Under the pieces are notes generated by a model, which searched no databases, was not told the DNA's origin, and saw only the letters and a list, made by a program, of their open reading frames with translations. A stretch of 64,000 bases of DNA. Origin: Chitinophagaceae bacterium (GTDB lineage: Bacteria > Bacteroidota > Bacteroidia > Cytophagales > Cytophagaceae). The position numbers and the translations under genes are program-made. The DNA is taken from NCBI GenBank assembly GCA_028288365.1, contig JAQBNU010000098.1:1-64000 (forward strand). The letters run 5' to 3'. Shown here piece after piece: positions 1 through 64,000 of the stretch; the first letter of the stretch is position 1, and each line of letters starts with the position of its first letter.

Positions 1-1260
1 ATCTTCCATTTGAATGATGGAGAAAATAAATAAATAAAGTATGATCAATATAGAGCAGATCAGACGTGTCAACATCTTATTATGGAAAATACTTTGAGAA
101 TACAACGTGATCAAACCAATGGTGGCAATACTCGAAATCAGATAACTGTAATTAAATGGAATGTGTTCCGACAAAGCGATCAGCAAGGTATAAAAGACAC
201 AAAGTGCTAGGCCTACAATGATGTATTGGATCGGGTGAATTTTTACACCGTTTAAGATCTGCGAAAAGAAGAAAATCAAAAACGTCAACGCAATAAACAT
301 CACCGCATACTTGGCAGAACGGGTACTCTTTTGGTATTCGTCTACTGGTACAATCAGGTCTACGCCAAAAGCAGAATCTGAAATCCCTTTGGAGGCTCCT
401 CTGAAGCTCTGTGGATACGGTCGGTTGAGATGCAACACTTCCCAGTTGGCGGTAAAACCGTTGGCCGTGATTTCTCTTTTGTCTGGCAGAAAAGCACCAG
501 AGAAACTCGGATTTTTCCATTTGGATTGCATGTTGACCTTTGTCACTTTTCCCAATGGAATAAAATTAAAACTGGAACTTCCGTTAAAATTCAAGTGAAG
601 TGAAAAAGTGTTTTTTGCTTTGATAGAATCCGTAGCATGAAGTGGAAGCCTTGTACTGATGCCGTTTTCAATGACATCGTTAGACTCAACTCCCGGATTG
701 AAGAAATATTCTTTGTCGTTCCATTTCACAGCAATGTTTTCCTGTATGCTTCTTAAGTCCGATAAACCCAGTGAAAGAAAAGCATCTTCCCAAAGGATAT
801 TGGCAGGATCTATTTTCCATTCTTCAAAGTTTGGTGAAGTAAAACTACCTGTTAAATTAATTTTAGAATTGTAAACAATCACTTCGTAGATCCCACGGTA
901 CCTGGCTTCTGGAGCGATATCTCCGTTGATGTTCAGTTCTTCCGGCAAGAAGTGTGCATACTCACGCGTCTCTACTACTTTAAATGTTTTTGTGTTATCA
1001 CCTTCGTATACTTTTTCATACGTCTTATAAGGAACTGTCAACACAAGGCCTGTAATAGTTTGTGCCTCGCCCCATTTGGAACTGACTTCCTGTATCGCTT
1101 CCTGTTGACGATATTCTCTTTCCTGAATTAAATTTTCAATCATGGAAACGGGAATCAATAATAAAAGAATTAAAATGCCGATCGTCACGAGGCGGATGGT
1201 GATGGATTGCTTGACCCAGTGATTGGCTTTTTCGAAAAAAGATTGTTTGTCTGTTGTCAT
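1..1260 (-). CDS. creD: CreD-family inner membrane protein (3' end cut by window edge)
   Basis: Reading leftward from the ATG at 1258-1260, 420 codons stay open to the window edge, so the C-terminus is missing. The N-terminus has an amphipathic stretch (FFEKANHWVKQS) and one membrane helix (about residues 20-38), followed by REYRQQEAIQEVSSKWG, typical of CreD. A long extracytoplasmic domain follows (about 45-300), then four membrane helices. The visible end, IIQMED, matches the family's conserved LxQLEDYALL region, so only some 20-30 residues should be missing. CreD/CetA proteins are linked to envelope integrity and, in enterobacteria, to the CreBC regulon; no creBC genes are visible here. 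Family call is firm, physiological role inferred. Confidence 0.9.
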   Translation of the reverse strand, partial: MTTDKQSFFEKANHWVKQSITIRLVTIGILILLLLIPVSMIENLIQEREYRQQEAIQEVSSKWGEAQTITGLVLTVPYKTYEKVYEGDNTKTFKVVETREYAHFLPEELNINGDIAPEARYRGIYEVIVYNSKINLTGSFTSPNFEEWKIDPANILWEDAFLSLGLSDLRSIQENIAVKWNDKEYFFNPGVESNDVIENGISTRLPLHATDSIKAKNTFSLHLNFNGSSSFNFIPLGKVTKVNMQSKWKNPSFSGAFLPDKREITANGFTANWEVLHLNRPYPQSFRGASKGISDSAFGVDLIVPVDEYQKSTRSAKYAVMFIALTFLIFFFSQILNGVKIHPIQYIIVGLALCVFYTLLIALSEHIPFNYSYLISSIATIGLITLYSQSIFHNKMLTRLICSILIILYLFIFSIIQMED

Positions 1261-1305
1261 GATTGGTTTGTTTAAAAAGTATTGATCTTCTACTTCGATG
1301 GCATG

Positions 1306-1743
1306 CTATTTTAATTTATGAAAATTTTCCCAATACGCTTTCCCGTAATGGCAGAAAATTTCTTCATCCATTTTGATGTTGCGTTTAGCGATCAGGCAAA
1401 TGTTTTCTTCATCGTCCATTGAAATCTCTGCATTGCTTTTGAATTTACTTTTAATCAGAGTTCCTCCGGAAGCAGCGGGATCATTGGCATATTTAGCAAA
1501 GCAATGCGTATGCATGGAATCTAGTACAGTGCCGTCGAGGCAATTGATGAAATAGGCATCTTCTCCATTCTTCGCTCTTCGTGTGGCTTCCCTGTCAGTG
1601 AGTCGTTCTCCTTTAAAAATAGAAATGACTTCGTCTTTATATATCGGCATGGCCACGAAAAGGCCTTGACCTGCTTTGGGAATTTGCGAAACGGAAAGGT
1701 ATAAGTAATCGGATTCTTTCGCGTCAATGGAGTCGGTAGACAT
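1306..1743 (-). CDS. SET domain-containing protein (putative protein-lysine methyltransferase)
   Basis: 145 residues, almost entirely one SET domain. Visible motifs are the N-terminal GxG-type turn AGQGLFVA (residues 24-31), the central block YANDP...KSNAE (about 85-106), and the C-terminal EEIFCHYGKAYW (about 127-138), where the Tyr of HYG is the usual catalytic position. SET domains bind S-adenosylmethionine and methylate lysines. The central block has NDP rather than the eukaryotic NHSC motif, and no pre- or post-SET cysteines are present, as is usual for short bacterial members. The substrate is unknown. It lies 45 bp downstream of creD's start on the same strand but has its own spacing. 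Confidence 0.8.
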   Translation of the reverse strand: MSTDSIDAKESDYLYLSVSQIPKAGQGLFVAMPIYKDEVISIFKGERLTDREATRRAKNGEDAYFINCLDGTVLDSMHTHCFAKYANDPAASGGTLIKSKFKSNAEISMDDEENICLIAKRNIKMDEEIFCHYGKAYWENFHKLK

Positions 1744-1793
1744 TGGATAAGGTTAAGTAAAGAGATTGAATGGGACGGTTTTCAGGAGAAGAT

Positions 1794-2228
1794 TTAACCC
1801 ATTCCATTTACACTTAACTGGTAATGTGTTTTTTTAATGAGGTTGATTTTTACATGGAAGAAACAATTACCTCCATCCATTACCAGGACAATATCTGTTT
1901 TCCAGTTTTTCATGTCCATGCAAAAACAATTTACCCAAACTTCTTTTTCTCCCTTTTTATTGGTGACGGCGACATATTGTCTTTTGTAGGTGGCATAATC
2001 AATGACATACTCTCCTTTGTGAACAGTAGCGTTGGGGTTTTCCTCTTTTGCTTTTTCAAATGCTTTTACCTGAGCGGCATTGTATTCATTTATGGACTCC
2101 GCTAGCAATTGTTCAATGGATGCAAAATCCGATGAATCAAGAGCAGCGGGTTGAGCATCTTGAAAAGGCCAGTTGACTGACGCATAAAACGGTAAGATGA
2201 CGTATTGAGAAGAATCAAAAGATTGCAT
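1794..2228 (-). CDS. Conserved hypothetical protein, possibly lacking its signal peptide through a frameshift
   Basis: 144 residues from ATG 2228. The C-terminal half (KEVWVNCFC, then VMDGGNCFFHVKINL near the end) resembles a small Bacteroidota family of unknown function that I recall but cannot name. The N-terminus from this ATG lacks an export signal. Just upstream in another frame, ATG 2329 opens a good signal peptide (MKHYR, a hydrophobic ILSELFFFLAF core, AFA-Q cleavage site) with no use of its own. The mature frame is open back to a stop beside that ATG. A one-base change, perhaps in the T-rich run near 2244-2255, would join them into one secreted protein starting at 2329. The CDS given is the conservative version. 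Confidence 0.65.
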   Translation of the reverse strand: MQSFDSSQYVILPFYASVNWPFQDAQPAALDSSDFASIEQLLAESINEYNAAQVKAFEKAKEENPNATVHKGEYVIDYATYKRQYVAVTNKKGEKEVWVNCFCMDMKNWKTDIVLVMDGGNCFFHVKINLIKKTHYQLSVNGMG

Positions 2229-2346
2229 GGTTGGTAGTTTGGTGAAACAAAAAGAAGATGAGCACTGGATTCTTTCTGGGCGAATGCCAGGAAGAAGAAT
2301 AATTCCGAAAGTATACGATAGTGTTTCATGACGTTGTACCGGTACG

Positions 2347-2793
2347 TTATAACTTGGGTTTACCCCGATTTTCTTTTTTGATTTTCTTTTTTGATTTACC
2401 CTCCAGTCTTCGTGTCACAGATGCTTTGGTAGGACGAGTCGCTTTGCGTTTTTTCTGAACAACAAAACAGGCAGTGATTAATTTGTAAAACTTCTCTACC
2501 GCTTTTTGTTTGTTCTGCAGTTGACTTCTTTCTTCTTCGCATACCACACGCAGCTCGCCTTCAGCACTGAGTTTACTTCCCAATTTGATAATGAGTTGGT
2601 GTTTTATTTCTTCGTCAAGAAAAGTAGACTCTGACGGTGTCCAGTACAACTCGATTTTTGTGCTGACTTTGTTGACATGCTGTCCGCCTTTACCTCCGGA
2701 TATGGAAGCTTTGAAACGCACTTCTCTCAATACACCTAAGGTTTCCCAGGTACTGGCTTTTTGATAGTCAGAAAGTTGAAGCGGATGATCCAT
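2347..2793 (-). CDS. arfB: Alternative ribosome-rescue factor ArfB (YaeJ/ICT1 family peptidyl-tRNA hydrolase)
   Basis: 148 residues. The release-factor catalytic motif GGQ is at residues 36-38 within SGGKGGQHVNKVSTKIEL, where the glutamine positions water to hydrolyse peptidyl-tRNA. The protein ends in a lysine/arginine-rich tail (KKRKATRPTKASVTRRLEGKSKKKIKKE) that in ArfB threads into the empty mRNA channel of stalled ribosomes. Length and order match ArfB, and there are no stop-codon-recognition domains, which excludes RF1/RF2. It rescues ribosomes stalled on mRNAs without a stop codon. An AT-rich dyad with 8-bp arms (2810-2830) lies just upstream of the start. Confidence 0.93.
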   Translation of the reverse strand: MDHPLQLSDYQKASTWETLGVLREVRFKASISGGKGGQHVNKVSTKIELYWTPSESTFLDEEIKHQLIIKLGSKLSAEGELRVVCEEERSQLQNKQKAVEKFYKLITACFVVQKKRKATRPTKASVTRRLEGKSKKKIKKENRGKPKL

Positions 2794-2867
2794 TTTAAAA
2801 AACTAATACAACTAATTTACTGAATTAGTTAGCGATCTCAAAGCGAGTACTGAACTTCAGCATAGTA

Positions 2868-3395
2868 TTACATCATGTAAAATGATTTCATGATTTGATT
2901 CCCTAACCAGGTATTGTAGCGATCGCCTTTATTTTGATGACAGAAAGATAAAATAAAGATCCGATGATTTTTTAAATAGTACCGTTGTTCGATAATCAAT
3001 GTGATGTTATTGAATTGTACCTGAAACGTGAGAAACCAATATTGCTGGTCGTTGCGGTCTTTCTTTAGTTTGTCTTCCATCAATACGGCAGAAGGATCGT
3101 TCTTTTTAAATTCTTCACCCAGGTAATGCGCGTAGTCGAATAAATCTTTGGTTTGATTGTCGTAAATGTTGCGGATAGAAAGTGTAATGTTCTCTCTGAA
3201 TTTATCACGTGCCGTGCCGTAAGGCGACATGAGGATCACCAGTGTATCTCCCTCGTTGGGCTGGGTGGCCTGCCAGTAGGGTGCCAGTTCAATGTAATAA
3301 TCCCGTGTACGAATAGAAGGAATGAGCGGTGCGCCGTATCCATACTGAGCGACGGAAACCGCGGGTAACAAGATCAGAAACAAAAGTAGTTTCAT
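2868..3395 (-). CDS. Secreted hypothetical protein
   Basis: 175 residues. The N-terminus is a signal peptide (MKLLLFLILLPAVSVAQ, AQ cleavage site common in this phylum). The rest is soluble, alternating beta-like and charged stretches, with YWQATQPNEGDT and QQYWFLTFQVQFNNITLIIEQRYYLKN-type segments and no recognised catalytic motif. I do not recognise a family. It is followed downstream by arfB after 74 bp and preceded by another small secreted protein, so it sits in a cluster of exported proteins of unknown role. The coding call rests on the clean signal peptide and full-length frame. Confidence 0.75.
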   Translation of the reverse strand: MKLLLFLILLPAVSVAQYGYGAPLIPSIRTRDYYIELAPYWQATQPNEGDTLVILMSPYGTARDKFRENITLSIRNIYDNQTKDLFDYAHYLGEEFKKNDPSAVLMEDKLKKDRNDQQYWFLTFQVQFNNITLIIEQRYYLKNHRIFILSFCHQNKGDRYNTWLGNQIMKSFYMM

Positions 3396-3507
3396 GAGTG
3401 TAAAAAGCTTAACGATGACAATTACTCCAAATCAATATTCATGCCATGTAAACGGGGAAATGCGACTATTAGTATGTCTTATTTTACGAAGACTTTAGAA
3501 CGCAACT

Positions 3508-3855
3508 TTATTTCTTTTTCACAAATACAAATGTAAAAAAAGGCACACCGGTACTTCCCTGTTGAATGGGAACAACGCCATTGGAGGTGCTGAACAAGGT
3601 GTATCCCATTTTGTTCAACTCTGTCATTTTAGAGATGACCAGTGACATGTCGTAGAGCTGTCCGATTTTTCCAATGTCATATTGTTTCTCTTCGGTTTTT
3701 TGAGATCCGATTGTCACGCTGATGTAATTTCTCTTTCCTTCCTGAAGTACATTGAGGATGGCATATTCTTCTGTTTGGGTTCCGGTTTGTCCGTAACAAA
3801 ATTTCCCCGCAACAAAAAACAAGAAGAGAAATGATAAATGGAAAAGGATTTTCAT
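3508..3855 (-). CDS. Small secreted hypothetical protein
   Basis: 115 residues with a signal peptide (MKILFHLSFLFLFFVAGKFCYG, cleavage near YG-Q). The mature part contains EEYAILNVLQEGKRNYISVTIG and a later ELNKMGYTLFSTSNGV segment. That order (a conserved EYA-L start and a repeat-prone MG-Y/W-L region) resembles small Bacteroidota exported proteins of unknown function. No enzyme motif or membrane helix beyond the signal is visible. It is divergent from the beta-barrel gene at 3967, so the 111 bp between them holds the promoters of both. Confidence 0.7.
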   Translation of the reverse strand: MKILFHLSFLFLFFVAGKFCYGQTGTQTEEYAILNVLQEGKRNYISVTIGSQKTEEKQYDIGKIGQLYDMSLVISKMTELNKMGYTLFSTSNGVVPIQQGSTGVPFFTFVFVKKK

Positions 3856-3930
3856 GGGATTGGATTTTGATAGTTACAGCAGGACTAACTTAAGTAATAA
3901 ACAGATGTTCTCAAAGACAAAACGTATGGC

Positions 3931-3966
3931 ATTATTTGTGATTAGGAAAATTTATAATCACAAATA
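3931..3966. promoter_or_regulatory. 13-bp perfect inverted repeat abutting a start codon
   Basis: Left arm TTATTTGTGATTA (3931-3943) and right arm TAATCACAAATAA (3954-3966) are exact reverse complements with a 10-base spacer. The right arm ends one base before the ATG at 3967. It could be a dimer-binding operator (the arms contain TGTGA and TCACA, as in CRP/FNR sites, but 16 rather than 6 bases apart) or an RNA hairpin masking translation initiation. Confidence 0.55.
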
Positions 3967-5247
3967 ATGAAAACAGTTATACCCTTATTTTTATTTGTCC
4001 TACTGAGTTTTCATGTGCAGGCTCAGTTGACCAATGACGATTTGTATTGGACTACTACACAGCTGAAAAAGCAAAACCTGTACGCAGGCTTTCAGAACAA
4101 AGGTTACGCATTACTCAAAGGCACGTTCTTGTACAATTCCACCGCAGTGACCAATGATTTTGTGACGCAGGAAATTTACAGGCAACAAATACCTTCTTAC
4201 GAAGAGGCACAACCCTCTGTCGATCGCTTGAAGAACCATAATACACTGGGGTTGGACGTGAACGCTTCTGCATCTGGTGGTTTTCGTTTGCCTTCGGATA
4301 CCTCGCTGATGTTTGATGTAGGCGTGGCATACCGCGATTTCAGTTACCTGTATTTTACACGCGATTTATTCAAACTGGCTTTTCAGGATTATACCCAATA
4401 TGTAGACAAAGATGCACAGATAGGGGAGTCGAATATGCGGGAATACAATTACGCTTCGGTATTTGTCGGCATGCAAAAAGCCCTTTCAAAAAATTTTCTG
4501 ATCGGTGCCAGAGCGTCCTTGATCAAAGGAGGCTTCTACCAGGAAGTGAACATTGAACAAGGTGCGATTCATTTATCGCAAGGGGCATTGTTTATGCCGC
4601 CGACGGCAACGATTACAGCGCCGTTTCAATATTATTCGCAAGACCGCCAAGCCAACCCTTTCAGTGCAGACAACGGTTGGGGAGCAGGCTTGGACGTATT
4701 CACACAATTGCATTTCAACTCCGCAGTATTTTCTCTGGGCGTAAAAGATATAGGTTTTATCAATTGGAAAAACATGGACGCTTACATCGGTGATCAAACA
4801 CCTTATACCTACAACGGATACGACATCATCGATTTACTTCGGCCGGGAAATACGGGCGGCGATCCCAGTCCCGATGATGTGGCGAAGCAGTTAGGAATAC
4901 CGAAGCAGAAAGTCAATAAGAGAACGGCGCTGCCAACAAAAATCCAATTGGGTTACCTGCAAAAGTTTTCCAATCATATCGCATTGAAAGCAGATGCTAA
5001 TTATATGTTTTTACCAGGCTACATGCCTTACGGAAAGCTGGCTGTGTTCTTCTCTGTCGGAAATGCATTCTTCATCACTCCGGCCATCGTAGCGGGAGGA
5101 TTTGGAAAAATTAATTCTCAATTAGGAATAGGATTTACTGCCGGTACATGGTCTTTGCAACTCAATGCAATGGCGCTCGAATACTTAGTGATGCGCAGCA
5201 ATTATGCCGGACATGGTGTGGATCTTTTTATTGCGAAATCGTTTTAA
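3967..5247 (+). CDS. DUF5723-like outer-membrane beta-barrel protein
   Basis: 426 residues. A signal peptide (about 1-19, ending VQAQ) is followed by many short amphipathic beta strands. The pattern GWGAGLDVFTQLHFNSAVFSLGVKDIGFINW (split here across residues about 237-266) is the hallmark of the DUF5723/PorP-type barrels of Bacteroidota: a strand, a turn, then D-GFI-W. The last residues end in a strand finishing with Phe (FIAKSF), a typical C-terminal signature for outer membrane barrel assembly. Substrate is unknown. PorP/SprF-like barrels partner T9SS type B cargo, but none lies next to it, so that link is not supported. The dyad upstream probably controls it. It converges with the next gene, 18 bp apart. 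Confidence 0.7.
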   Translation: MKTVIPLFLFVLLSFHVQAQLTNDDLYWTTTQLKKQNLYAGFQNKGYALLKGTFLYNSTAVTNDFVTQEIYRQQIPSYEEAQPSVDRLKNHNTLGLDVNASASGGFRLPSDTSLMFDVGVAYRDFSYLYFTRDLFKLAFQDYTQYVDKDAQIGESNMREYNYASVFVGMQKALSKNFLIGARASLIKGGFYQEVNIEQGAIHLSQGALFMPPTATITAPFQYYSQDRQANPFSADNGWGAGLDVFTQLHFNSAVFSLGVKDIGFINWKNMDAYIGDQTPYTYNGYDIIDLLRPGNTGGDPSPDDVAKQLGIPKQKVNKRTALPTKIQLGYLQKFSNHIALKADANYMFLPGYMPYGKLAVFFSVGNAFFITPAIVAGGFGKINSQLGIGFTAGTWSLQLNAMALEYLVMRSNYAGHGVDLFIAKSF

Positions 5248-5265
5248 GAAAACGATGACATGAAT

Positions 5266-6099
5266 TTACTCTTTCACCGTAGCCACAAAACGACTGCTGA
5301 TCCAGGCGCATTTGAAACTTCTGAAACCTTCTTTCGGTTCGAAGAACGGAGTGTTCGTTAAAATATAATCAGGATATACAGCTACAAAATACCATACACG
5401 CCCTGTACTGTCCGTGGCTTCTGCCATAGCGAGTGCTTCGGAATCCTGAGGCATGAGTCCAATCGTATTTCCTTTCGTGGTATCGCGATCGTCTTCTTGT
5501 ACGCTGGTGTCGTCGATGAAGGGAGCAGAACGCATTTTATATTTGTCGTGGTTTACTTTTACAATTTTAGTTGCCGGCCAGTATGTCGTAGGTAATTCTG
5601 TTCTATCTAAGTATTCAAATGACTTTGATAATTTAAAAGTCAAATCACCATTCGGCTTTGCTGTTACATCAAAATACTGGTCACGGAAAATTACTTCTCC
5701 GCAACAACCTAAATCTTCGACGGCTAATCGAGACAAGACATTGTTTTTAAATTCCATGTGCATAATGCTTTGCTTTCCTGCAAATACTTTTTTGAAAGCA
5801 GTACCTTTGTTGAGGTAAATCACCACCGAACTTTCATCGTCGGATATTTGTCCGTAAAAAATGATATCGTCTAGTTTGTCGTTGTTCAGGTCGATGTTGT
5901 GCAACACGTCCACCAGTTCTTCCGGCTCTTTGTAGAAATCAAACTCATCGGTGGGTGTGAGCTTGATGAACTCTTCAATCAACGTGGGATTTCTTTTCTC
6001 TATTTTCTTCCAGGAAAAATCCGGAGTCAGTGAATAGGTTTCCTGACCATAAGTGAAATGGAAGACTGACAACAAGACTAAAGCGATGATGTATTTCAT
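5266..6099 (-). CDS. Secreted hypothetical protein with EF-hand-like loop and possible SH3-like C-terminus
   Basis: 277 residues with a signal peptide (MKYIIALVLLSVFHFTYGQ). Near residues 68-80 the sequence NIDLNNDKLDDIIFYG matches the calcium-binding D-x-[DN]-x-D loop of FG-GAP/dockerin-like repeats (DLNNDKLDD). A Cys pair (DLGCCGE) follows. The C-terminal third contains KMRSAPFIDDTSVQEDD and a GRVWYFVAVYPDY strand, reminiscent of a bacterial SH3-like domain, though this is only a resemblance. No catalytic residues are evident. It is likely exported to the periplasm or surface; function unknown. Confidence 0.75.
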   Translation of the reverse strand: MKYIIALVLLSVFHFTYGQETYSLTPDFSWKKIEKRNPTLIEEFIKLTPTDEFDFYKEPEELVDVLHNIDLNNDKLDDIIFYGQISDDESSVVIYLNKGTAFKKVFAGKQSIMHMEFKNNVLSRLAVEDLGCCGEVIFRDQYFDVTAKPNGDLTFKLSKSFEYLDRTELPTTYWPATKIVKVNHDKYKMRSAPFIDDTSVQEDDRDTTKGNTIGLMPQDSEALAMAEATDSTGRVWYFVAVYPDYILTNTPFFEPKEGFRSFKCAWISSRFVATVKE

Positions 6100-6171
6100 G
6101 AAGTGTATATTTATAGAATCCTGATCTTTTGATAGTAAAACAATGTACTTGATTCAATTCTTTTTTACAAA

Positions 6172-6200
6172 CTGATCACTGACAACGGTCCACTGATTAC
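6172..6200. repeat. Dispersed TGATCACTGACAAC element, copy 1
   Basis: 29 bases reading CTGATCACTGACAAC, then GGTCCACTGATTAC. They lie immediately beyond the stop codon (6202-6204) of the leftward esterase gene. Two further copies lie at 14321-14373 and 20483-20644, also just beyond stop codons of leftward genes. This copy has only one arm and no matching inverted arm. Confidence 0.6.
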
Positions 6201-6201
6201 T

Positions 6202-7137
6202 TTATTTTACCGAGATAAAGAAATTCACAATCTCTTCTTCTGCCTTGAAATCGTTGCACACATTGCCGATGATGGCTTTGGGTAAGTACTGTCGTCCACC
6301 CGGCCAGGTATGACCACCGTTTACGATTTTGATGAAAATAAAAGGAGTGCCCGAACAGTCATAACTTGTTTTCACCGCGGTACACAGATCAGGTTCTTCC
6401 CGGTTGGACATGTGATGCGCAACGGAAAGTTCAGAACAGTGATTCAAGGTTTTTATTTTGTGAACCAATTCATGTGTCGGTATAAAATGGTTTTCTTCGT
6501 TTTGTTTAGATGCTCTGCCAGGTCCATGTCCTCCTTCGAATGGAATCAATGGATCCTCGGTGCCATTGATGAGTAGTACCGGTGTGGGATGTCGAAAGGA
6601 ATAATCGTCTATGATGGATTGAGGAATGCTGGCACATACCGGCGCAATGGCTTTGATGCGCGACGATAATTTGTCTGCTAAGAACAAAGAGAAAATTCCT
6701 CCACGCGATAAGCCGGTGCAGAAAAAGGAAGAGGCATCTGCGTGGTAGTATGTCACCAATGTATCCATGAGTGTAGAAATGAATTTTACATCGTCGATGT
6801 CTTGTCGATTCTCTTTCACTAAACTCCCCACACCTTTCATGCTCCAGCTTTTATTCAGCGCGTTGGGATAAACCACTATGAAATTATGTTGATCTGCGGG
6901 CACATTCAAATTATACAAGGCCACCGTGTTTTCATAATTCCCTCCACCGCCATGTAAGGCGAAGATCACGGGAAGAGGGTTGTTTGGCGTGTAACCGGGA
7001 GGTAAGTGAATCAGGTATTCTCTTTCCAAACCATCGACTGTTATTTTTTTTGCCAGATCTACTGCATCACTTTGTGCTTGTAGTTGCAACGCGAAGAAAA
7101 GAGAAAGAGAAAATAGAGAGTAGCGGAATGTGTTCAT
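6202..7137 (-). CDS. Secreted alpha/beta hydrolase, CE1/PHB-depolymerase-like esterase
   Basis: 311 residues with a signal peptide ending LQAQ (about 1-22). The fold is alpha/beta hydrolase: oxyanion-hole motif HGGGG (62-66), nucleophile elbow GLSRG with Ser144, acid NGTEDPLIPF with Asp195, and GGHTWPGG with His276. The HTWPGG end and the overall spacing match the LpqC/polyhydroxybutyrate depolymerase/feruloyl esterase group (CE1). It probably cleaves ester bonds in an extracellular polymer such as hemicellulose decorations or polyesters; the exact substrate cannot be read. It is downstream of the chitin-binding metalloprotease but separated from it by a terminator, so it is a separate transcript. 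Confidence 0.82.
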   Translation of the reverse strand: MNTFRYSLFSLSLFFALQLQAQSDAVDLAKKITVDGLEREYLIHLPPGYTPNNPLPVIFALHGGGGNYENTVALYNLNVPADQHNFIVVYPNALNKSWSMKGVGSLVKENRQDIDDVKFISTLMDTLVTYYHADASSFFCTGLSRGGIFSLFLADKLSSRIKAIAPVCASIPQSIIDDYSFRHPTPVLLINGTEDPLIPFEGGHGPGRASKQNEENHFIPTHELVHKIKTLNHCSELSVAHHMSNREEPDLCTAVKTSYDCSGTPFIFIKIVNGGHTWPGGRQYLPKAIIGNVCNDFKAEEEIVNFFISVK

Positions 7138-7205
7138 AAGAAGATGGAGCTCGTATGAAACAAGTTAATTTATTCTGCGAACATCTCCAACCCTACTCCT
7201 AAACG

Positions 7206-7240
7206 AAAAAAGCCGCGTAGAATTTCTACGCGGCTTTTTT
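7206..7240. terminator. Bidirectional intrinsic terminator
   Basis: A GC-rich hairpin with arms AGCCGCGTAGAA and TTCTACGCGGCT (7211-7235) is flanked by A5 on the left and a T-run on the right, so it can work in both directions. In the leftward direction it lies 19 bp past the stop of the metalloprotease gene (7259), its likely client. Confidence 0.9.
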
Positions 7241-7258
7241 ATGAAATGAAAGTATCGA

Positions 7259-9763
7259 TCAATACTTCACGAAAGAAACAGTCGATGCATTCGACGCACC
7301 TTTCATCGTTACCAGGTATGTTCCCGGAAGGAGAAGGGTGTGATCTATTTTTATCAAATGATTTCCTTGAGAAAGACTTCCGTTCGCTACCGTAGCAATC
7401 ATTTTGCCGGAAAGATCGGAAAGATAAATCTGCACCTGATCGTCTGATGCGAGTGTAACAGAAATCACCGATTCATTGGTCACAGGATTAGGATAAACAG
7501 ATAACACCGTTGTGCTTTCCTGATCTGATGGTGCGTCAGAAAGTCTGGAAGTACACGTCCCTTGGCTTGTCCACGGTTGACCGCTGCCTGCGCCTCCGTT
7601 GTGGGTACTCGGTGTATCGCCTTGTGTCCAGAAATTGGCAAGGTATTTAATGCCCAGGTATTGCACCGTCATGCCATTGGTATAAGCGGTTGTCGATACC
7701 CACACCGGTGCGGTACATGTTCCGCCAGATGCAGTAATGGTGACACTCACCGCAGAAGAAGTGACACTCACCACGGTTGATTGATTGTCATACGCTTTTG
7801 CCGTCAGGCTGTAAGTGCCCGCTGCTACGCTGCTCCATGCATAGCTGTATGGACTCGTCAAATCTGTTCCTAATAAAGTAGTACCGTTGTAGAATTCTAC
7901 TTTGTTGATGCTGCCTCCGGTTTCTGTTGCGGTCGCATTGATGGTAATGGAAGCCGGTGCCGTAAAGCTGGCGTTGTTGGCCGGTGAAGAAATGGAAACA
8001 GTTGGTGATAACGCAGAGTTGACGATCACTGTCACCGCGGTAGAAGTAGTATTCACTACCGGTGATTGATTGTCATACGCTTTTGCTGTCAGGCTGTAAG
8101 TACCCGCTGCTACGTTGCTCCATGCATAGCTGTATGGACTGGTTACATCTGTTCCCAATAAAGTAGCACCGTTATAGAATTCTACTTTGCTGATGGTTCC
8201 CCCAGTCTCTGCTGCCGTCGCATTGATGGTGATGGAAGCCGGTGCGGTGAATATCGTATTGTTGGCCGGTGAAGAAATAGAAACAGTAGGTGAGACGCCG
8301 GCAATCGTGATGCTGAAGGCTTTGTCTGCATACGTATTGTCATACTCTGTTACACGAATGGTAAAATTAGAAGTGCCGTTGGTCGTCGGTGTACCGGTGA
8401 TGGCACCAGTGAAACTGTTCAAACTCAATCCTGTCGGCAAGGTACCAGACAGTACTGTGAAATTATAAAACGGAACACCACCGTTAGCAACGATGGTCTG
8501 GTTGTAAGCCGTAGTCTTATTGCCGTTAGGAAGAGAAGTGGTCGTGATGCTCACGGGTACAAAAGCGGAAGTAGTTCTTAAGGTATAACCGACGGCTTGC
8601 AACACCAACAAATTCACTTTGCTGATCAACCATCGGCCATTGGGCATGAAAGCAGCGTACTCACTACCGAAGACACCTTTCTTACTGATGCGGTCTGTTA
8701 ATTTTAAGGCATCAACCGTTTGTCCGTTCACAAAGTGATCGCTTGCATCGATCGGAACGTTAGCACCTTGATAAGCTACCACCGCTGCATCGTTGATGTA
8801 GCCTTGTGTTTTGTAGGTTTGAAAGACCGGATAGTTAGGATTGAAACTCAAAGCATGTCCCATTTCATGCATAGCAATGGAATAGAAGTCATGTTGTTCG
8901 CCGGAATAATTCGTGGCTACATACCAGGTATCATCGGTGATGGAAGTGTTCCATCCCAATGTATTGTAATTGCCCTGGTATTCGGCTTCAAAGGATCCTG
9001 ATTTTCTCAGTTGTGTAACCACTCCACTGCGTGTTTGAAAACTGTAGGTGGAAGGTGCGCCACCAGAGCGGTGTACGTCATCGTCAAATCCATAGGTGTA
9101 TAACAGATAACCGGTATAGGCACTTGCGTTGGTGACATAGTTACCACCATTGGTATAGTTGTCGTTCCAAATGTAGGTTTGTTGTGTGCCGGCAGGGGTA
9201 GCATCAAAATTATTGCTAGTCAGAAAATACGACCAGTCGTCTGCGGCTTGACGCACAATGGTTTTGTTGACGGCGGTGTTATAAAAATTATAACGGGTGT
9301 CTTGTGAATAATCCAACACGATGTTGAAGTTCAACACCGGTGTGGCCGGATCCTGATCGATGACTTTGATGGGAAATGTTTGTGTACCCGAACCGGTAAT
9401 GGTCAGTGTATAGTTTTCATCTCCTGCACCACGGTCAGGGAAAATGGACAGGTAGAAATCTACCGGATTGGTATCGTTGAAGGTGATGGTCTTTGAAGGC
9501 CCGGTAGAATTGGGTGTGTACGAAGTAGAAGAAACATCAAAATACAAACGCGGATGATTGGCGCTGACCGTGATCGTTAAGGGTGCGGAAGGAGGAGTGA
9601 ACGTTAACTTGATGGCAGGGTTTGCCATGTAACCTTCCCAGTCGACCAGTGTGATGGTCTTCCCGGATAAATTTCGGCCGAAGGCGTCTTTGACCGTGAC
9701 TTGCGCCTGTACCGCCCATGCAGAAAGCAAAAGCAGTGTCATCATCATTTTCATTTTTAGCAT
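7259..9763 (-). CDS. T9SS-secreted zinc metalloprotease with Ig-like and chitin-binding modules
   Basis: 834 residues. Order: signal peptide (about 1-20, ending VQAQ); an N-terminal beta domain with a Calx-beta-like NYTLTITGSG strand; a metalloprotease domain with the zinc motif HEMGH at residues 299-303 (AMHEMGHALSF); a putative Ig He_PIG-like domain (about 405-490, LPTGLSLNSFTGAITGTP); two near-identical bacterial Ig domains (each starting PTVSISSPANN); a CBM5/12-type module (PVWVSTTAYTNGMTVQYLG, later QGDTPSTHNGG, Trp-rich); and a C-terminal T9SS type A sorting domain (VYPNPVTNESVISV to the end). It is predicted to be secreted through T9SS and to degrade proteins while bound to chitin or a similar glycan. 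A third zinc ligand further downstream was not identified with certainty. The two bacterial Ig domains (about 7740-8285) are a recent tandem duplication. Confidence 0.88.
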   Translation of the reverse strand: MLKMKMMMTLLLLSAWAVQAQVTVKDAFGRNLSGKTITLVDWEGYMANPAIKLTFTPPSAPLTITVSANHPRLYFDVSSTSYTPNSTGPSKTITFNDTNPVDFYLSIFPDRGAGDENYTLTITGSGTQTFPIKVIDQDPATPVLNFNIVLDYSQDTRYNFYNTAVNKTIVRQAADDWSYFLTSNNFDATPAGTQQTYIWNDNYTNGGNYVTNASAYTGYLLYTYGFDDDVHRSGGAPSTYSFQTRSGVVTQLRKSGSFEAEYQGNYNTLGWNTSITDDTWYVATNYSGEQHDFYSIAMHEMGHALSFNPNYPVFQTYKTQGYINDAAVVAYQGANVPIDASDHFVNGQTVDALKLTDRISKKGVFGSEYAAFMPNGRWLISKVNLLVLQAVGYTLRTTSAFVPVSITTTSLPNGNKTTAYNQTIVANGGVPFYNFTVLSGTLPTGLSLNSFTGAITGTPTTNGTSNFTIRVTEYDNTYADKAFSITIAGVSPTVSISSPANNTIFTAPASITINATAAETGGTISKVEFYNGATLLGTDVTSPYSYAWSNVAAGTYSLTAKAYDNQSPVVNTTSTAVTVIVNSALSPTVSISSPANNASFTAPASITINATATETGGSINKVEFYNGTTLLGTDLTSPYSYAWSSVAAGTYSLTAKAYDNQSTVVSVTSSAVSVTITASGGTCTAPVWVSTTAYTNGMTVQYLGIKYLANFWTQGDTPSTHNGGAGSGQPWTSQGTCTSRLSDAPSDQESTTVLSVYPNPVTNESVISVTLASDDQVQIYLSDLSGKMIATVANGSLSQGNHLIKIDHTLLLPGTYLVTMKGASNASTVSFVKY

Positions 9764-9838
9764 GGTAGTAAGGAATAAATGGATTCGAATTAAGCAATGG
9801 GAAAAATAGGTGCCTGTTCGTTCACAACAAATGAAAAG

Positions 9839-9870
9839 TGAGTTAACGGTAAAAATACTGAGTTAACGGT
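9839..9870. repeat. Direct repeat TGAGTTAACGGT, 20-bp spacing
   Basis: TGAGTTAACGGT occurs at 9839-9850 and again at 9859-9870, exactly 20 bp apart (about two helical turns). Each copy contains the palindrome GTTAAC. It lies upstream of the leftward metalloprotease gene and just before the 21-bp array, so it is a candidate regulator-binding pair. The function is not known. Confidence 0.45.
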
Positions 9871-9889
9871 TTTATCAAGTGCGTCGTTT

Positions 9890-10162
9890 GTACTTTGGAG
9901 GTCCTCCATCGTACTTCCGAAGTACTCCGTTGGACTGATTCAGTCCTCCATCGTACCTCCGAGGTTCAACGTTGTACTTTTTTAGTCCTCCGTTGTACCT
10001 CCGAGGTTCAACGTTGTACTTTTTTAGTCCTCCGTTGTACCTCCGAAGTCCAACGTTGCACTTCCGAAGTGCTCCGTCGTACCTCTGAGGTCCTCCATCG
10101 GACTTCCGAAGTCATCATTAGTACCTCAGAGGTACTCGGGCGGACCTCGGAGGTACTAATGA
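9890..10162. repeat. Tandem array of thirteen 21-bp units, most with a central palindrome
   Basis: The array runs without any insertion or deletion: unit starts fall every 21 bp from 9890 to 10142. Each unit is G plus a 12-base block plus an 8-base tail. The block is usually a perfect or near-perfect palindrome (TACCTCCGAGGT, TACTTCCGAAGT, GACTGATTCAGT, CACTTCCGAAGT) and the tail is CCTCCATC- or TCAACGTT-like. Paired differences preserve the palindrome, for example CCTC/GAGG against CTTC/GAAG and CACTTC/GAAGTG. Because 21 is a multiple of 3 one frame stays open, but it starts only at TTG and encodes a monotonous seven-residue repeat, so I do not call it a gene. It fills most of the 573-bp gap between divergent genes at 9763 and 10337. 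Confidence 0.9.
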
Positions 10163-10283
10163 TGACGGTTTACTTTATTTCATTCTCGAGCAAATGCTCG
10201 ATGTCAAAATAGGCACAAGGTCAATCTTACGTCAGCAGATCTTCTTTACACGTTTTATAATCTTCAGAGGCAGAAAATGTTAA

Positions 10284-10314
10284 TTAGGTTTTTTCCATGA
10301 AACCCATAGTTTTG
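10284..10314 (+). promoter_or_regulatory. Candidate Bacteroidota promoter
   Basis: TAGTTTTG at 10307-10314 is an exact match to the TAnnTTTG -7 element of Bacteroidota sigma-ABfr promoters. A -33-like TTAG lies 19 bases upstream. Transcription would begin near 10320, some 17 bases before the ATG at 10337. Confidence 0.45.
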
Positions 10315-10336
10315 AAGGTGCATTTATCCTCCTTCG

Positions 10337-11011
10337 ATGAAAAGCATTTATTTACTTTTTGCTGTACTCTTCTTTCTGTCTCAGAAAGGCTATGGAGCGT
10401 TTGACGATACCCTTAAAACAAAGAAAACTTCTGCGCTTTATGTAGGCTTGGGTTCGGATACTTATTATGGTTCTTACTTTTATGGTTTCGGTTATTACGG
10501 ACTCACTTCAAAAACCAACTTACTTGTTTTTGGCATATCACGAAGTTCTACGGTAGGACTGGGTATACAATTTGCTTTGAAGCCGAACTTATTTGTAAGT
10601 CCGGTCATTGGCATAAGCAATGGCAAATCACTTTCAGGAGGTGCCAACGCCGTCTTGGCAGAAGGCATTGTACCGGGATTTCTTTCTTCCTATTACGGCG
10701 ATCGCATTTATTATGACCAGGGACTTCTGTACTATAATGTATTGCAACAGCTAGGACCTGTCAGTAATAATTACCTGTGGTACTGGGTCACCGCCGGATA
10801 CAACATCAGTAGCAAGGTGACGGCTGGAGTTCATGCCGAACAATTGTATAATTCCTACACGACAGGTGGAGAGGCAAGCAGTTTATACTTTTACCTTGGC
10901 CCTTATGCACAAGCTAATTTTAAAAATGGAGCGAACATGCGGTTTACGACAGGCTTCGATTTTAATGCGGGAAGTTTTGCCAGAGTAAGTATTTTGATTC
11001 CTGTGCGATGA
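10337..11011 (+). CDS. Secreted hypothetical protein, probable small beta-barrel
   Basis: 224 residues. A signal peptide (about 1-20, ending GYGA) is followed by alternating short beta strands rich in Gly, Tyr and Phe (YVGLGSDTYYGSYFYGFGYYG, split by turns), ending in a strand SFARVSILIPVR. The composition and strand rhythm fit an outer membrane barrel or a surface beta protein, with no catalytic motif. Upstream it has a good promoter match and the 21-bp array. It converges with the trypsin-like protease gene, only 9 bp apart, leaving no room for a terminator between them. The family is not recognised. Confidence 0.7.
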   Translation: MKSIYLLFAVLFFLSQKGYGAFDDTLKTKKTSALYVGLGSDTYYGSYFYGFGYYGLTSKTNLLVFGISRSSTVGLGIQFALKPNLFVSPVIGISNGKSLSGGANAVLAEGIVPGFLSSYYGDRIYYDQGLLYYNVLQQLGPVSNNYLWYWVTAGYNISSKVTAGVHAEQLYNSYTTGGEASSLYFYLGPYAQANFKNGANMRFTTGFDFNAGSFARVSILIPVR

Positions 11012-11020
11012 TGTGAAGTC

Positions 11021-12100
11021 TTAATGGATCTCTATCATGAAAATATAATTTTTCAATACCGCCGTTTGATCGGTAAGCGATTGGCCCTTCAATACATTGA
11101 CATAACCAGGATAAACAAAACCATCTACACTTTTAAGAAAGGCATCCAGGTAAGTTGCTTTCATCGTGTATCCAGCGGTGTCTGCAACCGTTGATTTCGA
11201 GTTGATCACACCGATTACATTTCCTTTTTCATCGATGAGCGGACCTCCGCTATTGCCCGAATCGACAGCGGCAGAAATCTGAAACTTACTCACGTCTCCT
11301 TGCATACCGATTTTCGCACGGATGATGCCTTCTGTCCGTTGCAGTTCTTCTCCCTTAGCCGCAACACTAGGATAACCCAAGGTATATATTTTTTCTGTCG
11401 GAAGAATGCCGGTTGTTTTTAAAGCAAAAGGAATGGAAGGAAACGTAAGATTTTTGTTGCTGAGTTTAAGCAAAGCCAGGTCATTGGAAAGATCGTACGC
11501 CACCACAGTGACCGCATATTTTGTTGTGAAGTCTCCACCGATTCCTCTGATGATAATTTCTTTTGCATGTTCTATGCTATGGTAAGTAGTAATTAAATAC
11601 CCTTCACTGCTGATCAGAAAACAAGTACCATGTGCGCTACTGCTTTTCTTTGCCGTCGTTTCCAAAGAAGATTTGTTAATGGGAGTGTCCAGGTTTTCTT
11701 TTTGCTTGGTGATCGTTCTTATCTTCTCCATCTCTTTTGCAGCCTCTTCTTTTGTTACTGCGCCAACGCTTGTGCCGTCGTATACGATGTAGTATTCATT
11801 ACCTCTGATCACATTCAGGATCACTTGTCGGGTAGCAGAGCGGGGACCGGCGCCTCTTGTATACGGACATTTGATCTCGATCGTCACAGTAATTTCACCT
11901 TCTGAGTAAATGGTATAATCTATAATTGTTTTTAAGGATAAATTAAAAGAACGTTGATTGGGTAACATGATGTCACTGCGGCAATCGGCACCCGAGAAGC
12001 TACCCGTTCTTACAAAGTGTATCAACGCATTGTCCGCTTGTGCTAAACAAGTTGTTGTACTAACAAATAGAAGTAGGAAAAAACAAAGTAAATGTTTCAT
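11021..12100 (-). CDS. Secreted trypsin-like (S1/HtrA-type) serine protease without PDZ domain
   Basis: 359 residues with a signal peptide ending CLAQ (about 1-21). An N-terminal domain of unknown type (about 25-150, two Cys) precedes a trypsin-like fold starting at HGTCFLISSEGYLITTYH. The catalytic triad is visible: His174 (TTYHSI), Asp207 (SNDLALL) and Ser284 (SGNSGGPL). The GNSGGP plus DLALLK spacing is that of the DegP/HtrA group, but after the protease the remaining about 45 residues are too short for a PDZ domain. It likely acts in the periplasm or at the surface; the substrate is unknown. The ATG at 12100 is supported by the signal peptide. Confidence 0.85.
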   Translation of the reverse strand: MKHLLCFFLLLFVSTTTCLAQADNALIHFVRTGSFSGADCRSDIMLPNQRSFNLSLKTIIDYTIYSEGEITVTIEIKCPYTRGAGPRSATRQVILNVIRGNEYYIVYDGTSVGAVTKEEAAKEMEKIRTITKQKENLDTPINKSSLETTAKKSSSAHGTCFLISSEGYLITTYHSIEHAKEIIIRGIGGDFTTKYAVTVVAYDLSNDLALLKLSNKNLTFPSIPFALKTTGILPTEKIYTLGYPSVAAKGEELQRTEGIIRAKIGMQGDVSKFQISAAVDSGNSGGPLIDEKGNVIGVINSKSTVADTAGYTMKATYLDAFLKSVDGFVYPGYVNVLKGQSLTDQTAVLKNYIFMIEIH

Positions 12101-12172
12101 GGTTGCGATGATTGATAGTGCAATGAGTACTTTAACTGGCGCGGAACATCTGTGACAGGTTTGGAAAGATAG

Positions 12173-12697
12173 TTACTCTATAAGTGAAAGTGATTTTTTT
12201 AGTTTCGTATATGCTCCAGATTTTATAATGTGCTCGACATATCCATCTGTTGTGTAGATTCGCACTTTTTCTACAACATTGTTTTTTAATAGATTTATTT
12301 GTGTTGAATCAAGTAAATAGGAAATATCAATTCCTTGAGCTGCGCTTCCTACATATCCTTTTGCACCACAGCCAGTACAGGTAATAGCATATTCTAAACT
12401 ACCAGACTTCACTATTTCGCCGTTAGTTAATTTAAACATGATCTCTTGTCCTTTATTAATTGCAAATACACTCCCACTAGCTATCATCATTTTAAGATCA
12501 AAATAAATAGTACTGTCAATTTTTGAAATTCTATAGTATGCAGTAAAGTCCATAGACATTGATAATGTTTCCCATGATGTTCTCTTTATCTGCCTTTTGG
12601 TAAAAGCATCTTTTTGATTTTCTTCTAAACTTTGACCAAAGCAAGCAGGAATCAATAAAAGTGAAATTAGGAAAGTGTTTAAAAAAATAGTTTTCAT
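12173..12697 (-). CDS. Exported hypothetical protein
   Basis: 174 residues, starting with a signal peptide (MKTIFLNTFLISLLLIPACFGQ). A Cys in LIPACFG could be a lipobox or part of a normal cleavage region; the Gln after G favours signal peptidase I, so lipoprotein status is open. The mature part has a Cys-x-x-Cys pair (TCTGCGAKG) and otherwise short beta segments (SGSVFAINKGQEIMFKL). The local DNA looks AT-richer than its neighbours, which may hint at separate origin. Not recognised. Confidence 0.7.
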   Translation of the reverse strand: MKTIFLNTFLISLLLIPACFGQSLEENQKDAFTKRQIKRTSWETLSMSMDFTAYYRISKIDSTIYFDLKMMIASGSVFAINKGQEIMFKLTNGEIVKSGSLEYAITCTGCGAKGYVGSAAQGIDISYLLDSTQINLLKNNVVEKVRIYTTDGYVEHIIKSGAYTKLKKSLSLIE

Positions 12698-12811
12698 AAT
12701 AAAAGATATGTAGTAAGAATTTTAATTTCCGGGTACTCTTTGTTTTAGCGATTCGAATCTCACCTAGCTGGTGCCGACGTCCATCGGTGTCAACAGAAGA
12801 GGTATTATTTT

Positions 12812-13189
12812 TTACCTTACAAGAAAAGATAGTCCACTCTGAAATTCACCATTTAGATGGAATTCGATTTTATAGACTCCTTTTGTTTTAATTTCTAATC
12901 CTAAATTTAAAGCCATGTTAACGGAGGTATAGGTCAGGGGTTCTACTGGTGCTGGTACATTGATCGTACCGTTCATATTACCAACAGCCGCTTTAGATGG
13001 GTCAGTTATTTTTAGTTCTATGTTATGATTGCCTGTTTGTTTTTCAGAAAATCGTAGCCTGATGGCTATACCAATCATTTGTTGCACAGGTAATGTTGGT
13101 GTGGTGACATTATCAAACGTACCCACGATGGTTAGTTTACCACCATTGTCTGTTGCATAATCGCAAAGAGTAAATATTTCAATTTCCAT
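12812..13189 (-). CDS. DUF6941-like hypothetical protein
   Basis: 125 residues, no signal peptide, predicted cytoplasmic beta-rich protein. The opening MEIEIFTLCDYATDNGGKLTIVGTFD is strongly like the DUF6941 family, whose members begin with 'FTLCDYA-...GKL-I-G-FD'. A following AIRLRFSEKQTGNH segment also fits. The function of that family is not known to me. Downstream it is followed after 18 bp by nothing co-directional except the TMEM175-type gene further left; they may be separate transcripts. The family call is by eye. Confidence 0.75.
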   Translation of the reverse strand: MEIEIFTLCDYATDNGGKLTIVGTFDNVTTPTLPVQQMIGIAIRLRFSEKQTGNHNIELKITDPSKAAVGNMNGTINVPAPVEPLTYTSVNMALNLGLEIKTKGVYKIEFHLNGEFQSGLSFLVR

Positions 13190-13207
13190 AATTTTCTTTT
13201 TTTAATA

Positions 13208-13795
13208 TTATTCTGTTTCTCTTTCCTTCACCACATCCTCAATCCGTCGATCCGGAATCAACCAAATGAAGGCAGCGAAAATATATATCCCTGCCGAGAC
13301 CCAGACGTTGAGCCAGGCCACGCCAATGGCCGATAGATACAGCAAGGGAGAGAGTTTGCCTTTCCAATCTTTTCCGACGGCTATCGCGAGTAAAGAATCG
13401 CTGCCTTCATTTTTGATGATGAGACTTTGCAAGATGTAATAGGCAATGGCAGCCATGAGCAGCACGACACCATACACCGCCAAAGGCATCGCAGCAAAAT
13501 GATTTTCTCCTACCCAAGCCGTAGCAAAAGGAATCAGCGACAGCCAAAACAGCAAATGCAAATTGGCCCAGAGGATGCCACCGGTCACATGCGTAGCAGC
13601 GTGCAGCATGTGGTGATGATTGTTCCAGTAAATACCGAGGTAAATAAAACTCAATACATAACTGAAGAAAATAGGCACTAAAGGCATCAAGTCCGCGAAC
13701 TCATGTCCATGCGGTACTTTGATTTCCAATACCATGATGGTAATGATGATCGCAATCACCCCGTCGCTGAAGGCTTCCAGTCTTGTTTTCTTCAT
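13208..13795 (-). CDS. TMEM175-family (DUF1211) potassium channel-like membrane protein
   Basis: 195 residues. The N-terminus RLEAFSDGVIAIIITIMVLEIK carries the signature R-x3-FSDG of the TMEM175 family, in which the first helix lines the pore. Roughly six membrane helices follow, as expected for one six-helix repeat; bacterial members assemble as tetramers and conduct K+ with weak selectivity. Length fits the family. Upstream, the hypothetical gene at 13807 ends only 11 bp before this start, so the two are probably co-transcribed. Confidence 0.9.
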   Translation of the reverse strand: MKKTRLEAFSDGVIAIIITIMVLEIKVPHGHEFADLMPLVPIFFSYVLSFIYLGIYWNNHHHMLHAATHVTGGILWANLHLLFWLSLIPFATAWVGENHFAAMPLAVYGVVLLMAAIAYYILQSLIIKNEGSDSLLAIAVGKDWKGKLSPLLYLSAIGVAWLNVWVSAGIYIFAAFIWLIPDRRIEDVVKERETE

Positions 13796-13806
13796 GGTAT
13801 AACTGC

Positions 13807-14301
13807 TTACTTAATCTCTAGTCCTAAATTCCCTGCCATCAAACTTTCATCCGTTAGCATCGGTTCGCCTGCAGCAGTAATTGTTTTTTCCAAGTCTTCA
13901 TCTGTAGGTGAGCCGGAAGAAAGTGCTTCTTCATCCGCAGTGAACTTACCGTCAGACGTAGGGATAGCACCGTTGGCAGCTAAAGAAGCGCTACCAAATT
14001 GACGTGCACGACGAGAGAAGAAAATCGCTTCACGGTATTTTCCTGCTTCGTATAGTTTCTTCGCGTAACGTTCGTAACGCACCATTTGTCCCAGGTCACC
14101 GGTATATTTCTTCGTATTAAAAACCGCACGATGGCAATGTCCCGCAAAGCGACTGGTCTTGATCAGGTAATTTTTAGCATGCGGCTGATCCGCAAAAGGG
14201 GCTGCTGTTGCCGGTTGCTTGACATCGGTTTTTTTCTTTTGAGCGAAAGCGAAGGTGCTTAAGCTGAGTAATGCAATCGAGAAAAGGATAAAGTGTTTCA
14301 T
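13807..14301 (-). CDS. Secreted hypothetical protein with a TPR-like helical pair
   Basis: 164 residues. The signal peptide ends FAFAQ (about 1-21). A lysine-rich linker is followed by RYERYAKKLYEAGKYREAIF, a helix-turn-helix of TPR type, then an acidic, low-complexity tail (TADEEALSSGSPTDEDLEK). The region around AGHCHRAVFNTKKY contains clustered His/Cys of unknown purpose. Similar short proteins occur in this phylum without known function. Transcribed leftward into the TMEM175-type gene. The start is supported by the signal peptide. Confidence 0.72.
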   Translation of the reverse strand: MKHFILFSIALLSLSTFAFAQKKKTDVKQPATAAPFADQPHAKNYLIKTSRFAGHCHRAVFNTKKYTGDLGQMVRYERYAKKLYEAGKYREAIFFSRRARQFGSASLAANGAIPTSDGKFTADEEALSSGSPTDEDLEKTITAAGEPMLTDESLMAGNLGLEIK

Positions 14302-14320
14302 AAGAGAGCTGTTTGTTTAG

Positions 14321-14373
14321 TGATCAGTGTACAGTTGTCAGTGATCAGTTAGCAAGCCCGATCACTGACAACT
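14321..14373. repeat. Dispersed TGATCACTGACAAC element, copy 2
   Basis: Contains TGATCAGTGTACAGTTGTCA and a hairpin with exact 14-base arms AGTTGTCAGTGATC (14333-14346) and GATCACTGACAACT (14360-14373), loop 13. It lies 7 bp beyond the stop of the leftward fic gene and may act as its terminator-like 3' structure. Confidence 0.65.
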
Positions 14374-14380
14374 ATATAAT

Positions 14381-15709
14381 TTAACTTAGTTTTTTTAATT
14401 CTTCTTTCAATAAGCCTTCAAAGTTTTTCGAGCGACAGAAAGCTTTTGTTTTTTTATTGAGTTGTACGATTTCAAGGTAACCCTTGTCTACCAAATCTTC
14501 CAGGTCGGTTCTTGCTGTTTGATTGGAAATCACAAATCGCTGTTCTATTTCTTTCACACTAAATAAGAGATCCGCTTCTTCGTTGAGCCAGCTTAGCATA
14601 CGTGCTTGACGTTCGTTGATTCCACTTATTTTTTGGATGTCTATAATTTTCTTTTTTTCGCTAATTTTTCTTTGGATATATTTCTGCAAGCTTTCAAATG
14701 CTTGCTGCATGGTTTTTAGTTTGTAGTGAATGAAGTACGTTAAATCATTTCCATCTATTTCAGTATACAAATAGGCGTGTGCATATTGCATCTTACTTTT
14801 TACAATGATTTGTGAAATGGAGAGGTATTCTGTGAGCCAATATCCATTTTTTAAAAGATACCAATAAAATAAGGCTCTTGCTGTGCGACCGTTACCATCT
14901 ACAAAAGGATGGATGTAACCGATCATGAAATGAAGAATACATCCTTTTACAATAGGATGTATGAACGGTGTGCCATCTACTTTGTTGAAGAAAGCAATCA
15001 GTTCCTTCATGAGGTTAGGAACTTCAGTAAATTCGGGTGGCGTATAGACCACTTCATTGTCTGCTGAATCCACTACTTTAATTTCATTGTCAGTACGAAA
15101 GCATCCTTCGTCTGCCACATCATCAAGCGTTTGATGAGTGACCAAGCGATGTACCTCAAATAATTTTTCTAGCGTGAGCGGTTCATGCTGTATAGCGACA
15201 ATGTGTTTAATCGTGTTGTAATTGTTCACGATCATTTGCTCAGACTTGTTTCTCGGTTTGGTATTTTTGCGAAGCATTTCCTTCGCTTCTTTACGTGTCG
15301 TCACTGCTCCTTCGATCTGACTGGAAGCGATAGCTTCTTCCATGATAGAACTTACGAGATAGCTCTTCTTGTCATCTTCAGGGATGATACCTTTTGCACC
15401 AAGATTACCTCCTATGTGAAGATCAAATTCATGAAGATCTTTGTACAAAGAGTCGGTGAGTTTATAGGCGAAACTGTATTTTCCAAAAGAAAGCTTTTGG
15501 GCATTGAGGATGCGACTAAGTTTTACCGCTGCCCATAATAATTCAGAATCTTCGATGATTCCTTTGCCTTTGTATTTGATTTTATCCCAATAAAGATATT
15601 CTTCATTGATTTTATAGATCAATGTTGCTATAGACTCATCTTTCTGAAGTTCTAATACTTTATCTAGCTTTTGGCTATACCAGATGGGAGGTTGCTCAAG
15701 GGCTTTCAT
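14381..15709 (-). CDS. Fic family protein (AMPylase-type) with C-terminal winged helix
   Basis: 442 residues. The Fic core motif HPFVDGNGRTAR lies at 267-278, with catalytic His267 and an acidic residue in place of the usual variable position, so the site looks active for AMP transfer from ATP to a target hydroxyl. The class II inhibitory motif [ST]xxxE[GN] is present N-terminally as S129-S-Q-I-E133-G134, suggesting self-inhibition in cis. A Fic_N-type helical region precedes it. The C-terminal about 90 residues (ERQARMLSWLNEEADLLFSVKEIEQR onward) form a winged helix likely to bind DNA. No separate antitoxin gene is adjacent. Two 33-bp repeats upstream may be its operator. Target unknown. Confidence 0.9.
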   Translation of the reverse strand: MKALEQPPIWYSQKLDKVLELQKDESIATLIYKINEEYLYWDKIKYKGKGIIEDSELLWAAVKLSRILNAQKLSFGKYSFAYKLTDSLYKDLHEFDLHIGGNLGAKGIIPEDDKKSYLVSSIMEEAIASSQIEGAVTTRKEAKEMLRKNTKPRNKSEQMIVNNYNTIKHIVAIQHEPLTLEKLFEVHRLVTHQTLDDVADEGCFRTDNEIKVVDSADNEVVYTPPEFTEVPNLMKELIAFFNKVDGTPFIHPIVKGCILHFMIGYIHPFVDGNGRTARALFYWYLLKNGYWLTEYLSISQIIVKSKMQYAHAYLYTEIDGNDLTYFIHYKLKTMQQAFESLQKYIQRKISEKKKIIDIQKISGINERQARMLSWLNEEADLLFSVKEIEQRFVISNQTARTDLEDLVDKGYLEIVQLNKKTKAFCRSKNFEGLLKEELKKLS

Positions 15710-15717
15710 TTACTAAA

Positions 15718-15807
15718 ATATCCTAATTTTGTATAAATTTGGAAATATTTAACAATCTAAAACTATTTGTCAATATATCCTAATTTCCTATAAGTTTGGA
15801 AATATTT
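15718..15807. promoter_or_regulatory. Two 33-bp direct repeats upstream of the fic gene
   Basis: Copies at 15718-15750 and 15775-15807 begin ATATCCTAATTT and end TTTGGAAATATTT, with four to five differences between them. They start 9 bp upstream of the fic ATG and are 57 bp apart. They could be binding sites for the Fic protein's own winged helix. Each copy also holds a rightward TAnnTTTG match (TAAATTTG at 15734, TAAGTTTG at 15791). Confidence 0.55.
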
Positions 15808-15917
15808 GTAGATTTATCAATTTAAAGGCACTGATAATCAGTATTTATTCTCAAATAGGCGGGGTGTCAATAATATCAGGAAACAGGTTCGGCTAGTTAT
15901 AACTTTGCTCTATTATG

Positions 15918-15953
15918 AAAAAAGCTGCCCTTTATTCAAGAGCAGCTTTTTTT
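15918..15953. terminator. Bidirectional intrinsic terminator after nrdA
   Basis: Hairpin arms AAAAAAGCTGC and GCAGCTTTTTT flank a 13-base loop, giving a U-tract in either direction. It lies 25 bp beyond the nrdA stop codon on its transcribed side. Confidence 0.88.
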
Positions 15954-15977
15954 GTAAAACTATAGAACGCTTAATGC

Positions 15978-18377
15978 TTATCCGCTACAAGACTCACAGT
16001 TTTCCGGGTTGTCCAGAGAACAAGCCAGGTCATCGAGTTTTTGTTGGATGGTTGATGCTTCGTTGGCAGCAGCAGTAGCGGCAAGGCCGTTGGCTGATCC
16101 GTCTGTAGCTTGTTCTTTGTCGACCGTGAACTTGATCGCATCAGCAGCAGGCTTAGAACGCAAGTAGTACATACCCGTTTTCAATCCTTTCTTCCAGGCG
16201 TAGAAGTGCATCGAAGTCAACTTACCGAAGTTCGGCTGGTCGATGAATACGTTTAAGCTTTGGCTCTGACAGATGTAAGCGCCACGATCGGCAGCCATAT
16301 CGATCAATGTTTTTTGTTTCAGTTCCCAAACTGTTTTGTACAGTTCTTTGATGTTGCCAGGAATCTCGTTGATGTTTTGTACCGAACCGTTTTGTTCGAT
16401 CAGACGTTGCTTCATCTTGTCGTTCCACAAGCCCAGCTTGATCAAATCTTTCAACAAGTGTTTGTTCACGATGGCAAATTCACCTGACAATACACGACGG
16501 CTGTAAATGTTAGAAGTATAAGGTTCGAAACATTCGTTGTTACCCAGGATCTGAGAAGTAGAAGCAGTAGGCATTGGAGCTACCAATAGAGAGTTTCTCA
16601 CGCCGTGTTTCTTCACTTCTTTTTTCAAGGCTTCCCAATTGTATCGGCCTGACTCTGGAGTGACACCCCACATGTCGAATTGGAAAATACCTTTTGATAC
16701 AGGAGAACCTTTAAAGGTTTCGTAAGCACCGAGTTTTTTCGCCAGGTCCATAGAAGCCGTCATGGCTGCATAGTAAATGGTTTCGAAAATGTCTTTGTTC
16801 ATGCCAGCCGCTTCCGGAGAATCAAACGGCATACGCATCAGGATGAACGCATCCGCTAAGCCCTGCACACCCAATCCGATCGGACGGTGACGCATGTTCG
16901 AGCGACGCGCTTCTTCTACCGGGTAGTAGTTGATGTCGATGATCTTGTTTAAGTTTTTCGTTGCTACATACGTAACATCGTATAATTTCTGGTGATCGAA
17001 TACACCGTTGATGACAAACTTAGGCAAAGCCAATGAAGCCAGGTTACATACCGCTACTTCATCCGGAGAAGTAAACTCCAGGATCTCTGTACACAAGTTC
17101 GACGACTTGATGGTACCTAGATTTTTCTGGTTGGATTTGCGGTTGCAATGATCCTTGTACAACATGTACGGATTGCCTGTTTCTACTTGTGCCTCAAGGA
17201 TCGCAAACCAAAGCTCCTGTGCCTTGATGGTCTTGCGTGCTTTTCCTTCGCGTTCGTATTTTTCATACAGGTTTTCAAAATCTTTACCGTAGGTATCGGC
17301 AAGTCCCGGAGATTCGTGTGGACAGAACAATGACCAGTCGCCGTTGTCTTCTACACGCTTCATGAACAAGTCATTTACCCAAAGGGCATAGAACAAGTCA
17401 CGCGCACGCATCTCTTCTTTACCATGGTTCTTTTTCAGGTCCAGGAATTCGAAGATGTCCGCATGCCATGCTTCTAAGTAAATAGCAAATGCACCTTTAC
17501 GCTTGCCACCGCCTTGATCCACGTAGCGCGCGGTGTCGTTGAATACGCGTAGCATCGGGATGATACCGTTAGATGTACCATTGGTACCTTTGATGTAAGA
17601 ACCCGTTGCACGGATGTTGTGTATGCTCAAACCAATACCGCCGGCAGACTGAGAGATCTTGGCGCATTGTTGTAACGTTTCGTAGATACCACTGATGCTG
17701 TCGTCCTTCATTGTCAACAGGAAGCAAGATGACAATTGAGGCTTAGGCGTACCAGCGTTGAATAGCGTGGGAGTAGCGTGTGTAAACCATTTTTCAGAGA
17801 GCAAATGATAAGTTTCAACAGCTGCTTCGATGTCGTCGGAGTGAATACCGCAAGCTACACGCATCAACATGTGCTGAGGTCTTTCCGCAATTTTACCGTC
17901 GAGTTTCAACAGGTAAGATTTCTCCAGGGTTTTGAAACCGAAGTAATCGTAACCATAGTCGCGGTCATAGATGATCGTAGAATCCAATTGAGCCGCATGA
18001 TTGCGGATGAATTCATACGTTTCACCAGAAAGCAAAGGAGCATTCTCTCCGGTTTTAGAATCAATGTATGTATACAGTCTTTTCATGGTATTTGAAAAAG
18101 ACTTACTGGTTTTCTTGTGTAGGTTAGACACCGCGATACGTGCCGCAAGGGTAGCGTAGTCCGGGTGTTTGGTGGTGAATGAAGCTGCCGTTTCCGCTGC
18201 CAAATGGTCCAGCTCTTCGGTGGTTACTCCATCGTACAAACCGTCGATCACGCGCTGCGCAACGATGATCGGGTTGATGAAGTTCAGGTCCAAGCCATAG
18301 CAAAGCCTCTCAATGCGTGCTGTGATCTTGTCGAATTTTACAGATTCGCGTCTGCCGTCTCGTTTAAGTACTAACAT
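15978..18377 (-). CDS. nrdA: Ribonucleoside-diphosphate reductase alpha subunit, class Ia
   Basis: 799 residues. The N-terminal ATP-cone ([18 protein letters not shown] to about residue 95) is the allosteric activity site. The catalytic barrel follows with the thiyl/redox cysteines visible in SSCFLL and CTEI, the C-N-L-A-S-L block, and the active-site [16 protein letters not shown] loop. The tail ends CESCSG, the CxxC pair that shuttles electrons from thioredoxin. The enzyme reduces ribonucleoside diphosphates to deoxyribonucleotides with NrdB, whose gene lies 55 bp upstream in the same direction. Length and motifs are normal. Confidence 0.98.
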
Positions 18378-18432
18378 AATTTTTGCTCCCTTTTTTGATT
18401 AAAGTATTCTTTCCCTTATTAATGAACGATCT

Positions 18433-19419
18433 CTAAAAATCTTCGTCCAGACTAAATTTGTTTGATGCTTTGTCGGTCATGACACCGGCCTTCTGGTATT
18501 CCGACACTCTTTTTTCAAAGAAGTTGGTTTTGCCTTGCAGAGAAATCATTTCCATGAAATCAAATGGGTTGGTGGCATTGTAATGCTTAGGGCAACCCAG
18601 CGCTAACAGTAGGCGGTCGGCAACAAACTCAATGTATTGAGACATTAACTTTGAGTTCATACCGATCAAGTCAACAGGTAATGCGTCTACCACGAACTCT
18701 TGTTCGATCTTAACGGCATCAGCAATGATTTCCAAAACTTTTTCCTGAGGTAATTTATTTTCGATGTATTGAGTGTACAATAAGCAAGCGAAGTCACAGT
18801 GCAATCCTTCGTCTCTTGAGATGAGTTCGTTGGAGAAACTAAGACCTGGCATCAAACCTCTTTTCTTCAACCAGAAGATCGAGCAGAAGCTACCAGAGAA
18901 GAAGATTCCTTCGATGGCGGCAAAAGCAATGAGGCGCTCGATGAAGTTACCGTTGGTGATCCAACGCATGGCCCAGTCGGCTTTGGTTTTTACGCAAGGC
19001 ACAGTTTCCAGTGCATTGAACAAATGGTCCTTTTCGGCCGGGTCTTTTACGTACGTGTCGATGAGCAGGGAATAGGTCTCCGAGTGGATGTTCTCCATCA
19101 TGATCTGGAACCCATAAAAGCATTTCGCTTCTGGATACTGTACTTCTTCCAGAAAGCCTGTTGCCAGGTTTTCGTTGACGATGCCATCACTGGCAGCAAA
19201 GAAGGCCAGCACGTGGCTTACAAAGTGTCTTTCGCCGTCGTTGAGCTTGGCCCAGTCAGATAAGTCCTGAGAAAGGTCAATTTCTTCAGCCGTCCAGAAG
19301 CTTGCTTCTGCCTGCTTGTACATCTGCCAAATATCAGAATATTTGATAGGGAATAGTACAAACCGGTTTTTGTTTTCGGCTAGTAAAGGCTCGTTAAGAT
19401 GGTCGTTTTTTGCACTCAT
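18433..19419 (-). CDS. nrdB: Ribonucleoside-diphosphate reductase beta subunit, class Ia
   Basis: 328 residues. Ferritin-like helical fold with the di-iron ligands visible in order: Asp in EIDLSQD, Glu and His in [12 protein letters not shown], Glu in AAIEGIFF, and Glu/His in [10 protein letters not shown]. The Tyr in HSETY is at the stable-radical position, indicating a tyrosyl-radical (Ia-type) enzyme. It supplies the radical to NrdA. Gene order is nrdB then nrdA with a 55-bp gap, a likely operon ending at the terminator near 15935. The long upstream region carries inverted repeats described separately. Confidence 0.98.
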
Positions 19420-19452
19420 TTTATGAATAATAAGATCGTTTTTATTTTTTGG

Positions 19453-19539
19453 AATTCCTATTCAAAGGCAACAATTAATACCCTTCAAAAGTTTATCTGG
19501 TTGTGGATAGGAATTTTTTCAGGGAGTCTCTTTCCCCTG
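19453..19539 (-). promoter_or_regulatory. Possible structured leader of nrdB
   Basis: The 418-bp gap between nrdB and rplU holds a 9-bp perfect inverted repeat (AATTCCTAT at 19453-19461, ATAGGAATT at 19507-19515), extended by two more pairs after one mismatch, and next to it a small CAGGG/CCCTG hairpin (19520-19539). Both would be in the nrdB leader. A perfect NrdR box (ACAC-x-ATAT-type palindrome) is not present; only a half-like ACACAAATATGAT appears at 19541. I see nothing else of note in 19562-19768. Confidence 0.35.
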
Positions 19540-19768
19540 AACACAAATATGATAAAATCGGCTCCGTTTGTCAATGTAAGAAATGGGATCAAAAAGCATC
19601 TAAGGGCATTTGTTTAATTGGCTTTAAAGCATCTATTTTACAGAAAGATAGACACACCTTTTTTAAGTAAAGCTTGTGCGAATTTGAATCGTTTTGGAGG
19701 TTTGTTAAATCTTTGAAACTTTTCCACAGGACTTATTTCCCCACGAGTGGAGATATTCTCAGGAATTA

Positions 19769-19800
19769 CTTGCTTTATTAGAAATTGTGTGATATGTTTG
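19769..19800 (+). promoter_or_regulatory. Probable promoter of rplU-rpmA
   Basis: TATGTTTG at 19793-19800 matches the Bacteroidota -7 consensus exactly; CTTG 20 bases upstream (19769-19772) serves as a -33-like element. Transcription would start near 19806, giving a leader of about 30 bases. Confidence 0.6.
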
Positions 19801-19837
19801 CAGTCCTTTTCCGAAAAAAATTAACAGGAATAATACC

Positions 19838-20149
19838 ATGTACGCAATTGTAGATATCGCCGGTAAACAACACAAAGTGGAAGCTGGCAAATTCATTTAT
19901 ACCAACAGACTGGAGGGCGCAGAAGGTGCTGCCATCAGTTTTGACCAGGTTCTTTTGGTAAGTAACGGAGGATCGGTAGTAGTTGGAGCTCCTGTAGTAG
20001 CAGGTGCATCAGTTTCTGGCAAGATCGTTAATCACCTGAAAGACGATAAAGTTCTTATCTTCAAAAAGAAAAGAAGAAAAGGATACAGAAAATTCCAAGG
20101 ACACAGACAGTGTTTAAGTAAGGTTTTAATCGAAACTATTGTAAATTAA
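19838..20149 (+). CDS. rplU: 50S ribosomal protein L21
   Basis: 103 residues. The sequence opens [19 protein letters not shown], the classic bL21 start, and ends with the basic [16 protein letters not shown] segment that contacts 23S rRNA. Length is normal. It is followed after 7 bp by rpmA in the order conserved across bacteria, and a good promoter lies 38 bp upstream. Confidence 0.98.
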
Positions 20150-20156
20150 TTATACT

Positions 20157-20417
20157 ATGGCTCACAAAAAAGGTGCGGGTAGTTCCAAAAACGGTCGCGA
20201 ATCACATAGCAAACGCCTGGGCGTTAAAGTATACGGTGGTCAATCTGCACAAGCAGGCAGCATCATTGTAAGACAAAGAGGTACAAAACATCATCCTGGT
20301 AAAAATGTAGGTATCGGAAGAGACCATACATTGTTTGCTTTGATCAATGGTAAAGTAGTTTTCAAAAAAGGAGTGAAAGATCGTTCATACGTATCGATCG
20401 AGCCTTTGGAAGCATAA
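20157..20417 (+). CDS. rpmA: 50S ribosomal protein L27
   Basis: 86 residues beginning [20 protein letters not shown], typical of bL27, whose flexible N-terminus reaches the peptidyl transferase centre. The [15 protein letters not shown] and GRDHTLFA blocks are intact. There is no N-terminal cleavable extension of the Firmicutes type. It is co-transcribed with rplU and ends at a terminator 29 bp later. Confidence 0.98.
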
Positions 20418-20445
20418 TAGCTTCTCCTTTATAATAAATATTGAG

Positions 20446-20477
20446 GAAGTCCTGAACATCGTTCTGGACTTTTTCTT
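20446..20477 (+). terminator. Intrinsic terminator after rpmA
   Basis: Arms AGTCCTGAAC and GTTCTGGACT (one mismatch) around a three-base loop are followed by TTTTTCTTTTT. It closes the rplU-rpmA unit. Confidence 0.75.
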
Positions 20478-20482
20478 TTTGT

Positions 20483-20644
20483 ATAGTGGTTAGTGGACAG
20501 TTGTCAGTGATCAGTATTCGAAAACTTAAAGATTGAGGGATTAAGCTCATTTTGACCATCATAAAAAAGGCAGTGCATTTACACACTGCCTTTTTTATGA
20601 TGGTACTTCTAGCTGATCACTGACAACTGTCCACTGATCACTAT
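20483..20644. repeat. Dispersed TGATCACTGACAAC element, copy 3, full inverted form with internal terminator hairpin
   Basis: Outer arms of 23 exact bases (AGTGGACAGTTGTCAGTGAT... at 20492-20514 against 20613-20635) extend, after three mismatches, by 6 more pairs to 20483 and 20644. Inside sits a second, 21-bp perfect hairpin (20555-20575 with 20584-20604) containing AAAAAAGGCAGTG and CACTGCCTTTTTT, itself terminator-like in both directions. The right end lies 3 bp from the rhomboid stop. The nested symmetry resembles a small non-coding insertion (MITE-like) or a strong two-way terminator. Confidence 0.75.
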
Positions 20645-20647
20645 TTT

Positions 20648-21250
20648 TTAAATCCTCCAACTCAACAACTGCTCAAAAAACGTGAAGAGTGTGGTGGGAT
20701 ACAGAATCAGTATATAGACCATGCCTACCAATGCACCATAGAAGTGAGCACTGTGGTTGACGTTGTCTCCCGATTGTCCTTTGCCTTGATAATAAGAGTA
20801 CAGTAGAAACAATGCTCCGAACACAAACGCCGGCATAGGAATAAAGAAGACACTGATGGTGCTGATAGGTTCGATCATGATGAAGGCGAACATCACCGCT
20901 GCTACTCCTCCCGATGCACCGAGCGAGCGGTAACCCGGATCGTGGCGATGTTTGGAGAAGGAAGGGAAGTCGGAAAGGATAATGCCCAGAAATAAAATAG
21001 CCACCAGATGAAATCCGCCCATGTAACTTTCAATGTAGTTGGCCGCAAAGAAAAACGTAAACATGTTAAAGAACCAGTGAATGAAATTCGCATGGATCAA
21101 ACCGGATGTCAAAAAGCGATAATACTCTTTGTGTTTTTCCATGCGGTAAGGATTGAGAATCCATGCATCGTAAAACTTACGGTTGTTCAAGGCAATGAAC
21201 GTGGCTACGCTCATGACGCCTATTAGAATAAAGGTCATGGAAACGGGCAT
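20648..21250 (-). CDS. Rhomboid-family intramembrane serine protease
   Basis: 200 residues, about six membrane helices. Catalytic Ser113 lies in GASGG (111-115) and His169 in NHSAHFYGALVG, with the upstream HANFIHWFFNM block (53-63) supplying the conserved His/Asn region. These are the hallmarks of an active rhomboid, which cuts single-pass proteins within the membrane. The substrate is unknown. It is the last gene of a tight leftward run: the polyprenyl synthase stop is 4 bp upstream. ATG 21250 gives a normal N-terminus; Met5 is an alternative. Confidence 0.92.
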   Translation of the reverse strand: MPVSMTFILIGVMSVATFIALNNRKFYDAWILNPYRMEKHKEYYRFLTSGLIHANFIHWFFNMFTFFFAANYIESYMGGFHLVAILFLGIILSDFPSFSKHRHDPGYRSLGASGGVAAVMFAFIMIEPISTISVFFIPMPAFVFGALFLLYSYYQGKGQSGDNVNHSAHFYGALVGMVYILILYPTTLFTFFEQLLSWRI

Positions 21251-21254
21251 AGAA

Positions 21255-22226
21255 TTAGCTTTCGCGCTCGATTAATTGTGTGATAAATTGTTTCAACTGT
21301 CCGCGTCTGAAGATCGAACCTTTTACTTTGCTCAGGCTTTCCAGCCCGCTGTTGAAGTAATGTTGTATGCGCTCGTTGGCTTCATCAGCCACACCCAATT
21401 TCGTATAAAGATTGGTGATGCCGCTGATTTTTTTGGTCGCATCTTTTTCATTCAATAGTTTATTCAACTCCTGTCCTTCTTTATCCTTAGCCAATTCTAT
21501 GGCGCGGATCAACAGGAATGTTTTTTTATTGCTGTGAATATCTCCGCCTACTTTTTTACCAAACTTTGCAGGATCTCCAAACGTGTCCAACAGGTCGTCT
21601 TTCAGTTGAAAGCCGAGACCAATATCAACTCCTGCCTGGTAAAGATTGGCCGCATCTTTTTTACCTGCTCCACCCAATATACCGCCTAACTGCATGCTGA
21701 AGCCCAGCAATACCGCTGTCTTCAGACGAATCATTTCAATGTACTCGTCTACTGTTACATCGTTGCGGTTTTCGAAAATCATGTCCAGTTGTTGTCCCTC
21801 GCATACCTGTGTGGCACATTGGTTAAACAAGGTGATGACTTCTTTCAATACTTCCGGCTCCAATTCCAACAACAAGTCGTAGGCTTTCACCAGCATTACA
21901 TCTCCTGATAAGATGGCGGTGTTGGGATTCCATTTTTCATGTACCGTCGCTTGTCCCCTGCGAAGCGGTGCCTGGTCCATGATGTCGTCGTGCATCAGCG
22001 TGAAGTTGTGAAACACTTCCAATGATAAAGAAGGCTTGATGGCTTTTTCGTAATCTTCCTTGAATATCAAATAGCTGAGCACCGATACCAGTGGCCTCAT
22101 GCGCTTGCCGCCCAGAGCCAGCATGTAGTCAATGGGCTCGTACAATTCTTTGGGCTTGTTGCCGAAAGAAGTTTTGCTCAAGGTTTGATTGATTTTTTTG
22201 ACGATATTCTCTGTATTGGCAAGCAT
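21255..22226 (-). CDS. Polyprenyl diphosphate synthase (trans-isoprenyl, GGPP/octaprenyl type)
   Basis: 323 residues. Conserved GGKRMRP (39-45), the first aspartate-rich motif DDIMD (80-84) followed by RRG, and the second motif in GLGFQLKDDLLD bind Mg2+-diphosphate. The family condenses isopentenyl diphosphate with an allylic diphosphate to make farnesyl, geranylgeranyl or longer chains for quinones and cell-wall carrier lipid. The residues before DDIMD (FTLMH) do not settle chain length. It follows rnr after 3 bp and precedes the rhomboid gene by 4 bp, so is translated from one operon mRNA. Confidence 0.94.
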   Translation of the reverse strand: MLANTENIVKKINQTLSKTSFGNKPKELYEPIDYMLALGGKRMRPLVSVLSYLIFKEDYEKAIKPSLSLEVFHNFTLMHDDIMDQAPLRRGQATVHEKWNPNTAILSGDVMLVKAYDLLLELEPEVLKEVITLFNQCATQVCEGQQLDMIFENRNDVTVDEYIEMIRLKTAVLLGFSMQLGGILGGAGKKDAANLYQAGVDIGLGFQLKDDLLDTFGDPAKFGKKVGGDIHSNKKTFLLIRAIELAKDKEGQELNKLLNEKDATKKISGITNLYTKLGVADEANERIQHYFNSGLESLSKVKGSIFRRGQLKQFITQLIERES

Positions 22227-22229
22227 AGT

Positions 22230-24428
22230 TTACAGCGTAGCTAATTCTAAGTCTATGGTTCTTTTTTCTAAATCTGTTTTCTTTACTTTCACCAGTACCT
22301 TATCTCCAAGGGTATAGAATTTTTTCTTTCCCTTACCTACCAAACGATAGTTGTCCGGATCAAACACATAGTAGTCGTCGGTCATATCGCTGATGCGTAC
22401 CATGCCTTCGCACTTGTTGCTGATGATTTCCACAAAGATACCAAAGTCTGTAACTCCTGAAATCATTCCTTCAAAAGTATCGCCTTCTTTGGCCAGGATA
22501 GACATGTATTCTACTTGTTTGTATTTGATGGAAGAGCGTTCTGCTTCGGATGCTTTCTTCTCCATGTCGGAAGAGTGCTGGCATTGTTCTTCCAACATTT
22601 TCTTATCGACAGGTTTGCCTTGGTCCAGGTAATGCTGCAGCAAGCGATGCACCATCATGTCGGGATAACGACGGATCGGTGAAGTGAAGTGTGTATAGTG
22701 TTTGAAGGCCAGACCAAAGTGCGGTTCTGCTTCTGTGGTGTAAATTGCTTTAGCCATGGTGCGTATGGCTAAACTTTGCAACACGTTTTGTTCAGGTTTG
22801 CCTTCTACGTCTAACGATAATTTATTGAGTGCCGTAGAAATTTTCCCTTCGTCTTCCAGGCGCACCTCGTAACCGAATTTTTTAGCGAAGACAGCCAATG
22901 CGGCCAACTTTTCTGAATTAGGATTATCATGGACACGATACACCATGGTGTTTTTTTCTGCAGGACCTTTGCGTTGTTTGTAGACAAACTCGGCTACTTT
23001 TTTATTGGCCAACAACATGAAGTCTTCAATGAGTTTGTGTGCGTCTTTACGCACTTTGTTGACCACTTCCAGCGGCACGCCTTTCTCATCGAGTTTGAAT
23101 TTTACTTCTACACTTTCAAAACTAATGGATCCTTTTCTGAAACGTTCTTCACGTAATTTGTAAGCAATTTTATTCATCAACAAAATTTCTTTGTCGTAAT
23201 CGCCTTTGCCGTTTTCAATGACTTCCTGTACTTCTTCGTAAGTGAAGCGTCTGTCAGAATGGATGATCGTCCTACCGAACCATTCGTCGTGCAACTTTCC
23301 TTCTTCGTCTATTTTAAATACCGCAGAGAATGTCAGCTTGTCTTCGTTGGGACGTAGCGAACATAATCCGTTGGATAACTTTTCGGGTAACATCGGAACC
23401 ACACGATCCACAAGGTATACAGAAGTAGCACGCTGACTGGCTTCTTTTTCCAGGACGGAATTCATGCGCACATAATGTGTGACATCGGCGATGTGTACAC
23501 CGATTTCCCATAAGCCATCTTCCAAAGGGCGAATAGAAAGTGCATCGTCAAAATCTTTCGCATCGAATGGATCGATGGTGAACGTCGTGATGTTTCTGAA
23601 ATCTCTTCTGCGTTTGATTTCTTCAGGAGTGATGACATCGGAAATATTTTCTGCGTCTCTGATTACCGATTCTGAAAATTCGTAAGGCAAACCATATTCT
23701 TCGAGGATCGAATGAATCTCTGCATCGTTAGTACCTGCTTTACCTAAATTTTTGATGACTTTACCGACAGGACTTTTTGCTCTGCCCGGCCATTCGATTA
23801 TTTTTACGACAACCTTGTCGCCTGATTCAGCTTTGTTTACTAATTCAGCCGGAACAAAAATGTCCACGTGCATTTTCTTGCTATCGGGTCTGACAAAAGA
23901 AAAGCGATTGGAAATTTCAATCTTGCCGACAAACTCGTCGCGTTTGCGTTCGATGACTTTAGTGATTTCTCCTTCCGGTCCTTTGTTGGGATTGTTGACG
24001 GAGTTTTCATAGACCATCACTTCTACGGTATCACCATCCAATGCATTTTGCATTTTCATGCTGGATACCCAGATGTCTTTGTCGCTGCCTTCTGTGATGA
24101 CATAAGCATAACGCGCGTTGACAAAGTCTACGCGGCCTGTCATGAGTTCACCTCTCATTTTCTGACCGGCCACTTTAAGTTGCCCTGTTTTGCTTTTGAT
24201 TATTTTTCCGGTTTTGATCAGGAGAAAAACCATGTCTTTAAAAGCTTCCTGGTCCTGATTTTTTCGGATGTTGAATTCTCGTATTAAGTCTGAAATTTTC
24301 GGTTTGTGTTCCGATCTCTTTTCTATAAAACGGATGACCTGTTCTGGTTCCGGTATGTCGCTATTCTGCTTGGATGTAGAAGGGGTGTCTTTACTTGTGC
24401 TTGGTTTTCTATTTTCTTTTTTTCTCAT
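22230..24428 (-). CDS. rnr: Ribonuclease R
   Basis: 732 residues. Order: lysine/serine-rich N-terminal tail, winged-helix/OB cold-shock domains, the RNB catalytic domain with its acidic cluster TIDPFDAKDFDDALSI (Asp residues binding Mg2+), and a C-terminal S1 domain (GMISGVTDFGIFVEI). The enzyme degrades structured RNA 3'-5' processively. Its start overlaps the stop of the upstream ABC gene by 4 bp (ATGA), implying translational coupling. Length is typical for Bacteroidota RNase R. Confidence 0.97.
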   Translation of the reverse strand: MRKKENRKPSTSKDTPSTSKQNSDIPEPEQVIRFIEKRSEHKPKISDLIREFNIRKNQDQEAFKDMVFLLIKTGKIIKSKTGQLKVAGQKMRGELMTGRVDFVNARYAYVITEGSDKDIWVSSMKMQNALDGDTVEVMVYENSVNNPNKGPEGEITKVIERKRDEFVGKIEISNRFSFVRPDSKKMHVDIFVPAELVNKAESGDKVVVKIIEWPGRAKSPVGKVIKNLGKAGTNDAEIHSILEEYGLPYEFSESVIRDAENISDVITPEEIKRRRDFRNITTFTIDPFDAKDFDDALSIRPLEDGLWEIGVHIADVTHYVRMNSVLEKEASQRATSVYLVDRVVPMLPEKLSNGLCSLRPNEDKLTFSAVFKIDEEGKLHDEWFGRTIIHSDRRFTYEEVQEVIENGKGDYDKEILLMNKIAYKLREERFRKGSISFESVEVKFKLDEKGVPLEVVNKVRKDAHKLIEDFMLLANKKVAEFVYKQRKGPAEKNTMVYRVHDNPNSEKLAALAVFAKKFGYEVRLEDEGKISTALNKLSLDVEGKPEQNVLQSLAIRTMAKAIYTTEAEPHFGLAFKHYTHFTSPIRRYPDMMVHRLLQHYLDQGKPVDKKMLEEQCQHSSDMEKKASEAERSSIKYKQVEYMSILAKEGDTFEGMISGVTDFGIFVEIISNKCEGMVRISDMTDDYYVFDPDNYRLVGKGKKKFYTLGDKVLVKVKKTDLEKRTIDLELATL

Positions 24429-26266
24429 TGGAACAATTCTCCTTTGTTTGGTAACGTCCGCTTTTTTCTCAGTGCATCAAAATCAATCTGCGGTATAGAC
24501 GATATGAGGGTTTGGGTATAATCGCTTTTTGGGAAGTTGTAGACATCTTCTCCATCTCCTTCTTCCACGATCTTACCTTTGTTCATCACGATGATTCTGT
24601 CGGAAATGAATTTCACGACCGATAAATCATGTGAAATAAAAATGTTAGTGAATTTAAATTCTTCTTTTAATTCATTCAACAGATTCAATACTTGTGCCTG
24701 CACAGAAACATCCAGTGCAGAAACAGACTCATCGCATACAATGAATTTGGGTGAAAGCGCCAAGGCTCTGGCAATGCAAATGCGTTGTCTTTGTCCTCCG
24801 GAAAATTCGTGCGGGTAACGGTTGAAATGATTGCCGTGCAAGTTTACTCGCTCCAGCAATTCAATCGCTTTCTTCACACGTTGGTAATCGCTTTCCAAAA
24901 TATGGTTGACACGCATCGGTTCGATGATGGCTTCACCAATGGTGATTCTTGGATTGAGCGAAGAATACGGATCCTGGAAAATGATCTGCATGTCTTTGCG
25001 CAATTCACGCAAGCGTTCGTGCTTGATGTGTGTAATGTCTTCTCCTTCAAAAATAATTTGACCTTCTGTCGGTTCTACCAAACGCAAAATGCTTCTTCCT
25101 AAAGTTGTTTTTCCGCAACCTGATTCTCCGACCAGTCCAATGGTTTCTCCAGGATATACTTCGAAAGATACATCGTCTACTGCTTTGACAAATTCAACAG
25201 GCTTGCCTAAGAAGTTTCTTTTGTTGGTAAAATATGTTTTAAGATTTTTAACAACGAGTTGAGGTTGTGTATCCACTCGTTTCAATCTGTTTTTTTCTCG
25301 TAGTTCATCTTCGACCTGTATGTTGTCAATCAAAGCATCGACTACGGAAAGACTTTTATCGGTACGTTCAGAGATGATACCGTTTGCATCGACGGTCATA
25401 AAATCGGATACTACTGGAAGTACTTTGAGTTTGATGTCCAGTCTTGGTCTGCAGGCCAGCAAGCCTTTCGTGTAAGGATGTTTGGGATTTGCAAAAACAT
25501 CAAAGATATGTCCCTGCTCTACGATTCTTCCTCTGTACATGACGATGATGTAGTCTGCGATCTCTGCCACTACACCCAAATCATGCGTGATGAAAATCAT
25601 CGACATATTATTTTCGTCTCGTAACTGACGCATCAGATCGAGGATGCGGGCTTGTACGGTAACGTCCAACGCGGTGGTCGGTTCATCTGCAATCATCAAA
25701 GAAGGATTGCAACACATGGCCATGGCAATCATGACACGTTGTTTTTGTCCACCTGAAATTTGATGAGGGTATGCGTTGTAAATATCTTTGGGTCTTGGAA
25801 GCTGTACTTTTTCAAATAACTCAATGGTGAGTTGATGAGCTTGTTGTCTGGAAATGTTTTTACGATGCGCAAGTATAGTTTCTCTAATTTGATCGCCGCA
25901 GGTAAACACAGGATTAAGAGAAGTCATGGGCTCCTGAAAGATCATAGAAATTTCATTGCCTCTTTCATTTTGAAATTCTTTTGCCGACAGGTGTGTAAGA
26001 TCAATGATGCCTTTGGAAGGGGAGTTGAAAAAGATATTGCCTTGCATCGGCAGGCTGTGCTTCTTGTTGATGAGGCCCATGATGGACAGAGCGGTTACGG
26101 ATTTTCCAGAACCGGATTCTCCAACGATGCCTACCGTTTCACCTCTTCTCACCGTAAAACTCACGTCATCCACGGCTTTCATGATGCCTTGCTCGCTCGG
26201 GAAATAAGTTCTTAAATCCCTGACGTCTAATAAAAAGTTTTCTTCTGTTAACTGTTTCGGCGACAT
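24425..26266 (-). CDS. Dipeptide/oligopeptide ABC transporter, fused double ATP-binding protein
   Basis: 613 residues with two nucleotide-binding domains. First: Walker A GESGSGKS, signature SGGQKQR, Walker [13 protein letters not shown]. Second: [28 protein letters not shown] (note Ser in the Walker B +3 position rather than Pro). Each ends with an oligopeptide-transporter C-terminal extension ([16 protein letters not shown]). This is the DppD-DppF/GsiA/YejF-type fusion that powers peptide import. The permease and binding-protein genes are not in the window, so its partners lie elsewhere. Confidence 0.94.
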
Positions 26267-26283
26267 TCTACTGATCTATTCCA

Positions 26284-27006
26284 CTAATGTGTTCGTATGA
26301 TTTGTTCACTCGAGAGCAAAGGTTCATTCCTCAATTTAAGAAATACTTGAGCCAATAATACTACATCGTCCAAACAATAATCCAAGAGTTCTTGAGTGAG
26401 TCCGGAAGTCCTGTACGCTTCGTGTACCATTGATCCGTTGAAACTACTTTTTGCTGAAGGGATTCCAAGAGTATAAGCCATTAATTCCAAGGAAGTGTAA
26501 TGTTTGCGGTCTCCAAACTTCCATAGTTCGAGGGTATCGAGGTGTAAGACTTCCCAAGGTTTTTTACCGGCTAAGTCCAGTACCGGCGGGATATTCAATC
26601 CGTTGACCAGCATTCTGCGGCAGAGAAAAGGGAAATCGAATTCTTTTCCATTGTGGGCGCAAAGCACCCTGAAACTCTTACGTTTGCTTTGGTCGATGAG
26701 TTGTATAAAGCCTTCCAATAATTCCTTTTCATTTTCACCATGAAAAGTTTTGGCTCTGAAAATGAGTTGGTTGTCCACCTTGTGAAAAAAGCCACAACCG
26801 GTGATGAGCACTTTAGAAAATTCAGCATGTATGCCGGCTTTTTGTTCATAAGCATCTTCTGATTCCAGATCGGGGTAACGTTGTTGCGCTTTTTTAATCC
26901 ATAAGGGTTGACCGGTTGGATCAAGTGCTTGGAAGGAGGAATGTAAAGGCACCGTTTCGATGTCTATAAAAAGTATTTCCTCCAGGGAGAGTTTGGTTAA
27001 TCTCAT
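26284..27006 (-). CDS. Predicted 3'-5' exonuclease (PolB-like DEDD family)
   Basis: 240 residues. RNase H-like exonuclease motifs: Exo I LFIDIETVPL (Asp, Glu), Exo II CAHNGKEFDFPFLCRR (Asp), Exo III LLDYCLDDVVLLAQV with the Tyr/Asp pair. This fits the PolB-like exonuclease family seen as a free-standing protein in Bacteroidota. It likely trims nucleic acid 3' ends in repair or RNA processing. It sits between a small unknown gene and the ABC ATPase in the leftward operon. Confidence 0.88.
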   Translation of the reverse strand: MRLTKLSLEEILFIDIETVPLHSSFQALDPTGQPLWIKKAQQRYPDLESEDAYEQKAGIHAEFSKVLITGCGFFHKVDNQLIFRAKTFHGENEKELLEGFIQLIDQSKRKSFRVLCAHNGKEFDFPFLCRRMLVNGLNIPPVLDLAGKKPWEVLHLDTLELWKFGDRKHYTSLELMAYTLGIPSAKSSFNGSMVHEAYRTSGLTQELLDYCLDDVVLLAQVFLKLRNEPLLSSEQIIRTH

Positions 27007-27034
27007 GCAATGGGGTTAATAAAAGTTTAAAAAA

Positions 27035-27442
27035 TTAACTGTGAAGTATGCCTTCCTTGTCCAATATAGGAATATAAGTCATATTTTTTTTGATGATGCT
27101 TTCAGGAACGAAAATAAATTTTTTGTCATACATCTGGCTGTCGACAAAATAGCTTACCCAGTATTCATTATTGATGGTGAATACTGCAGGGTCAATCAGT
27201 TCAATGACCTGATAACTTTTTGGTTCAATGACCGGAAAAAAATGTCTCAGTACAGAAGTTTCTACTTCTTTCTCATCGAGCAAACCATAACCTCTGGAGC
27301 TGATGGTAACGCTCTCCAGGGCATAATTATTTTCATTGATCAGGACTACCTGCCATAAAGCAGATTCTTCTGTTTGCAGCTCTCCGTGTGCGATAGCTAT
27401 ATGAACTCCTTTTACGGTAGGGAATAGAATGTCTTTTTTCAT
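27035..27442 (-). CDS. Conserved hypothetical protein
   Basis: 135 residues, no signal peptide. Sequence such as WQVVLINENNYALESVTISSRGYG and EYWVSYFVDSQMYDKKFIFVPESI is strongly reminiscent of a conserved Bacteroidota cytosolic family that often sits near lipB, but I know no function. The gene follows lipB after 5 bp, suggesting co-transcription. Beta-rich and soluble; no catalytic residues can be pointed to. It is real on context and family resemblance. Confidence 0.82.
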   Translation of the reverse strand: MKKDILFPTVKGVHIAIAHGELQTEESALWQVVLINENNYALESVTISSRGYGLLDEKEVETSVLRHFFPVIEPKSYQVIELIDPAVFTINNEYWVSYFVDSQMYDKKFIFVPESIIKKNMTYIPILDKEGILHS

Positions 27443-27447
27443 TGGTA

Positions 27448-28170
27448 TTACTTTTTGTTCAGCGTCATTCCAAACAGGGACGAAAGGTGTCCCACTAATT
27501 TGACTTTTACGTCATCGAAGGCCAGGTGTTGCGTTGTTTCCAAATGCATGGAGGTAACAGCCTTATCTGCAATACCGCAAGGTACAATCATTTTAAAATG
27601 GTCCAGCGAAACGTCAATATTGAAAGCCAGTCCGTGCATGCTGACCCAGCGGCTGGTTTTTACTCCCATGGCCGCTATTTTACGGGCTTTGACCAAGTTT
27701 TCACCATCAAACCAAACGCCTGTTTGCCCCTGCGATCTGCCGGCTTCTACGCCATAATCCCGGAGTGTCAGAATGACACTTTCTTCCAGCATGCGCATGT
27801 AGCGATGAATGTCAGTAAAGAAATTTTCCAGGTCCAATACAGGATATACCACCAGCTGTCCGGGCCCGTGGTAAGTGATGTCTCCGCCACGGTTGTTTTC
27901 ATAATAGCCGATATTTTTTTTCTCTAATTCTTCATTGCTGACCAATAGATGTTCGCGACTTCCGCTTTTGCCTAAGGTAAACACATGAGGATGCTGACAG
28001 GTGATGAGGTAGTTGGGAGTCAGCTGTTGCTGGTCTTCCGGCAGGTTGCGGTTTTGCAATTTAATCTGCACGATCTGATCAAACAAAGAAGCTTGATAAT
28101 CCCAGGCTTCTTTGTAATCGATTGTTCCCAGATCGATCCATTGGGTCAATGTATTTTTGTTGGTATTCAA
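27448..28170 (-). CDS. lipB: Octanoyltransferase LipB
   Basis: 240 residues. The RGGDITYHGPGQLVVYPVLDL motif is the LipB signature, and the catalytic pair is present as Lys in AAMGVKTSRWVSMHG and Cys in MIVPCGIADKAVTS. The enzyme moves octanoyl from acyl carrier protein to lipoyl-dependent enzymes, the first step of lipoate synthesis. It is the first gene of the leftward run down to the rhomboid. No lipA is in the window. Confidence 0.97.
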   Translation of the reverse strand: MNTNKNTLTQWIDLGTIDYKEAWDYQASLFDQIVQIKLQNRNLPEDQQQLTPNYLITCQHPHVFTLGKSGSREHLLVSNEELEKKNIGYYENNRGGDITYHGPGQLVVYPVLDLENFFTDIHRYMRMLEESVILTLRDYGVEAGRSQGQTGVWFDGENLVKARKIAAMGVKTSRWVSMHGLAFNIDVSLDHFKMIVPCGIADKAVTSMHLETTQHLAFDDVKVKLVGHLSSLFGMTLNKK

Positions 28171-28326
28171 AATGATAAGTGGTTATACAAATATACAAAT
28201 AGAATTAGGGTTTTAGTTCCCGGAAGATAGTTTAGTAATGGAATAGATGGAAGTTTTATAAGAGGATAGGGTTATGGAATAGTGATGATTGGTTGGTGGA
28301 GAAAGAAATAAAGCAGCATTTTTATA

Positions 28327-28452
28327 GGGCGTTTCCCCGGCATAAATGGATTGAGGTGATTATAATTTTGATGGCGGGGCCGGGTTCTCGCTGCAAGTCC
28401 GCCGACCGCACAAATCCAACGCACTTCGGGCTTTCCGCTCGATCCCTAACGC
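28327..28452. repeat. GC-rich dispersed repeat, copy 1
   Basis: Begins GGGCGTTTCCCC and ends GATCCCTAACGC; the last about 80 bases (from 28373) match the copy at 50849-50977 at most positions. The ends are imperfect inverted repeats (GGGCGTT and TAACGC). It lies in the 541-bp gap between lipB and yraN, where no gene is visible. A frame over it carries no family signature and I do not call it coding. Confidence 0.75.
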
Positions 28453-28504
28453 GAAGATTGCATGAGGGCTTGAGCCATTGTTTGAACTCTTCATCTGCCG
28501 ATAG

Positions 28505-28560
28505 GCGAGATGAAAGCGAGTGGCGAAAGCCCGACCCCGCTGGCAAGCGGGGGCATGTCC
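28505..28560. repeat. GC-rich dispersed repeat, reverse-type end fragment
   Basis: Contains AGCGAGTGGCGAAAGCCC, shared with 56403-56420, then a CCCGCT/AGCGGG hairpin. It is the mirror-type end of the same family, 53 bp right of copy 1, so copy 1 may be a composite of two elements. The remaining gap DNA (28171-28326, 28561-28711) shows nothing I can name. Confidence 0.6.
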
Positions 28561-28711
28561 AATACCGAAAACAATACGATAACTTCACTCCTTATCTGTT
28601 ACTATGATATTCATTTTTCAAGACAGTTATTTACTCTGTAGAATTACCTCTTCTTAAAACTTTTACTATCTTCATCACTCCAATATTTTTTACAATTTAA
28701 ATCACACCGCG

Positions 28712-29056
28712 ATGACTTTTTCGAAAGTGGCCATCGGCAAGGAAGCCGAGCTTAAAGCCGCACATTTTTTACAACAAAAAGGCTATGTCCTTCAAGCCTC
28801 AAATTATCGTTACGGCAAAGGTGAAATAGACCTCATCATGAAACACGGAGAAATACTTGTTTTCGTAGAAGTGAAAGCTCGTAAGAACGATCAGTACGGT
28901 TATCCCGAGCAATGGGTGAGTCGTAAAAAATTAGATATGATCTATCAGACAGCGGAAGGTTATATGATGCAGCATAAATGGAAAGGACGTATACGTTTCG
29001 ACATCCTTGCGGTGTCTGGTGAATCGGGATGTTATCATCTGGAGGATATTTCTTAA
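28712..29056 (+). CDS. YraN/UPF0102 family protein
   Basis: 114 residues. The nuclease-like core motif GEIDLIMKHGEILVFVEVKAR (split: E-x-D and E-V-K) is the UPF0102 signature, a fold related to Holliday-junction resolvases and restriction endonucleases; activity in the cell is unproven. The N-terminal GKEAELKAAHFLQQKGY fits the family. Length is typical. Followed 53 bp later by manA. Confidence 0.93.
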   Translation: MTFSKVAIGKEAELKAAHFLQQKGYVLQASNYRYGKGEIDLIMKHGEILVFVEVKARKNDQYGYPEQWVSRKKLDMIYQTAEGYMMQHKWKGRIRFDILAVSGESGCYHLEDIS

Positions 29057-29109
29057 GGTTTGGAGGATGCAAAAAAAATGTTCAAATTCAGGTCATAGAT
29101 GCTAGCCTT

Positions 29110-30093
29110 ATGAGTTTGAATTATCCATTGCGTTTCAAGACGATTTTCAAAGAGAAAATCTGGGGTGGAAAAAAAATAAAAGAAGTACTCGGAAAAGATT
29201 TCTCTCCCCTGGCCAACTGCGGTGAAACCTGGGAGTTATCGGCTGTGCCCGGTAACGTGTCAGAAGTATGTAACGGCTCTCTGAAAGGCAAGGACCTTCA
29301 AGGGTTGAGCAATGAGTTCAAAGCAAAATTGTTGGGTGAAAAAGTAACGGCAGAATACGGAACAGAATTTCCTTTACTGATCAAATACATTGATGCAAAC
29401 GATGACCTGTCCGTACAGGTGCATCCAGATGATAAGCTAGCCAAAGCAAAACACGGATGCAAAGGTAAAACAGAAATGTGGTACATCATGCAAGCCGATG
29501 AAGGCGCAAAACTCAACAGTGGATTTGCAAAAGAAACGACCAAGGAAGAATATGCCAAAGCCATTGCACAAGGTAATTCGCTGGACTTTTTGAATTTTGA
29601 AAAAGTAAAATCAGGCGATGTGTTTTTTATGCCTGCCGGAAGAATTCATTATATCGGTAAGGGAATTTTACTGGCAGAGATACAACAGACTTCTGATATC
29701 ACGTATCGCATTTATGATTTTGATCGTAAAGATGATCAGGGAAACAAACGCGAACTGCATGTGAAAGATGGTGTGGAAGCCATTGATTTTACGGTGCATC
29801 CAGAATACAAAACAAAATACCTGGCCAAAGACAATGGCTCTGCTGAGTTGTTAAGAAGTGCATTTTTTAATACGAATATCATTTCTCTTAAAGCCTCTCA
29901 CCATTATGGATTGCCGTTAGGCAAACGAGACTCATTTACCATTTTGATTTGTGTAGAAGGACAAGGAAAAGTGGAAGGTGATTTTGCAGCTGAAAGCATT
30001 AAGCCCGGTGATGTCTTGTTGGTTCCGTCTGCGTTGAAACACGTTGTTGTGACATCTGCAAAGGGAGTGAAGGTTTTGGAGGTATATTTGTAA
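29110..30093 (+). CDS. manA: Mannose-6-phosphate isomerase, class I
   Basis: 327 residues. The zinc site is visible in SVQVHPDDKLA (Gln/His) and GKTEMWYI (Glu), and a later His in FTVHPEY. It interconverts mannose-6-phosphate and fructose-6-phosphate, supplying GDP-mannose or feeding mannose to glycolysis. I start at ATG 29110 (MSLNYPLRF, the family N-terminus); the frame is open upstream to 29029 but that stretch overlaps yraN and is not family-like. The protein looks full length, of the short class I form. Confidence 0.93.
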   Translation: MSLNYPLRFKTIFKEKIWGGKKIKEVLGKDFSPLANCGETWELSAVPGNVSEVCNGSLKGKDLQGLSNEFKAKLLGEKVTAEYGTEFPLLIKYIDANDDLSVQVHPDDKLAKAKHGCKGKTEMWYIMQADEGAKLNSGFAKETTKEEYAKAIAQGNSLDFLNFEKVKSGDVFFMPAGRIHYIGKGILLAEIQQTSDITYRIYDFDRKDDQGNKRELHVKDGVEAIDFTVHPEYKTKYLAKDNGSAELLRSAFFNTNIISLKASHHYGLPLGKRDSFTILICVEGQGKVEGDFAAESIKPGDVLLVPSALKHVVVTSAKGVKVLEVYL

Positions 30094-30238
30094 GTTTACA
30101 CGAAATGAAATCAATGTAATCTGCATACGACCTTGTTTGATCGACAAGTAAGGCAGTTTCGTCTATTAGCTTGGTTGTGGCTTAACCGTTAAAGTCAGGT
30201 TATACGTATCTTTACTGGCTTTGACACGCCCGATTCCT

Positions 30239-33200
30239 ATGAAGATATCTAATTACTTGATTACGAATGTAAAGTATTGTTTTGCATTCATTCTTTCCTT
30301 CCTTTTTTTTATACAACAATCCGCTTTAGGACAATGTAATTTTACGGTGTCTCCTTCGGCCTCTTCTTATGGTTGTTATACCACCTTGGAAGATGTGGTT
30401 TGGTCAAGTGTTGTCAATACGACGGCATCAGCAAATGACCTGAGCAAGACATCAGGAGGAAGTGCTTGGAATGGAGGAGCTTTTTCTACTGCTTCTGTTT
30501 ACAACAACGGTTATGTGGAAACCGTAGTGAGTGAAGTAAACACGGCGAGAGCGATAGGTTTGAGCAATACAAATCCAGATGCCACTAATACTTCCATTTT
30601 ATTTGCCGTTTATCTTCGTTCGGATGGAACATTAGAAGTAGATGAATCGGGTACGAGCCGAGGAAACTTTGGGGGATATAACAGTGGTGATACGATAAGG
30701 GTAAAAGTTGAAAGAGGAAGAATTAAATACTATAAAAATAGTACCTTATTATATGTCAGCAATCTGACACCTACCTTGCCTTTGTTTGTAGACAATTCCA
30801 TCAATACGACAGCTGGCACACTTAAAAAAGTGGTCATTGGTAATTTATCGAACGGATCTTTCAAAGCCACTGCTGCTGCGCCTGGAGCAGGCACTGGTCC
30901 TACTTACCAATGGAAATTAAATGGCAGCAATGTAGGAACAAACAGTGCCACCTATTCAAATACTGCGTTGGCGCTTAATGATGTCTTGACTTGTGTACTT
31001 ACACCGGGTTCTGGAGCGTGTTCTGCCTCACCAGCTACATCCAATAATGTCAAAATCAAATTCAAAACAAGTTTCAATTACGGAGATTTCTACATCACAA
31101 CATCTCCTTCAGTCAGCGCATGCAATGAAGCAGTTGCTGAGGTCGTATGGGATTCCTTATCTACGAATTTAAATGTTGCAGGAAATAGCTTAACGAAAAT
31201 ACAATCTAACGGTAACTGGGATGGAGGCGCTGCTTCTTTAAATACCGTATCAAACAACGGGTATTTTCAATTTACAGCATTAGAAACAACTAAGTTAAGA
31301 GCAGCAGGGTTGAGTACAACCAATGCCAATTCAAATTATACGACCATACAGTACGCTTTTTACCTGAGCGCTGCAGGAGCCTTGCAGATTTATGAAACAG
31401 GTGTAAGCAAAGGAACCTTTGGAACCTATACTACAGGCGACCTATTGAAAGTGGCTGTGCAAGGCGGTGTGGTGAAGTATTATCAAAACGGTAATTTACT
31501 TTACATCAGTGCTTCTGCTCCAACGTTGCCTTTATTAGTAGACGTATCCATTAATAACTCTGCGGGAACAATCAGCAATGCGTTGATTTCTAATTACAGC
31601 ACCGGTGTTTTCAATGCGGTTGCTACGAGTGCGGGATCATCACCTGTTTACCAATGGAAGTTGAATGGCAGTAATGTTGGTACAAATAGTTCGACGTATT
31701 CTAATGCTTCATTAAATAGCAATGATGTTGTAACCTGTCTGCTCACACCAAACTTAGTGGGATGTGCGACGTCTACGTACAGTGCCAATAATATTACCTA
31801 CAAATCCATTCCTGTTTCTTCTTCTAACATCGAGTTTTATGTACAGGGTACACCTGCTACCAGCGCCTGTTTTGCAGGTGAAGAGCAGGTGAGATGGAAA
31901 GCATCGGATTTAAACTACGTCATTGCGAGTACGAATAACCTGAGCAAATTTCAGTCGAACGGCAACTGGGATGGAGGAGCGGCCTCTTGGAATACAGTAA
32001 GCAATAATGGTTATTTTCAATTTACGGCAACAGAAACAAATACATTGCGTGCAGCCGGTTTAAGTACAGCCAATGCCAATGCCAATTTTAATACCATACA
32101 ATATGCCTTTTATCTGACTGCTGCGGGTGCCGTGCAGATCCAGGAGTCAGGAACAAATAGAGGAACATTTGGCACTTATATAGGGGGTGATATATTTAAA
32201 ATAACAGTAGAATCATCCTTGGTAAAATATTATCAGAATGGTAATCTTTTATACATCAGTACGGTTGCTCCAACACTTCCTCTGTTGGTAGATGTATCGA
32301 TCAACTCTATCAACGGAACAATCACTGGTGCATTGGTTAGTAATTATAGCTCGGGTACTTATACGGCAACAGCAACAAACGCCGGACCTTCTCCAACTTA
32401 TCAATGGCAGCTAAATGGTAGTAATGTTGGAACCAATAGTATTACTTATACCAATACATCTATGGTGCTAGGTGATGATATAACGTGCATTCTTACCCCT
32501 AACATTACAGGTTGTAGCACCTCTTCCAACATCACTTCGAACAGTGTTGTCAATAAAGCGGTAACTGTTTCTTCCAGCATTGAATTTTATATACAGGGTC
32601 TTGTAGCATCAAGTGCTTGTAGCAGTCCGGAAGAACAAGTCAGATGGAAAAATTCTGATCTTAATTTCGTGCAGTCTAACGGTAACAACCTAATCAAAAT
32701 ACAATCCGATGGCAACTGGGACGGGGGAGCTGCTTCATGGAATACGGTATCGAATAATGGTTACCTGCAGTTTACTGCAACAGAAACCAATAAGTCTCGC
32801 ATGGTGGGGTTGAGTACGACAAATACCAATTCTAACTTTACTTCTATTCAATATGCCATCTATTTACTCAATAGCGGTGCTATACAGATTTATGAATCCG
32901 GTACGGGCCGTGGTGGTTTCGGAACCTATGCAAGCAATGATGTTTTCAGAGTAGCAGTGGACAATAACGTTGTCAAGTATTATCAAAATGGAAACCTCTT
33001 GTATATAAGTGCTGTCGCACCTACGCTTCCTCTGTTGGTCGATGTTTCCATTAATAATTCGGGTGGAACGGTTACGAATGCGGTTGTCGCAAATTACAAT
33101 GTAGGTTCATTTGCGGCCACGGCAATTAATGCCGGTAGTACACCTTCTTACCAATGGCAAGTCAACGGAAGCAATGTCGGCACAAACAGCGCTACTTACA

Positions 33201-36200
33201 CCAATGTGTCGTTGAATGTAAATGATATCGTAATGTGTATTCTCACTCCTTCATTAGCAGGTTGTGTGGGTACTACTACTTATGCTTCTAACAGCATTAC
33301 CAATAAAGCGTTAAGCACTCCTTCGACGATCGATTTTTATATTCAGGGTACAACGTCTACTGCTGCTTGTAATATTGCTGAGGAACAAGTGAAATGGAAA
33401 ACGTCAGATTTCAATTATGTGGTTGTTACATCTGGTAATAATCTTAGCAAATTCCAGTCCAACGGCAACTGGGATGGCGGTGCTGCATCATGGAACACGG
33501 TAGCAGATAATGGCTACTTGCAGTTTACGGCTACTGAAATCAATACATTCCGTGCCATTGGTTTGAGTACAACAAATGCCAACAACAATTACACATCCAT
33601 TCAATATGCTTTCTATTTGAACAACTCAGGGGGTGTTCAAATAACAGAATCAGGAACCAATCGTGGAACTTTTGGTACGTATAATACGAACGATGTTTTC
33701 GCTATAACGGTAGAAGCGGGTGTTGTAAAATACTATCAGAATACAGCACTTTTATACATCAGTAACATCACACCAACTTTGCCTATGCTGGTCGATGTTT
33801 CGTTATACAATACGGGAGCGACCATCGCAAATGCCGTAGTGGGTAATTACTCGACGGGTTCATTTATAGCTTCAGCTACCAATGCAGGAGCATCTCCTTC
33901 TTACCAATGGAAATTGAATGGTAGCAATGTAGGAACTAACATTGCTACTTATACCAATACAGGTCTTGCGGTGAATGATGTAGTGACTTGTGTACTTACT
34001 CCAAACTTAGGAGGTTGTACAAGTACCACCTACAACTCCAATACCATCACGAATAAAACGCTCGTCAATTCTACTAATTTAGAATTCTATATACAAGGTA
34101 CTGCCGCGACGGCAGCTTGTAATACTACGGATGAAGAAGTACGATGGAAACTTTCTGACTTGAGTAATGTACAGGCTTCGGGAAATGATTTGACAAAAAT
34201 ACAATCCGACGGCAACTGGGATGGAGGAGCTGCATCATGGAACATGGTCGCTAACAATGGTTACTTACAATTTACTGCCGCTGAAACAACCAAAGGCAGA
34301 ATGATTGGATTAAGTACAACCAATGCCAACTCAAATTATACTTCTATACAATACGCCTTTTATTTATTGAGTAATAGCACCATTCAGATTTATGAATCGG
34401 GCAATAGCCAAGCTTCTCCGGGCTCATACAACACCGGCGACATTTTTAAAATAACGGTGGAGAACAACATTGTTAAATATTACCAAAACGGTACTCTGCT
34501 TTATACAAGTAGTACTCCTCCTACACTGCCTATGTTGGTGGATGTTTCCATTAAAAATGCCGGAGGTACGGTGTTGGATGCTTTTGTATCTAATTATAAT
34601 GTCGGAGTATTCACAGCTACTGCTACCAACGCAGGCACGTCTCCTGCTTACCAATGGCAGTTGAACGGTGCGAACGTAGGAACCAATAGCGCTACTTATA
34701 CCAATACTGCATTGAACAACAGCGATGTTGTCAGTTGTATACTTACTCCTAATATTATTGGATGTACAGGTAAGCAATATGTTTCCAACAACATCATCAA
34801 CAAATCCATTGCCGCACCTGCTAACTTAGAATTTTATATTCAGAGCACGGTGGCAACATCAGCTTGTAGCATTGGAGAAGAACAAGTGAAATGGAAAGTG
34901 TCGGATTTCAATTATGTGACAGGTAGTAATAATAACCTGGTCAAAGTACAATCAGATGGTAACTGGGACGGCGGTGCCGCTTCATGGAACACAGTAGCCA
35001 ATAATGGATACTTTCAGTTTACGGCTTCTGAAACAAATACCTCAAGGATGGGTGGTTTAAGTACAACCAATACCAATTCGAGTTACACTTCTATACAATA
35101 TGCCTTTTACCTGTTGAACACAGGTAGTTTGCAAATTTATGAATCAGGCACCAGCAGAGGTACATTTGGTACTTACACAACCAATGACATCTTTAAAATT
35201 TCAGTAGAGGCTGGTGTTGTGAAGTATTACCAAAATGGAAATCTTTTATACATCAGTGGAGTGACACCAACGTTACCGATGTTGGTAGATATTTCTATCA
35301 AGAATGTAGGAGGAACAATTACCAATGCATTGGTTGGAAATTACAGTTCGGGTACATATACCGCTACAGCACTTAACGCGGGTGCAACTCCTTCTTATCA
35401 GTGGAAATTGAACGGTGCGAACGTAGGTACTAACAGTGCTTCTTACACCAATGCTGCTCTTGCAATTAATGATGTATTGTCTTGTACATTGGTTCCTAAC
35501 TTACCAGGCTGCGGTACAGCATTGTATTCTTCAAACAACATCACCAATAAGTCAACATCTGCTTCCAGCAGCATAGAATTCTATGTGCAGGGAACACCAA
35601 CAGTCAGTGCTTGTTTGACAGCAGAAGAACAGGTGAGATGGAAAGTTTCTGATTTGAACAACGTGCAAGCTTCAGGCAATAGCTTGAGTAAAGTACAATC
35701 CAATGGCAACTGGGATGGTGGTGCCGCATCATGGAATACAGTATCTAACAATGGCTATTTTAAATTCATTGCCAGCGAAACCAATAAATCAAGAATGGCT
35801 GGTTTAAGTACCACCAATGCTGATGCGAATTATACTTCTATACAATACGCCTTTTATCTTGTTAATACAGGAAGTTTAGGTATTTATGAGTCGGGTACTA
35901 GTAAAGGAACGTTTGGTACTTATAATACAAATGACACGCTGCAAATATCCGTAGAAGCATCTGTTGTGAAGTATTATCAGAATGGAAATTTATTGTACAT
36001 CAGTAGCGTTGCTCCTACATTGCCGATGTTAGTCGATGTTTCGATCAACGGCATCAGTGGAACAATTACCAATGCAGTCGTGTCTAATTATAATAACGGC
36101 AGTTTTACGGCTACGGCTACGAATGCGGGTGTTACTCCTGCTTATCAATGGAAATTGAATGGAACCAATGTTGGTACCAATAGTTCTACTTATACCAATA

Positions 36201-39200
36201 CAACCTTAGCCTTAAACGATGTGATCACTTGTGTGCTTACGCCTAATTTATCAGGTTGTGGGGCCAGTACTTATACTTCTAACAGTGTCACCAATAAATC
36301 TATTAAGTCTCCTGTAAGTATAGATTTTTATATACAGGGTACGCCTGTTGCGAGTGCATGTAATACAGCAGATGAACAAGTACGTTGGAAGACTTCCGAT
36401 TTTAATAACGTGAAGGCAACAGGTAACAGTCTGATTAAAACACAATCCAATGGAAACTGGGATGGTGGAGCAGCATCGCTTAACACGGTCTCCAATAATG
36501 GTTACTTCCAGTTTACAGCGACAGAAGTCAATACAGCAAGAATGGCTGGTTTGAGTACTACAAATCCGGATGCTAGTTATACAAGTATACAATACGCATT
36601 TTATTTAACGAGTACAGGAAGTTTGCAAATCTATGAGTCCGGTACAAACAAAGGGGCATTCAGCACTTACCTGACCAATGACGTATTGAAAATTTCAGTG
36701 GAAGCCAATACGGTGAAGTATTATCAAAACGGAAACTTATTATACATAAGTACTGTGGCGCCTGTATTGCCTTTATTGGTGGATGTATCCATCAATTATA
36801 CAGGAGGTACCATTACCAATGCTATTGTCTCTAATTTCAATACGGGTACATTCACTGCAACAGCTACCAATGCTGGTGCCAGCCCGACATATCAATGGCA
36901 ATTAAACGGAACAAACGTCGGAACAAACAGTGCTACGTATACCAACACATCATTAAATACTAATGACGTATTAACGTGTACACTTAATCCGAATCTAGCA
37001 GGATGTACAGGAACAGTTTACACCTCTAATACGATTACTAATAAAACGGTAACAGCTCCTTCCAGCATAGATTTCTATGTGACGGGTACTGCTGTTGCTA
37101 CAGCTTGCAACATTCTTGTAGAGCAGGTGAAATGGAAATCATCCGATTTAACTAACGTTACAGCGTCTACCAATAACCTTACAAAATTACAATCTAATGG
37201 CAACTGGGATGGCGGTGCGGCCTCATGGAACGCAGTAAGCAATAATGGATACCTGGCGTTCAACTTAGGAGAAACCACCAATTATAAAGCGATTGGTTTG
37301 AGCAATACCAATGCAGATGCCAACTATACATCTATTCAATATGGCTTCTACCTAACCAATACCGGAAGTTTACAGATTGTTGAATCAGGAACAAACAGAG
37401 GTGCGTTCTCTTCTTATACAATAAGTGATACCTTGAGAATATCAGTAGAATCATCTGTTGTTAAGTATTATCAAAATTCGACCTTACTCTACGTAAGCAC
37501 AGTGGCGCCTACTTTGCCGCTTTTAGTGGATGTTTCTATTTATAATAGCAATGCCACAATAAAAAATGTAACAGTTAATAATTACAATGCTGGCTCATTT
37601 ACCGCAGCTGCTACCAATGCAGGTGCTTCACCAACTTATCAATGGAAATTAAATGGAACCAATGTTGGTACCAATAGTTCTACCTATACCAATGCGGCAT
37701 TAGCCAACAATGACATTGTTACTTGTGTGTTGACTCCAAGTCTGGGTGGTTGTACTACGTCTACCTATGCATCTAATAGTAGCACGAATAAGACGGCTCC
37801 GATTCCAACCAATGTAGATTTCTATGTCCGCGGAAATGTTGGAGCTTCTACCTGTAATAGCATAGCAGAAGAGCAGGTGAAATGGAAAATAACGGATTTA
37901 ACAAGCAATGTTGTTTCGTCTACCAATAACCTCAACAAAATACAATCGGGTGGCAACTGGGACGGTGGTGCGGCATCGTGGAACACGGTAAGCAACAATG
38001 GTTACTTCCAGTTTACTGCAACAGAAACATCGACTGCAAGAATGGGAGGATTGAGTGCTACGAATGCAGATGCCAATTTTACAAGTATTCAGTATGCCAT
38101 TTACCTTACCAATGCAGGTGCTGTGCAGATTTATGAATCTGGTTCTGGTAGAGGTACTTTCGGTACGTATGTTTCTGGTGACGTCATGAAAGTTGCGGTT
38201 GAATCGAATGTTGTAAAATATTATAGAAACAGTGTGCTGTTGTACGTCAGTGCTGTTGTACCAACTCTTCCTTTATTGGTCGATGTGTCTATCAATAGTA
38301 CGAACGGTACCATCACGAATGCTGTGGTTGGCAACTTCACGACAAACACATTTACTGCTGCAGCAACGAATGCCGGTGCATCTCCTTCTTACCAATGGAA
38401 GTTGAATGGTGGCAATGTAGGAACGAACAGCAGTACCTATACAAACACGGCATTGAATGTTGGCGACCTTGTTACGTGTGTGTTGACAACCAATACAGCA
38501 GGTTGTGGTTCACTTTCATACACTTCTAATATTGTTACTGAAAAATTAGGACCGGTTCCTACCAACCTTGATTTCTATATTAAAGGTACACCTGTCGTTA
38601 CTTCTTGTAACCTTGCTGAAGAGCAAGTGAAATGGAAAATAACAGATGTAAGTGCAACGGTGCAGGCCACTACAAATAATTTGTACAAATCTACTTCTAA
38701 CAATGCCTGGGATGGCGGTGCGGCATCGTGGAACACGGTAAGCAACAATGGATTTTTACAATTTACCGCTAGTGAAACCAATAAGTCCAGAGTGGTTGGT
38801 TTGAGTACAACCAATGTTGACGCAAACTATACGAGTATACAATACGGTGTTTACTTGCTTAGCACAGCAGCACTACAAGTGGTAGAATCAGGAACGAACC
38901 GCGGTTCGTTTGGCACTTATGCAGCCAATGATGTATTCAAAGTTTCGGTAGAAACTAACATTGTAAAATACTATAAGAATGGTACAGTGTTCTATACAAG
39001 TGCAGTAGTACCGGTTCTGCCTTTGCTTGTTGATGTCTCTATTTTTCATACCGGAGGAACGGTTACAAATGCGTTAGTTTCGAATTACAATGCGGGTACA
39101 TTCACAGCTGCAGCAGTCAATGCAGGTGCGTCACCTTCCTACCAATGGCAGTTGAATGGTAATAACGTAGGTACAAATAGTACGACTTATACAAATGCTT

Positions 39201-42200
39201 CACTTAGCATCAGCGATGTTGTTACTTGTATTCTTACACCTAATCTTGCGGGTTGTGCACTTCCAACAGTCAATTCAAATGTGATTACCAACCGATCTAC
39301 TGCTGCTCCTGCTGCGGTAGAATTTTACATTCTAGGCACAGCATCTGCTTCGGCTTGCGCTATAGCGGAGGAACAAGTAAGATGGAAAGTTTCGGATTTG
39401 GTAAACGTTGTGGCTACAGGAAACAGCCTGAATAAAACTACTTCAAACGGCAGCTGGAATGGTGGTGCTGCTTCCTGGAACATGGTCTCCAATAATGGTT
39501 ACCTGCAATTCACGGCTACCGAAACCAATAAATACAGAATGATTGGATTGAGCACTACCAATGCAGATGCCAATTATACTTCTATACAATATGCCATTTA
39601 CCTTCAGGCAAGCGGAAGCATTCACATTTTTGAATCAGGTGTGGACAAAGGCGCGTTCACGACTTATTCTACTAACGATGTATTCAGAGTGGCCGTCGAA
39701 TCATCAGTTGTGAAATACTATAAAAACGGCACGCTGCTTTATATCAGTACTGTTGCTCCTGTATTACCGATGTTGGTGGATGTATCTATTTATAATACCG
39801 GTGGCACGGTTACGAATGCCGTGGTTGGTAACCTCAATGTTGGAAGCTTCACGGCCACCGCTTTGAATGCCGGTACCAATCCTATTTATCAATGGAAAGT
39901 CAACGGTACAAACGTAGGAACCAGCAGCACGACTTATTCCAATACTGCGTTAGTCGCTAATGATGTAGTTACTTGTGTGCTTACTCCTGACTTAGGTACT
40001 TGCAGTCTTACCAACTATACATCGAATACCATCACAGATAAAACAATAACGACATCTACAGGCAGCGATTTTTATATTCAAGGTACTGCTTCTGTATCCG
40101 CTTGTAATAGTGCCGAAGAGCAGGTCATCTGGAAAACAAGTGATTTGAATAATACACAAGCTACCACTAACAACCTGAGTAAAATACAATCCGGCGGAAA
40201 CTGGGACGGAGGAGCAGCATCTTGGAATACGGTAAAAGACAATGGATACTTCCAGTTCACTGCGACAGAAGTCAACAAATCCAGAATGGCTGGGTTAAGT
40301 ACGACCAATGCAGATGCCAGTTATACAAGTATTCAATACGCCTACTACTTAGTCAATAATAGTACGGTGCAGATTTATGAATCTGGAAACTACAAAGGAT
40401 CATTTGGTACATATATTACAGGAGATGTATTTAAAATTGCGCTTGAAGCATCGGTTGTAAAATATTATCAGAATGGAAATTTGATGTACATCAGTACGGT
40501 CGCTCCTGTATTGCCTATGCTGGTGGATGTTTCCATCAACTCTACTGGTGGAACGATTACGAATGCTGTAGTTTCGAATTACAATGTGGGAACCTTTACA
40601 GCCACAGCTACGAATGTAGGAGCGTCTCCTGTCTATCAATGGAAATTGAATGGAACAAATGTTGGAACGAACAGTAACACCTATACAAATACGGCGTTGA
40701 GCAACGGAGATGTGGTGACATGCTCGTTAGTCCCAAATCTTGGCGGATGTACTACAACAAATTACACCTCTAATTCTATTACGAATAGAGCATTGTCTGC
40801 ACCAGTAGGAATAGATTTTTATATACAAGGTGTAGTAGCGACTTCCGCATGTAATACGGCTGAAGAACAAGTGAAGTGGAAAACATCAGACTTTAGCAAC
40901 GTTCAAGCTTCTGGAAATAACCTCAATAAAATTCAATCTAACAGTAGTTGGGATGGTGGTGCTGCTTCCTGGAATACAGTAAGTAATAATGGTTACTTCC
41001 AATTCACAGCTACTGAAATCAATAAATACAGAGCAGTTGGTTTGAGCACTACCAATGCCAATGCTAACTACACCAGTATACAATATGCCTTTTACCTGAC
41101 CAGTAGCGGTACTGTTCAAATTCAAGAATCAGGCAATTACAGAGGCTCTTTTGGTACCTATGCAACCAACGACCTATTTAAAGTAGCAGTGGAAGCGGGT
41201 GTAGTGAAATATTATAAAAACGGAGTGCTTCTGTACATCAGTACCATCGCTCCTACATTACCAATGCTGGTGGATGTTTCTATTTATAATACAGGAGGAA
41301 CAGTAACTAATGCCATTGTTTCTAATTATAACGCCGGATCTTTTGCAGCAATAGCAACGAATGCAGGTCCTTCTCCTTCTTATCAGTGGAAAGTGAACGG
41401 CACGAATGTAGGGACAAGTAGCACTTATACCAATACAGCGTTGAATCCAAACGATGTGCTGACGTGTACACTCTCTCCGAATTTAGGAGGTTGCAGTACG
41501 ACTATATATACTTCAAATAGCATCACGGATAAAGTAATCACCAACCCGACGAATCTTGATTTCTATATTCAGGGTGTAGTGGCTACAGCAGCGTGTAACA
41601 CAGTAGACGAGCAAGTGAAATGGAAAATTTCAGACTTGTCGAATGTTCAGGCTAGTACTAACAACCTGAGTAAAATTCAATCGAATGGAAACTGGGACGG
41701 AGGTGCTGCTTCTTGGAACACCGTAAGCAACAACGGTTACTTGCAGTTTACTGCCACAGAAACAAATGAAGCGAGAGTGATTGGCTTAAGTACGACCAAT
41801 GCCGACGCCAATTATACAACGATACAATATGCTATCTATTTATTGAGTAACAGCACGGTTCAGATTCAAGAATCAGGAACGAGCCGTGGGACAATGAGCA
41901 CCTACGTTACCGGCGATGTATTTAAAGTAGCAGTAGAAGCAGGAGTGATTAAGTATTACCAAAATACGAATCTGTTATACACGAGTAGTATCGCACCAAC
42001 ACTACCATTGTTGGTTGATGTTTCGATCAATAACGTCGGAGGTACCGTTACAAATGCGATTGTGTCAAATTACAATACAGGTACATTCTCAGCTACATCT
42101 ATAAATGCAGGTGCTTCTCCTTCGTATCAGTGGAAATTGAATGGAACGAATGTTGGTACCAACAGCAGTACTTATTCTAACGTGGCGTTAAATGCAAACG

Positions 42201-45200
42201 ATATTATTACGTGTGTGTTGACTCCTAATCTCGCAGGTTGTAACGCGACTACATATACCTCAAACTCTTTGACCAACAAACAGGTTCCTGCACCATATAA
42301 TTTTGATTTTTATATTCTGGGAACAGTTGCTACGTCTGCTTGTAACACGGCTGACGAGCAAGTGAAATGGAAAGTGTCTGACCTCAACTATGTGGTAGCA
42401 ACTGGAAATAGTCTTTCGAAAACTCAATCGAATGGAAACTGGGATGGCGGAGCCGCTTCATGGAATACGGTCTCTAATAACGGTTATTTCCAATTCTCTA
42501 CATCAGAAGTGAACACTGCAAAAATGGTTGGATTAAGTACAACCAATGTCAATTCCAGTTATACTACTATTCAATATTGTTTTTACCTAGCCAATAACAG
42601 CGCATTGAGTATTTGGGAATCAGGCACCAACCGCGGCTCTTTCGGTAACTATGCCAGTACAGATGCATTTAAAATTTCGGTAGAGGCAAACGTGGTAAAA
42701 TATTATAAAAATAACGTATTGCTTTACATTAGTACGGTTACTCCAGTTTTACCTTTGCTTGCAGATGTATCTATTTATAATGTAGGAGGAACAGTAACTA
42801 ATGCAGTAGTATCAAACTATAACACGGGTACCTTTACTGCAACAGCAGTTAATGCAGGTGCTTCTCCGAGTTATCAATGGAAATTAAATGGTGTAAATGT
42901 TGGTACGAACAGCAATACGTACACTAATACTACACTGGGTAGCAATGATGTGATTACTTGCGCCTTCACACCATCTCTTAGTGGCTGTAATACGGCTTCT
43001 TATATTTCTAACAGTATTACGAATATGACAGTAGGTAATCCTGTAGGAATAGACTTTTATGTTTTAGGTTCCGTTGTTAGTTCTTCCTGTTCTACGTCAG
43101 ATGAACAAGTAAGATGGAAAACCTCCGATTATCAAAACGTACAAGGTAATGGTAATAACCTTACGAAGGTACAATCGGATGCCGTTTGGAATGGTGGAGC
43201 GGCTTCATGGAATACAGTAAGTAACAATGGCTACTTTCAGTTTACAGCTTCCGAAACAAATAAACACAGAGTAGTTGGATTGAGCTCTTCAAATGCCAAT
43301 TCTAATTACACAAGTATCCAGTATGCCTTTTATCTTGTCAACACTGGATTGATACAAATCTATGAATCGGGAGTTTCACGTGGTACTTTTGGAGCATATC
43401 TAACGAACGATATTTTAAAAATTGCTGTGCAGTCAGGTGTTGTTAAATATTACCGAAACGGAAACTTGTTATATACAAGTGCTGTCGCACCAACATTGCC
43501 TTTATTGGTAGATGTTTCTATATATTCTCTGGGTGGAACAATCACCAATGCGATTGTTTCCAATCTTAGCTCAGGAACATTTAATGCGACAGCTAACAAT
43601 GCCGGTGCATCACCCACTTTTCAATGGAAATTAAACGGAACAAATGTTGGTACGAATAGCAACACATACAGCAATGCTTCTTTGACAAATAATGATGTTG
43701 TTTCATGTGTATTGACTCCGAACCTACCTGGTTGTAGTGCGGCTACTTATACTTCTAATACCACTACCTACAGAGCGACCACTATCACTACGCAACCATT
43801 GACACAGTCAATTTGTACAGGTGGGTCTGCAACCTTGAACGTAGTGGCAACAGGTAATAGTTTGAATTACCAATGGAGAAAAAATGGTGTTAACATTGTA
43901 GGTGCCACGACTTCTACTTTTGCCATTGCAGGTGCTACCGCTGCCAATGCTGGTAACTATGATGTCATTGTAAACACAGGCGGTTGTACAAGTAACGTGG
44001 CTGCGATTACCGTGTCAACGTTGAACCAATGGTCTGGTGCTACCAGCGCTGCTTGGGCCAATACTGCCAACTGGAGCTGTGGTATTATTCCAAATGCAGC
44101 AACAGACGTTATTGTTCCTTCAGCAGCGTTGAATATGCCATTGATTACTACCAGTGTCAATGCAAACAACCTGACGATAAATACATCGGGTACATTAACG
44201 AATACATCGGGTACATTGAACCTCTATAGTAATTTGGTGAACAACGGTACTTACACTGACAACGGTACAACAGCTTTTGTGGGTACTACCGCACAGAGTA
44301 TAACAGGAGCTACCAATTTCAATAACCTGACGTTAAACAATGCTGCCGGGCTTACACTAAACAATGCCAGTACAGTGAAAGGGGTACTCACCTTGACGAA
44401 CGGAACATTCACTACAAATAATAACCTCAACGTTGATTTGTACTGGGGCGCTATAGCCGGTACGGGTGCAGGGACGACAACCGGTAACATTCGTTTCTTC
44501 AAAATTATCTATGGTAACGGATACCATTACATCTCTTCTCCTCTTCCTGGTAGAACGGCTGCAGACTGGGATGATAACGTAACCATCAAGTTTGGTGCCA
44601 ACAGCAACTTGTATTCCTACAACGAAACATTGCCTGATACAAACATGAAAGTAGGATGGACTCCTGTGACATCTACTTCTACTGCCTTGCAAACCATGAC
44701 AGGTTATGCGTTGTACTTCAAGTTATACAATACGGTATTGGATGTGAGTGGACCTTATACACACAATCCTGGAACGTTAACCAGTGTAACGTTGACCAAT
44801 ACTAAATCTACTACACCATTCTTCAAACCTGCATCTGACGGTTGGAACCATATCGGTAACCCTTATCCTACTACATTGGATTGGAGCGCTGCAGGCTGGA
44901 CGAAAACAGGTATTGACAACGCAGTATATTATTGGGATTCACATGCCTTAAGGTTTGCGTCGTATGTTTCTGGTGTGGGTAATAACGGCGGAACACAATA
45001 TATTCCTTCTATGCAGGGCTTCTTTGTAAAAGTAACAACCTCTGGAGGTACAGGTTCTCTTGCTATGACCAACAGTGTGCGTACTACACCTACAAACAAA
45101 GATGTATGGAGAACATCGTCAGAAGATCATATTCTTCGCTTGACGACATCAAGCTCAACGTTCGACGATGAAACAATCATCCGATTCATGGACGACGCTA

Positions 45201-45817
45201 CTGATACCTTAGATAGTCAATACGATGCCTATAAGTTGATGAACGGCGGACAAACGCCTTCATTCTATAGTTATTACAACGCGAATGAGTACGCCATTAA
45301 TAGTTTACCTTCGATCGCTATCGATAGAACAATTCCGTTGAAACTGAATACCGCTTTCAATGGCAGCTATACCTTCACAGCGGACTTAACTGGATTTGAA
45401 GATGTAGATTCTATCCTCTTTATAGATCAGGCACAGAATGTAAGGCAGGATCTTAAAATCAATCCAACATACACTGTAGATCTGATCACAGGCAACATCG
45501 CCAATAGGTTCTTTATCAATTATAAAAACCAACCAGATGTAGTCACAGGGGATACGCCTTCTAGCCAATCGTCTGGGATAGATGTCTTCGGATTGGAACA
45601 AAAAGTGACGGTGAAGTTCAACGATACAAAAATCGGCAATGCTGACATCAGGATATTCGACATAAAAGGTAATGCAGTATATGCTCTTAAAAATCAAAAC
45701 GTATCTTCTGGTCTCGTGGAAATTAATCTTCCAACGATAAGCACCGGTGTGTATGTCGTGAAAATTGAATCCGGCCAAGCTTCCAAAACACAGGAAGTCA
45801 TCTTGATGGCAAAATAA
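30239..45817 (+). CDS. Giant T9SS-secreted repeat protein, 18 lectin-like/Ig-like units
   Basis: 5192 residues. Signal peptide about 1-34 (ending SALGQ). Then 18 units, each 248-251 residues: a beta-sandwich-like half with NWDGGAASWNTVSNNGY, IYESG, GTFGTY, VVKYYQNGNLLYIS and PTLPLLVDVSI, resembling jelly-roll/ConA-like surface domains; and an Ig-like half (YQWKLNGTNVGTNS, then TCVLTPN--GC). Units end near residue 4520. An Ig-like domain (ITTQPLTQSICTGG onward), a beta-helical segment with NLYSNLVNNGTYTDNG, a YHYISSP domain and a T9SS type A tail (from about 5115) follow. The start is ATG 30239; a TTG 18 bases upstream is less likely. Likely a surface adhesin or matrix protein; ligand unknown. 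No T9SS partner gene is adjacent. Confidence 0.92.
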   Translation: MKISNYLITNVKYCFAFILSFLFFIQQSALGQCNFTVSPSASSYGCYTTLEDVVWSSVVNTTASANDLSKTSGGSAWNGGAFSTASVYNNGYVETVVSEVNTARAIGLSNTNPDATNTSILFAVYLRSDGTLEVDESGTSRGNFGGYNSGDTIRVKVERGRIKYYKNSTLLYVSNLTPTLPLFVDNSINTTAGTLKKVVIGNLSNGSFKATAAAPGAGTGPTYQWKLNGSNVGTNSATYSNTALALNDVLTCVLTPGSGACSASPATSNNVKIKFKTSFNYGDFYITTSPSVSACNEAVAEVVWDSLSTNLNVAGNSLTKIQSNGNWDGGAASLNTVSNNGYFQFTALETTKLRAAGLSTTNANSNYTTIQYAFYLSAAGALQIYETGVSKGTFGTYTTGDLLKVAVQGGVVKYYQNGNLLYISASAPTLPLLVDVSINNSAGTISNALISNYSTGVFNAVATSAGSSPVYQWKLNGSNVGTNSSTYSNASLNSNDVVTCLLTPNLVGCATSTYSANNITYKSIPVSSSNIEFYVQGTPATSACFAGEEQVRWKASDLNYVIASTNNLSKFQSNGNWDGGAASWNTVSNNGYFQFTATETNTLRAAGLSTANANANFNTIQYAFYLTAAGAVQIQESGTNRGTFGTYIGGDIFKITVESSLVKYYQNGNLLYISTVAPTLPLLVDVSINSINGTITGALVSNYSSGTYTATATNAGPSPTYQWQLNGSNVGTNSITYTNTSMVLGDDITCILTPNITGCSTSSNITSNSVVNKAVTVSSSIEFYIQGLVASSACSSPEEQVRWKNSDLNFVQSNGNNLIKIQSDGNWDGGAASWNTVSNNGYLQFTATETNKSRMVGLSTTNTNSNFTSIQYAIYLLNSGAIQIYESGTGRGGFGTYASNDVFRVAVDNNVVKYYQNGNLLYISAVAPTLPLLVDVSINNSGGTVTNAVVANYNVGSFAATAINAGSTPSYQWQVNGSNVGTNSATYTNVSLNVNDIVMCILTPSLAGCVGTTTYASNSITNKALSTPSTIDFYIQGTTSTAACNIAEEQVKWKTSDFNYVVVTSGNNLSKFQSNGNWDGGAASWNTVADNGYLQFTATEINTFRAIGLSTTNANNNYTSIQYAFYLNNSGGVQITESGTNRGTFGTYNTNDVFAITVEAGVVKYYQNTALLYISNITPTLPMLVDVSLYNTGATIANAVVGNYSTGSFIASATNAGASPSYQWKLNGSNVGTNIATYTNTGLAVNDVVTCVLTPNLGGCTSTTYNSNTITNKTLVNSTNLEFYIQGTAATAACNTTDEEVRWKLSDLSNVQASGNDLTKIQSDGNWDGGAASWNMVANNGYLQFTAAETTKGRMIGLSTTNANSNYTSIQYAFYLLSNSTIQIYESGNSQASPGSYNTGDIFKITVENNIVKYYQNGTLLYTSSTPPTLPMLVDVSIKNAGGTVLDAFVSNYNVGVFTATATNAGTSPAYQWQLNGANVGTNSATYTNTALNNSDVVSCILTPNIIGCTGKQYVSNNIINKSIAAPANLEFYIQSTVATSACSIGEEQVKWKVSDFNYVTGSNNNLVKVQSDGNWDGGAASWNTVANNGYFQFTASETNTSRMGGLSTTNTNSSYTSIQYAFYLLNTGSLQIYESGTSRGTFGTYTTNDIFKISVEAGVVKYYQNGNLLYISGVTPTLPMLVDISIKNVGGTITNALVGNYSSGTYTATALNAGATPSYQWKLNGANVGTNSASYTNAALAINDVLSCTLVPNLPGCGTALYSSNNITNKSTSASSSIEFYVQGTPTVSACLTAEEQVRWKVSDLNNVQASGNSLSKVQSNGNWDGGAASWNTVSNNGYFKFIASETNKSRMAGLSTTNADANYTSIQYAFYLVNTGSLGIYESGTSKGTFGTYNTNDTLQISVEASVVKYYQNGNLLYISSVAPTLPMLVDVSINGISGTITNAVVSNYNNGSFTATATNAGVTPAYQWKLNGTNVGTNSSTYTNTTLALNDVITCVLTPNLSGCGASTYTSNSVTNKSIKSPVSIDFYIQGTPVASACNTADEQVRWKTSDFNNVKATGNSLIKTQSNGNWDGGAASLNTVSNNGYFQFTATEVNTARMAGLSTTNPDASYTSIQYAFYLTSTGSLQIYESGTNKGAFSTYLTNDVLKISVEANTVKYYQNGNLLYISTVAPVLPLLVDVSINYTGGTITNAIVSNFNTGTFTATATNAGASPTYQWQLNGTNVGTNSATYTNTSLNTNDVLTCTLNPNLAGCTGTVYTSNTITNKTVTAPSSIDFYVTGTAVATACNILVEQVKWKSSDLTNVTASTNNLTKLQSNGNWDGGAASWNAVSNNGYLAFNLGETTNYKAIGLSNTNADANYTSIQYGFYLTNTGSLQIVESGTNRGAFSSYTISDTLRISVESSVVKYYQNSTLLYVSTVAPTLPLLVDVSIYNSNATIKNVTVNNYNAGSFTAAATNAGASPTYQWKLNGTNVGTNSSTYTNAALANNDIVTCVLTPSLGGCTTSTYASNSSTNKTAPIPTNVDFYVRGNVGASTCNSIAEEQVKWKITDLTSNVVSSTNNLNKIQSGGNWDGGAASWNTVSNNGYFQFTATETSTARMGGLSATNADANFTSIQYAIYLTNAGAVQIYESGSGRGTFGTYVSGDVMKVAVESNVVKYYRNSVLLYVSAVVPTLPLLVDVSINSTNGTITNAVVGNFTTNTFTAAATNAGASPSYQWKLNGGNVGTNSSTYTNTALNVGDLVTCVLTTNTAGCGSLSYTSNIVTEKLGPVPTNLDFYIKGTPVVTSCNLAEEQVKWKITDVSATVQATTNNLYKSTSNNAWDGGAASWNTVSNNGFLQFTASETNKSRVVGLSTTNVDANYTSIQYGVYLLSTAALQVVESGTNRGSFGTYAANDVFKVSVETNIVKYYKNGTVFYTSAVVPVLPLLVDVSIFHTGGTVTNALVSNYNAGTFTAAAVNAGASPSYQWQLNGNNVGTNSTTYTNASLSISDVVTCILTPNLAGCALPTVNSNVITNRSTAAPAAVEFYILGTASASACAIAEEQVRWKVSDLVNVVATGNSLNKTTSNGSWNGGAASWNMVSNNGYLQFTATETNKYRMIGLSTTNADANYTSIQYAIYLQASGSIHIFESGVDKGAFTTYSTNDVFRVAVESSVVKYYKNGTLLYISTVAPVLPMLVDVSIYNTGGTVTNAVVGNLNVGSFTATALNAGTNPIYQWKVNGTNVGTSSTTYSNTALVANDVVTCVLTPDLGTCSLTNYTSNTITDKTITTSTGSDFYIQGTASVSACNSAEEQVIWKTSDLNNTQATTNNLSKIQSGGNWDGGAASWNTVKDNGYFQFTATEVNKSRMAGLSTTNADASYTSIQYAYYLVNNSTVQIYESGNYKGSFGTYITGDVFKIALEASVVKYYQNGNLMYISTVAPVLPMLVDVSINSTGGTITNAVVSNYNVGTFTATATNVGASPVYQWKLNGTNVGTNSNTYTNTALSNGDVVTCSLVPNLGGCTTTNYTSNSITNRALSAPVGIDFYIQGVVATSACNTAEEQVKWKTSDFSNVQASGNNLNKIQSNSSWDGGAASWNTVSNNGYFQFTATEINKYRAVGLSTTNANANYTSIQYAFYLTSSGTVQIQESGNYRGSFGTYATNDLFKVAVEAGVVKYYKNGVLLYISTIAPTLPMLVDVSIYNTGGTVTNAIVSNYNAGSFAAIATNAGPSPSYQWKVNGTNVGTSSTYTNTALNPNDVLTCTLSPNLGGCSTTIYTSNSITDKVITNPTNLDFYIQGVVATAACNTVDEQVKWKISDLSNVQASTNNLSKIQSNGNWDGGAASWNTVSNNGYLQFTATETNEARVIGLSTTNADANYTTIQYAIYLLSNSTVQIQESGTSRGTMSTYVTGDVFKVAVEAGVIKYYQNTNLLYTSSIAPTLPLLVDVSINNVGGTVTNAIVSNYNTGTFSATSINAGASPSYQWKLNGTNVGTNSSTYSNVALNANDIITCVLTPNLAGCNATTYTSNSLTNKQVPAPYNFDFYILGTVATSACNTADEQVKWKVSDLNYVVATGNSLSKTQSNGNWDGGAASWNTVSNNGYFQFSTSEVNTAKMVGLSTTNVNSSYTTIQYCFYLANNSALSIWESGTNRGSFGNYASTDAFKISVEANVVKYYKNNVLLYISTVTPVLPLLADVSIYNVGGTVTNAVVSNYNTGTFTATAVNAGASPSYQWKLNGVNVGTNSNTYTNTTLGSNDVITCAFTPSLSGCNTASYISNSITNMTVGNPVGIDFYVLGSVVSSSCSTSDEQVRWKTSDYQNVQGNGNNLTKVQSDAVWNGGAASWNTVSNNGYFQFTASETNKHRVVGLSSSNANSNYTSIQYAFYLVNTGLIQIYESGVSRGTFGAYLTNDILKIAVQSGVVKYYRNGNLLYTSAVAPTLPLLVDVSIYSLGGTITNAIVSNLSSGTFNATANNAGASPTFQWKLNGTNVGTNSNTYSNASLTNNDVVSCVLTPNLPGCSAATYTSNTTTYRATTITTQPLTQSICTGGSATLNVVATGNSLNYQWRKNGVNIVGATTSTFAIAGATAANAGNYDVIVNTGGCTSNVAAITVSTLNQWSGATSAAWANTANWSCGIIPNAATDVIVPSAALNMPLITTSVNANNLTINTSGTLTNTSGTLNLYSNLVNNGTYTDNGTTAFVGTTAQSITGATNFNNLTLNNAAGLTLNNASTVKGVLTLTNGTFTTNNNLNVDLYWGAIAGTGAGTTTGNIRFFKIIYGNGYHYISSPLPGRTAADWDDNVTIKFGANSNLYSYNETLPDTNMKVGWTPVTSTSTALQTMTGYALYFKLYNTVLDVSGPYTHNPGTLTSVTLTNTKSTTPFFKPASDGWNHIGNPYPTTLDWSAAGWTKTGIDNAVYYWDSHALRFASYVSGVGNNGGTQYIPSMQGFFVKVTTSGGTGSLAMTNSVRTTPTNKDVWRTSSEDHILRLTTSSSTFDDETIIRFMDDATDTLDSQYDAYKLMNGGQTPSFYSYYNANEYAINSLPSIAIDRTIPLKLNTAFNGSYTFTADLTGFEDVDSILFIDQAQNVRQDLKINPTYTVDLITGNIANRFFINYKNQPDVVTGDTPSSQSSGIDVFGLEQKVTVKFNDTKIGNADIRIFDIKGNAVYALKNQNVSSGLVEINLPTISTGVYVVKIESGQASKTQEVILMAK
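30338..43799 (+). repeat. 18 in-frame tandem units of about 748 bp
   Basis: Taking the codon before the Phe-Tyr (FY) pair as anchor, units start at 30338, 31085, 31832, 32582, 33332, 34082, 34829, 35576, 36323, 37070, 37817, 38570, 39320, 40067, 40814, 41558, 42305 and 43052. Spacings are 248-251 codons. The first unit is the most divergent (Gly-Cys-Tyr start, no EEQVRWK). Protein similarity is high but synonymous codons differ widely, so units are old and not being homogenised. Confidence 0.95.
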
Positions 45818-45847
45818 AATTCATCGCATCGTTCACCAATTAGTTTC

Positions 45848-45905
45848 ACTTCTTACAAATAAAAAACCCTTGGTTTCTACCAAGGGTTTTTTATTTGTAA
45901 GAAGT
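45848..45905. terminator. 26-bp perfect-stem bidirectional terminator between convergent genes
   Basis: Arms 45848-45873 and 45880-45905 are exact reverse complements with a 6-base loop. The core AAAAAACCCTTGG / CCAAGGGTTTTTT gives U-tracts both ways. It separates the giant gene from the convergent pgi gene. Confidence 0.92.
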
Positions 45906-45923
45906 AGAGTAGATGTTATGTTC

Positions 45924-47567
45924 TTATTTCCATTGCTTGTATAAATTGATCAATGCATTGGTAGAGGCATCGTGCGAACTGATGGTGCCATTGCTTTCCA
46001 ACTCTGGTAATATCTTTTTGGCCAATTGTTTACCTAGCTCTACACCCCACTGGTCAAAGGCATTGACACCCCACACCACACTTTGTACATATATTTTTTG
46101 TTCGTACATCGCAAGCAATGCACCCAATACATGCGGTGTGATTTTTTTCGCAAGGAAAGAATTGGTTGGTCTGTTTCCAGTGAAAACTTTATGAGGTATT
46201 AATTCAGCAACGGCTTCTTTGCTGAGTCCTTCTTTTTCCAATTCAGCTTTTACTTCTTCCGCTGTTTTGCCGGTCATGAGCGCTTCTGTTTGCGCAAAAA
46301 AGTTGGCCAGCAATTTAGGATGATGATCAGAAATAGGATTATGAGATTTTGCAGGAGCTATAAAATCACAAGGAATTAATTTCGTGCCTTGGTGGATCAA
46401 TTGGTAGAATGCGTGCTGACCGTTGGTACCAGGCTCTCCCCAGATGATAGGTCCGGTAGAGTAGTTGACACTTGTTCCGTCTTTTTGTACGCCTTTACCG
46501 TTACTTTCCATATCGCCTTGTTGGAAGTAAGCAGCAAAGCGGTGCATGTATTGATCGTAAGGAAGAATAGCATGAGAATCCGCACCATGGAAATTATTGT
46601 ACCACACGCCAAGCATAGCCAATACTACAGGAATATTTTTATCCCAGGCTGTAGTCTTGAAGTGCATGTCCATGTCGTGTGCGCCGCTCAACAATTCTTC
46701 GAAATGGTCGAAGCCTATGTATAACGCAATAGATAATCCGATCGCTGACCACAACGAATAACGTCCGCCTACCCAATCCCAGAATTCAAACATGTTGTCT
46801 GTATCGATGCCGAAAGCAGACACTGCTTTCGCATTGGTAGAAAGTGCCACGAAATGTTTGGCAATCGCAGCGTTGTCTGCTTTGGATGTACTCAGGAACC
46901 AAGCCCTTGCAGATTCAGCATTGGTAAGGGTTTCCTGTGTAGTAAATGTTTTAGAAGCAACAATGAATAAAGTAGTTTCAGGATTCAAATGCTTTACCGC
47001 TTCGGCCATGTGCGTACCATCGACGTTAGAAACAAAGTGCAAATTCAGGTTGGCTTGTCCGTAAGGTTTCAATGCTTCTGTCACCATGTATGGTCCAAGA
47101 TCAGAACCACCGATCCCGATGTTGACGATATCTGTCATGGCTTTACCTGAAAATCCTTTCCATGCACCACTGCGTACTTTTTCTGTAAAGACGTTCATCT
47201 TTGCCAATACCTGATTGATATCCGGCATGACATCTTTGCCATCTGAATAAATAGGTGTGTTGGAACGATTGCGCAGCGCGACATGTAGCACAGAACGTTT
47301 TTCTGTGTTGTTGATTTTATCTCCGGCAAACATCGCATCAATGGCTTCTCTCAATTTGACTTCGTCAGCCAATTGAGAAAATAATTTCATCGTGGTTTCA
47401 TTGATTCTGTTTTTGGAGAAATCTACATATAAATCTTTCCACTGTATAGAAAATGCATTGGCTCTGCCGGGATTGCTTTTAAAGCTGTCTCGCAAGTGTT
47501 GGTCTTTCGTCTCCTGATAATGTTTTTCAAGGGCTTTCCAGGCAGGCAAATTCAAAAGGTCTTTCAT
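45924..47567 (-). CDS. pgi: Glucose-6-phosphate isomerase
   Basis: 547 residues. The sugar-phosphate binding signature [17 protein letters not shown] and the conserved [22 protein letters not shown], plus the [11 protein letters not shown] and [11 protein letters not shown] blocks, identify PGI. It interconverts glucose-6-phosphate and fructose-6-phosphate in the cytoplasm. Length matches the E. coli-type enzyme. It converges on the giant gene and has 161 bp of AT-rich upstream DNA with no clear promoter. Confidence 0.98.
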
Positions 47568-47728
47568 AGATAATGTTTTTCAGTTCATAATTATGTCTGG
47601 CAACTTAAGAAAAAAATAGAATTTAAAAAAAGTGAATTATATGCTGTAATCAGTGAATGGTAAATGAAATGATAATAGTGATACTAATACTGCGTTAAAG
47701 TAAAACTTTGGTCAGGATGTTTTGTGCA

Positions 47729-48667
47729 CTATTTTGTACCTGGTCTGGTAACTTTTTTCTTTTGCAATCTTTTTTTAATAGGATCTTCTTCTACCGAGCC
47801 CGCTTCTACCGGTTTTCCGTCCATTATGATGAGGTTGCCGCGCTCATTCCATTCTTTCATGACGACCGGTTCTTTTTGTTCCTCGTAGCCGCTTTCTCCG
47901 TAAAGTAATTCTCTTTGTCGCTTGTCGGTGTTGTCAAAATATTCTACCCATGTGCCGATGCGACGACCGTTTTCGTATTGACCTTTTAGTTTGATATTCC
48001 CTTTTTCGGAGAATAAATAATAATCTCCTTCTTTCAAACCGTAAGCATAAGGAATCACTTCGTGTGGTCTTTTACGTTCGTTGTCAAAGTACTCTATCTT
48101 TGCTTCTTTGGGCCATCCACGGAAATATTTTGTCTTACCGATGAGGATGGATTTTTTATCGTATTTTTCCCAGCGAGCATTTTTTGTGCCGATGTAAAAA
48201 ACTCCTTCTTCTATGATTTCCCCGTTGTACATCCGCTTGTAAGGGCCGTGTAGGATGCGGTAATTTTTGCGTTTCCCTTCTTCAATTTTACTGACCTTTT
48301 TGATTTTACCGGCAGTAATATCAAAAACATAAATTTCAGGAACGAAGGCATTCGGTTCTCTGTATTTTTTCAGTGTAAAAAACAATTCTACTGTTACTCG
48401 TTCTCCATCACCTGCTCGTGTAAAGCCGCGTCTGGTCTTGATGCCGTAGAATGTTTTTTTCTTGCCTTTCTTTTTCTTGTTCTTACCTTTTTTACGCAAG
48501 TAAGCATTCACTGTATCCGCACCCATATCGATCTCAGGTATGGAATCTGTTTCTATCACATAAAACACATCTTTTTTCTTGGGCGGATTGGCTGGCGCCT
48601 GCGCAAAGAGCAGCGTGCCGGACAACAGGCAAAGAATAAAGACAGGAATGAAATAGTTCAGGCGCAT
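47729..48667 (-). CDS. Secreted YwqK/MORN-like repeat protein
   Basis: 312 residues with a signal peptide (ending LLFAQ). A very basic segment (RKKGKNKKKKGKKKTFYG) follows. Then come MORN-like repeats in the YwqK-type layout: MYNGEIIEEGVFYIGTK, IGKTKYFRGWPKEAKIEYF, IKLKGQYENGRRIGTWVEYF. These fold as a beta-meander and in this phylum occur in many exported or membrane-bound proteins. 'Toxin-antitoxin YwqK antitoxin' is a common label for the family but nothing here supports that role. The C-terminus is again basic (KKRLQKKK). Confidence 0.78.
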   Translation of the reverse strand: MRLNYFIPVFILCLLSGTLLFAQAPANPPKKKDVFYVIETDSIPEIDMGADTVNAYLRKKGKNKKKKGKKKTFYGIKTRRGFTRAGDGERVTVELFFTLKKYREPNAFVPEIYVFDITAGKIKKVSKIEEGKRKNYRILHGPYKRMYNGEIIEEGVFYIGTKNARWEKYDKKSILIGKTKYFRGWPKEAKIEYFDNERKRPHEVIPYAYGLKEGDYYLFSEKGNIKLKGQYENGRRIGTWVEYFDNTDKRQRELLYGESGYEEQKEPVVMKEWNERGNLIIMDGKPVEAGSVEEDPIKKRLQKKKVTRPGTK

Positions 48668-48717
48668 AGCGTATTCAAAACGATGCTAATATAGAAAAAT
48701 TATGCATGGTCTTAATA

Positions 48718-48752
48718 TAAAAAGGCTCGTTCTTTTTTGGTAAAAACGAGCC
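48718..48752 (-). terminator. Intrinsic terminator-like hairpin after htpG
   Basis: GGCTCGTT (48723-48730) and AACGAGCC (48744-48751) form the stem; in the leftward direction a T-rich run follows (48714-48722). It lies between htpG and the YwqK-like gene, after the palindrome pair. Confidence 0.6.
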
Positions 48753-48764
48753 TCGATATTTACT

Positions 48765-48883
48765 TCTTGTTGGCGTCTCGCCAACAAGTGATAGTATAGA
48801 ACGGGTCTAGCAATTTTACTAAATGACTCTGTATAGAGTTTTATACAAACAGGTGTTGGCGTCCCGAAGTCTCGGGACAACAC
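48765..48883. repeat. REP-doublet-like palindrome pair, site A
   Basis: First palindrome CTTGTTGGCG-TCT-CGCCAACAAG (48765-48787). Second, at 48851-48883, GGTGTTG/CAACACC with an inner TCCCGA/TCGGGA stem. They are 63 bp apart, beyond the htpG stop. Sites B and C carry the same first palindrome. Confidence 0.7.
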
Positions 48884-48894
48884 CAAGTCTTTTA

Positions 48895-50715
48895 TTAATT
48901 TTGATTCAACAAAGAGATGCTGCGCTCAATGAATTTGGTCAGCGATTCTCCTTTTAATAAACCTTGAGATAGTAAAGCAATGTCTAACGTTTGTCCTGCC
49001 AGTACCTGTTGTTCCTGTTCAGATAACTTCAACAACTTTTGAAGCAATGGATGATTTTCGTTGACGACGGCAATGAATTCTTCTTTCATGAAATTGCCGA
49101 ACATTCCGCCACCACCTGTGGCTGACATGTCTTTCATGCGGCGGATAAATTCAGGAACGGTAATGGTCACCGGCATTTCATCGACAGGAAGCACTTCTGT
49201 CGCTACTCTCAATCCTTTTCCTTCAGAGGCTTTGGTGAAGATGGCCGTCACTTTTTCTTTGTCTTCTGCACTCAATACACTTTCTCTTACTTCGTCTTTC
49301 TCAATCAGTTTTTCAATGCTATCAGAGTCTACACGCTTCAAACTTGTTTTCTCCAGTTTGCTTTCCAATTGATTGATGAAATGCGAGTCAATGGCTGAAT
49401 CCAGCACCAATACATCGTACCCACGCTTGCGGGCAGATTGAATGTATGAGTCTTGTTCTGATGCATTGCTGGTATATAGGAATACTGTGCTGCCGTTTTT
49501 ATCTGTTTGATTGGCTTTTACTTTCTCACTATATTTTTCTATCGTTAAATATTCTCCGTTCGTGTTTTTTAGCAAGCAGAAGTTTTTTGCTTTCTCGTAA
49601 AACTTCTCGTCGCTGATCATGCCGTATTTTACAAACAAACTGATGTCGTCCCATTTCTCCTGAAACGATTCAGGATTTTGATTGTAAATCTCCTGCAATT
49701 TATCGGCTACTTTTTTCGTGATGTGACTGTTGATCTTTTTAACATTACCATCGGCTTGCAAGAAGCTTCTGGATACGTTCAACGGAATGTCCGGTGAATC
49801 GAGCACACCATGAAGCAACATCAAGAACTCAGGCACTACATCTTTCACTTCGTCAGTGATGAATACCTGACGACTGTACAACTGAATTTTGTTGCGTTGA
49901 AATTCAAAGTCTTTTTTCAGTTTAGGAAAATACAATACACCGGTCAGGTTGAAAGGGTAGTCTACGTTCAGGTGGATCCAAAACAAAGGATCTTCTGACA
50001 TCGGGTATAATTTTTTATAAAAGGAAATGTAATCTTCATCCGTCAATTCCGATGGGCTCTTTGTCCAAAGCGGTGCAGTATCGTTAATGATCTTGCCATC
50101 AAATTCTATTTCTATCGGCAAGAAGCGACAGTATTTATTAAGAATGGATTCTATGCGGTAGTTGTCCAAAAACTCTGTAGAGTCATCAGCAATGTGCAAG
50201 ATGATGTCGGTACCTCTTTCTGTTTTGTCACTTGGACCGATGGTAAACTCTGTGGATCCATCGCAGGTCCAGTGTGCAGCTTGCGAACCTTCTTTGGAAG
50301 AGAGGGTGTTGATCTCAACGTTTTTAGATACCATGAAGGCCGAATAAAAACCAAGACCGAAATTACCGATGATTTGTGACGTGTCGGTTTTGTCTTTGTA
50401 TTGTTCGATGAATTCCGTTGCTCCGGAAAAGGCGATCTGGTTGATGTATTTTTTGATGTCATCGGCTGTCATCCCGATACCGCGGTCGCTGATGGTGATG
50501 GTTTTGTTTTCTGCATTGACGGCTACAGAAACTTTCAGTTCTCCTACTTCGCCGTTGAATTCGCCAAGAGACGAAAGACGTTTTATTTTCTGACTGGCAT
50601 CGACGGCATTGGATACCAATTCGCGAAGAAAGATTTCATGATCAGCGTATAGAAATTTTTTGATGATCGGAAAGATGTTTTCCGTGTGAATGGATATGGT
50701 ACCTTTTTCTTCCAT
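48895..50715 (-). CDS. htpG: Molecular chaperone HtpG (Hsp90)
   Basis: 606 residues. N-terminal ATPase domain with the Hsp90 motifs ELVSNAVDASQKI, GIGMTADDIKKYINQIAFSG, and IGNFGLGFYSAFMV; middle domain (LLHGVLDSPDIPLNVSRSFLQ), and a C-terminal dimerisation domain. Slightly shorter than E. coli HtpG, as usual for Bacteroidota. It is an ATP-dependent cytosolic chaperone. It lies downstream of the OmpA-family gene, across a GC-rich repeat, and no heat-shock promoter element could be recognised. Confidence 0.98.
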   Translation of the reverse strand: MEEKGTISIHTENIFPIIKKFLYADHEIFLRELVSNAVDASQKIKRLSSLGEFNGEVGELKVSVAVNAENKTITISDRGIGMTADDIKKYINQIAFSGATEFIEQYKDKTDTSQIIGNFGLGFYSAFMVSKNVEINTLSSKEGSQAAHWTCDGSTEFTIGPSDKTERGTDIILHIADDSTEFLDNYRIESILNKYCRFLPIEIEFDGKIINDTAPLWTKSPSELTDEDYISFYKKLYPMSEDPLFWIHLNVDYPFNLTGVLYFPKLKKDFEFQRNKIQLYSRQVFITDEVKDVVPEFLMLLHGVLDSPDIPLNVSRSFLQADGNVKKINSHITKKVADKLQEIYNQNPESFQEKWDDISLFVKYGMISDEKFYEKAKNFCLLKNTNGEYLTIEKYSEKVKANQTDKNGSTVFLYTSNASEQDSYIQSARKRGYDVLVLDSAIDSHFINQLESKLEKTSLKRVDSDSIEKLIEKDEVRESVLSAEDKEKVTAIFTKASEGKGLRVATEVLPVDEMPVTITVPEFIRRMKDMSATGGGGMFGNFMKEEFIAVVNENHPLLQKLLKLSEQEQQVLAGQTLDIALLSQGLLKGESLTKFIERSISLLNQN

Positions 50716-50848
50716 GATTATTTGATGTTATGTTTTGCTTGATGAATGTGATGATCTTTTGTTTTCAATAATTATTCCAAAAATGAAAAGCTGTCAGGAT
50801 GGCAGGATATATTTTTTGTATTCAATAGAAAGATGATCTTGTTGATGT

Positions 50849-50977
50849 GGGCGTTTCCCCGCCTTTCATCCTTTCAGCTTATAGAAGCCTTGAGGGCGGG
50901 GCCGGGCTCTCGCTCCAAGTCCGCCTGCCGCACAAATCGGCGCGCTTCGGGCTTTCTACTCGATCCCTAACGCAAAG
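50849..50977. repeat. GC-rich dispersed repeat, copy 2
   Basis: Starts GGGCGTTTCCCC and ends with GATCCCTAACGC at 50962-50973. Shares CTCGATCCCTAACGC and the GGCGGGGCCGGG, AAGTCCGCC and CGCACAAATC blocks with copy 1. It lies within the 268-bp gap between htpG and the OmpA-family gene, immediately past the latter's stop. Confidence 0.75.
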
Positions 50978-50983
50978 GAACAG

Positions 50984-52852
50984 TTATAGGATTTTTAATT
51001 CTGTTCGTCGGTTCAATTGTTTTCCTGCCTCCGTATTATTGTCTGCCACGGGATTTTTGCTGCCATAGCCGACGGCCTTGAGACGTGCAGCGGGTACACC
51101 ATTTTGTATGAGAAAAGCGACAACGCTTTGTGCTCTTTTTTCGGATAGTTGTTGATTGGTGGCTTCGCTTCCTACATTGTCGGTGTGACCGGAAATTTCA
51201 ATTTTGGTGGAAGGATTGTCTTGCAACAATTTAGCCACACGCAGCAATTCACTTTTTGATTCCATGCGCAACTGGTCTTTGCCCGTATCATAGAATACAT
51301 TTTTCAATACCATTTTACTACCCGCTTTGTTGTCGACCATCACGATGTCTTTTTTCTCCTGCTTGAATCCTGCGTTGGACGTGAGGTATACGTTTTCTGA
51401 ATAAAATAATTTACCTGGTTTTTCGATCGTCACTCCGTAGTTATGATCAGAAGGCAAGGCAATGAGATATTCTCCTGTTTCAGCATTTGATTTATATTCT
51501 CCGAGGACTTCTCCTGTTTGATTATCGTTGACAGTGATCTTTGCTTCTATGCTGTTGCCTGTGGCATCTTTAATTTTCCCTTTCATCAACGTGAGTTCAG
51601 GTTCTTTTGCGCTGATGGGCATGCGTACGGAGTAAAGATCTTGTTTACCTAAACCACCGTCTTTGTCGGAAGCGTAATAACCTACTTTACCTTCTGCTCC
51701 TAAAACGAAGTACAAGTCGTTGCCTGCAGTGTTCATGGGATAGCCGAGGTTCTCTGGTTTGCTCCATCCGCCGCCACCGATCATCGTGACTTTGAATACA
51801 TCGTAACCGCCCATGGTGCTGTGGCCTTTTGAACTAAAATACAATGTCTTCCCATCCGGATGCATGTAAGGACTGTCTTCGTCGTACTCCGTGTTGAAAG
51901 GAAGTTTGACTGGCTTAGACCAATTGTCACCAGATGTTTTTCGGCACATGTAGATGTCGCGTTGCGAACTGAAATCGCCGGCTCTCACAAAGAAGAGTGT
52001 TCGTCCATCCGGAGCTAAACTCGCGCAGGTTTCAAACAATGGGCTGTTAAAAGAAACAGGAACAGGATTGCTCCATTTTTTTCCGTTCAATTCTGATTTA
52101 TAAATATCTCCGCCGTTTGAACCACGGTAAAGAAAAATAGTTTGTCCATCTTCGGAAACACCTACGCATGCATCGTGTCCATCGGTGTTGAGCGGTGAAC
52201 CAGGATTACTAGGGGGAGACCAGGCACCGCCCTGGTTACCGCTAATGTAGATGTCTTCGTAATACAATCCGTCTTCCGCTATTTTTCCACCGGTAGAACC
52301 AGGTCTGCGGGAGGTGAAAAATAATTTGGAAAGATCGGCGGTGATCTGTGGCAAGTATTCCTGGTATTGTGTATTGACCGTAGGTCCGGCGTTGGTGATT
52401 TTAAAATCCTTGGGTTGACCGAGGTATTGTTTGCCATAACCACATTCGTTGATGTATTTGGAAATGGCTTTTTTATTGGTGTTGCCAGGATCTGCTTTTT
52501 GATAATAAGAAATGGCTTCGTCAAATTTATGACTGATGTGTAGTGCTTGAGCCAGGGTGAAATACATTTCCGGACTTGGTTTTCCGGAAAGCTTCACCGC
52601 GTTGTTGGCGGGCAACAGTGCTTTAGACTTCGGTCCCAGGATGAGGTAACATTGTGCAACGCGTAAGTTTAGGTAAGGATCATCCGCCTTATTCCCCAAA
52701 GCCACTTCGTAATTTTTCAGCGCTTCAAAATACTGTTTGTTGTCAAAAGCTTTGTCACCTTTGATGGTTGCTTTGTCTTGCGCCTGTACTTCCAGTGTGC
52801 AGCAAAGCAGGCTAAAAACAAACGAGCAGAGGAATAGTATTTTGTTTGTCAT
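50984..52852 (-). CDS. TPR/PD40/OmpA-domain outer-membrane protein of PorE-like layout
   Basis: 622 residues. Order: signal peptide (ending VQAQ, about 1-25); TPR region (about 28-130); WD40-like PD40 beta-propeller repeats (LFFTSRRPG, TLFFVRAG, TLYFSSKGH, about 165-410); a carboxypeptidase-regulatory-like domain (KGKIKDATGNSIEAKI, about 425-500); and a C-terminal OmpA peptidoglycan-binding domain with GHTDNVG and LSEKRAQSV. This four-part order is that of PorE, an envelope protein of the type IX secretion system, but the same layout occurs in other Bacteroidota envelope proteins. PorE is a lipoprotein; no convincing lipobox is visible here. Peptidoglycan anchoring is likely. Confidence 0.82.
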   Translation of the reverse strand: MTNKILFLCSFVFSLLCCTLEVQAQDKATIKGDKAFDNKQYFEALKNYEVALGNKADDPYLNLRVAQCYLILGPKSKALLPANNAVKLSGKPSPEMYFTLAQALHISHKFDEAISYYQKADPGNTNKKAISKYINECGYGKQYLGQPKDFKITNAGPTVNTQYQEYLPQITADLSKLFFTSRRPGSTGGKIAEDGLYYEDIYISGNQGGAWSPPSNPGSPLNTDGHDACVGVSEDGQTIFLYRGSNGGDIYKSELNGKKWSNPVPVSFNSPLFETCASLAPDGRTLFFVRAGDFSSQRDIYMCRKTSGDNWSKPVKLPFNTEYDEDSPYMHPDGKTLYFSSKGHSTMGGYDVFKVTMIGGGGWSKPENLGYPMNTAGNDLYFVLGAEGKVGYYASDKDGGLGKQDLYSVRMPISAKEPELTLMKGKIKDATGNSIEAKITVNDNQTGEVLGEYKSNAETGEYLIALPSDHNYGVTIEKPGKLFYSENVYLTSNAGFKQEKKDIVMVDNKAGSKMVLKNVFYDTGKDQLRMESKSELLRVAKLLQDNPSTKIEISGHTDNVGSEATNQQLSEKRAQSVVAFLIQNGVPAARLKAVGYGSKNPVADNNTEAGKQLNRRTELKIL

Positions 52853-52875
52853 GAATAATTAATTTTTATTTACTC

Positions 52876-52952
52876 GTTGTTGGCGTCTCGCCAACAACTC
52901 GACTGTATTCACACGTTTTCATACCATCACTTGTTGGCGGGACGCCAACAAG
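52876..52952. repeat. REP-doublet-like palindrome pair, site B
   Basis: GTTGTTGGCG-TCT-CGCCAACAAC (52876-52898) and CTTGTTGGCG-GGA-CGCCAACAAG (52930-52952), 31 bp apart, just upstream of the OmpA-family gene. The spacer ends in ACCATCACTTG, as at site C. Confidence 0.8.
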
Positions 52953-52988
52953 AAGTAAAAGCTTTGCGATGAACAAAGCTTAATTAAC

Positions 52989-53453
52989 TTATCTAATGCG
53001 GTCCACAGATCTAACGAGCTCTTCGTCTTTTTTAATGTAGCGGTTGGCCAATATATTTAATACGATAGCGATCAAAGGCAGGTAGAATCCAGGTTCGAAA
53101 TGTGCTACTGCATCAGCGTCAATCATGGTTTTGCCTTTGCCAATCACGAGGTAATAAGCCCCTACAATGAGACAAAGGAGAACAGAATTACCCAAACCAA
53201 GTTTCAATTGCAAAGAACGCTTTTTGAATTGTGAGATAGAAAAGAGGCTGATGCCGATAACGAGTATAACGAGAAGAGCTATGTATAGAACGCCATGGTA
53301 TTCTTCACCATCGATTGTTTTTTCTGAAAGATAAAAGGGTGTTAATAAAATGCTTTTCGCTGCTGTATCCGCCTTCCACACGGTAGAAAACAAATTAAGA
53401 GTCATGACGAATGCGAGCAGGCCTAGAAACAAGGTTTGAATTCTTTGTATCAT
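52989..53453 (-). CDS. DUF4293 family membrane protein
   Basis: 154 residues. The N-terminus MIQRIQTLFLGLLAFVM is the DUF4293 signature. Four membrane helices are visible (about 8-25, 55-75, 85-105, 125-142), with a short exposed loop after the first. Function is unknown. It is divergent from truA with only 42 bp between the starts, so the two promoters must overlap or lie inside coding sequence. Confidence 0.9.
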   Translation of the reverse strand: MIQRIQTLFLGLLAFVMTLNLFSTVWKADTAAKSILLTPFYLSEKTIDGEEYHGVLYIALLVILVIGISLFSISQFKKRSLQLKLGLGNSVLLCLIVGAYYLVIGKGKTMIDADAVAHFEPGFYLPLIAIVLNILANRYIKKDEELVRSVDRIR

Positions 53454-53495
53454 ATAAGTAGATTAGATTAAATTGCGTCTGAAATTTACAAAAAA

Positions 53496-54248
53496 TTGAG
53501 ATATTTTCTGGATATATCCTACAAAGGAACGGCTTTTCATGGATGGCAACGTCAGCCCAATGCACATACGGTGCAGGAAGCGCTGGAAGGGGCGATAGCG
53601 AAATTGCTGCAAGCGGATGTTCTGGTTACCGCCAGCGGTCGCACGGATACAGGTGTGCACGCGCTACAGCAGATGGTGCATTTTGATACGGAGCATTCTT
53701 TAAACGAAGACTTTATCTATAAACTCAATCACCTGTTGCCACATAGCATGGTGGTCAACCGGTTGTACCTTGTGGAGAATGATGCACATGCTCGCTTCGA
53801 TGCCATTTCCCGTTCGTATGAATACCACATTCATACGAGCAAAGATCCTTTTGTACTGGAACAATCTTACTATGTAAAGCCTTTGCTTGATCTGCAACGC
53901 TTGAATACAGCGGCTGCTTACCTGATAGGTAAACAAGATTTTTGTTCGTTCAGCAAAGTGCATACTGCTGTATCACATTTTGGTTGTGATGTGACAGAGG
54001 CACGTTGGGAACAACAGGGTAATAAAATTGTATTTCACGTAACGGCCAATCGTTTCCTGCGCGGCATGGTGCGCACGCTGGTTGGGTCGATGCTGGAAGT
54101 AGGCATAGGGAAAAAAGAACCGTATTGGATCAAAGAAATATTAGAGGCTAAAGATCGCAAAGCCGCGGGCAGAGCGGTAGACCCGGAAGGATTGTTTTTG
54201 ACAAAGGTTGTTTATCCGTCTTCCGTATTGGGAACACAAATTGTATAA
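53496..54248 (+). CDS. truA: tRNA pseudouridine(38-40) synthase TruA
   Basis: 250 residues. The catalytic Asp51 lies in SGRTDTGVHA. N-terminal RYFLDISYKGTAFHGWQRQ is the TruA start. It makes pseudouridine in the tRNA anticodon stem-loop. The only sensible start is TTG at 53496; no in-frame ATG lies before a stop 27 bp upstream and TTG gives the family N-terminus. It probably heads a rightward run with the ABC exporter pair (3-bp gap). Confidence 0.95.
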   Translation: MRYFLDISYKGTAFHGWQRQPNAHTVQEALEGAIAKLLQADVLVTASGRTDTGVHALQQMVHFDTEHSLNEDFIYKLNHLLPHSMVVNRLYLVENDAHARFDAISRSYEYHIHTSKDPFVLEQSYYVKPLLDLQRLNTAAAYLIGKQDFCSFSKVHTAVSHFGCDVTEARWEQQGNKIVFHVTANRFLRGMVRTLVGSMLEVGIGKKEPYWIKEILEAKDRKAAGRAVDPEGLFLTKVVYPSSVLGTQIV

Positions 54249-54251
54249 GCT

Positions 54252-55157
54252 ATGCTAAAAGTTAATGTGCTTACCAAATCATATAAAGGCAAGACCGTAT
54301 TGAAAGACGTATCGTTTGCAGTTGCTAACGGTGAAGTCTTAGGCATTATAGGGCCCAATGGTGCGGGCAAATCAACTCTGCTGAAAATCCTGTCAGGCAT
54401 CATTGATGCGGATGGAGGAGAAATAGTGTTGGATGGGAAATCACTTTCGATTTCTGATTCCAATACGTGGGGATATTTACCGGAAGAAAGAGGATTGTAT
54501 CCTCAAATGCGATTGCTTGATCAACTGATACATTTTGCAGGATTAAAAGGAATGGCAACAGCTGATGCTAAAAAGAAAGCGATCCAGCTGCTACAAGACT
54601 GGAAGATGGAGCAGTACTGCGCTTCGAAAGCCGGTGACTTATCAAAAGGGAATCAACAACGCATTCAATTTCTTACCACTATATTACACAATCCTTCACT
54701 GATTATTCTGGACGAACCGTTTTCAGGTTTGGACCCCATTCAAACAGATTGGCTGCAAGAGCAAATTCATCTTTTCAGAAAGCAAGGAAAGAAAATTATT
54801 TATTCCTCACATCACATGGACACTGTTGAAGCGTTGTGTGACCGTATATTGGTATTGCACGACGGAGCTATAAAAGCTTACGGAACAGCTAAAGAATTGT
54901 GCCGTCAGCCTATAGGCATGTGGCAGGTTTTATTGACAGGTGGTGATACTTCATGGCATGCTATGGTTCAAATTTTGAATATTAAAGAACAGGATAGTGG
55001 TCAATCACGCATTCGCTTTTCATTGGGCAACGCAGCACTTCCCGCTGTGATCGCAGCGATAGAAAGAAGTGGAGCCACGATAGAGTCCATTAAGCGATAC
55101 AAACGATCGTTGTATGAAGTATTTGTTCAGTTAACTTCAGGTACTGATGCAGAGTAA
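54252..55157 (+). CDS. ABC transporter ATP-binding protein (NatA-like)
   Basis: 301 residues. Walker A GPNGAGKSTLLK, signature LSKGNQQR (the Lys-Gly form typical of NatA/YhaQ-type exporters), Walker B LIILDEPFSGLDP, and H-loop YSSHHMD are intact. The C-terminal extension (residues about 215-300) is like the ABC-2 drug/Na+ exporter group. It overlaps the permease gene by 11 bp, so the pair is translationally coupled. Substrate is unknown; NatAB exports Na+. Confidence 0.92.
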   Translation: MLKVNVLTKSYKGKTVLKDVSFAVANGEVLGIIGPNGAGKSTLLKILSGIIDADGGEIVLDGKSLSISDSNTWGYLPEERGLYPQMRLLDQLIHFAGLKGMATADAKKKAIQLLQDWKMEQYCASKAGDLSKGNQQRIQFLTTILHNPSLIILDEPFSGLDPIQTDWLQEQIHLFRKQGKKIIYSSHHMDTVEALCDRILVLHDGAIKAYGTAKELCRQPIGMWQVLLTGGDTSWHAMVQILNIKEQDSGQSRIRFSLGNAALPAVIAAIERSGATIESIKRYKRSLYEVFVQLTSGTDAE

Positions 55158-56364
55158 ACTTTGGATCATTGCCAAACGCGAATGTGCGATACGCATGAAC
55201 AAGCCGGCCTTCTGGATTTTGTCTTTGTTAGGTCCGATACTATTGGGTATCATGAGTATGGTACCTTATGCCATTACCAGTAGTTTAAAAGAAGGAAGAC
55301 AAGCATTGTTCAATGTACCGGCAGACATGCAGGCTAAAATTCCTTTGCGCATCGTCAACTACGAAGTGCAGACTGTTAGTATGTCTATAGAAGAGGCGTA
55401 TGAAATTTACCTTTCCGGTCAGCAGGAGTTGATGTGTGTGTTGTCTTTAGGAAAAGATACCAGTTGGACGATTTATACGAAAGAAAAATTACATCCATCC
55501 GATAGCCTGAACATTGTACGCACGCTTCAAGGCCTTGCTCCTACAGCGGTTGCTGTGCCAAGTCAAATCGTTACGTTCGAAAAAGAAGAAGACACTTTTT
55601 CTCCCCTACAACAAACCATTGCTTTGCTTGCCGCGATTCTCGTTTACTTTTTTTTATTTACGTACAGCGTTTCTTTGTTGAAAGGTGTGATGGAAGAAAA
55701 GAGCAACAAGGTCATGGATATCATCTTATCCAGTATTTCTCCGGCTACCTGGATCATGGGAAAGATTGCAGGCGTGGGATTAGCAAGCATGGTACAGTTT
55801 TTATTGTGGCTGTCGATTTCTTATGTTCCTTTTTATTTTTTCAAACAAAGATATGGAGGGGCCTTAGACTTATTTTCTCCTGAACACATTCACACTACGT
55901 TGCAACATACTGCGGATGCTCAACAGGCGCTGGGTTGGTACGATTGGTTATTGGTGCTGGACAACATTCATTGGATCACGTTAGCAGGCACGATGGTGTT
56001 GTGCATGATCTTAGGTTTTGTATTGTATGCTGCGTTGTTTGCCATCATCGGAATGATTTCAGGAAGAGAATCCGATGCGCAACCGTATGTATTGCCCGTT
56101 ACTTCTCCTTTGATTCTTTCTTTTATGATTTCAGGAATGGTCATCGCGGAACCTTATGGTGTGGCAGCGGAATGCTTATCGGCTATTCCTTTTACTGCTC
56201 CGGTGACATTGACCTTGCGTGCAGGCTTGGGTGTGGGCGCACAGGATTTGGCGATGAGTATACTTTTTCTTGCCTTGACAAGTGCGGTGATGGTATTATG
56301 TGCAGGAAGAATTTATAAGAGGATGCTTAATAATGGCGGTATACTTTTTCAGTTTAAGAAATGA
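55147..56364 (+). CDS. ABC-2 type transporter permease (NatB-like)
   Basis: 405 residues with about six membrane helices: one near the N-terminus (ILSLLGPILLGIMS), a long extracytoplasmic loop to about 155, and five in the C-terminal half. The post-loop VMEEKSNKVMDIILSS motif is the NatB/YhaP-type coupling region to the ATPase. It forms an exporter with the product of the preceding gene. The gene ends some 34 bp before a fragment of the GC-rich repeat. Confidence 0.9.
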   Translation: MQSKLWIIAKRECAIRMNKPAFWILSLLGPILLGIMSMVPYAITSSLKEGRQALFNVPADMQAKIPLRIVNYEVQTVSMSIEEAYEIYLSGQQELMCVLSLGKDTSWTIYTKEKLHPSDSLNIVRTLQGLAPTAVAVPSQIVTFEKEEDTFSPLQQTIALLAAILVYFFLFTYSVSLLKGVMEEKSNKVMDIILSSISPATWIMGKIAGVGLASMVQFLLWLSISYVPFYFFKQRYGGALDLFSPEHIHTTLQHTADAQQALGWYDWLLVLDNIHWITLAGTMVLCMILGFVLYAALFAIIGMISGRESDAQPYVLPVTSPLILSFMISGMVIAEPYGVAAECLSAIPFTAPVTLTLRAGLGVGAQDLAMSILFLALTSAVMVLCAGRIYKRMLNNGGILFQFKK

Positions 56365-56398
56365 AATTTGCAATGACTAATAACGTTTGATACGTATT

Positions 56399-56436
56399 GG
56401 GAAGCGAGTGGCGAAAGCCCTGCCGCAGGGAACGCC
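56399..56436. repeat. GC-rich dispersed repeat, short fragment
   Basis: Carries AGCGAGTGGCGAAAGCCC, as at 28505-28560, then CCCTGC/GCAGGG and ends AACGCC, the mirror of GGCGTT. It lies in the gap between convergent genes. Confidence 0.6.
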
Positions 56437-56530
56437 TTCATCTTGATGACTCAATTTATTTAATAACTGATAGAACGTATTGACCATGCATAAAAAACAA
56501 CTTGCAATGGATTTAAAAATACATTTTCGC

Positions 56531-57034
56531 TTACGACAAATACACGCCTGCTTCTTTTCCTTTCAATACAACTTCAATGTGTTCCTTTAAACTCGTTGCC
56601 AGTGAAAGTCCCACGTAATCGGCGATGATAGGAAAAGAGTGATGCCCACGGTTGACGACAACAGCCGTTTGTAATTTTTTAACTTTAATATTGAGAAAAG
56701 GCTTCAAGCTATATGCTAGTGTTTTTCCTGTATTCAACACATCATCGGTCACGATGATCGTTTTGTTTTTCAATTGATCAATCGGCACGTCGAGTGTCAC
56801 TTCACTTTGGCTTGGCGCTTCTTTATCCAGAGAAACTTTCACCAGAAGGACTTTAATCGGAGAGATTTCTTCCAGATCCTTTTGGATTAGCTGGGCAAAG
56901 CTATAGCCCATTTCATCAATGCCAGCCAGCACGATGTCCTTTTCTTTGAAGTTGTGTTCATAGATTTCAAAGGCTATCCTTCTGATTTTCTGTAACGTTT
57001 GCTTCTTGTCGAGGATTAAATTGACCGTGCTCAT
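56531..57034 (-). CDS. Phosphoribosyltransferase family protein (PyrR-like)
   Basis: 167 residues. The PRPP-binding signature TIIVTDDVLNTGKTL lies at 92-106, with the type I PRTase fold. An uncharacterised PyrR/HPRT-like protein is the best call; the sequence before it (LAGIDEMGYSFAQLI) fits the flexible-loop region. Whether it acts on uracil, hypoxanthine or only regulates pyr genes cannot be told, and no pyrimidine genes are nearby. It is divergent from rpmE2. Confidence 0.88.
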   Translation of the reverse strand: MSTVNLILDKKQTLQKIRRIAFEIYEHNFKEKDIVLAGIDEMGYSFAQLIQKDLEEISPIKVLLVKVSLDKEAPSQSEVTLDVPIDQLKNKTIIVTDDVLNTGKTLAYSLKPFLNIKVKKLQTAVVVNRGHHSFPIIADYVGLSLATSLKEHIEVVLKGKEAGVYLS

Positions 57035-57101
57035 GGGTGAATTTGGGCTATTTTTTCAGCAATTTAACAGTTTGGGCCAAAAACTTAAAAAAAAGGGAAT
57101 C

Positions 57102-57109
57102 TAACTTTG
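57102..57109 (+). promoter_or_regulatory. Probable -7 element of rpmE2
   Basis: TAACTTTG matches TAnnTTTG exactly and lies 57 bp upstream of the rpmE2 ATG. A TTTG lies at 57071-57074, 27 bases away, longer than the usual spacing, so the -33 partner is uncertain. Confidence 0.4.
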
Positions 57110-57165
57110 TTTAAAAGGGAAGGATTTGTTAATTTTGAAGCCCTTAATAGAAAATAAGCATTGTT

Positions 57166-57408
57166 ATGAAAGAAGGAATTCACCCAGAATATAAAGAAGT
57201 AGTTTTCTTGGATACTACTAGTGAAGTAAAATTCATCAGTCGTTCAACGATCAAAACGAACGATACCATCACATTGGAAGATGGAAAAACATATCCATTG
57301 GTTAAAATAGAGGTTAGTTCAGCTTCTCATCCATTCTACACTGGTAAAAACGTATTCTTGGATACAGCTGGTCGTGTGGAGAAATTCAACAAGCGTTACA
57401 AAAAGTAG
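57166..57408 (+). CDS. rpmE2: 50S ribosomal protein L31 type B
   Basis: 80 residues opening [19 protein letters not shown]. The bL31 type B form is recognised by the absence of the zinc-binding cysteines and the typical SHPFYTG block. It is the zinc-independent form, which in other bacteria replaces the type A protein under zinc limitation; here it may be the only one. It ends just before a terminator. Confidence 0.97.
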
Positions 57409-57434
57409 TCTCTACTTTAGTTTATAGTTTTAAG

Positions 57435-57466
57435 AGTCTTCCGGTGTTTATCGGAAGACTTTTTTA
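57435..57466 (+). terminator. Intrinsic terminator after rpmE2, abutting the next start
   Basis: AGTCTTCCG (57435-57443) and CGGAAGACT (57452-57460) form a 9-bp stem with an 8-base loop, followed by T-rich sequence. The next gene's ATG is at 57476, only 10 bp later. Confidence 0.85.
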
Positions 57467-57475
57467 TTTTTGTAT

Positions 57476-58630
57476 ATGGACTTCACTCTGTTTGATGAAT
57501 CGGACCTGCGCAAGCACTTGATGCCCTTTACTGCATTGAGGCCGATCGGTCATATCAGAGTAGGTGTTTTTTGTCTCTATGAAAAATGGGAGATGCACTT
57601 GCAAGGGAAAGCGTCTTTCCGATCAGCAGATTATTTGCAAACTCTTTTTCCTTTTCGTGAAAACGAATGGAACATTAACGCTGCCTTGCTTCCGGATGAA
57701 AACATCGTTCAGCAAATTGTAGCGTTGACTACAGGAGAAAAATTAATGTCAACAGATGGCACGCTGCTGGCTTATAGAGGAAGTTCTGCCAACAAAGAAC
57801 GCATCGCAACAGGAGTTGTCAGAAAGATCCATCGTCTTTGGGATATTTTTTCTTTTAATGGCGCAGAAATTAAAAATGATTTTGAATGGATCTGTAAAAC
57901 GCGTCGGCGAGCTTTGCAAATAGATTCCGCTACGGTGCTTTACGGAAAAGAAAATATATTCATTGAAGAAGGTGCTTCTATCAAAGCAGCGGTCATCAAT
58001 GCAGAGACCGGTCCTGTATTTATTGCAAAAGGTGCAGAAGTACAGGAAGGCACGTTGATCCGTGGAGGCTTTGCTTTATGCGAAGGAGCAGTGACGGCTA
58101 TGGGTAGTAAGTTCAGAGGTGACTGTACCATCGGTCCTTATTCTAAAGTAGGAGGCGAAGTCAATAATACCGTGTTCTTCGGCTATTCCAATAAAGGACA
58201 TGACGGATATATTGGCAACTCTGTCGTTGGCGAATGGTGCAACCTTGCTGCAGCCACTAATGTATCGAACATGAAAAATAATCATTCGGAAGTGAGAGTA
58301 TACAACATGGCCTATGGTACGTTTGAAAAAACGGGTAAGGTATTTTGTGGCGTATTTATAGGAGATTATAGTCGTTGTGGCATTGGCACGACGCTGAATA
58401 CCGGAAGCGTGCTAGGCATTGGTGTCAATTTATTTGATACAGGTTTTCCTGAGAAATTTGTTCCTTCTTATTCCTGGGGAACACCACAGGAGTTAAACTC
58501 TTTTCGCAAAGCAGAATGGTTTCAGATGGCAGAGCAAACTAAAAAATTAAAACAACAAACGTTGAGTGCAGAAGAAAGAGCCATGCTGGAAATCGTTTGG
58601 GAACAAAATAATTTGTACAACATAAACTAA
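57476..58630 (+). CDS. GlmU-like putative sugar nucleotidyltransferase/acyltransferase
   Basis: 384 residues. The N-terminal about 150 residues lack a visible GxGTRM nucleotide-binding motif; the C-terminal half is a left-handed beta-helix of hexapeptide repeats (IEEGASIKAAVINAET, IAKGAEVQEGTLI, IGPYSKVGGEV). This matches the Bacteroidota-type GlmU-like family, proposed to make UDP-GlcNAc in place of standard GlmU. Start: ATG 57476, giving MDFTLFDESDLR; a TTG two codons earlier is not needed. An intrinsic terminator lies directly upstream, so its promoter must lie within or after it. Confidence 0.85.
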   Translation: MDFTLFDESDLRKHLMPFTALRPIGHIRVGVFCLYEKWEMHLQGKASFRSADYLQTLFPFRENEWNINAALLPDENIVQQIVALTTGEKLMSTDGTLLAYRGSSANKERIATGVVRKIHRLWDIFSFNGAEIKNDFEWICKTRRRALQIDSATVLYGKENIFIEEGASIKAAVINAETGPVFIAKGAEVQEGTLIRGGFALCEGAVTAMGSKFRGDCTIGPYSKVGGEVNNTVFFGYSNKGHDGYIGNSVVGEWCNLAAATNVSNMKNNHSEVRVYNMAYGTFEKTGKVFCGVFIGDYSRCGIGTTLNTGSVLGIGVNLFDTGFPEKFVPSYSWGTPQELNSFRKAEWFQMAEQTKKLKQQTLSAEERAMLEIVWEQNNLYNIN

Positions 58631-58637
58631 CAACAGG

Positions 58638-59789
58638 GTGCAGTTTAATCAAATACCGGGACTGGAAGATGTGAAGCAACAACTGTTGCATGCGGTTGAT
58701 AACAATCACCTGGCGCATGCTTTGTTGTTCTATGGTCCCGAAGGATCAGGAGCACTGGCGCTGGCCTTGGCACTGGCGACCTACGTCAATTGTGAAAACA
58801 AAGAGGCCATCAAAGGAGATGCGTGTGGAAGTTGTTCGTCTTGTGTGAAGATCAATAAAATGATTCACCCCGATTTGAATTTTGTTTTTCCCTATGCCAA
58901 TGTGAAAGAAGCATTGAAAGCAAAAGGCGAAGGCAAAGTAGAATTGAGCAGCGATGTGTTTTTACCAGACTGGAGAAAATTCATAGAGCATTCTCCGTAC
59001 GGAAATCTTTCAGACTGGGCCAAGTACATCGAAGCCGACAACAAAGCCATGTTGATTCCGGTAGAAGAAAGCCGGCAGATTATACGCAAACTTTCGCTGA
59101 AAGCATACGAAGCCGATTACAAAATCATGGTGATCTGGTTGCCGGAAGTGATGCGACAAGAAGCAGCGAATGCAATCTTGAAAGTACTGGAAGAACCACC
59201 TTACAAAACTTTATTCCTGTTGGTGGCTCAACAACCGGATGCCATCATCACAACTATACTTTCGCGTACACAGAAAGTAAGAGTACGACCTTTCACGGAC
59301 GAAGAGATTGGGGCATACCTAATACAACATTTGGATGTTGCTCCGCAGGAAGCTCCTTCAAAAGCATTCCTTGCTGACGGCAGCATTCGTCGTGCGATGC
59401 AGTTGGCAGATGGTGTATCCTCTGATGTCGGTACGATGTTTAGAGATTGGTTGCGTGTGTGTTTCATGTCTTCCAAACTGAACGAAGGATTGGAATGGGC
59501 AGATACTTTTTCTACTTTATCCAAAGACGATCAGAAAGGATTTTTCCAAATGGGAAACAATTACATTCGTGAAGGTTTGCTTGTCATCAATGAGGCAGAA
59601 GATATTTTGCGCTTGGAGCAAGAAGAAAAAGAATTCATTCAAAGACTTGGAAAATTTTTGACCAATGAAAACATTGAACAAGCCTTGCGTTTGTTCAGTG
59701 ATGCCATCATCCAGATTGACCGCAATGCAAACGTCAGGATCATGATGACGGATTTGTATTTTAAGGTACATACATTATTCAATAAATAA
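58638..59789 (+). CDS. holB: DNA polymerase III subunit delta'
   Basis: 383 residues. The AAA+ clamp-loader fold is seen in FYGPEGSGALALALALATYV, where the Walker A lysine is Ala (residue 39), as expected for delta', which does not hydrolyse ATP. A four-cysteine zinc site (Cys52, Cys63, Cys66, Cys69) follows. The LEEPPYKTLFLL and TILSRTQKVR blocks are conserved. It starts at GTG 58638, the only start that gives the family N-terminus QFNQIPGLEDVK. It follows the GlmU-like gene after 7 bp. Confidence 0.93.
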   Translation: MQFNQIPGLEDVKQQLLHAVDNNHLAHALLFYGPEGSGALALALALATYVNCENKEAIKGDACGSCSSCVKINKMIHPDLNFVFPYANVKEALKAKGEGKVELSSDVFLPDWRKFIEHSPYGNLSDWAKYIEADNKAMLIPVEESRQIIRKLSLKAYEADYKIMVIWLPEVMRQEAANAILKVLEEPPYKTLFLLVAQQPDAIITTILSRTQKVRVRPFTDEEIGAYLIQHLDVAPQEAPSKAFLADGSIRRAMQLADGVSSDVGTMFRDWLRVCFMSSKLNEGLEWADTFSTLSKDDQKGFFQMGNNYIREGLLVINEAEDILRLEQEEKEFIQRLGKFLTNENIEQALRLFSDAIIQIDRNANVRIMMTDLYFKVHTLFNK

Positions 59790-59798
59790 GAAGTACTT

Positions 59799-59873
59799 GT
59801 TGTTGGCGTCTCGCCAACAACTGGATTGTAGTAACATGTTTTTAACCATCACTTGTGGCGAGACGCCAACAAG
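59799..59873. repeat. REP-doublet-like palindrome pair, site C
   Basis: GTTGTTGGCG-TCT-CGCCAACAAC (59799-59821) and CTTGTGGCG-AGA-CGCCAACAAG (59852-59873), where one base of the left arm is missing. The loop TCT in the first and AGA in the second are complements, so the two copies are inverted relative to one another. It lies between holB and hemC. Confidence 0.8.
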
Positions 59874-59889
59874 AACGTAAAGAATAATT

Positions 59890-60822
59890 ATGCGGTTCAT
59901 CATCGGAACAAGAGGAAGTAAACTGGCCTTGTGGCAAGCCGAACATGTATCGACTTTGCTACAAGCAAAAGGTGCAGAGACGGAAATTAAAATCATCGAT
60001 ACCAAAGGTGATCAGATTTTAAATCAATCCTTATCTGAGATTGGTTCGAAAGGTTTGTTTACAGAAGAATTGGAATCGGAATTGAAAGCCGGTTTGATTG
60101 ACCTGGCGGTGCACAGTGCGAAAGACATGCCTTCTGTGATTCCACAAGAGTTGGAACTCATTGCATTCAGTGAGCGTGAAAAGGTAAACGATGTTGTTTT
60201 GAGTTTGAACAAAAACTTAACGCTCAAAATGGCTGTTCAGCAGGATTTGAAAATAGGTACGTCTTCCACTCGCAGACGTGCTGTGCTCAATCATCTGTAT
60301 CCAGGAATACATTTGGTAGACATGCGTGGCAATTTGCAAACACGCCTGCGTAAAATGGAAGAAGGACAATGCGATGCCATGATACTGGCTTTCGCCGGGG
60401 TTCATCGCATGGACATGCAGCAATACATTGTGGAAGAATTAAACGAAGACACATTTATACCAGCGGTAGGGCAAGGTGCATTAGCCATTGAGACAGCAGT
60501 GAGTTTGTCAGCTGATAAAAAGGAATTGCTGAGAGCGACATTAAATGACGAACAGACAGAATATTGTTTACTGGCTGAGCGTTCTTTTCTGAAAACAATG
60601 GAAGGAGGATGCAGTGTGCCGGTGTTTGCATTGGCACGTTTAACTGGAGATACTATTCATATGAAAGGTGGCGTGATCAGTCTGGATGGTACGCAGCAAG
60701 TAGACGGTGAAACCAGCGGAAAGAAAAATGATGCGGTAGCCATTGGAAAAAAACTGGCGGATGAGATCATCGCGAAAGGCGGCATGATCATTTTAGAAGA
60801 CATTAAAAAAAATAAAAAATGA
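59890..60822 (+). CDS. hemC: Hydroxymethylbilane synthase (porphobilinogen deaminase)
   Basis: 310 residues, starting IGTRGSKLALWQAEHV. The dipyrromethane cofactor is attached to Cys241 in EGGCSVPV. The SSTRRRAVL and MRGNLQTRL blocks bind substrate. The enzyme polymerises four porphobilinogen units in haem synthesis. Its stop overlaps the next gene's start by 4 bp (ATGA), so the cyclophilin gene is likely translated by coupling. Confidence 0.98.
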   Translation: MRFIIGTRGSKLALWQAEHVSTLLQAKGAETEIKIIDTKGDQILNQSLSEIGSKGLFTEELESELKAGLIDLAVHSAKDMPSVIPQELELIAFSEREKVNDVVLSLNKNLTLKMAVQQDLKIGTSSTRRRAVLNHLYPGIHLVDMRGNLQTRLRKMEEGQCDAMILAFAGVHRMDMQQYIVEELNEDTFIPAVGQGALAIETAVSLSADKKELLRATLNDEQTEYCLLAERSFLKTMEGGCSVPVFALARLTGDTIHMKGGVISLDGTQQVDGETSGKKNDAVAIGKKLADEIIAKGGMIILEDIKKNKK

Positions 60823-61469
60823 AATCATTGAAATCACTCTTTACTTTATGTTGCTTAGTAACGACTCTTTCTGCTTTTGCACAAAAGAAAGATAAACCAG
60901 ACGCAGGCAAAGATTATGTGATCACCATCAAAACAACGTATGGTGATATGGTCGTGTTATTGTCAGACCTTGCTCCTTTGCATAAAGCAAATTTTATAAA
61001 GTTAGCAAAGTCTGGTTTTTATGACAGCACCACGTTTCACCGTGTCATCGATGGATTCATGATACAAGGAGGAGATTCTTTGTCGAAGGATAACATCCCA
61101 GTAAACGATGGCACAGGCAATCTTTCTTATACTATACCAGCAGAACTGCAGACCGGATTGAAGCATAAGAAAGGTGCAGTAGCTGCGGCACGAATGGGCG
61201 ATCAGGTGAATCCTCAGCGTGCATCTAATGGATCACAATTTTATATCGTCGAAGATGAAAAAGGTGCAACTCAGCTGAATGGCAAGTACAGTGTGTTTGG
61301 TCAAGTGGTAGATGGCTTGGATGTGATTGGGAAAATTGCAGAACAAGTAACAGACACGCGCAACAGACCGTTCGATAATATTTACATGACGATGAAAGTA
61401 GGAGAAATGAAACGTTCGAAAATCATCAAGAAGTATAGCAGTGCCAAATCTTTTTACGAAAGTAAATAA
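60819..61469 (+). CDS. Peptidyl-prolyl isomerase, cyclophilin type, exported
   Basis: 216 residues with a signal peptide (about 1-22, ending SAFAQ). The cyclophilin fold shows the active-site region TTFHRVIDGFMIQGGD and QFYIVEDEKG. The Arg of FHRVI is the catalytic arginine. It acts on proline bonds in the periplasm. Overlapped with hemC by 4 bp and followed after 2 bp by the reductase gene. Confidence 0.94.
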   Translation: MKSLKSLFTLCCLVTTLSAFAQKKDKPDAGKDYVITIKTTYGDMVVLLSDLAPLHKANFIKLAKSGFYDSTTFHRVIDGFMIQGGDSLSKDNIPVNDGTGNLSYTIPAELQTGLKHKKGAVAAARMGDQVNPQRASNGSQFYIVEDEKGATQLNGKYSVFGQVVDGLDVIGKIAEQVTDTRNRPFDNIYMTMKVGEMKRSKIIKKYSSAKSFYESK

Positions 61470-61471
61470 TC

Positions 61472-62380
61472 ATGAAGACCATATTAGTAACGGGTTCCAA
61501 TGGATTGTTGGGACAGAAATTAACGGACCTGATTAAAAGTAATCCTAAGTATAACCTGATTGCTACAGCAAGAGGAGGAAATCGTTATCCGGATAAAAAT
61601 GGGTATAGCTATGTAAGCCTTGACATCACCAATGCCAAAGAAGTGGATCTTGTATTAGCAACCTACAAACCTGACGCAGTCATCCATACAGCGGCAATGA
61701 CAAATGTAGACCAATGCGAAGATGATCATGCGGGCTGTGATGAATTGAATGTAAAAGCGGTACAGTATATTGCTGAAGCATGCGACAAGTACAATATACA
61801 ATTGGTGCATCTCTCTACTGATTTTATTTTTAACGGAGAAAAAGGTCCATTGACGGAAGATGAAAAACCAGATCCGATCAGTTACTACGGAGAAAGTAAA
61901 TTAAAAGCAGAGCAGATTGTTCAAGCCATGAAAAGCAAATGGGCCATCTTGCGTACGGTATTGGTCTATGGTATTGTTGCGGACATGAGTCGCTCCAACA
62001 TTGTATTGTGGGTGAAAAATAACCTAGAACAAAAGAAAGTCATCAAGGTAGTGAACGATCAATGGCGTACGCCAACGTTGGCAGAAGATCTGGCGATGGG
62101 CTGTTTGCTTGCGGTAGAAAAAGAAGCGAGTGGAGTGTATAATATCTCTGGTTCGGATTTATTAACTCCTTATGATATTGCACAACGTACGGCAGAGTTT
62201 TTCAAACTGGATGCTACGCTGATAGAAAAAGCAGATTCTTCTACGTTTAAGCAACCGGCAAGAAGACCAATGAAAACAGGTTTCATCATCGACAAAGCAA
62301 AACGCGAATTGGGTTATAGACCACACACGTTTGAAGAAGGCATACAATTATTATCTGAGCAACTTTCACAAACTGCATAA
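61472..62380 (+). CDS. RmlD-like NAD(P)-dependent sugar-nucleotide reductase
   Basis: 302 residues. N-terminal Rossmann motif VTGSNGLLGQ (dinucleotide binding), the Asp of LDITN, HTAAMTNVDQCED, and the catalytic YxxxK as SYYGESKLKAEQ identify the RmlD/dTDP-4-dehydrorhamnose reductase branch of extended SDRs. The C-terminus (RRPMKTGFIIDKAKRELGYRP) fits. Its exact substrate is open because no other rhamnose genes are adjacent. It overlaps the AGCS gene by 1 bp (TAATG). Confidence 0.88.
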   Translation: MKTILVTGSNGLLGQKLTDLIKSNPKYNLIATARGGNRYPDKNGYSYVSLDITNAKEVDLVLATYKPDAVIHTAAMTNVDQCEDDHAGCDELNVKAVQYIAEACDKYNIQLVHLSTDFIFNGEKGPLTEDEKPDPISYYGESKLKAEQIVQAMKSKWAILRTVLVYGIVADMSRSNIVLWVKNNLEQKKVIKVVNDQWRTPTLAEDLAMGCLLAVEKEASGVYNISGSDLLTPYDIAQRTAEFFKLDATLIEKADSSTFKQPARRPMKTGFIIDKAKRELGYRPHTFEEGIQLLSEQLSQTA

Positions 62381-63807
62381 TGCCACAAGGACTGGATCAG
62401 GCTGTCGACCGTTATGTGTCACCACTCACTGATGTGGTATCAGACATCATGTTCTATAGTGTTCCGGTTGCCGGTGTTCCCTTTCCTTTGATCGTCATCT
62501 GGCTCATCGCTGCCGGATTGATTTTTACTTTCTATTTTCGCTTCATCAACTTTACATTGTTTCGTCATGCCGTAGGCATTGCTTTTGGTAAATACGATGA
62601 ACCAGGACATAAAGGAGAAGTCAGTCACTTTCAGGCATTGGCTACTGCTTTATCCGGAACATTAGGTTTAGGAAATATTGCAGGCGTTGCTATCGCTGTG
62701 CAGACGGGAGGTCCAGGCGCAACGTTCTGGATGATTCTTGCTGGTTTTTTGGGCATGTCTACAAAATTTGTAGAATGCACGTTAGGTGTGAAGTACCGTT
62801 TCATTGCAGCGAACGGCGAAGTTTACGGTGGGCCGATGTATTACCTCAGTCAGGGATTGCAAAAGACAGCCATTAAAAAGTGGGGCGCTTTTCTTGCGGT
62901 ATTCTTCTGCATCATGTGCATTGGCGGTACGATGGGTGGTGGCAATATCTTTCAAAGTAATCAGGCAACGGCACAACTCATACATGTTACGGGTGGTCAC
63001 GATTCTTTTTTATACGACAAAGCATGGATCGTTGGTTTGGTGTTTGCTATCCTTTGCGGACTCGTTATTTTCGGTGGCATGAAACGCATTGCCAATGTAG
63101 CAGATAAGTTGGTTCCATTCATGTGTGGCATATACATGCTGGCAGGTTTTGTGATCCTTGCTTATTATTACGATCGTATCCCATCTACATTTGGATTGAT
63201 TTTATCAGATGCCTTTTCCTGGAAATCTGTTACAGGTGGTTGTATCGGAGCCATGGTAGCTGGATTGAGAAGGGCTTCATTTTCCAATGAAGCAGGCATT
63301 GGTTCTTCACCCATTGCACATGCGGCGGTGAAAACAGAAATACCTGTTACCGAAGGATTGGTAGGCTTGCTGGAACCATTTATTGATACGGTCATCGTTT
63401 GTACGATGACAGCGTTGATCGTTGTGATCAGCGGGGTATACACACAACAGGCACACGATGGAGTCGCTTTGACTTCTGTTTCTTTTGCTTCGGTGTTGCC
63501 CTGGTTTCCTTATGTGCTTTCTGTGGCGGTGATTTTGTTTGCCTTCGCTACTATGATTTCCTGGTCGTACTATGGCTTAAGATCCTGGAACTACATTTTT
63601 GGAAAAAGCAGAATGAGTTCGTACACGTATAACTTTATCTTCTGTGCTTTCACTGTCATTGGCGCCAGCATGAATTTGAACAGCGTAGTTGGATTTTCTG
63701 ATGCGATGATTTTTGCCATGGGAATTCCAAATATCATCGGTTTGTATTTTCTGGCGCCAGAAGTGAAGAAAGATTTGATAGCGTATCGTCAATCGAGGAA
63801 GCTGTAG
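62380..63807 (+). CDS. Alanine/glycine:cation symporter (AGCS family)
   Basis: 475 residues, about ten to eleven membrane helices. The family motif is seen as FQALATALSGTLGLGNIAGVA followed by GGPGATFWM, and the later RRASFSNEAGIGSSPIAHAA block. It imports alanine or glycine with Na+ or H+. The start codon overlaps the preceding stop (TAATG), so it is translationally coupled to the reductase gene although no functional link is evident. Confidence 0.95.
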   Translation: MPQGLDQAVDRYVSPLTDVVSDIMFYSVPVAGVPFPLIVIWLIAAGLIFTFYFRFINFTLFRHAVGIAFGKYDEPGHKGEVSHFQALATALSGTLGLGNIAGVAIAVQTGGPGATFWMILAGFLGMSTKFVECTLGVKYRFIAANGEVYGGPMYYLSQGLQKTAIKKWGAFLAVFFCIMCIGGTMGGGNIFQSNQATAQLIHVTGGHDSFLYDKAWIVGLVFAILCGLVIFGGMKRIANVADKLVPFMCGIYMLAGFVILAYYYDRIPSTFGLILSDAFSWKSVTGGCIGAMVAGLRRASFSNEAGIGSSPIAHAAVKTEIPVTEGLVGLLEPFIDTVIVCTMTALIVVISGVYTQQAHDGVALTSVSFASVLPWFPYVLSVAVILFAFATMISWSYYGLRSWNYIFGKSRMSSYTYNFIFCAFTVIGASMNLNSVVGFSDAMIFAMGIPNIIGLYFLAPEVKKDLIAYRQSRKL

Positions 63808-63863
63808 TTGTTGGTTTGAATAATTCGCATAGAACATTTATATTGTAGCCTTATAGTTATACG

Positions 63864-64000
63864 ATGGTCTTTAGTAGCATAATTTTTATTTTATATTTTT
63901 TACCGACGTTCTTGCTGACTTATTATTTTGCCGATAAGAAATATAAGAATTTCGTCATTCTTTTTTTTAGCATCTTTTTCTATAGCTGGGGAGCTCCTAA
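63864..64000 (+). CDS. MBOAT-family acyltransferase, N-terminal fragment (cut by window edge)
   Basis: The first 45 codons are visible: MVFSSIIFILYFLPTFLLTY, then YFADKKYKNFVILFF, then SIFFYSWGAP. The pattern F-S, an FLP hydrophobic segment, a basic KKYKN turn and a second helix ending FFYSWG is the standard N-terminus of MBOAT O-acyltransferases of the AlgI/DltB group, which acylate cell-envelope polysaccharides or peptidoglycan. The 56-bp upstream gap shows no certain promoter. Confidence 0.85.
   Translation, partial: MVFSSIIFILYFLPTFLLTYYFADKKYKNFVILFFSIFFYSWGAP

Follow-up and report, generated by a model that had tools for sequence, protein, structure and literature searches.

Bacterial genomes carry small dispersed repeats for which the usual explanation is a high-copy REP or a relic of a MITE, while arrays of the iteron or parS type consist of direct repeats whose spacing of about two helical turns suits protein binding. 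BrickBuilt, a minisatellite-MITE of Porphyromonas gingivalis, is built of a 23-nt unit and has a leader and a tail with terminal inverted repeats (PMC4596501). REP elements and BIMEs are palindromes of 20–40 bp, present in high copy, with a GTAG or CGTC tag at one end (PMC3733652).

The stretch of 64,000 nucleotides analyzed here (the window) contains, at positions 9890..10162, a tandem array of thirteen 21-bp units, to which no strand is assigned and which resembles each of these systems in part. With BrickBuilt it shares the occurrence in Bacteroidota, the imperfect short tandem repeats, the variable number of units and the dispersed, intergenic location (PMC4596501). However, the unit is 21 bp and not 23 nt long, the text of the BrickBuilt paper makes no mention of palindromic units whereas the arrays found here are built of dyads (PMC4596501), and in place of BrickBuilt's leader, tail and terminal inverted repeats there is a leader (roughly 75 bp) shared solely at one Sporocytophaga locus (locus a). 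REPs are likewise small palindromes, dispersed, extragenic and at times tandemly reiterated (PMC3733652), but here the palindromes keep a strict 21-bp phase at about six loci per genome, and the units cluster in six arrays rather than being scattered in high copy.

The arrays are also direct repeats at about two-turn spacing, as are iterons and parS-type sites; in contrast to these they occupy several loci per chromosome, and no replication or partition gene was found among the flanking genes examined. They also differ from CRISPRs (24–48 bp repeats with unique spacers) in having units of 15+6 bp, of which the spacer is repeated too. The array is best described as akin to the BrickBuilt and REP elements, although the full definition of neither applies. 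No description of such arrays was found within the limited literature collection searched.

Architecture and symmetry of the array

The unit starts lie at 9890 + 21n (n = 0–12) when the array is read in register, without indels, and the TRF call (9888–10113, period 21 bp, 10.8 copies, 61% matches, 0% indels) agrees with this; the first-pass annotation had thus described the thirteen units correctly. TRF also reported higher-order periods of 42 and 84 bp. Each unit is composed of a 15-bp dyad, G-N-AC-Y-TC-N-GA-R-GT-N-C (also written GNACYTCNGARGTNC), followed by a 6-bp spacer, which is TCCGTT, TCCATC or AACGTT in most units, and the window contains 12 matches to the unit pattern (up to 3 mismatches) against 0.04 expected. 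In one variant unit (9932..9952, in-register reading, strandless) the palindromic core TGATTCA replaces TTCNGAA, a change in both arms. The right edge of the array coincides with a 23-bp inverted repeat (10111..10166, also strandless; 96%, 10-nt spacing) that includes the last two units.

The array is located between two divergent genes. The minus-strand gene (7259..9763) encodes a secreted protein of 834 aa with Big_7 and He_PIG Ig domains, CBM_5_12 and Por_Secre_tail; a 285-bp tandem duplication within it (7778–8293, 88%) probably corresponds to two Big_7 domains. The plus-strand gene (10337..11011) encodes a DUF6733 protein of 224 aa, whose promoter-proximal DNA (10279..10336, plus strand) is conserved in the sister genome G002, where there is no array. 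The array had been placed just upstream of a promoter match, but a sigma-70 scan found none; what can be read is a TAnnTTTG-like box, TAGTTTTG, at 10307–10314, about 145 bp past the array, which we take to be a −7 promoter box of the Bacteroidota type.

The dyad axis passes through unit position 8, and 82% of the seven arm pairs are complementary over the 13 window units, a value equalled by none of 20,000 column-order permutations. All seven pairs match in four units, six in five units, five in one and four in three, so that the earlier view of most blocks as palindromes is fair, though it does not extend to every block. The difference between units is 0.15–0.20 at dyad positions 1, 3, 4, 6, 7, 9, 10, 12, 13 and 15, versus 0.37–0.58 at positions 2, 5, 8, 11 and 14.

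The accompanying claim, that where one arm changes the other often changes to match, held for some pairs and not for others. Of the 58 distinct units in this genome, 39 are complementary at pair 5–11 (null 28, P=0.002), the inner pair 7–9 is conserved and coupled in this genome, and a broad alignment contains 40 cells changed on both sides versus 25 in shuffles (0/500), which exceeds every slid register. Among the distinct units of this genome no coupling was found at pair 2–14 (P=0.20), which is complementary in 29–41% of units and thus unpaired in about 60–70%. When right halves were shuffled within arrays, complementarity fell from 309 to 273 in this genome, from 933 to 893 in the remaining arrays elsewhere, and from 291 to 280 in Sporocytophaga (P=0.015), where coupling is weak. 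Compensatory changes exceed shuffles, yet the coupling of the arms is moderate in size, and it could be mimicked by shared ancestry of unit types or, likewise, by template-switch repair of imperfect palindromes.

The arrays are dispersed and change in number of units

Six arrays, all intergenic, are present in the 3.8-Mb assembly (in the window and on contigs C143, C112, C137, C31 and C9). They have the unit G-N-AC-Y-TC-N-GA-R-GT-N-C + 6 bp in common, and isolated units are few. The window array (9890–10162) and that of C143 (8864–9085; L046 4865–5086) are 76% identical in register and have unrelated flanks, and the variant 21-bp unit GGACTGATTCAGTCCTCCATC is identical in both, in the same register. 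Such sharing of variant units suggests that multi-unit blocks, rather than single palindromes, were dispersed. Core variants TGATTTA are present in C112 and, in inverted form, in C9, and homogenization at 42 bp was observed, e.g. in the arrays of C31 and C137. Inspection by eye of the flanks of the six arrays detected no shared leader or tail.

The arrays adjoin unrelated genes (for enolase, glutamine synthetase III, PrsW, histidine kinases, DivIC and an ice-binding protein), and no protein family recurs among the 30 flanking proteins. Divergent, convergent and tandem gaps are all common among the loci with both neighbors visible.

Comparison with the sister genomes revealed that the sites of the arrays vary. 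At the window locus, G002 retains the DUF6733 gene (89% identical protein) and about 60 bp upstream of it, lacks the array and has a different upstream gene; at the C143 locus the sisters likewise have a different upstream gene. The array is absent from the eno-ftsB gap in G001 and G003, in which another intergenic repeat-like sequence (GCGTGAGGGATAG...GATCCGAGCGAGGACTTG...GCCCGACCCG) takes its place (L167 and L166, respectively), and from the PrsW gap in G001–G003; in G003 the latter gap (L171) contains what appears, by eye, to be the coding sequence of a REP-associated (Y1-type) transposase. A clean empty site with a target duplication was not found at the four loci in the sister genomes, the gaps being too rearranged or carrying other repeats.

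Searching related genomes for the 21-bp consensus, as had been proposed, yielded arrays that are patchy in the Bacteroidota, intergenic and beside unrelated neighbors. In the same family, matches were limited to this genus and to genus g6, which we take to be Sporocytophaga because the units of the G008 arrays are the same as those of Sporocytophaga sp. BIN9 (L137 and L139). The order-level search found matches in 8 of 390 genomes and the phylum sample in 2 of 394 other Bacteroidota genomes, the latter count having been obtained with model R2 and stricter filters. The exact two-unit pattern was present at 25 loci in 84,980 genomes: in Prevotellaceae, Dysgonamonadaceae, other Bacteroidales, Prolixibacteraceae, Sunxiuqinia, Tannerella forsythia, Sporocytophaga and Hymenobacter, and also in an uncultured bin, two Zoogloea (with weakly palindromic arrays) and two bins labelled Planctomycetaceae, which may be taxonomically misassigned. 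A core similar to ACYTCNGARGT was found again in distant families. No match was found in phages, plasmids or viral contigs.

Two turns of DNA correspond to 21 bp, and this phase, noted in the first-pass annotation, is near-universal: in a set of 41 arrays the spacing is exactly 21 in almost every case, and about 14 spacings are of 20 or 22 (±1 bp steps in L119, L123, L127, L132, L134 and L135). At an orthologous Sporocytophaga locus with shared flanks (locus b) the arrays comprise 7, 12 and about 18 units. Between species, 107 substitutions separate these arrays, each of which stays strictly in register, while the leader beside them (roughly 100 bp) differs by 64 substitutions and 15 gap events; since the arrays were compared unit by unit without gaps, this contrast is partly built in and is supportive rather than proof.

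At Sporocytophaga locus a, L061 and L062 have in common the roughly 75-bp leader, which ends in CTTGTCCAAATCGTACTGCNGCAGTACGATTTC, and their outer flanks are unrelated; G016 contains a second copy of the leader motif to the right of the array, and the motif is absent from the arrays of this genome. In a Sporocytophaga MAG (L133), near-identical two-unit fragments lie at 3114–3155 and 7064–7105, in direct orientation and 3.95 kb apart.

Possible roles of the array

A TTG-started frame of 105 aa with the peptide (T-S-E-V-x-x-x)n is indeed open on the plus strand (9895..10212), as the first-pass annotation reported, and it was rightly set aside there as a gene. That the array codes for a heptad-repeat protein (T-S-E-V-L-R-x) appears very improbable, even though the variable dyad positions 2, 5, 8, 11 and 14 are the third codon positions of this frame and the arrays of this genome contain 3 stops versus 13.7 after column shuffling, a procedure that breaks linked core variants. 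A low dN/dS in the frame had been named as a result that would speak against selected palindromes; pN/pS is 0.33–0.62 among Sporocytophaga orthologues (the comparison at locus a, with a two-unit offset, being less reliable than that at locus b), but it is similar in the antisense frame (0.41–0.86), because the dyad is self-complementary, so that the one-strand-only purifying selection of a heptad-repeat gene is not seen. Coding is further argued against by the spacer, which has no third-position excess in any group (positions 17 and 20: 0.44 versus 0.52), by the stops that interrupt 23 of 37 arrays (L136 has 16) and by the ±1 bp steps of some arrays. In addition, Sporocytophaga has no stop deficit, the array itself contains the TTG start, and a Pfam search of the array frames found no family; a protein-coding role is therefore unlikely. 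Transcription into a series of small RNA hairpins (or the formation of such hairpins by single-stranded DNA), the alternative raised earlier, also appears unlikely. The whole strand folds far below shuffles (z of −10.9 as RNA and −9.1 as DNA), but this is expected of any palindromic array, and a unit by itself folds weakly (0 to −4 kcal/mol as DNA). A 15-nt hairpin would have positions 7–9 as its loop and require pair 2–14 in its stem; the arrays have the reverse, with 7–9, unable to pair in a hairpin, conserved and 2–14 mostly unpaired. Rfam returned nothing above the gathering score, only sub-threshold matches to eukaryotic microRNAs. The position in a divergent gap would suit a local operator array governing the two neighbors, but in the sister G002 the DUF6733 gene and the conserved DNA just upstream of it occur without the array, which makes a private operator improbable, and the tandem and convergent gaps holding other arrays beside unrelated genes argue against a link to divergent neighbors.

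The main rival to dimer binding is a purely neutral or selfish minisatellite, in which slippage and template switching would amplify palindromes, quasi-palindrome correction would renew their symmetry, and phase would be a by-product of turnover that involves no host protein. This reading, possible though not favored, is consistent with the patchy distribution, the change in copy number by whole units, the 42-bp homogenization in C31 and C137 and the variable array sites in sister genomes, and recent turnover of units can make a tandem repeat appear phased without selection. Against it, strongly diverged units (61% matches in the window) are still in exact register, distant families have a similar core, and template switching should also renew pair 2–14, which is not renewed.

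The reading that we prefer, at roughly even odds, is a dispersed, non-coding intergenic minisatellite whose phase and dyad would be constrained by a putative dimeric DNA-binding protein. Conservation and symmetry of the bases extend right to the axis, as would suit a symmetric dimer that recognizes duplex DNA, and the array probably serves as a series of docking sites, set at even intervals, for such a protein. Judging from the comparisons between arrays, arrays would originate through dispersal of multi-unit blocks and change in size by whole 21-bp units, via slippage or recombination; the 21-bp step and the symmetric core ACYTCNGARGT are retained, and drift affects the spacer and one base in three of the dyad. 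Each unit of duplex DNA would be bound by one symmetric dimer, with dimers side by side on one face. The cooperative dimer suggested in the first-pass annotation best fits phase and dyad, but neither a protein that binds the arrays nor a cognate gene was found, which counts against it. The putative binder could be a host architectural protein, for whose site the rarity of the arrays (2/394 other Bacteroidota genomes) is odd, or a recombinase that spreads the element. More tentatively, the arrays may form a system in which a dimeric protein recognizes GNACYTCNGARGTNC and binds cooperatively along one face of 7–20 phased sites at few intergenic loci, serving as a nucleoid-organizing or element-spreading platform exchanged between lineages.

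For annotation, heptad-repeat open frames of the type (TSEVLRR)n are thereby explained as probable non-genes. The family combines a small number of loci per genome with an exact two-turn phase and with a duplex-type dyad that is conserved across distant Bacteroidota, and this combination provides a specific, testable DNA motif with which the putative binding protein may be sought.
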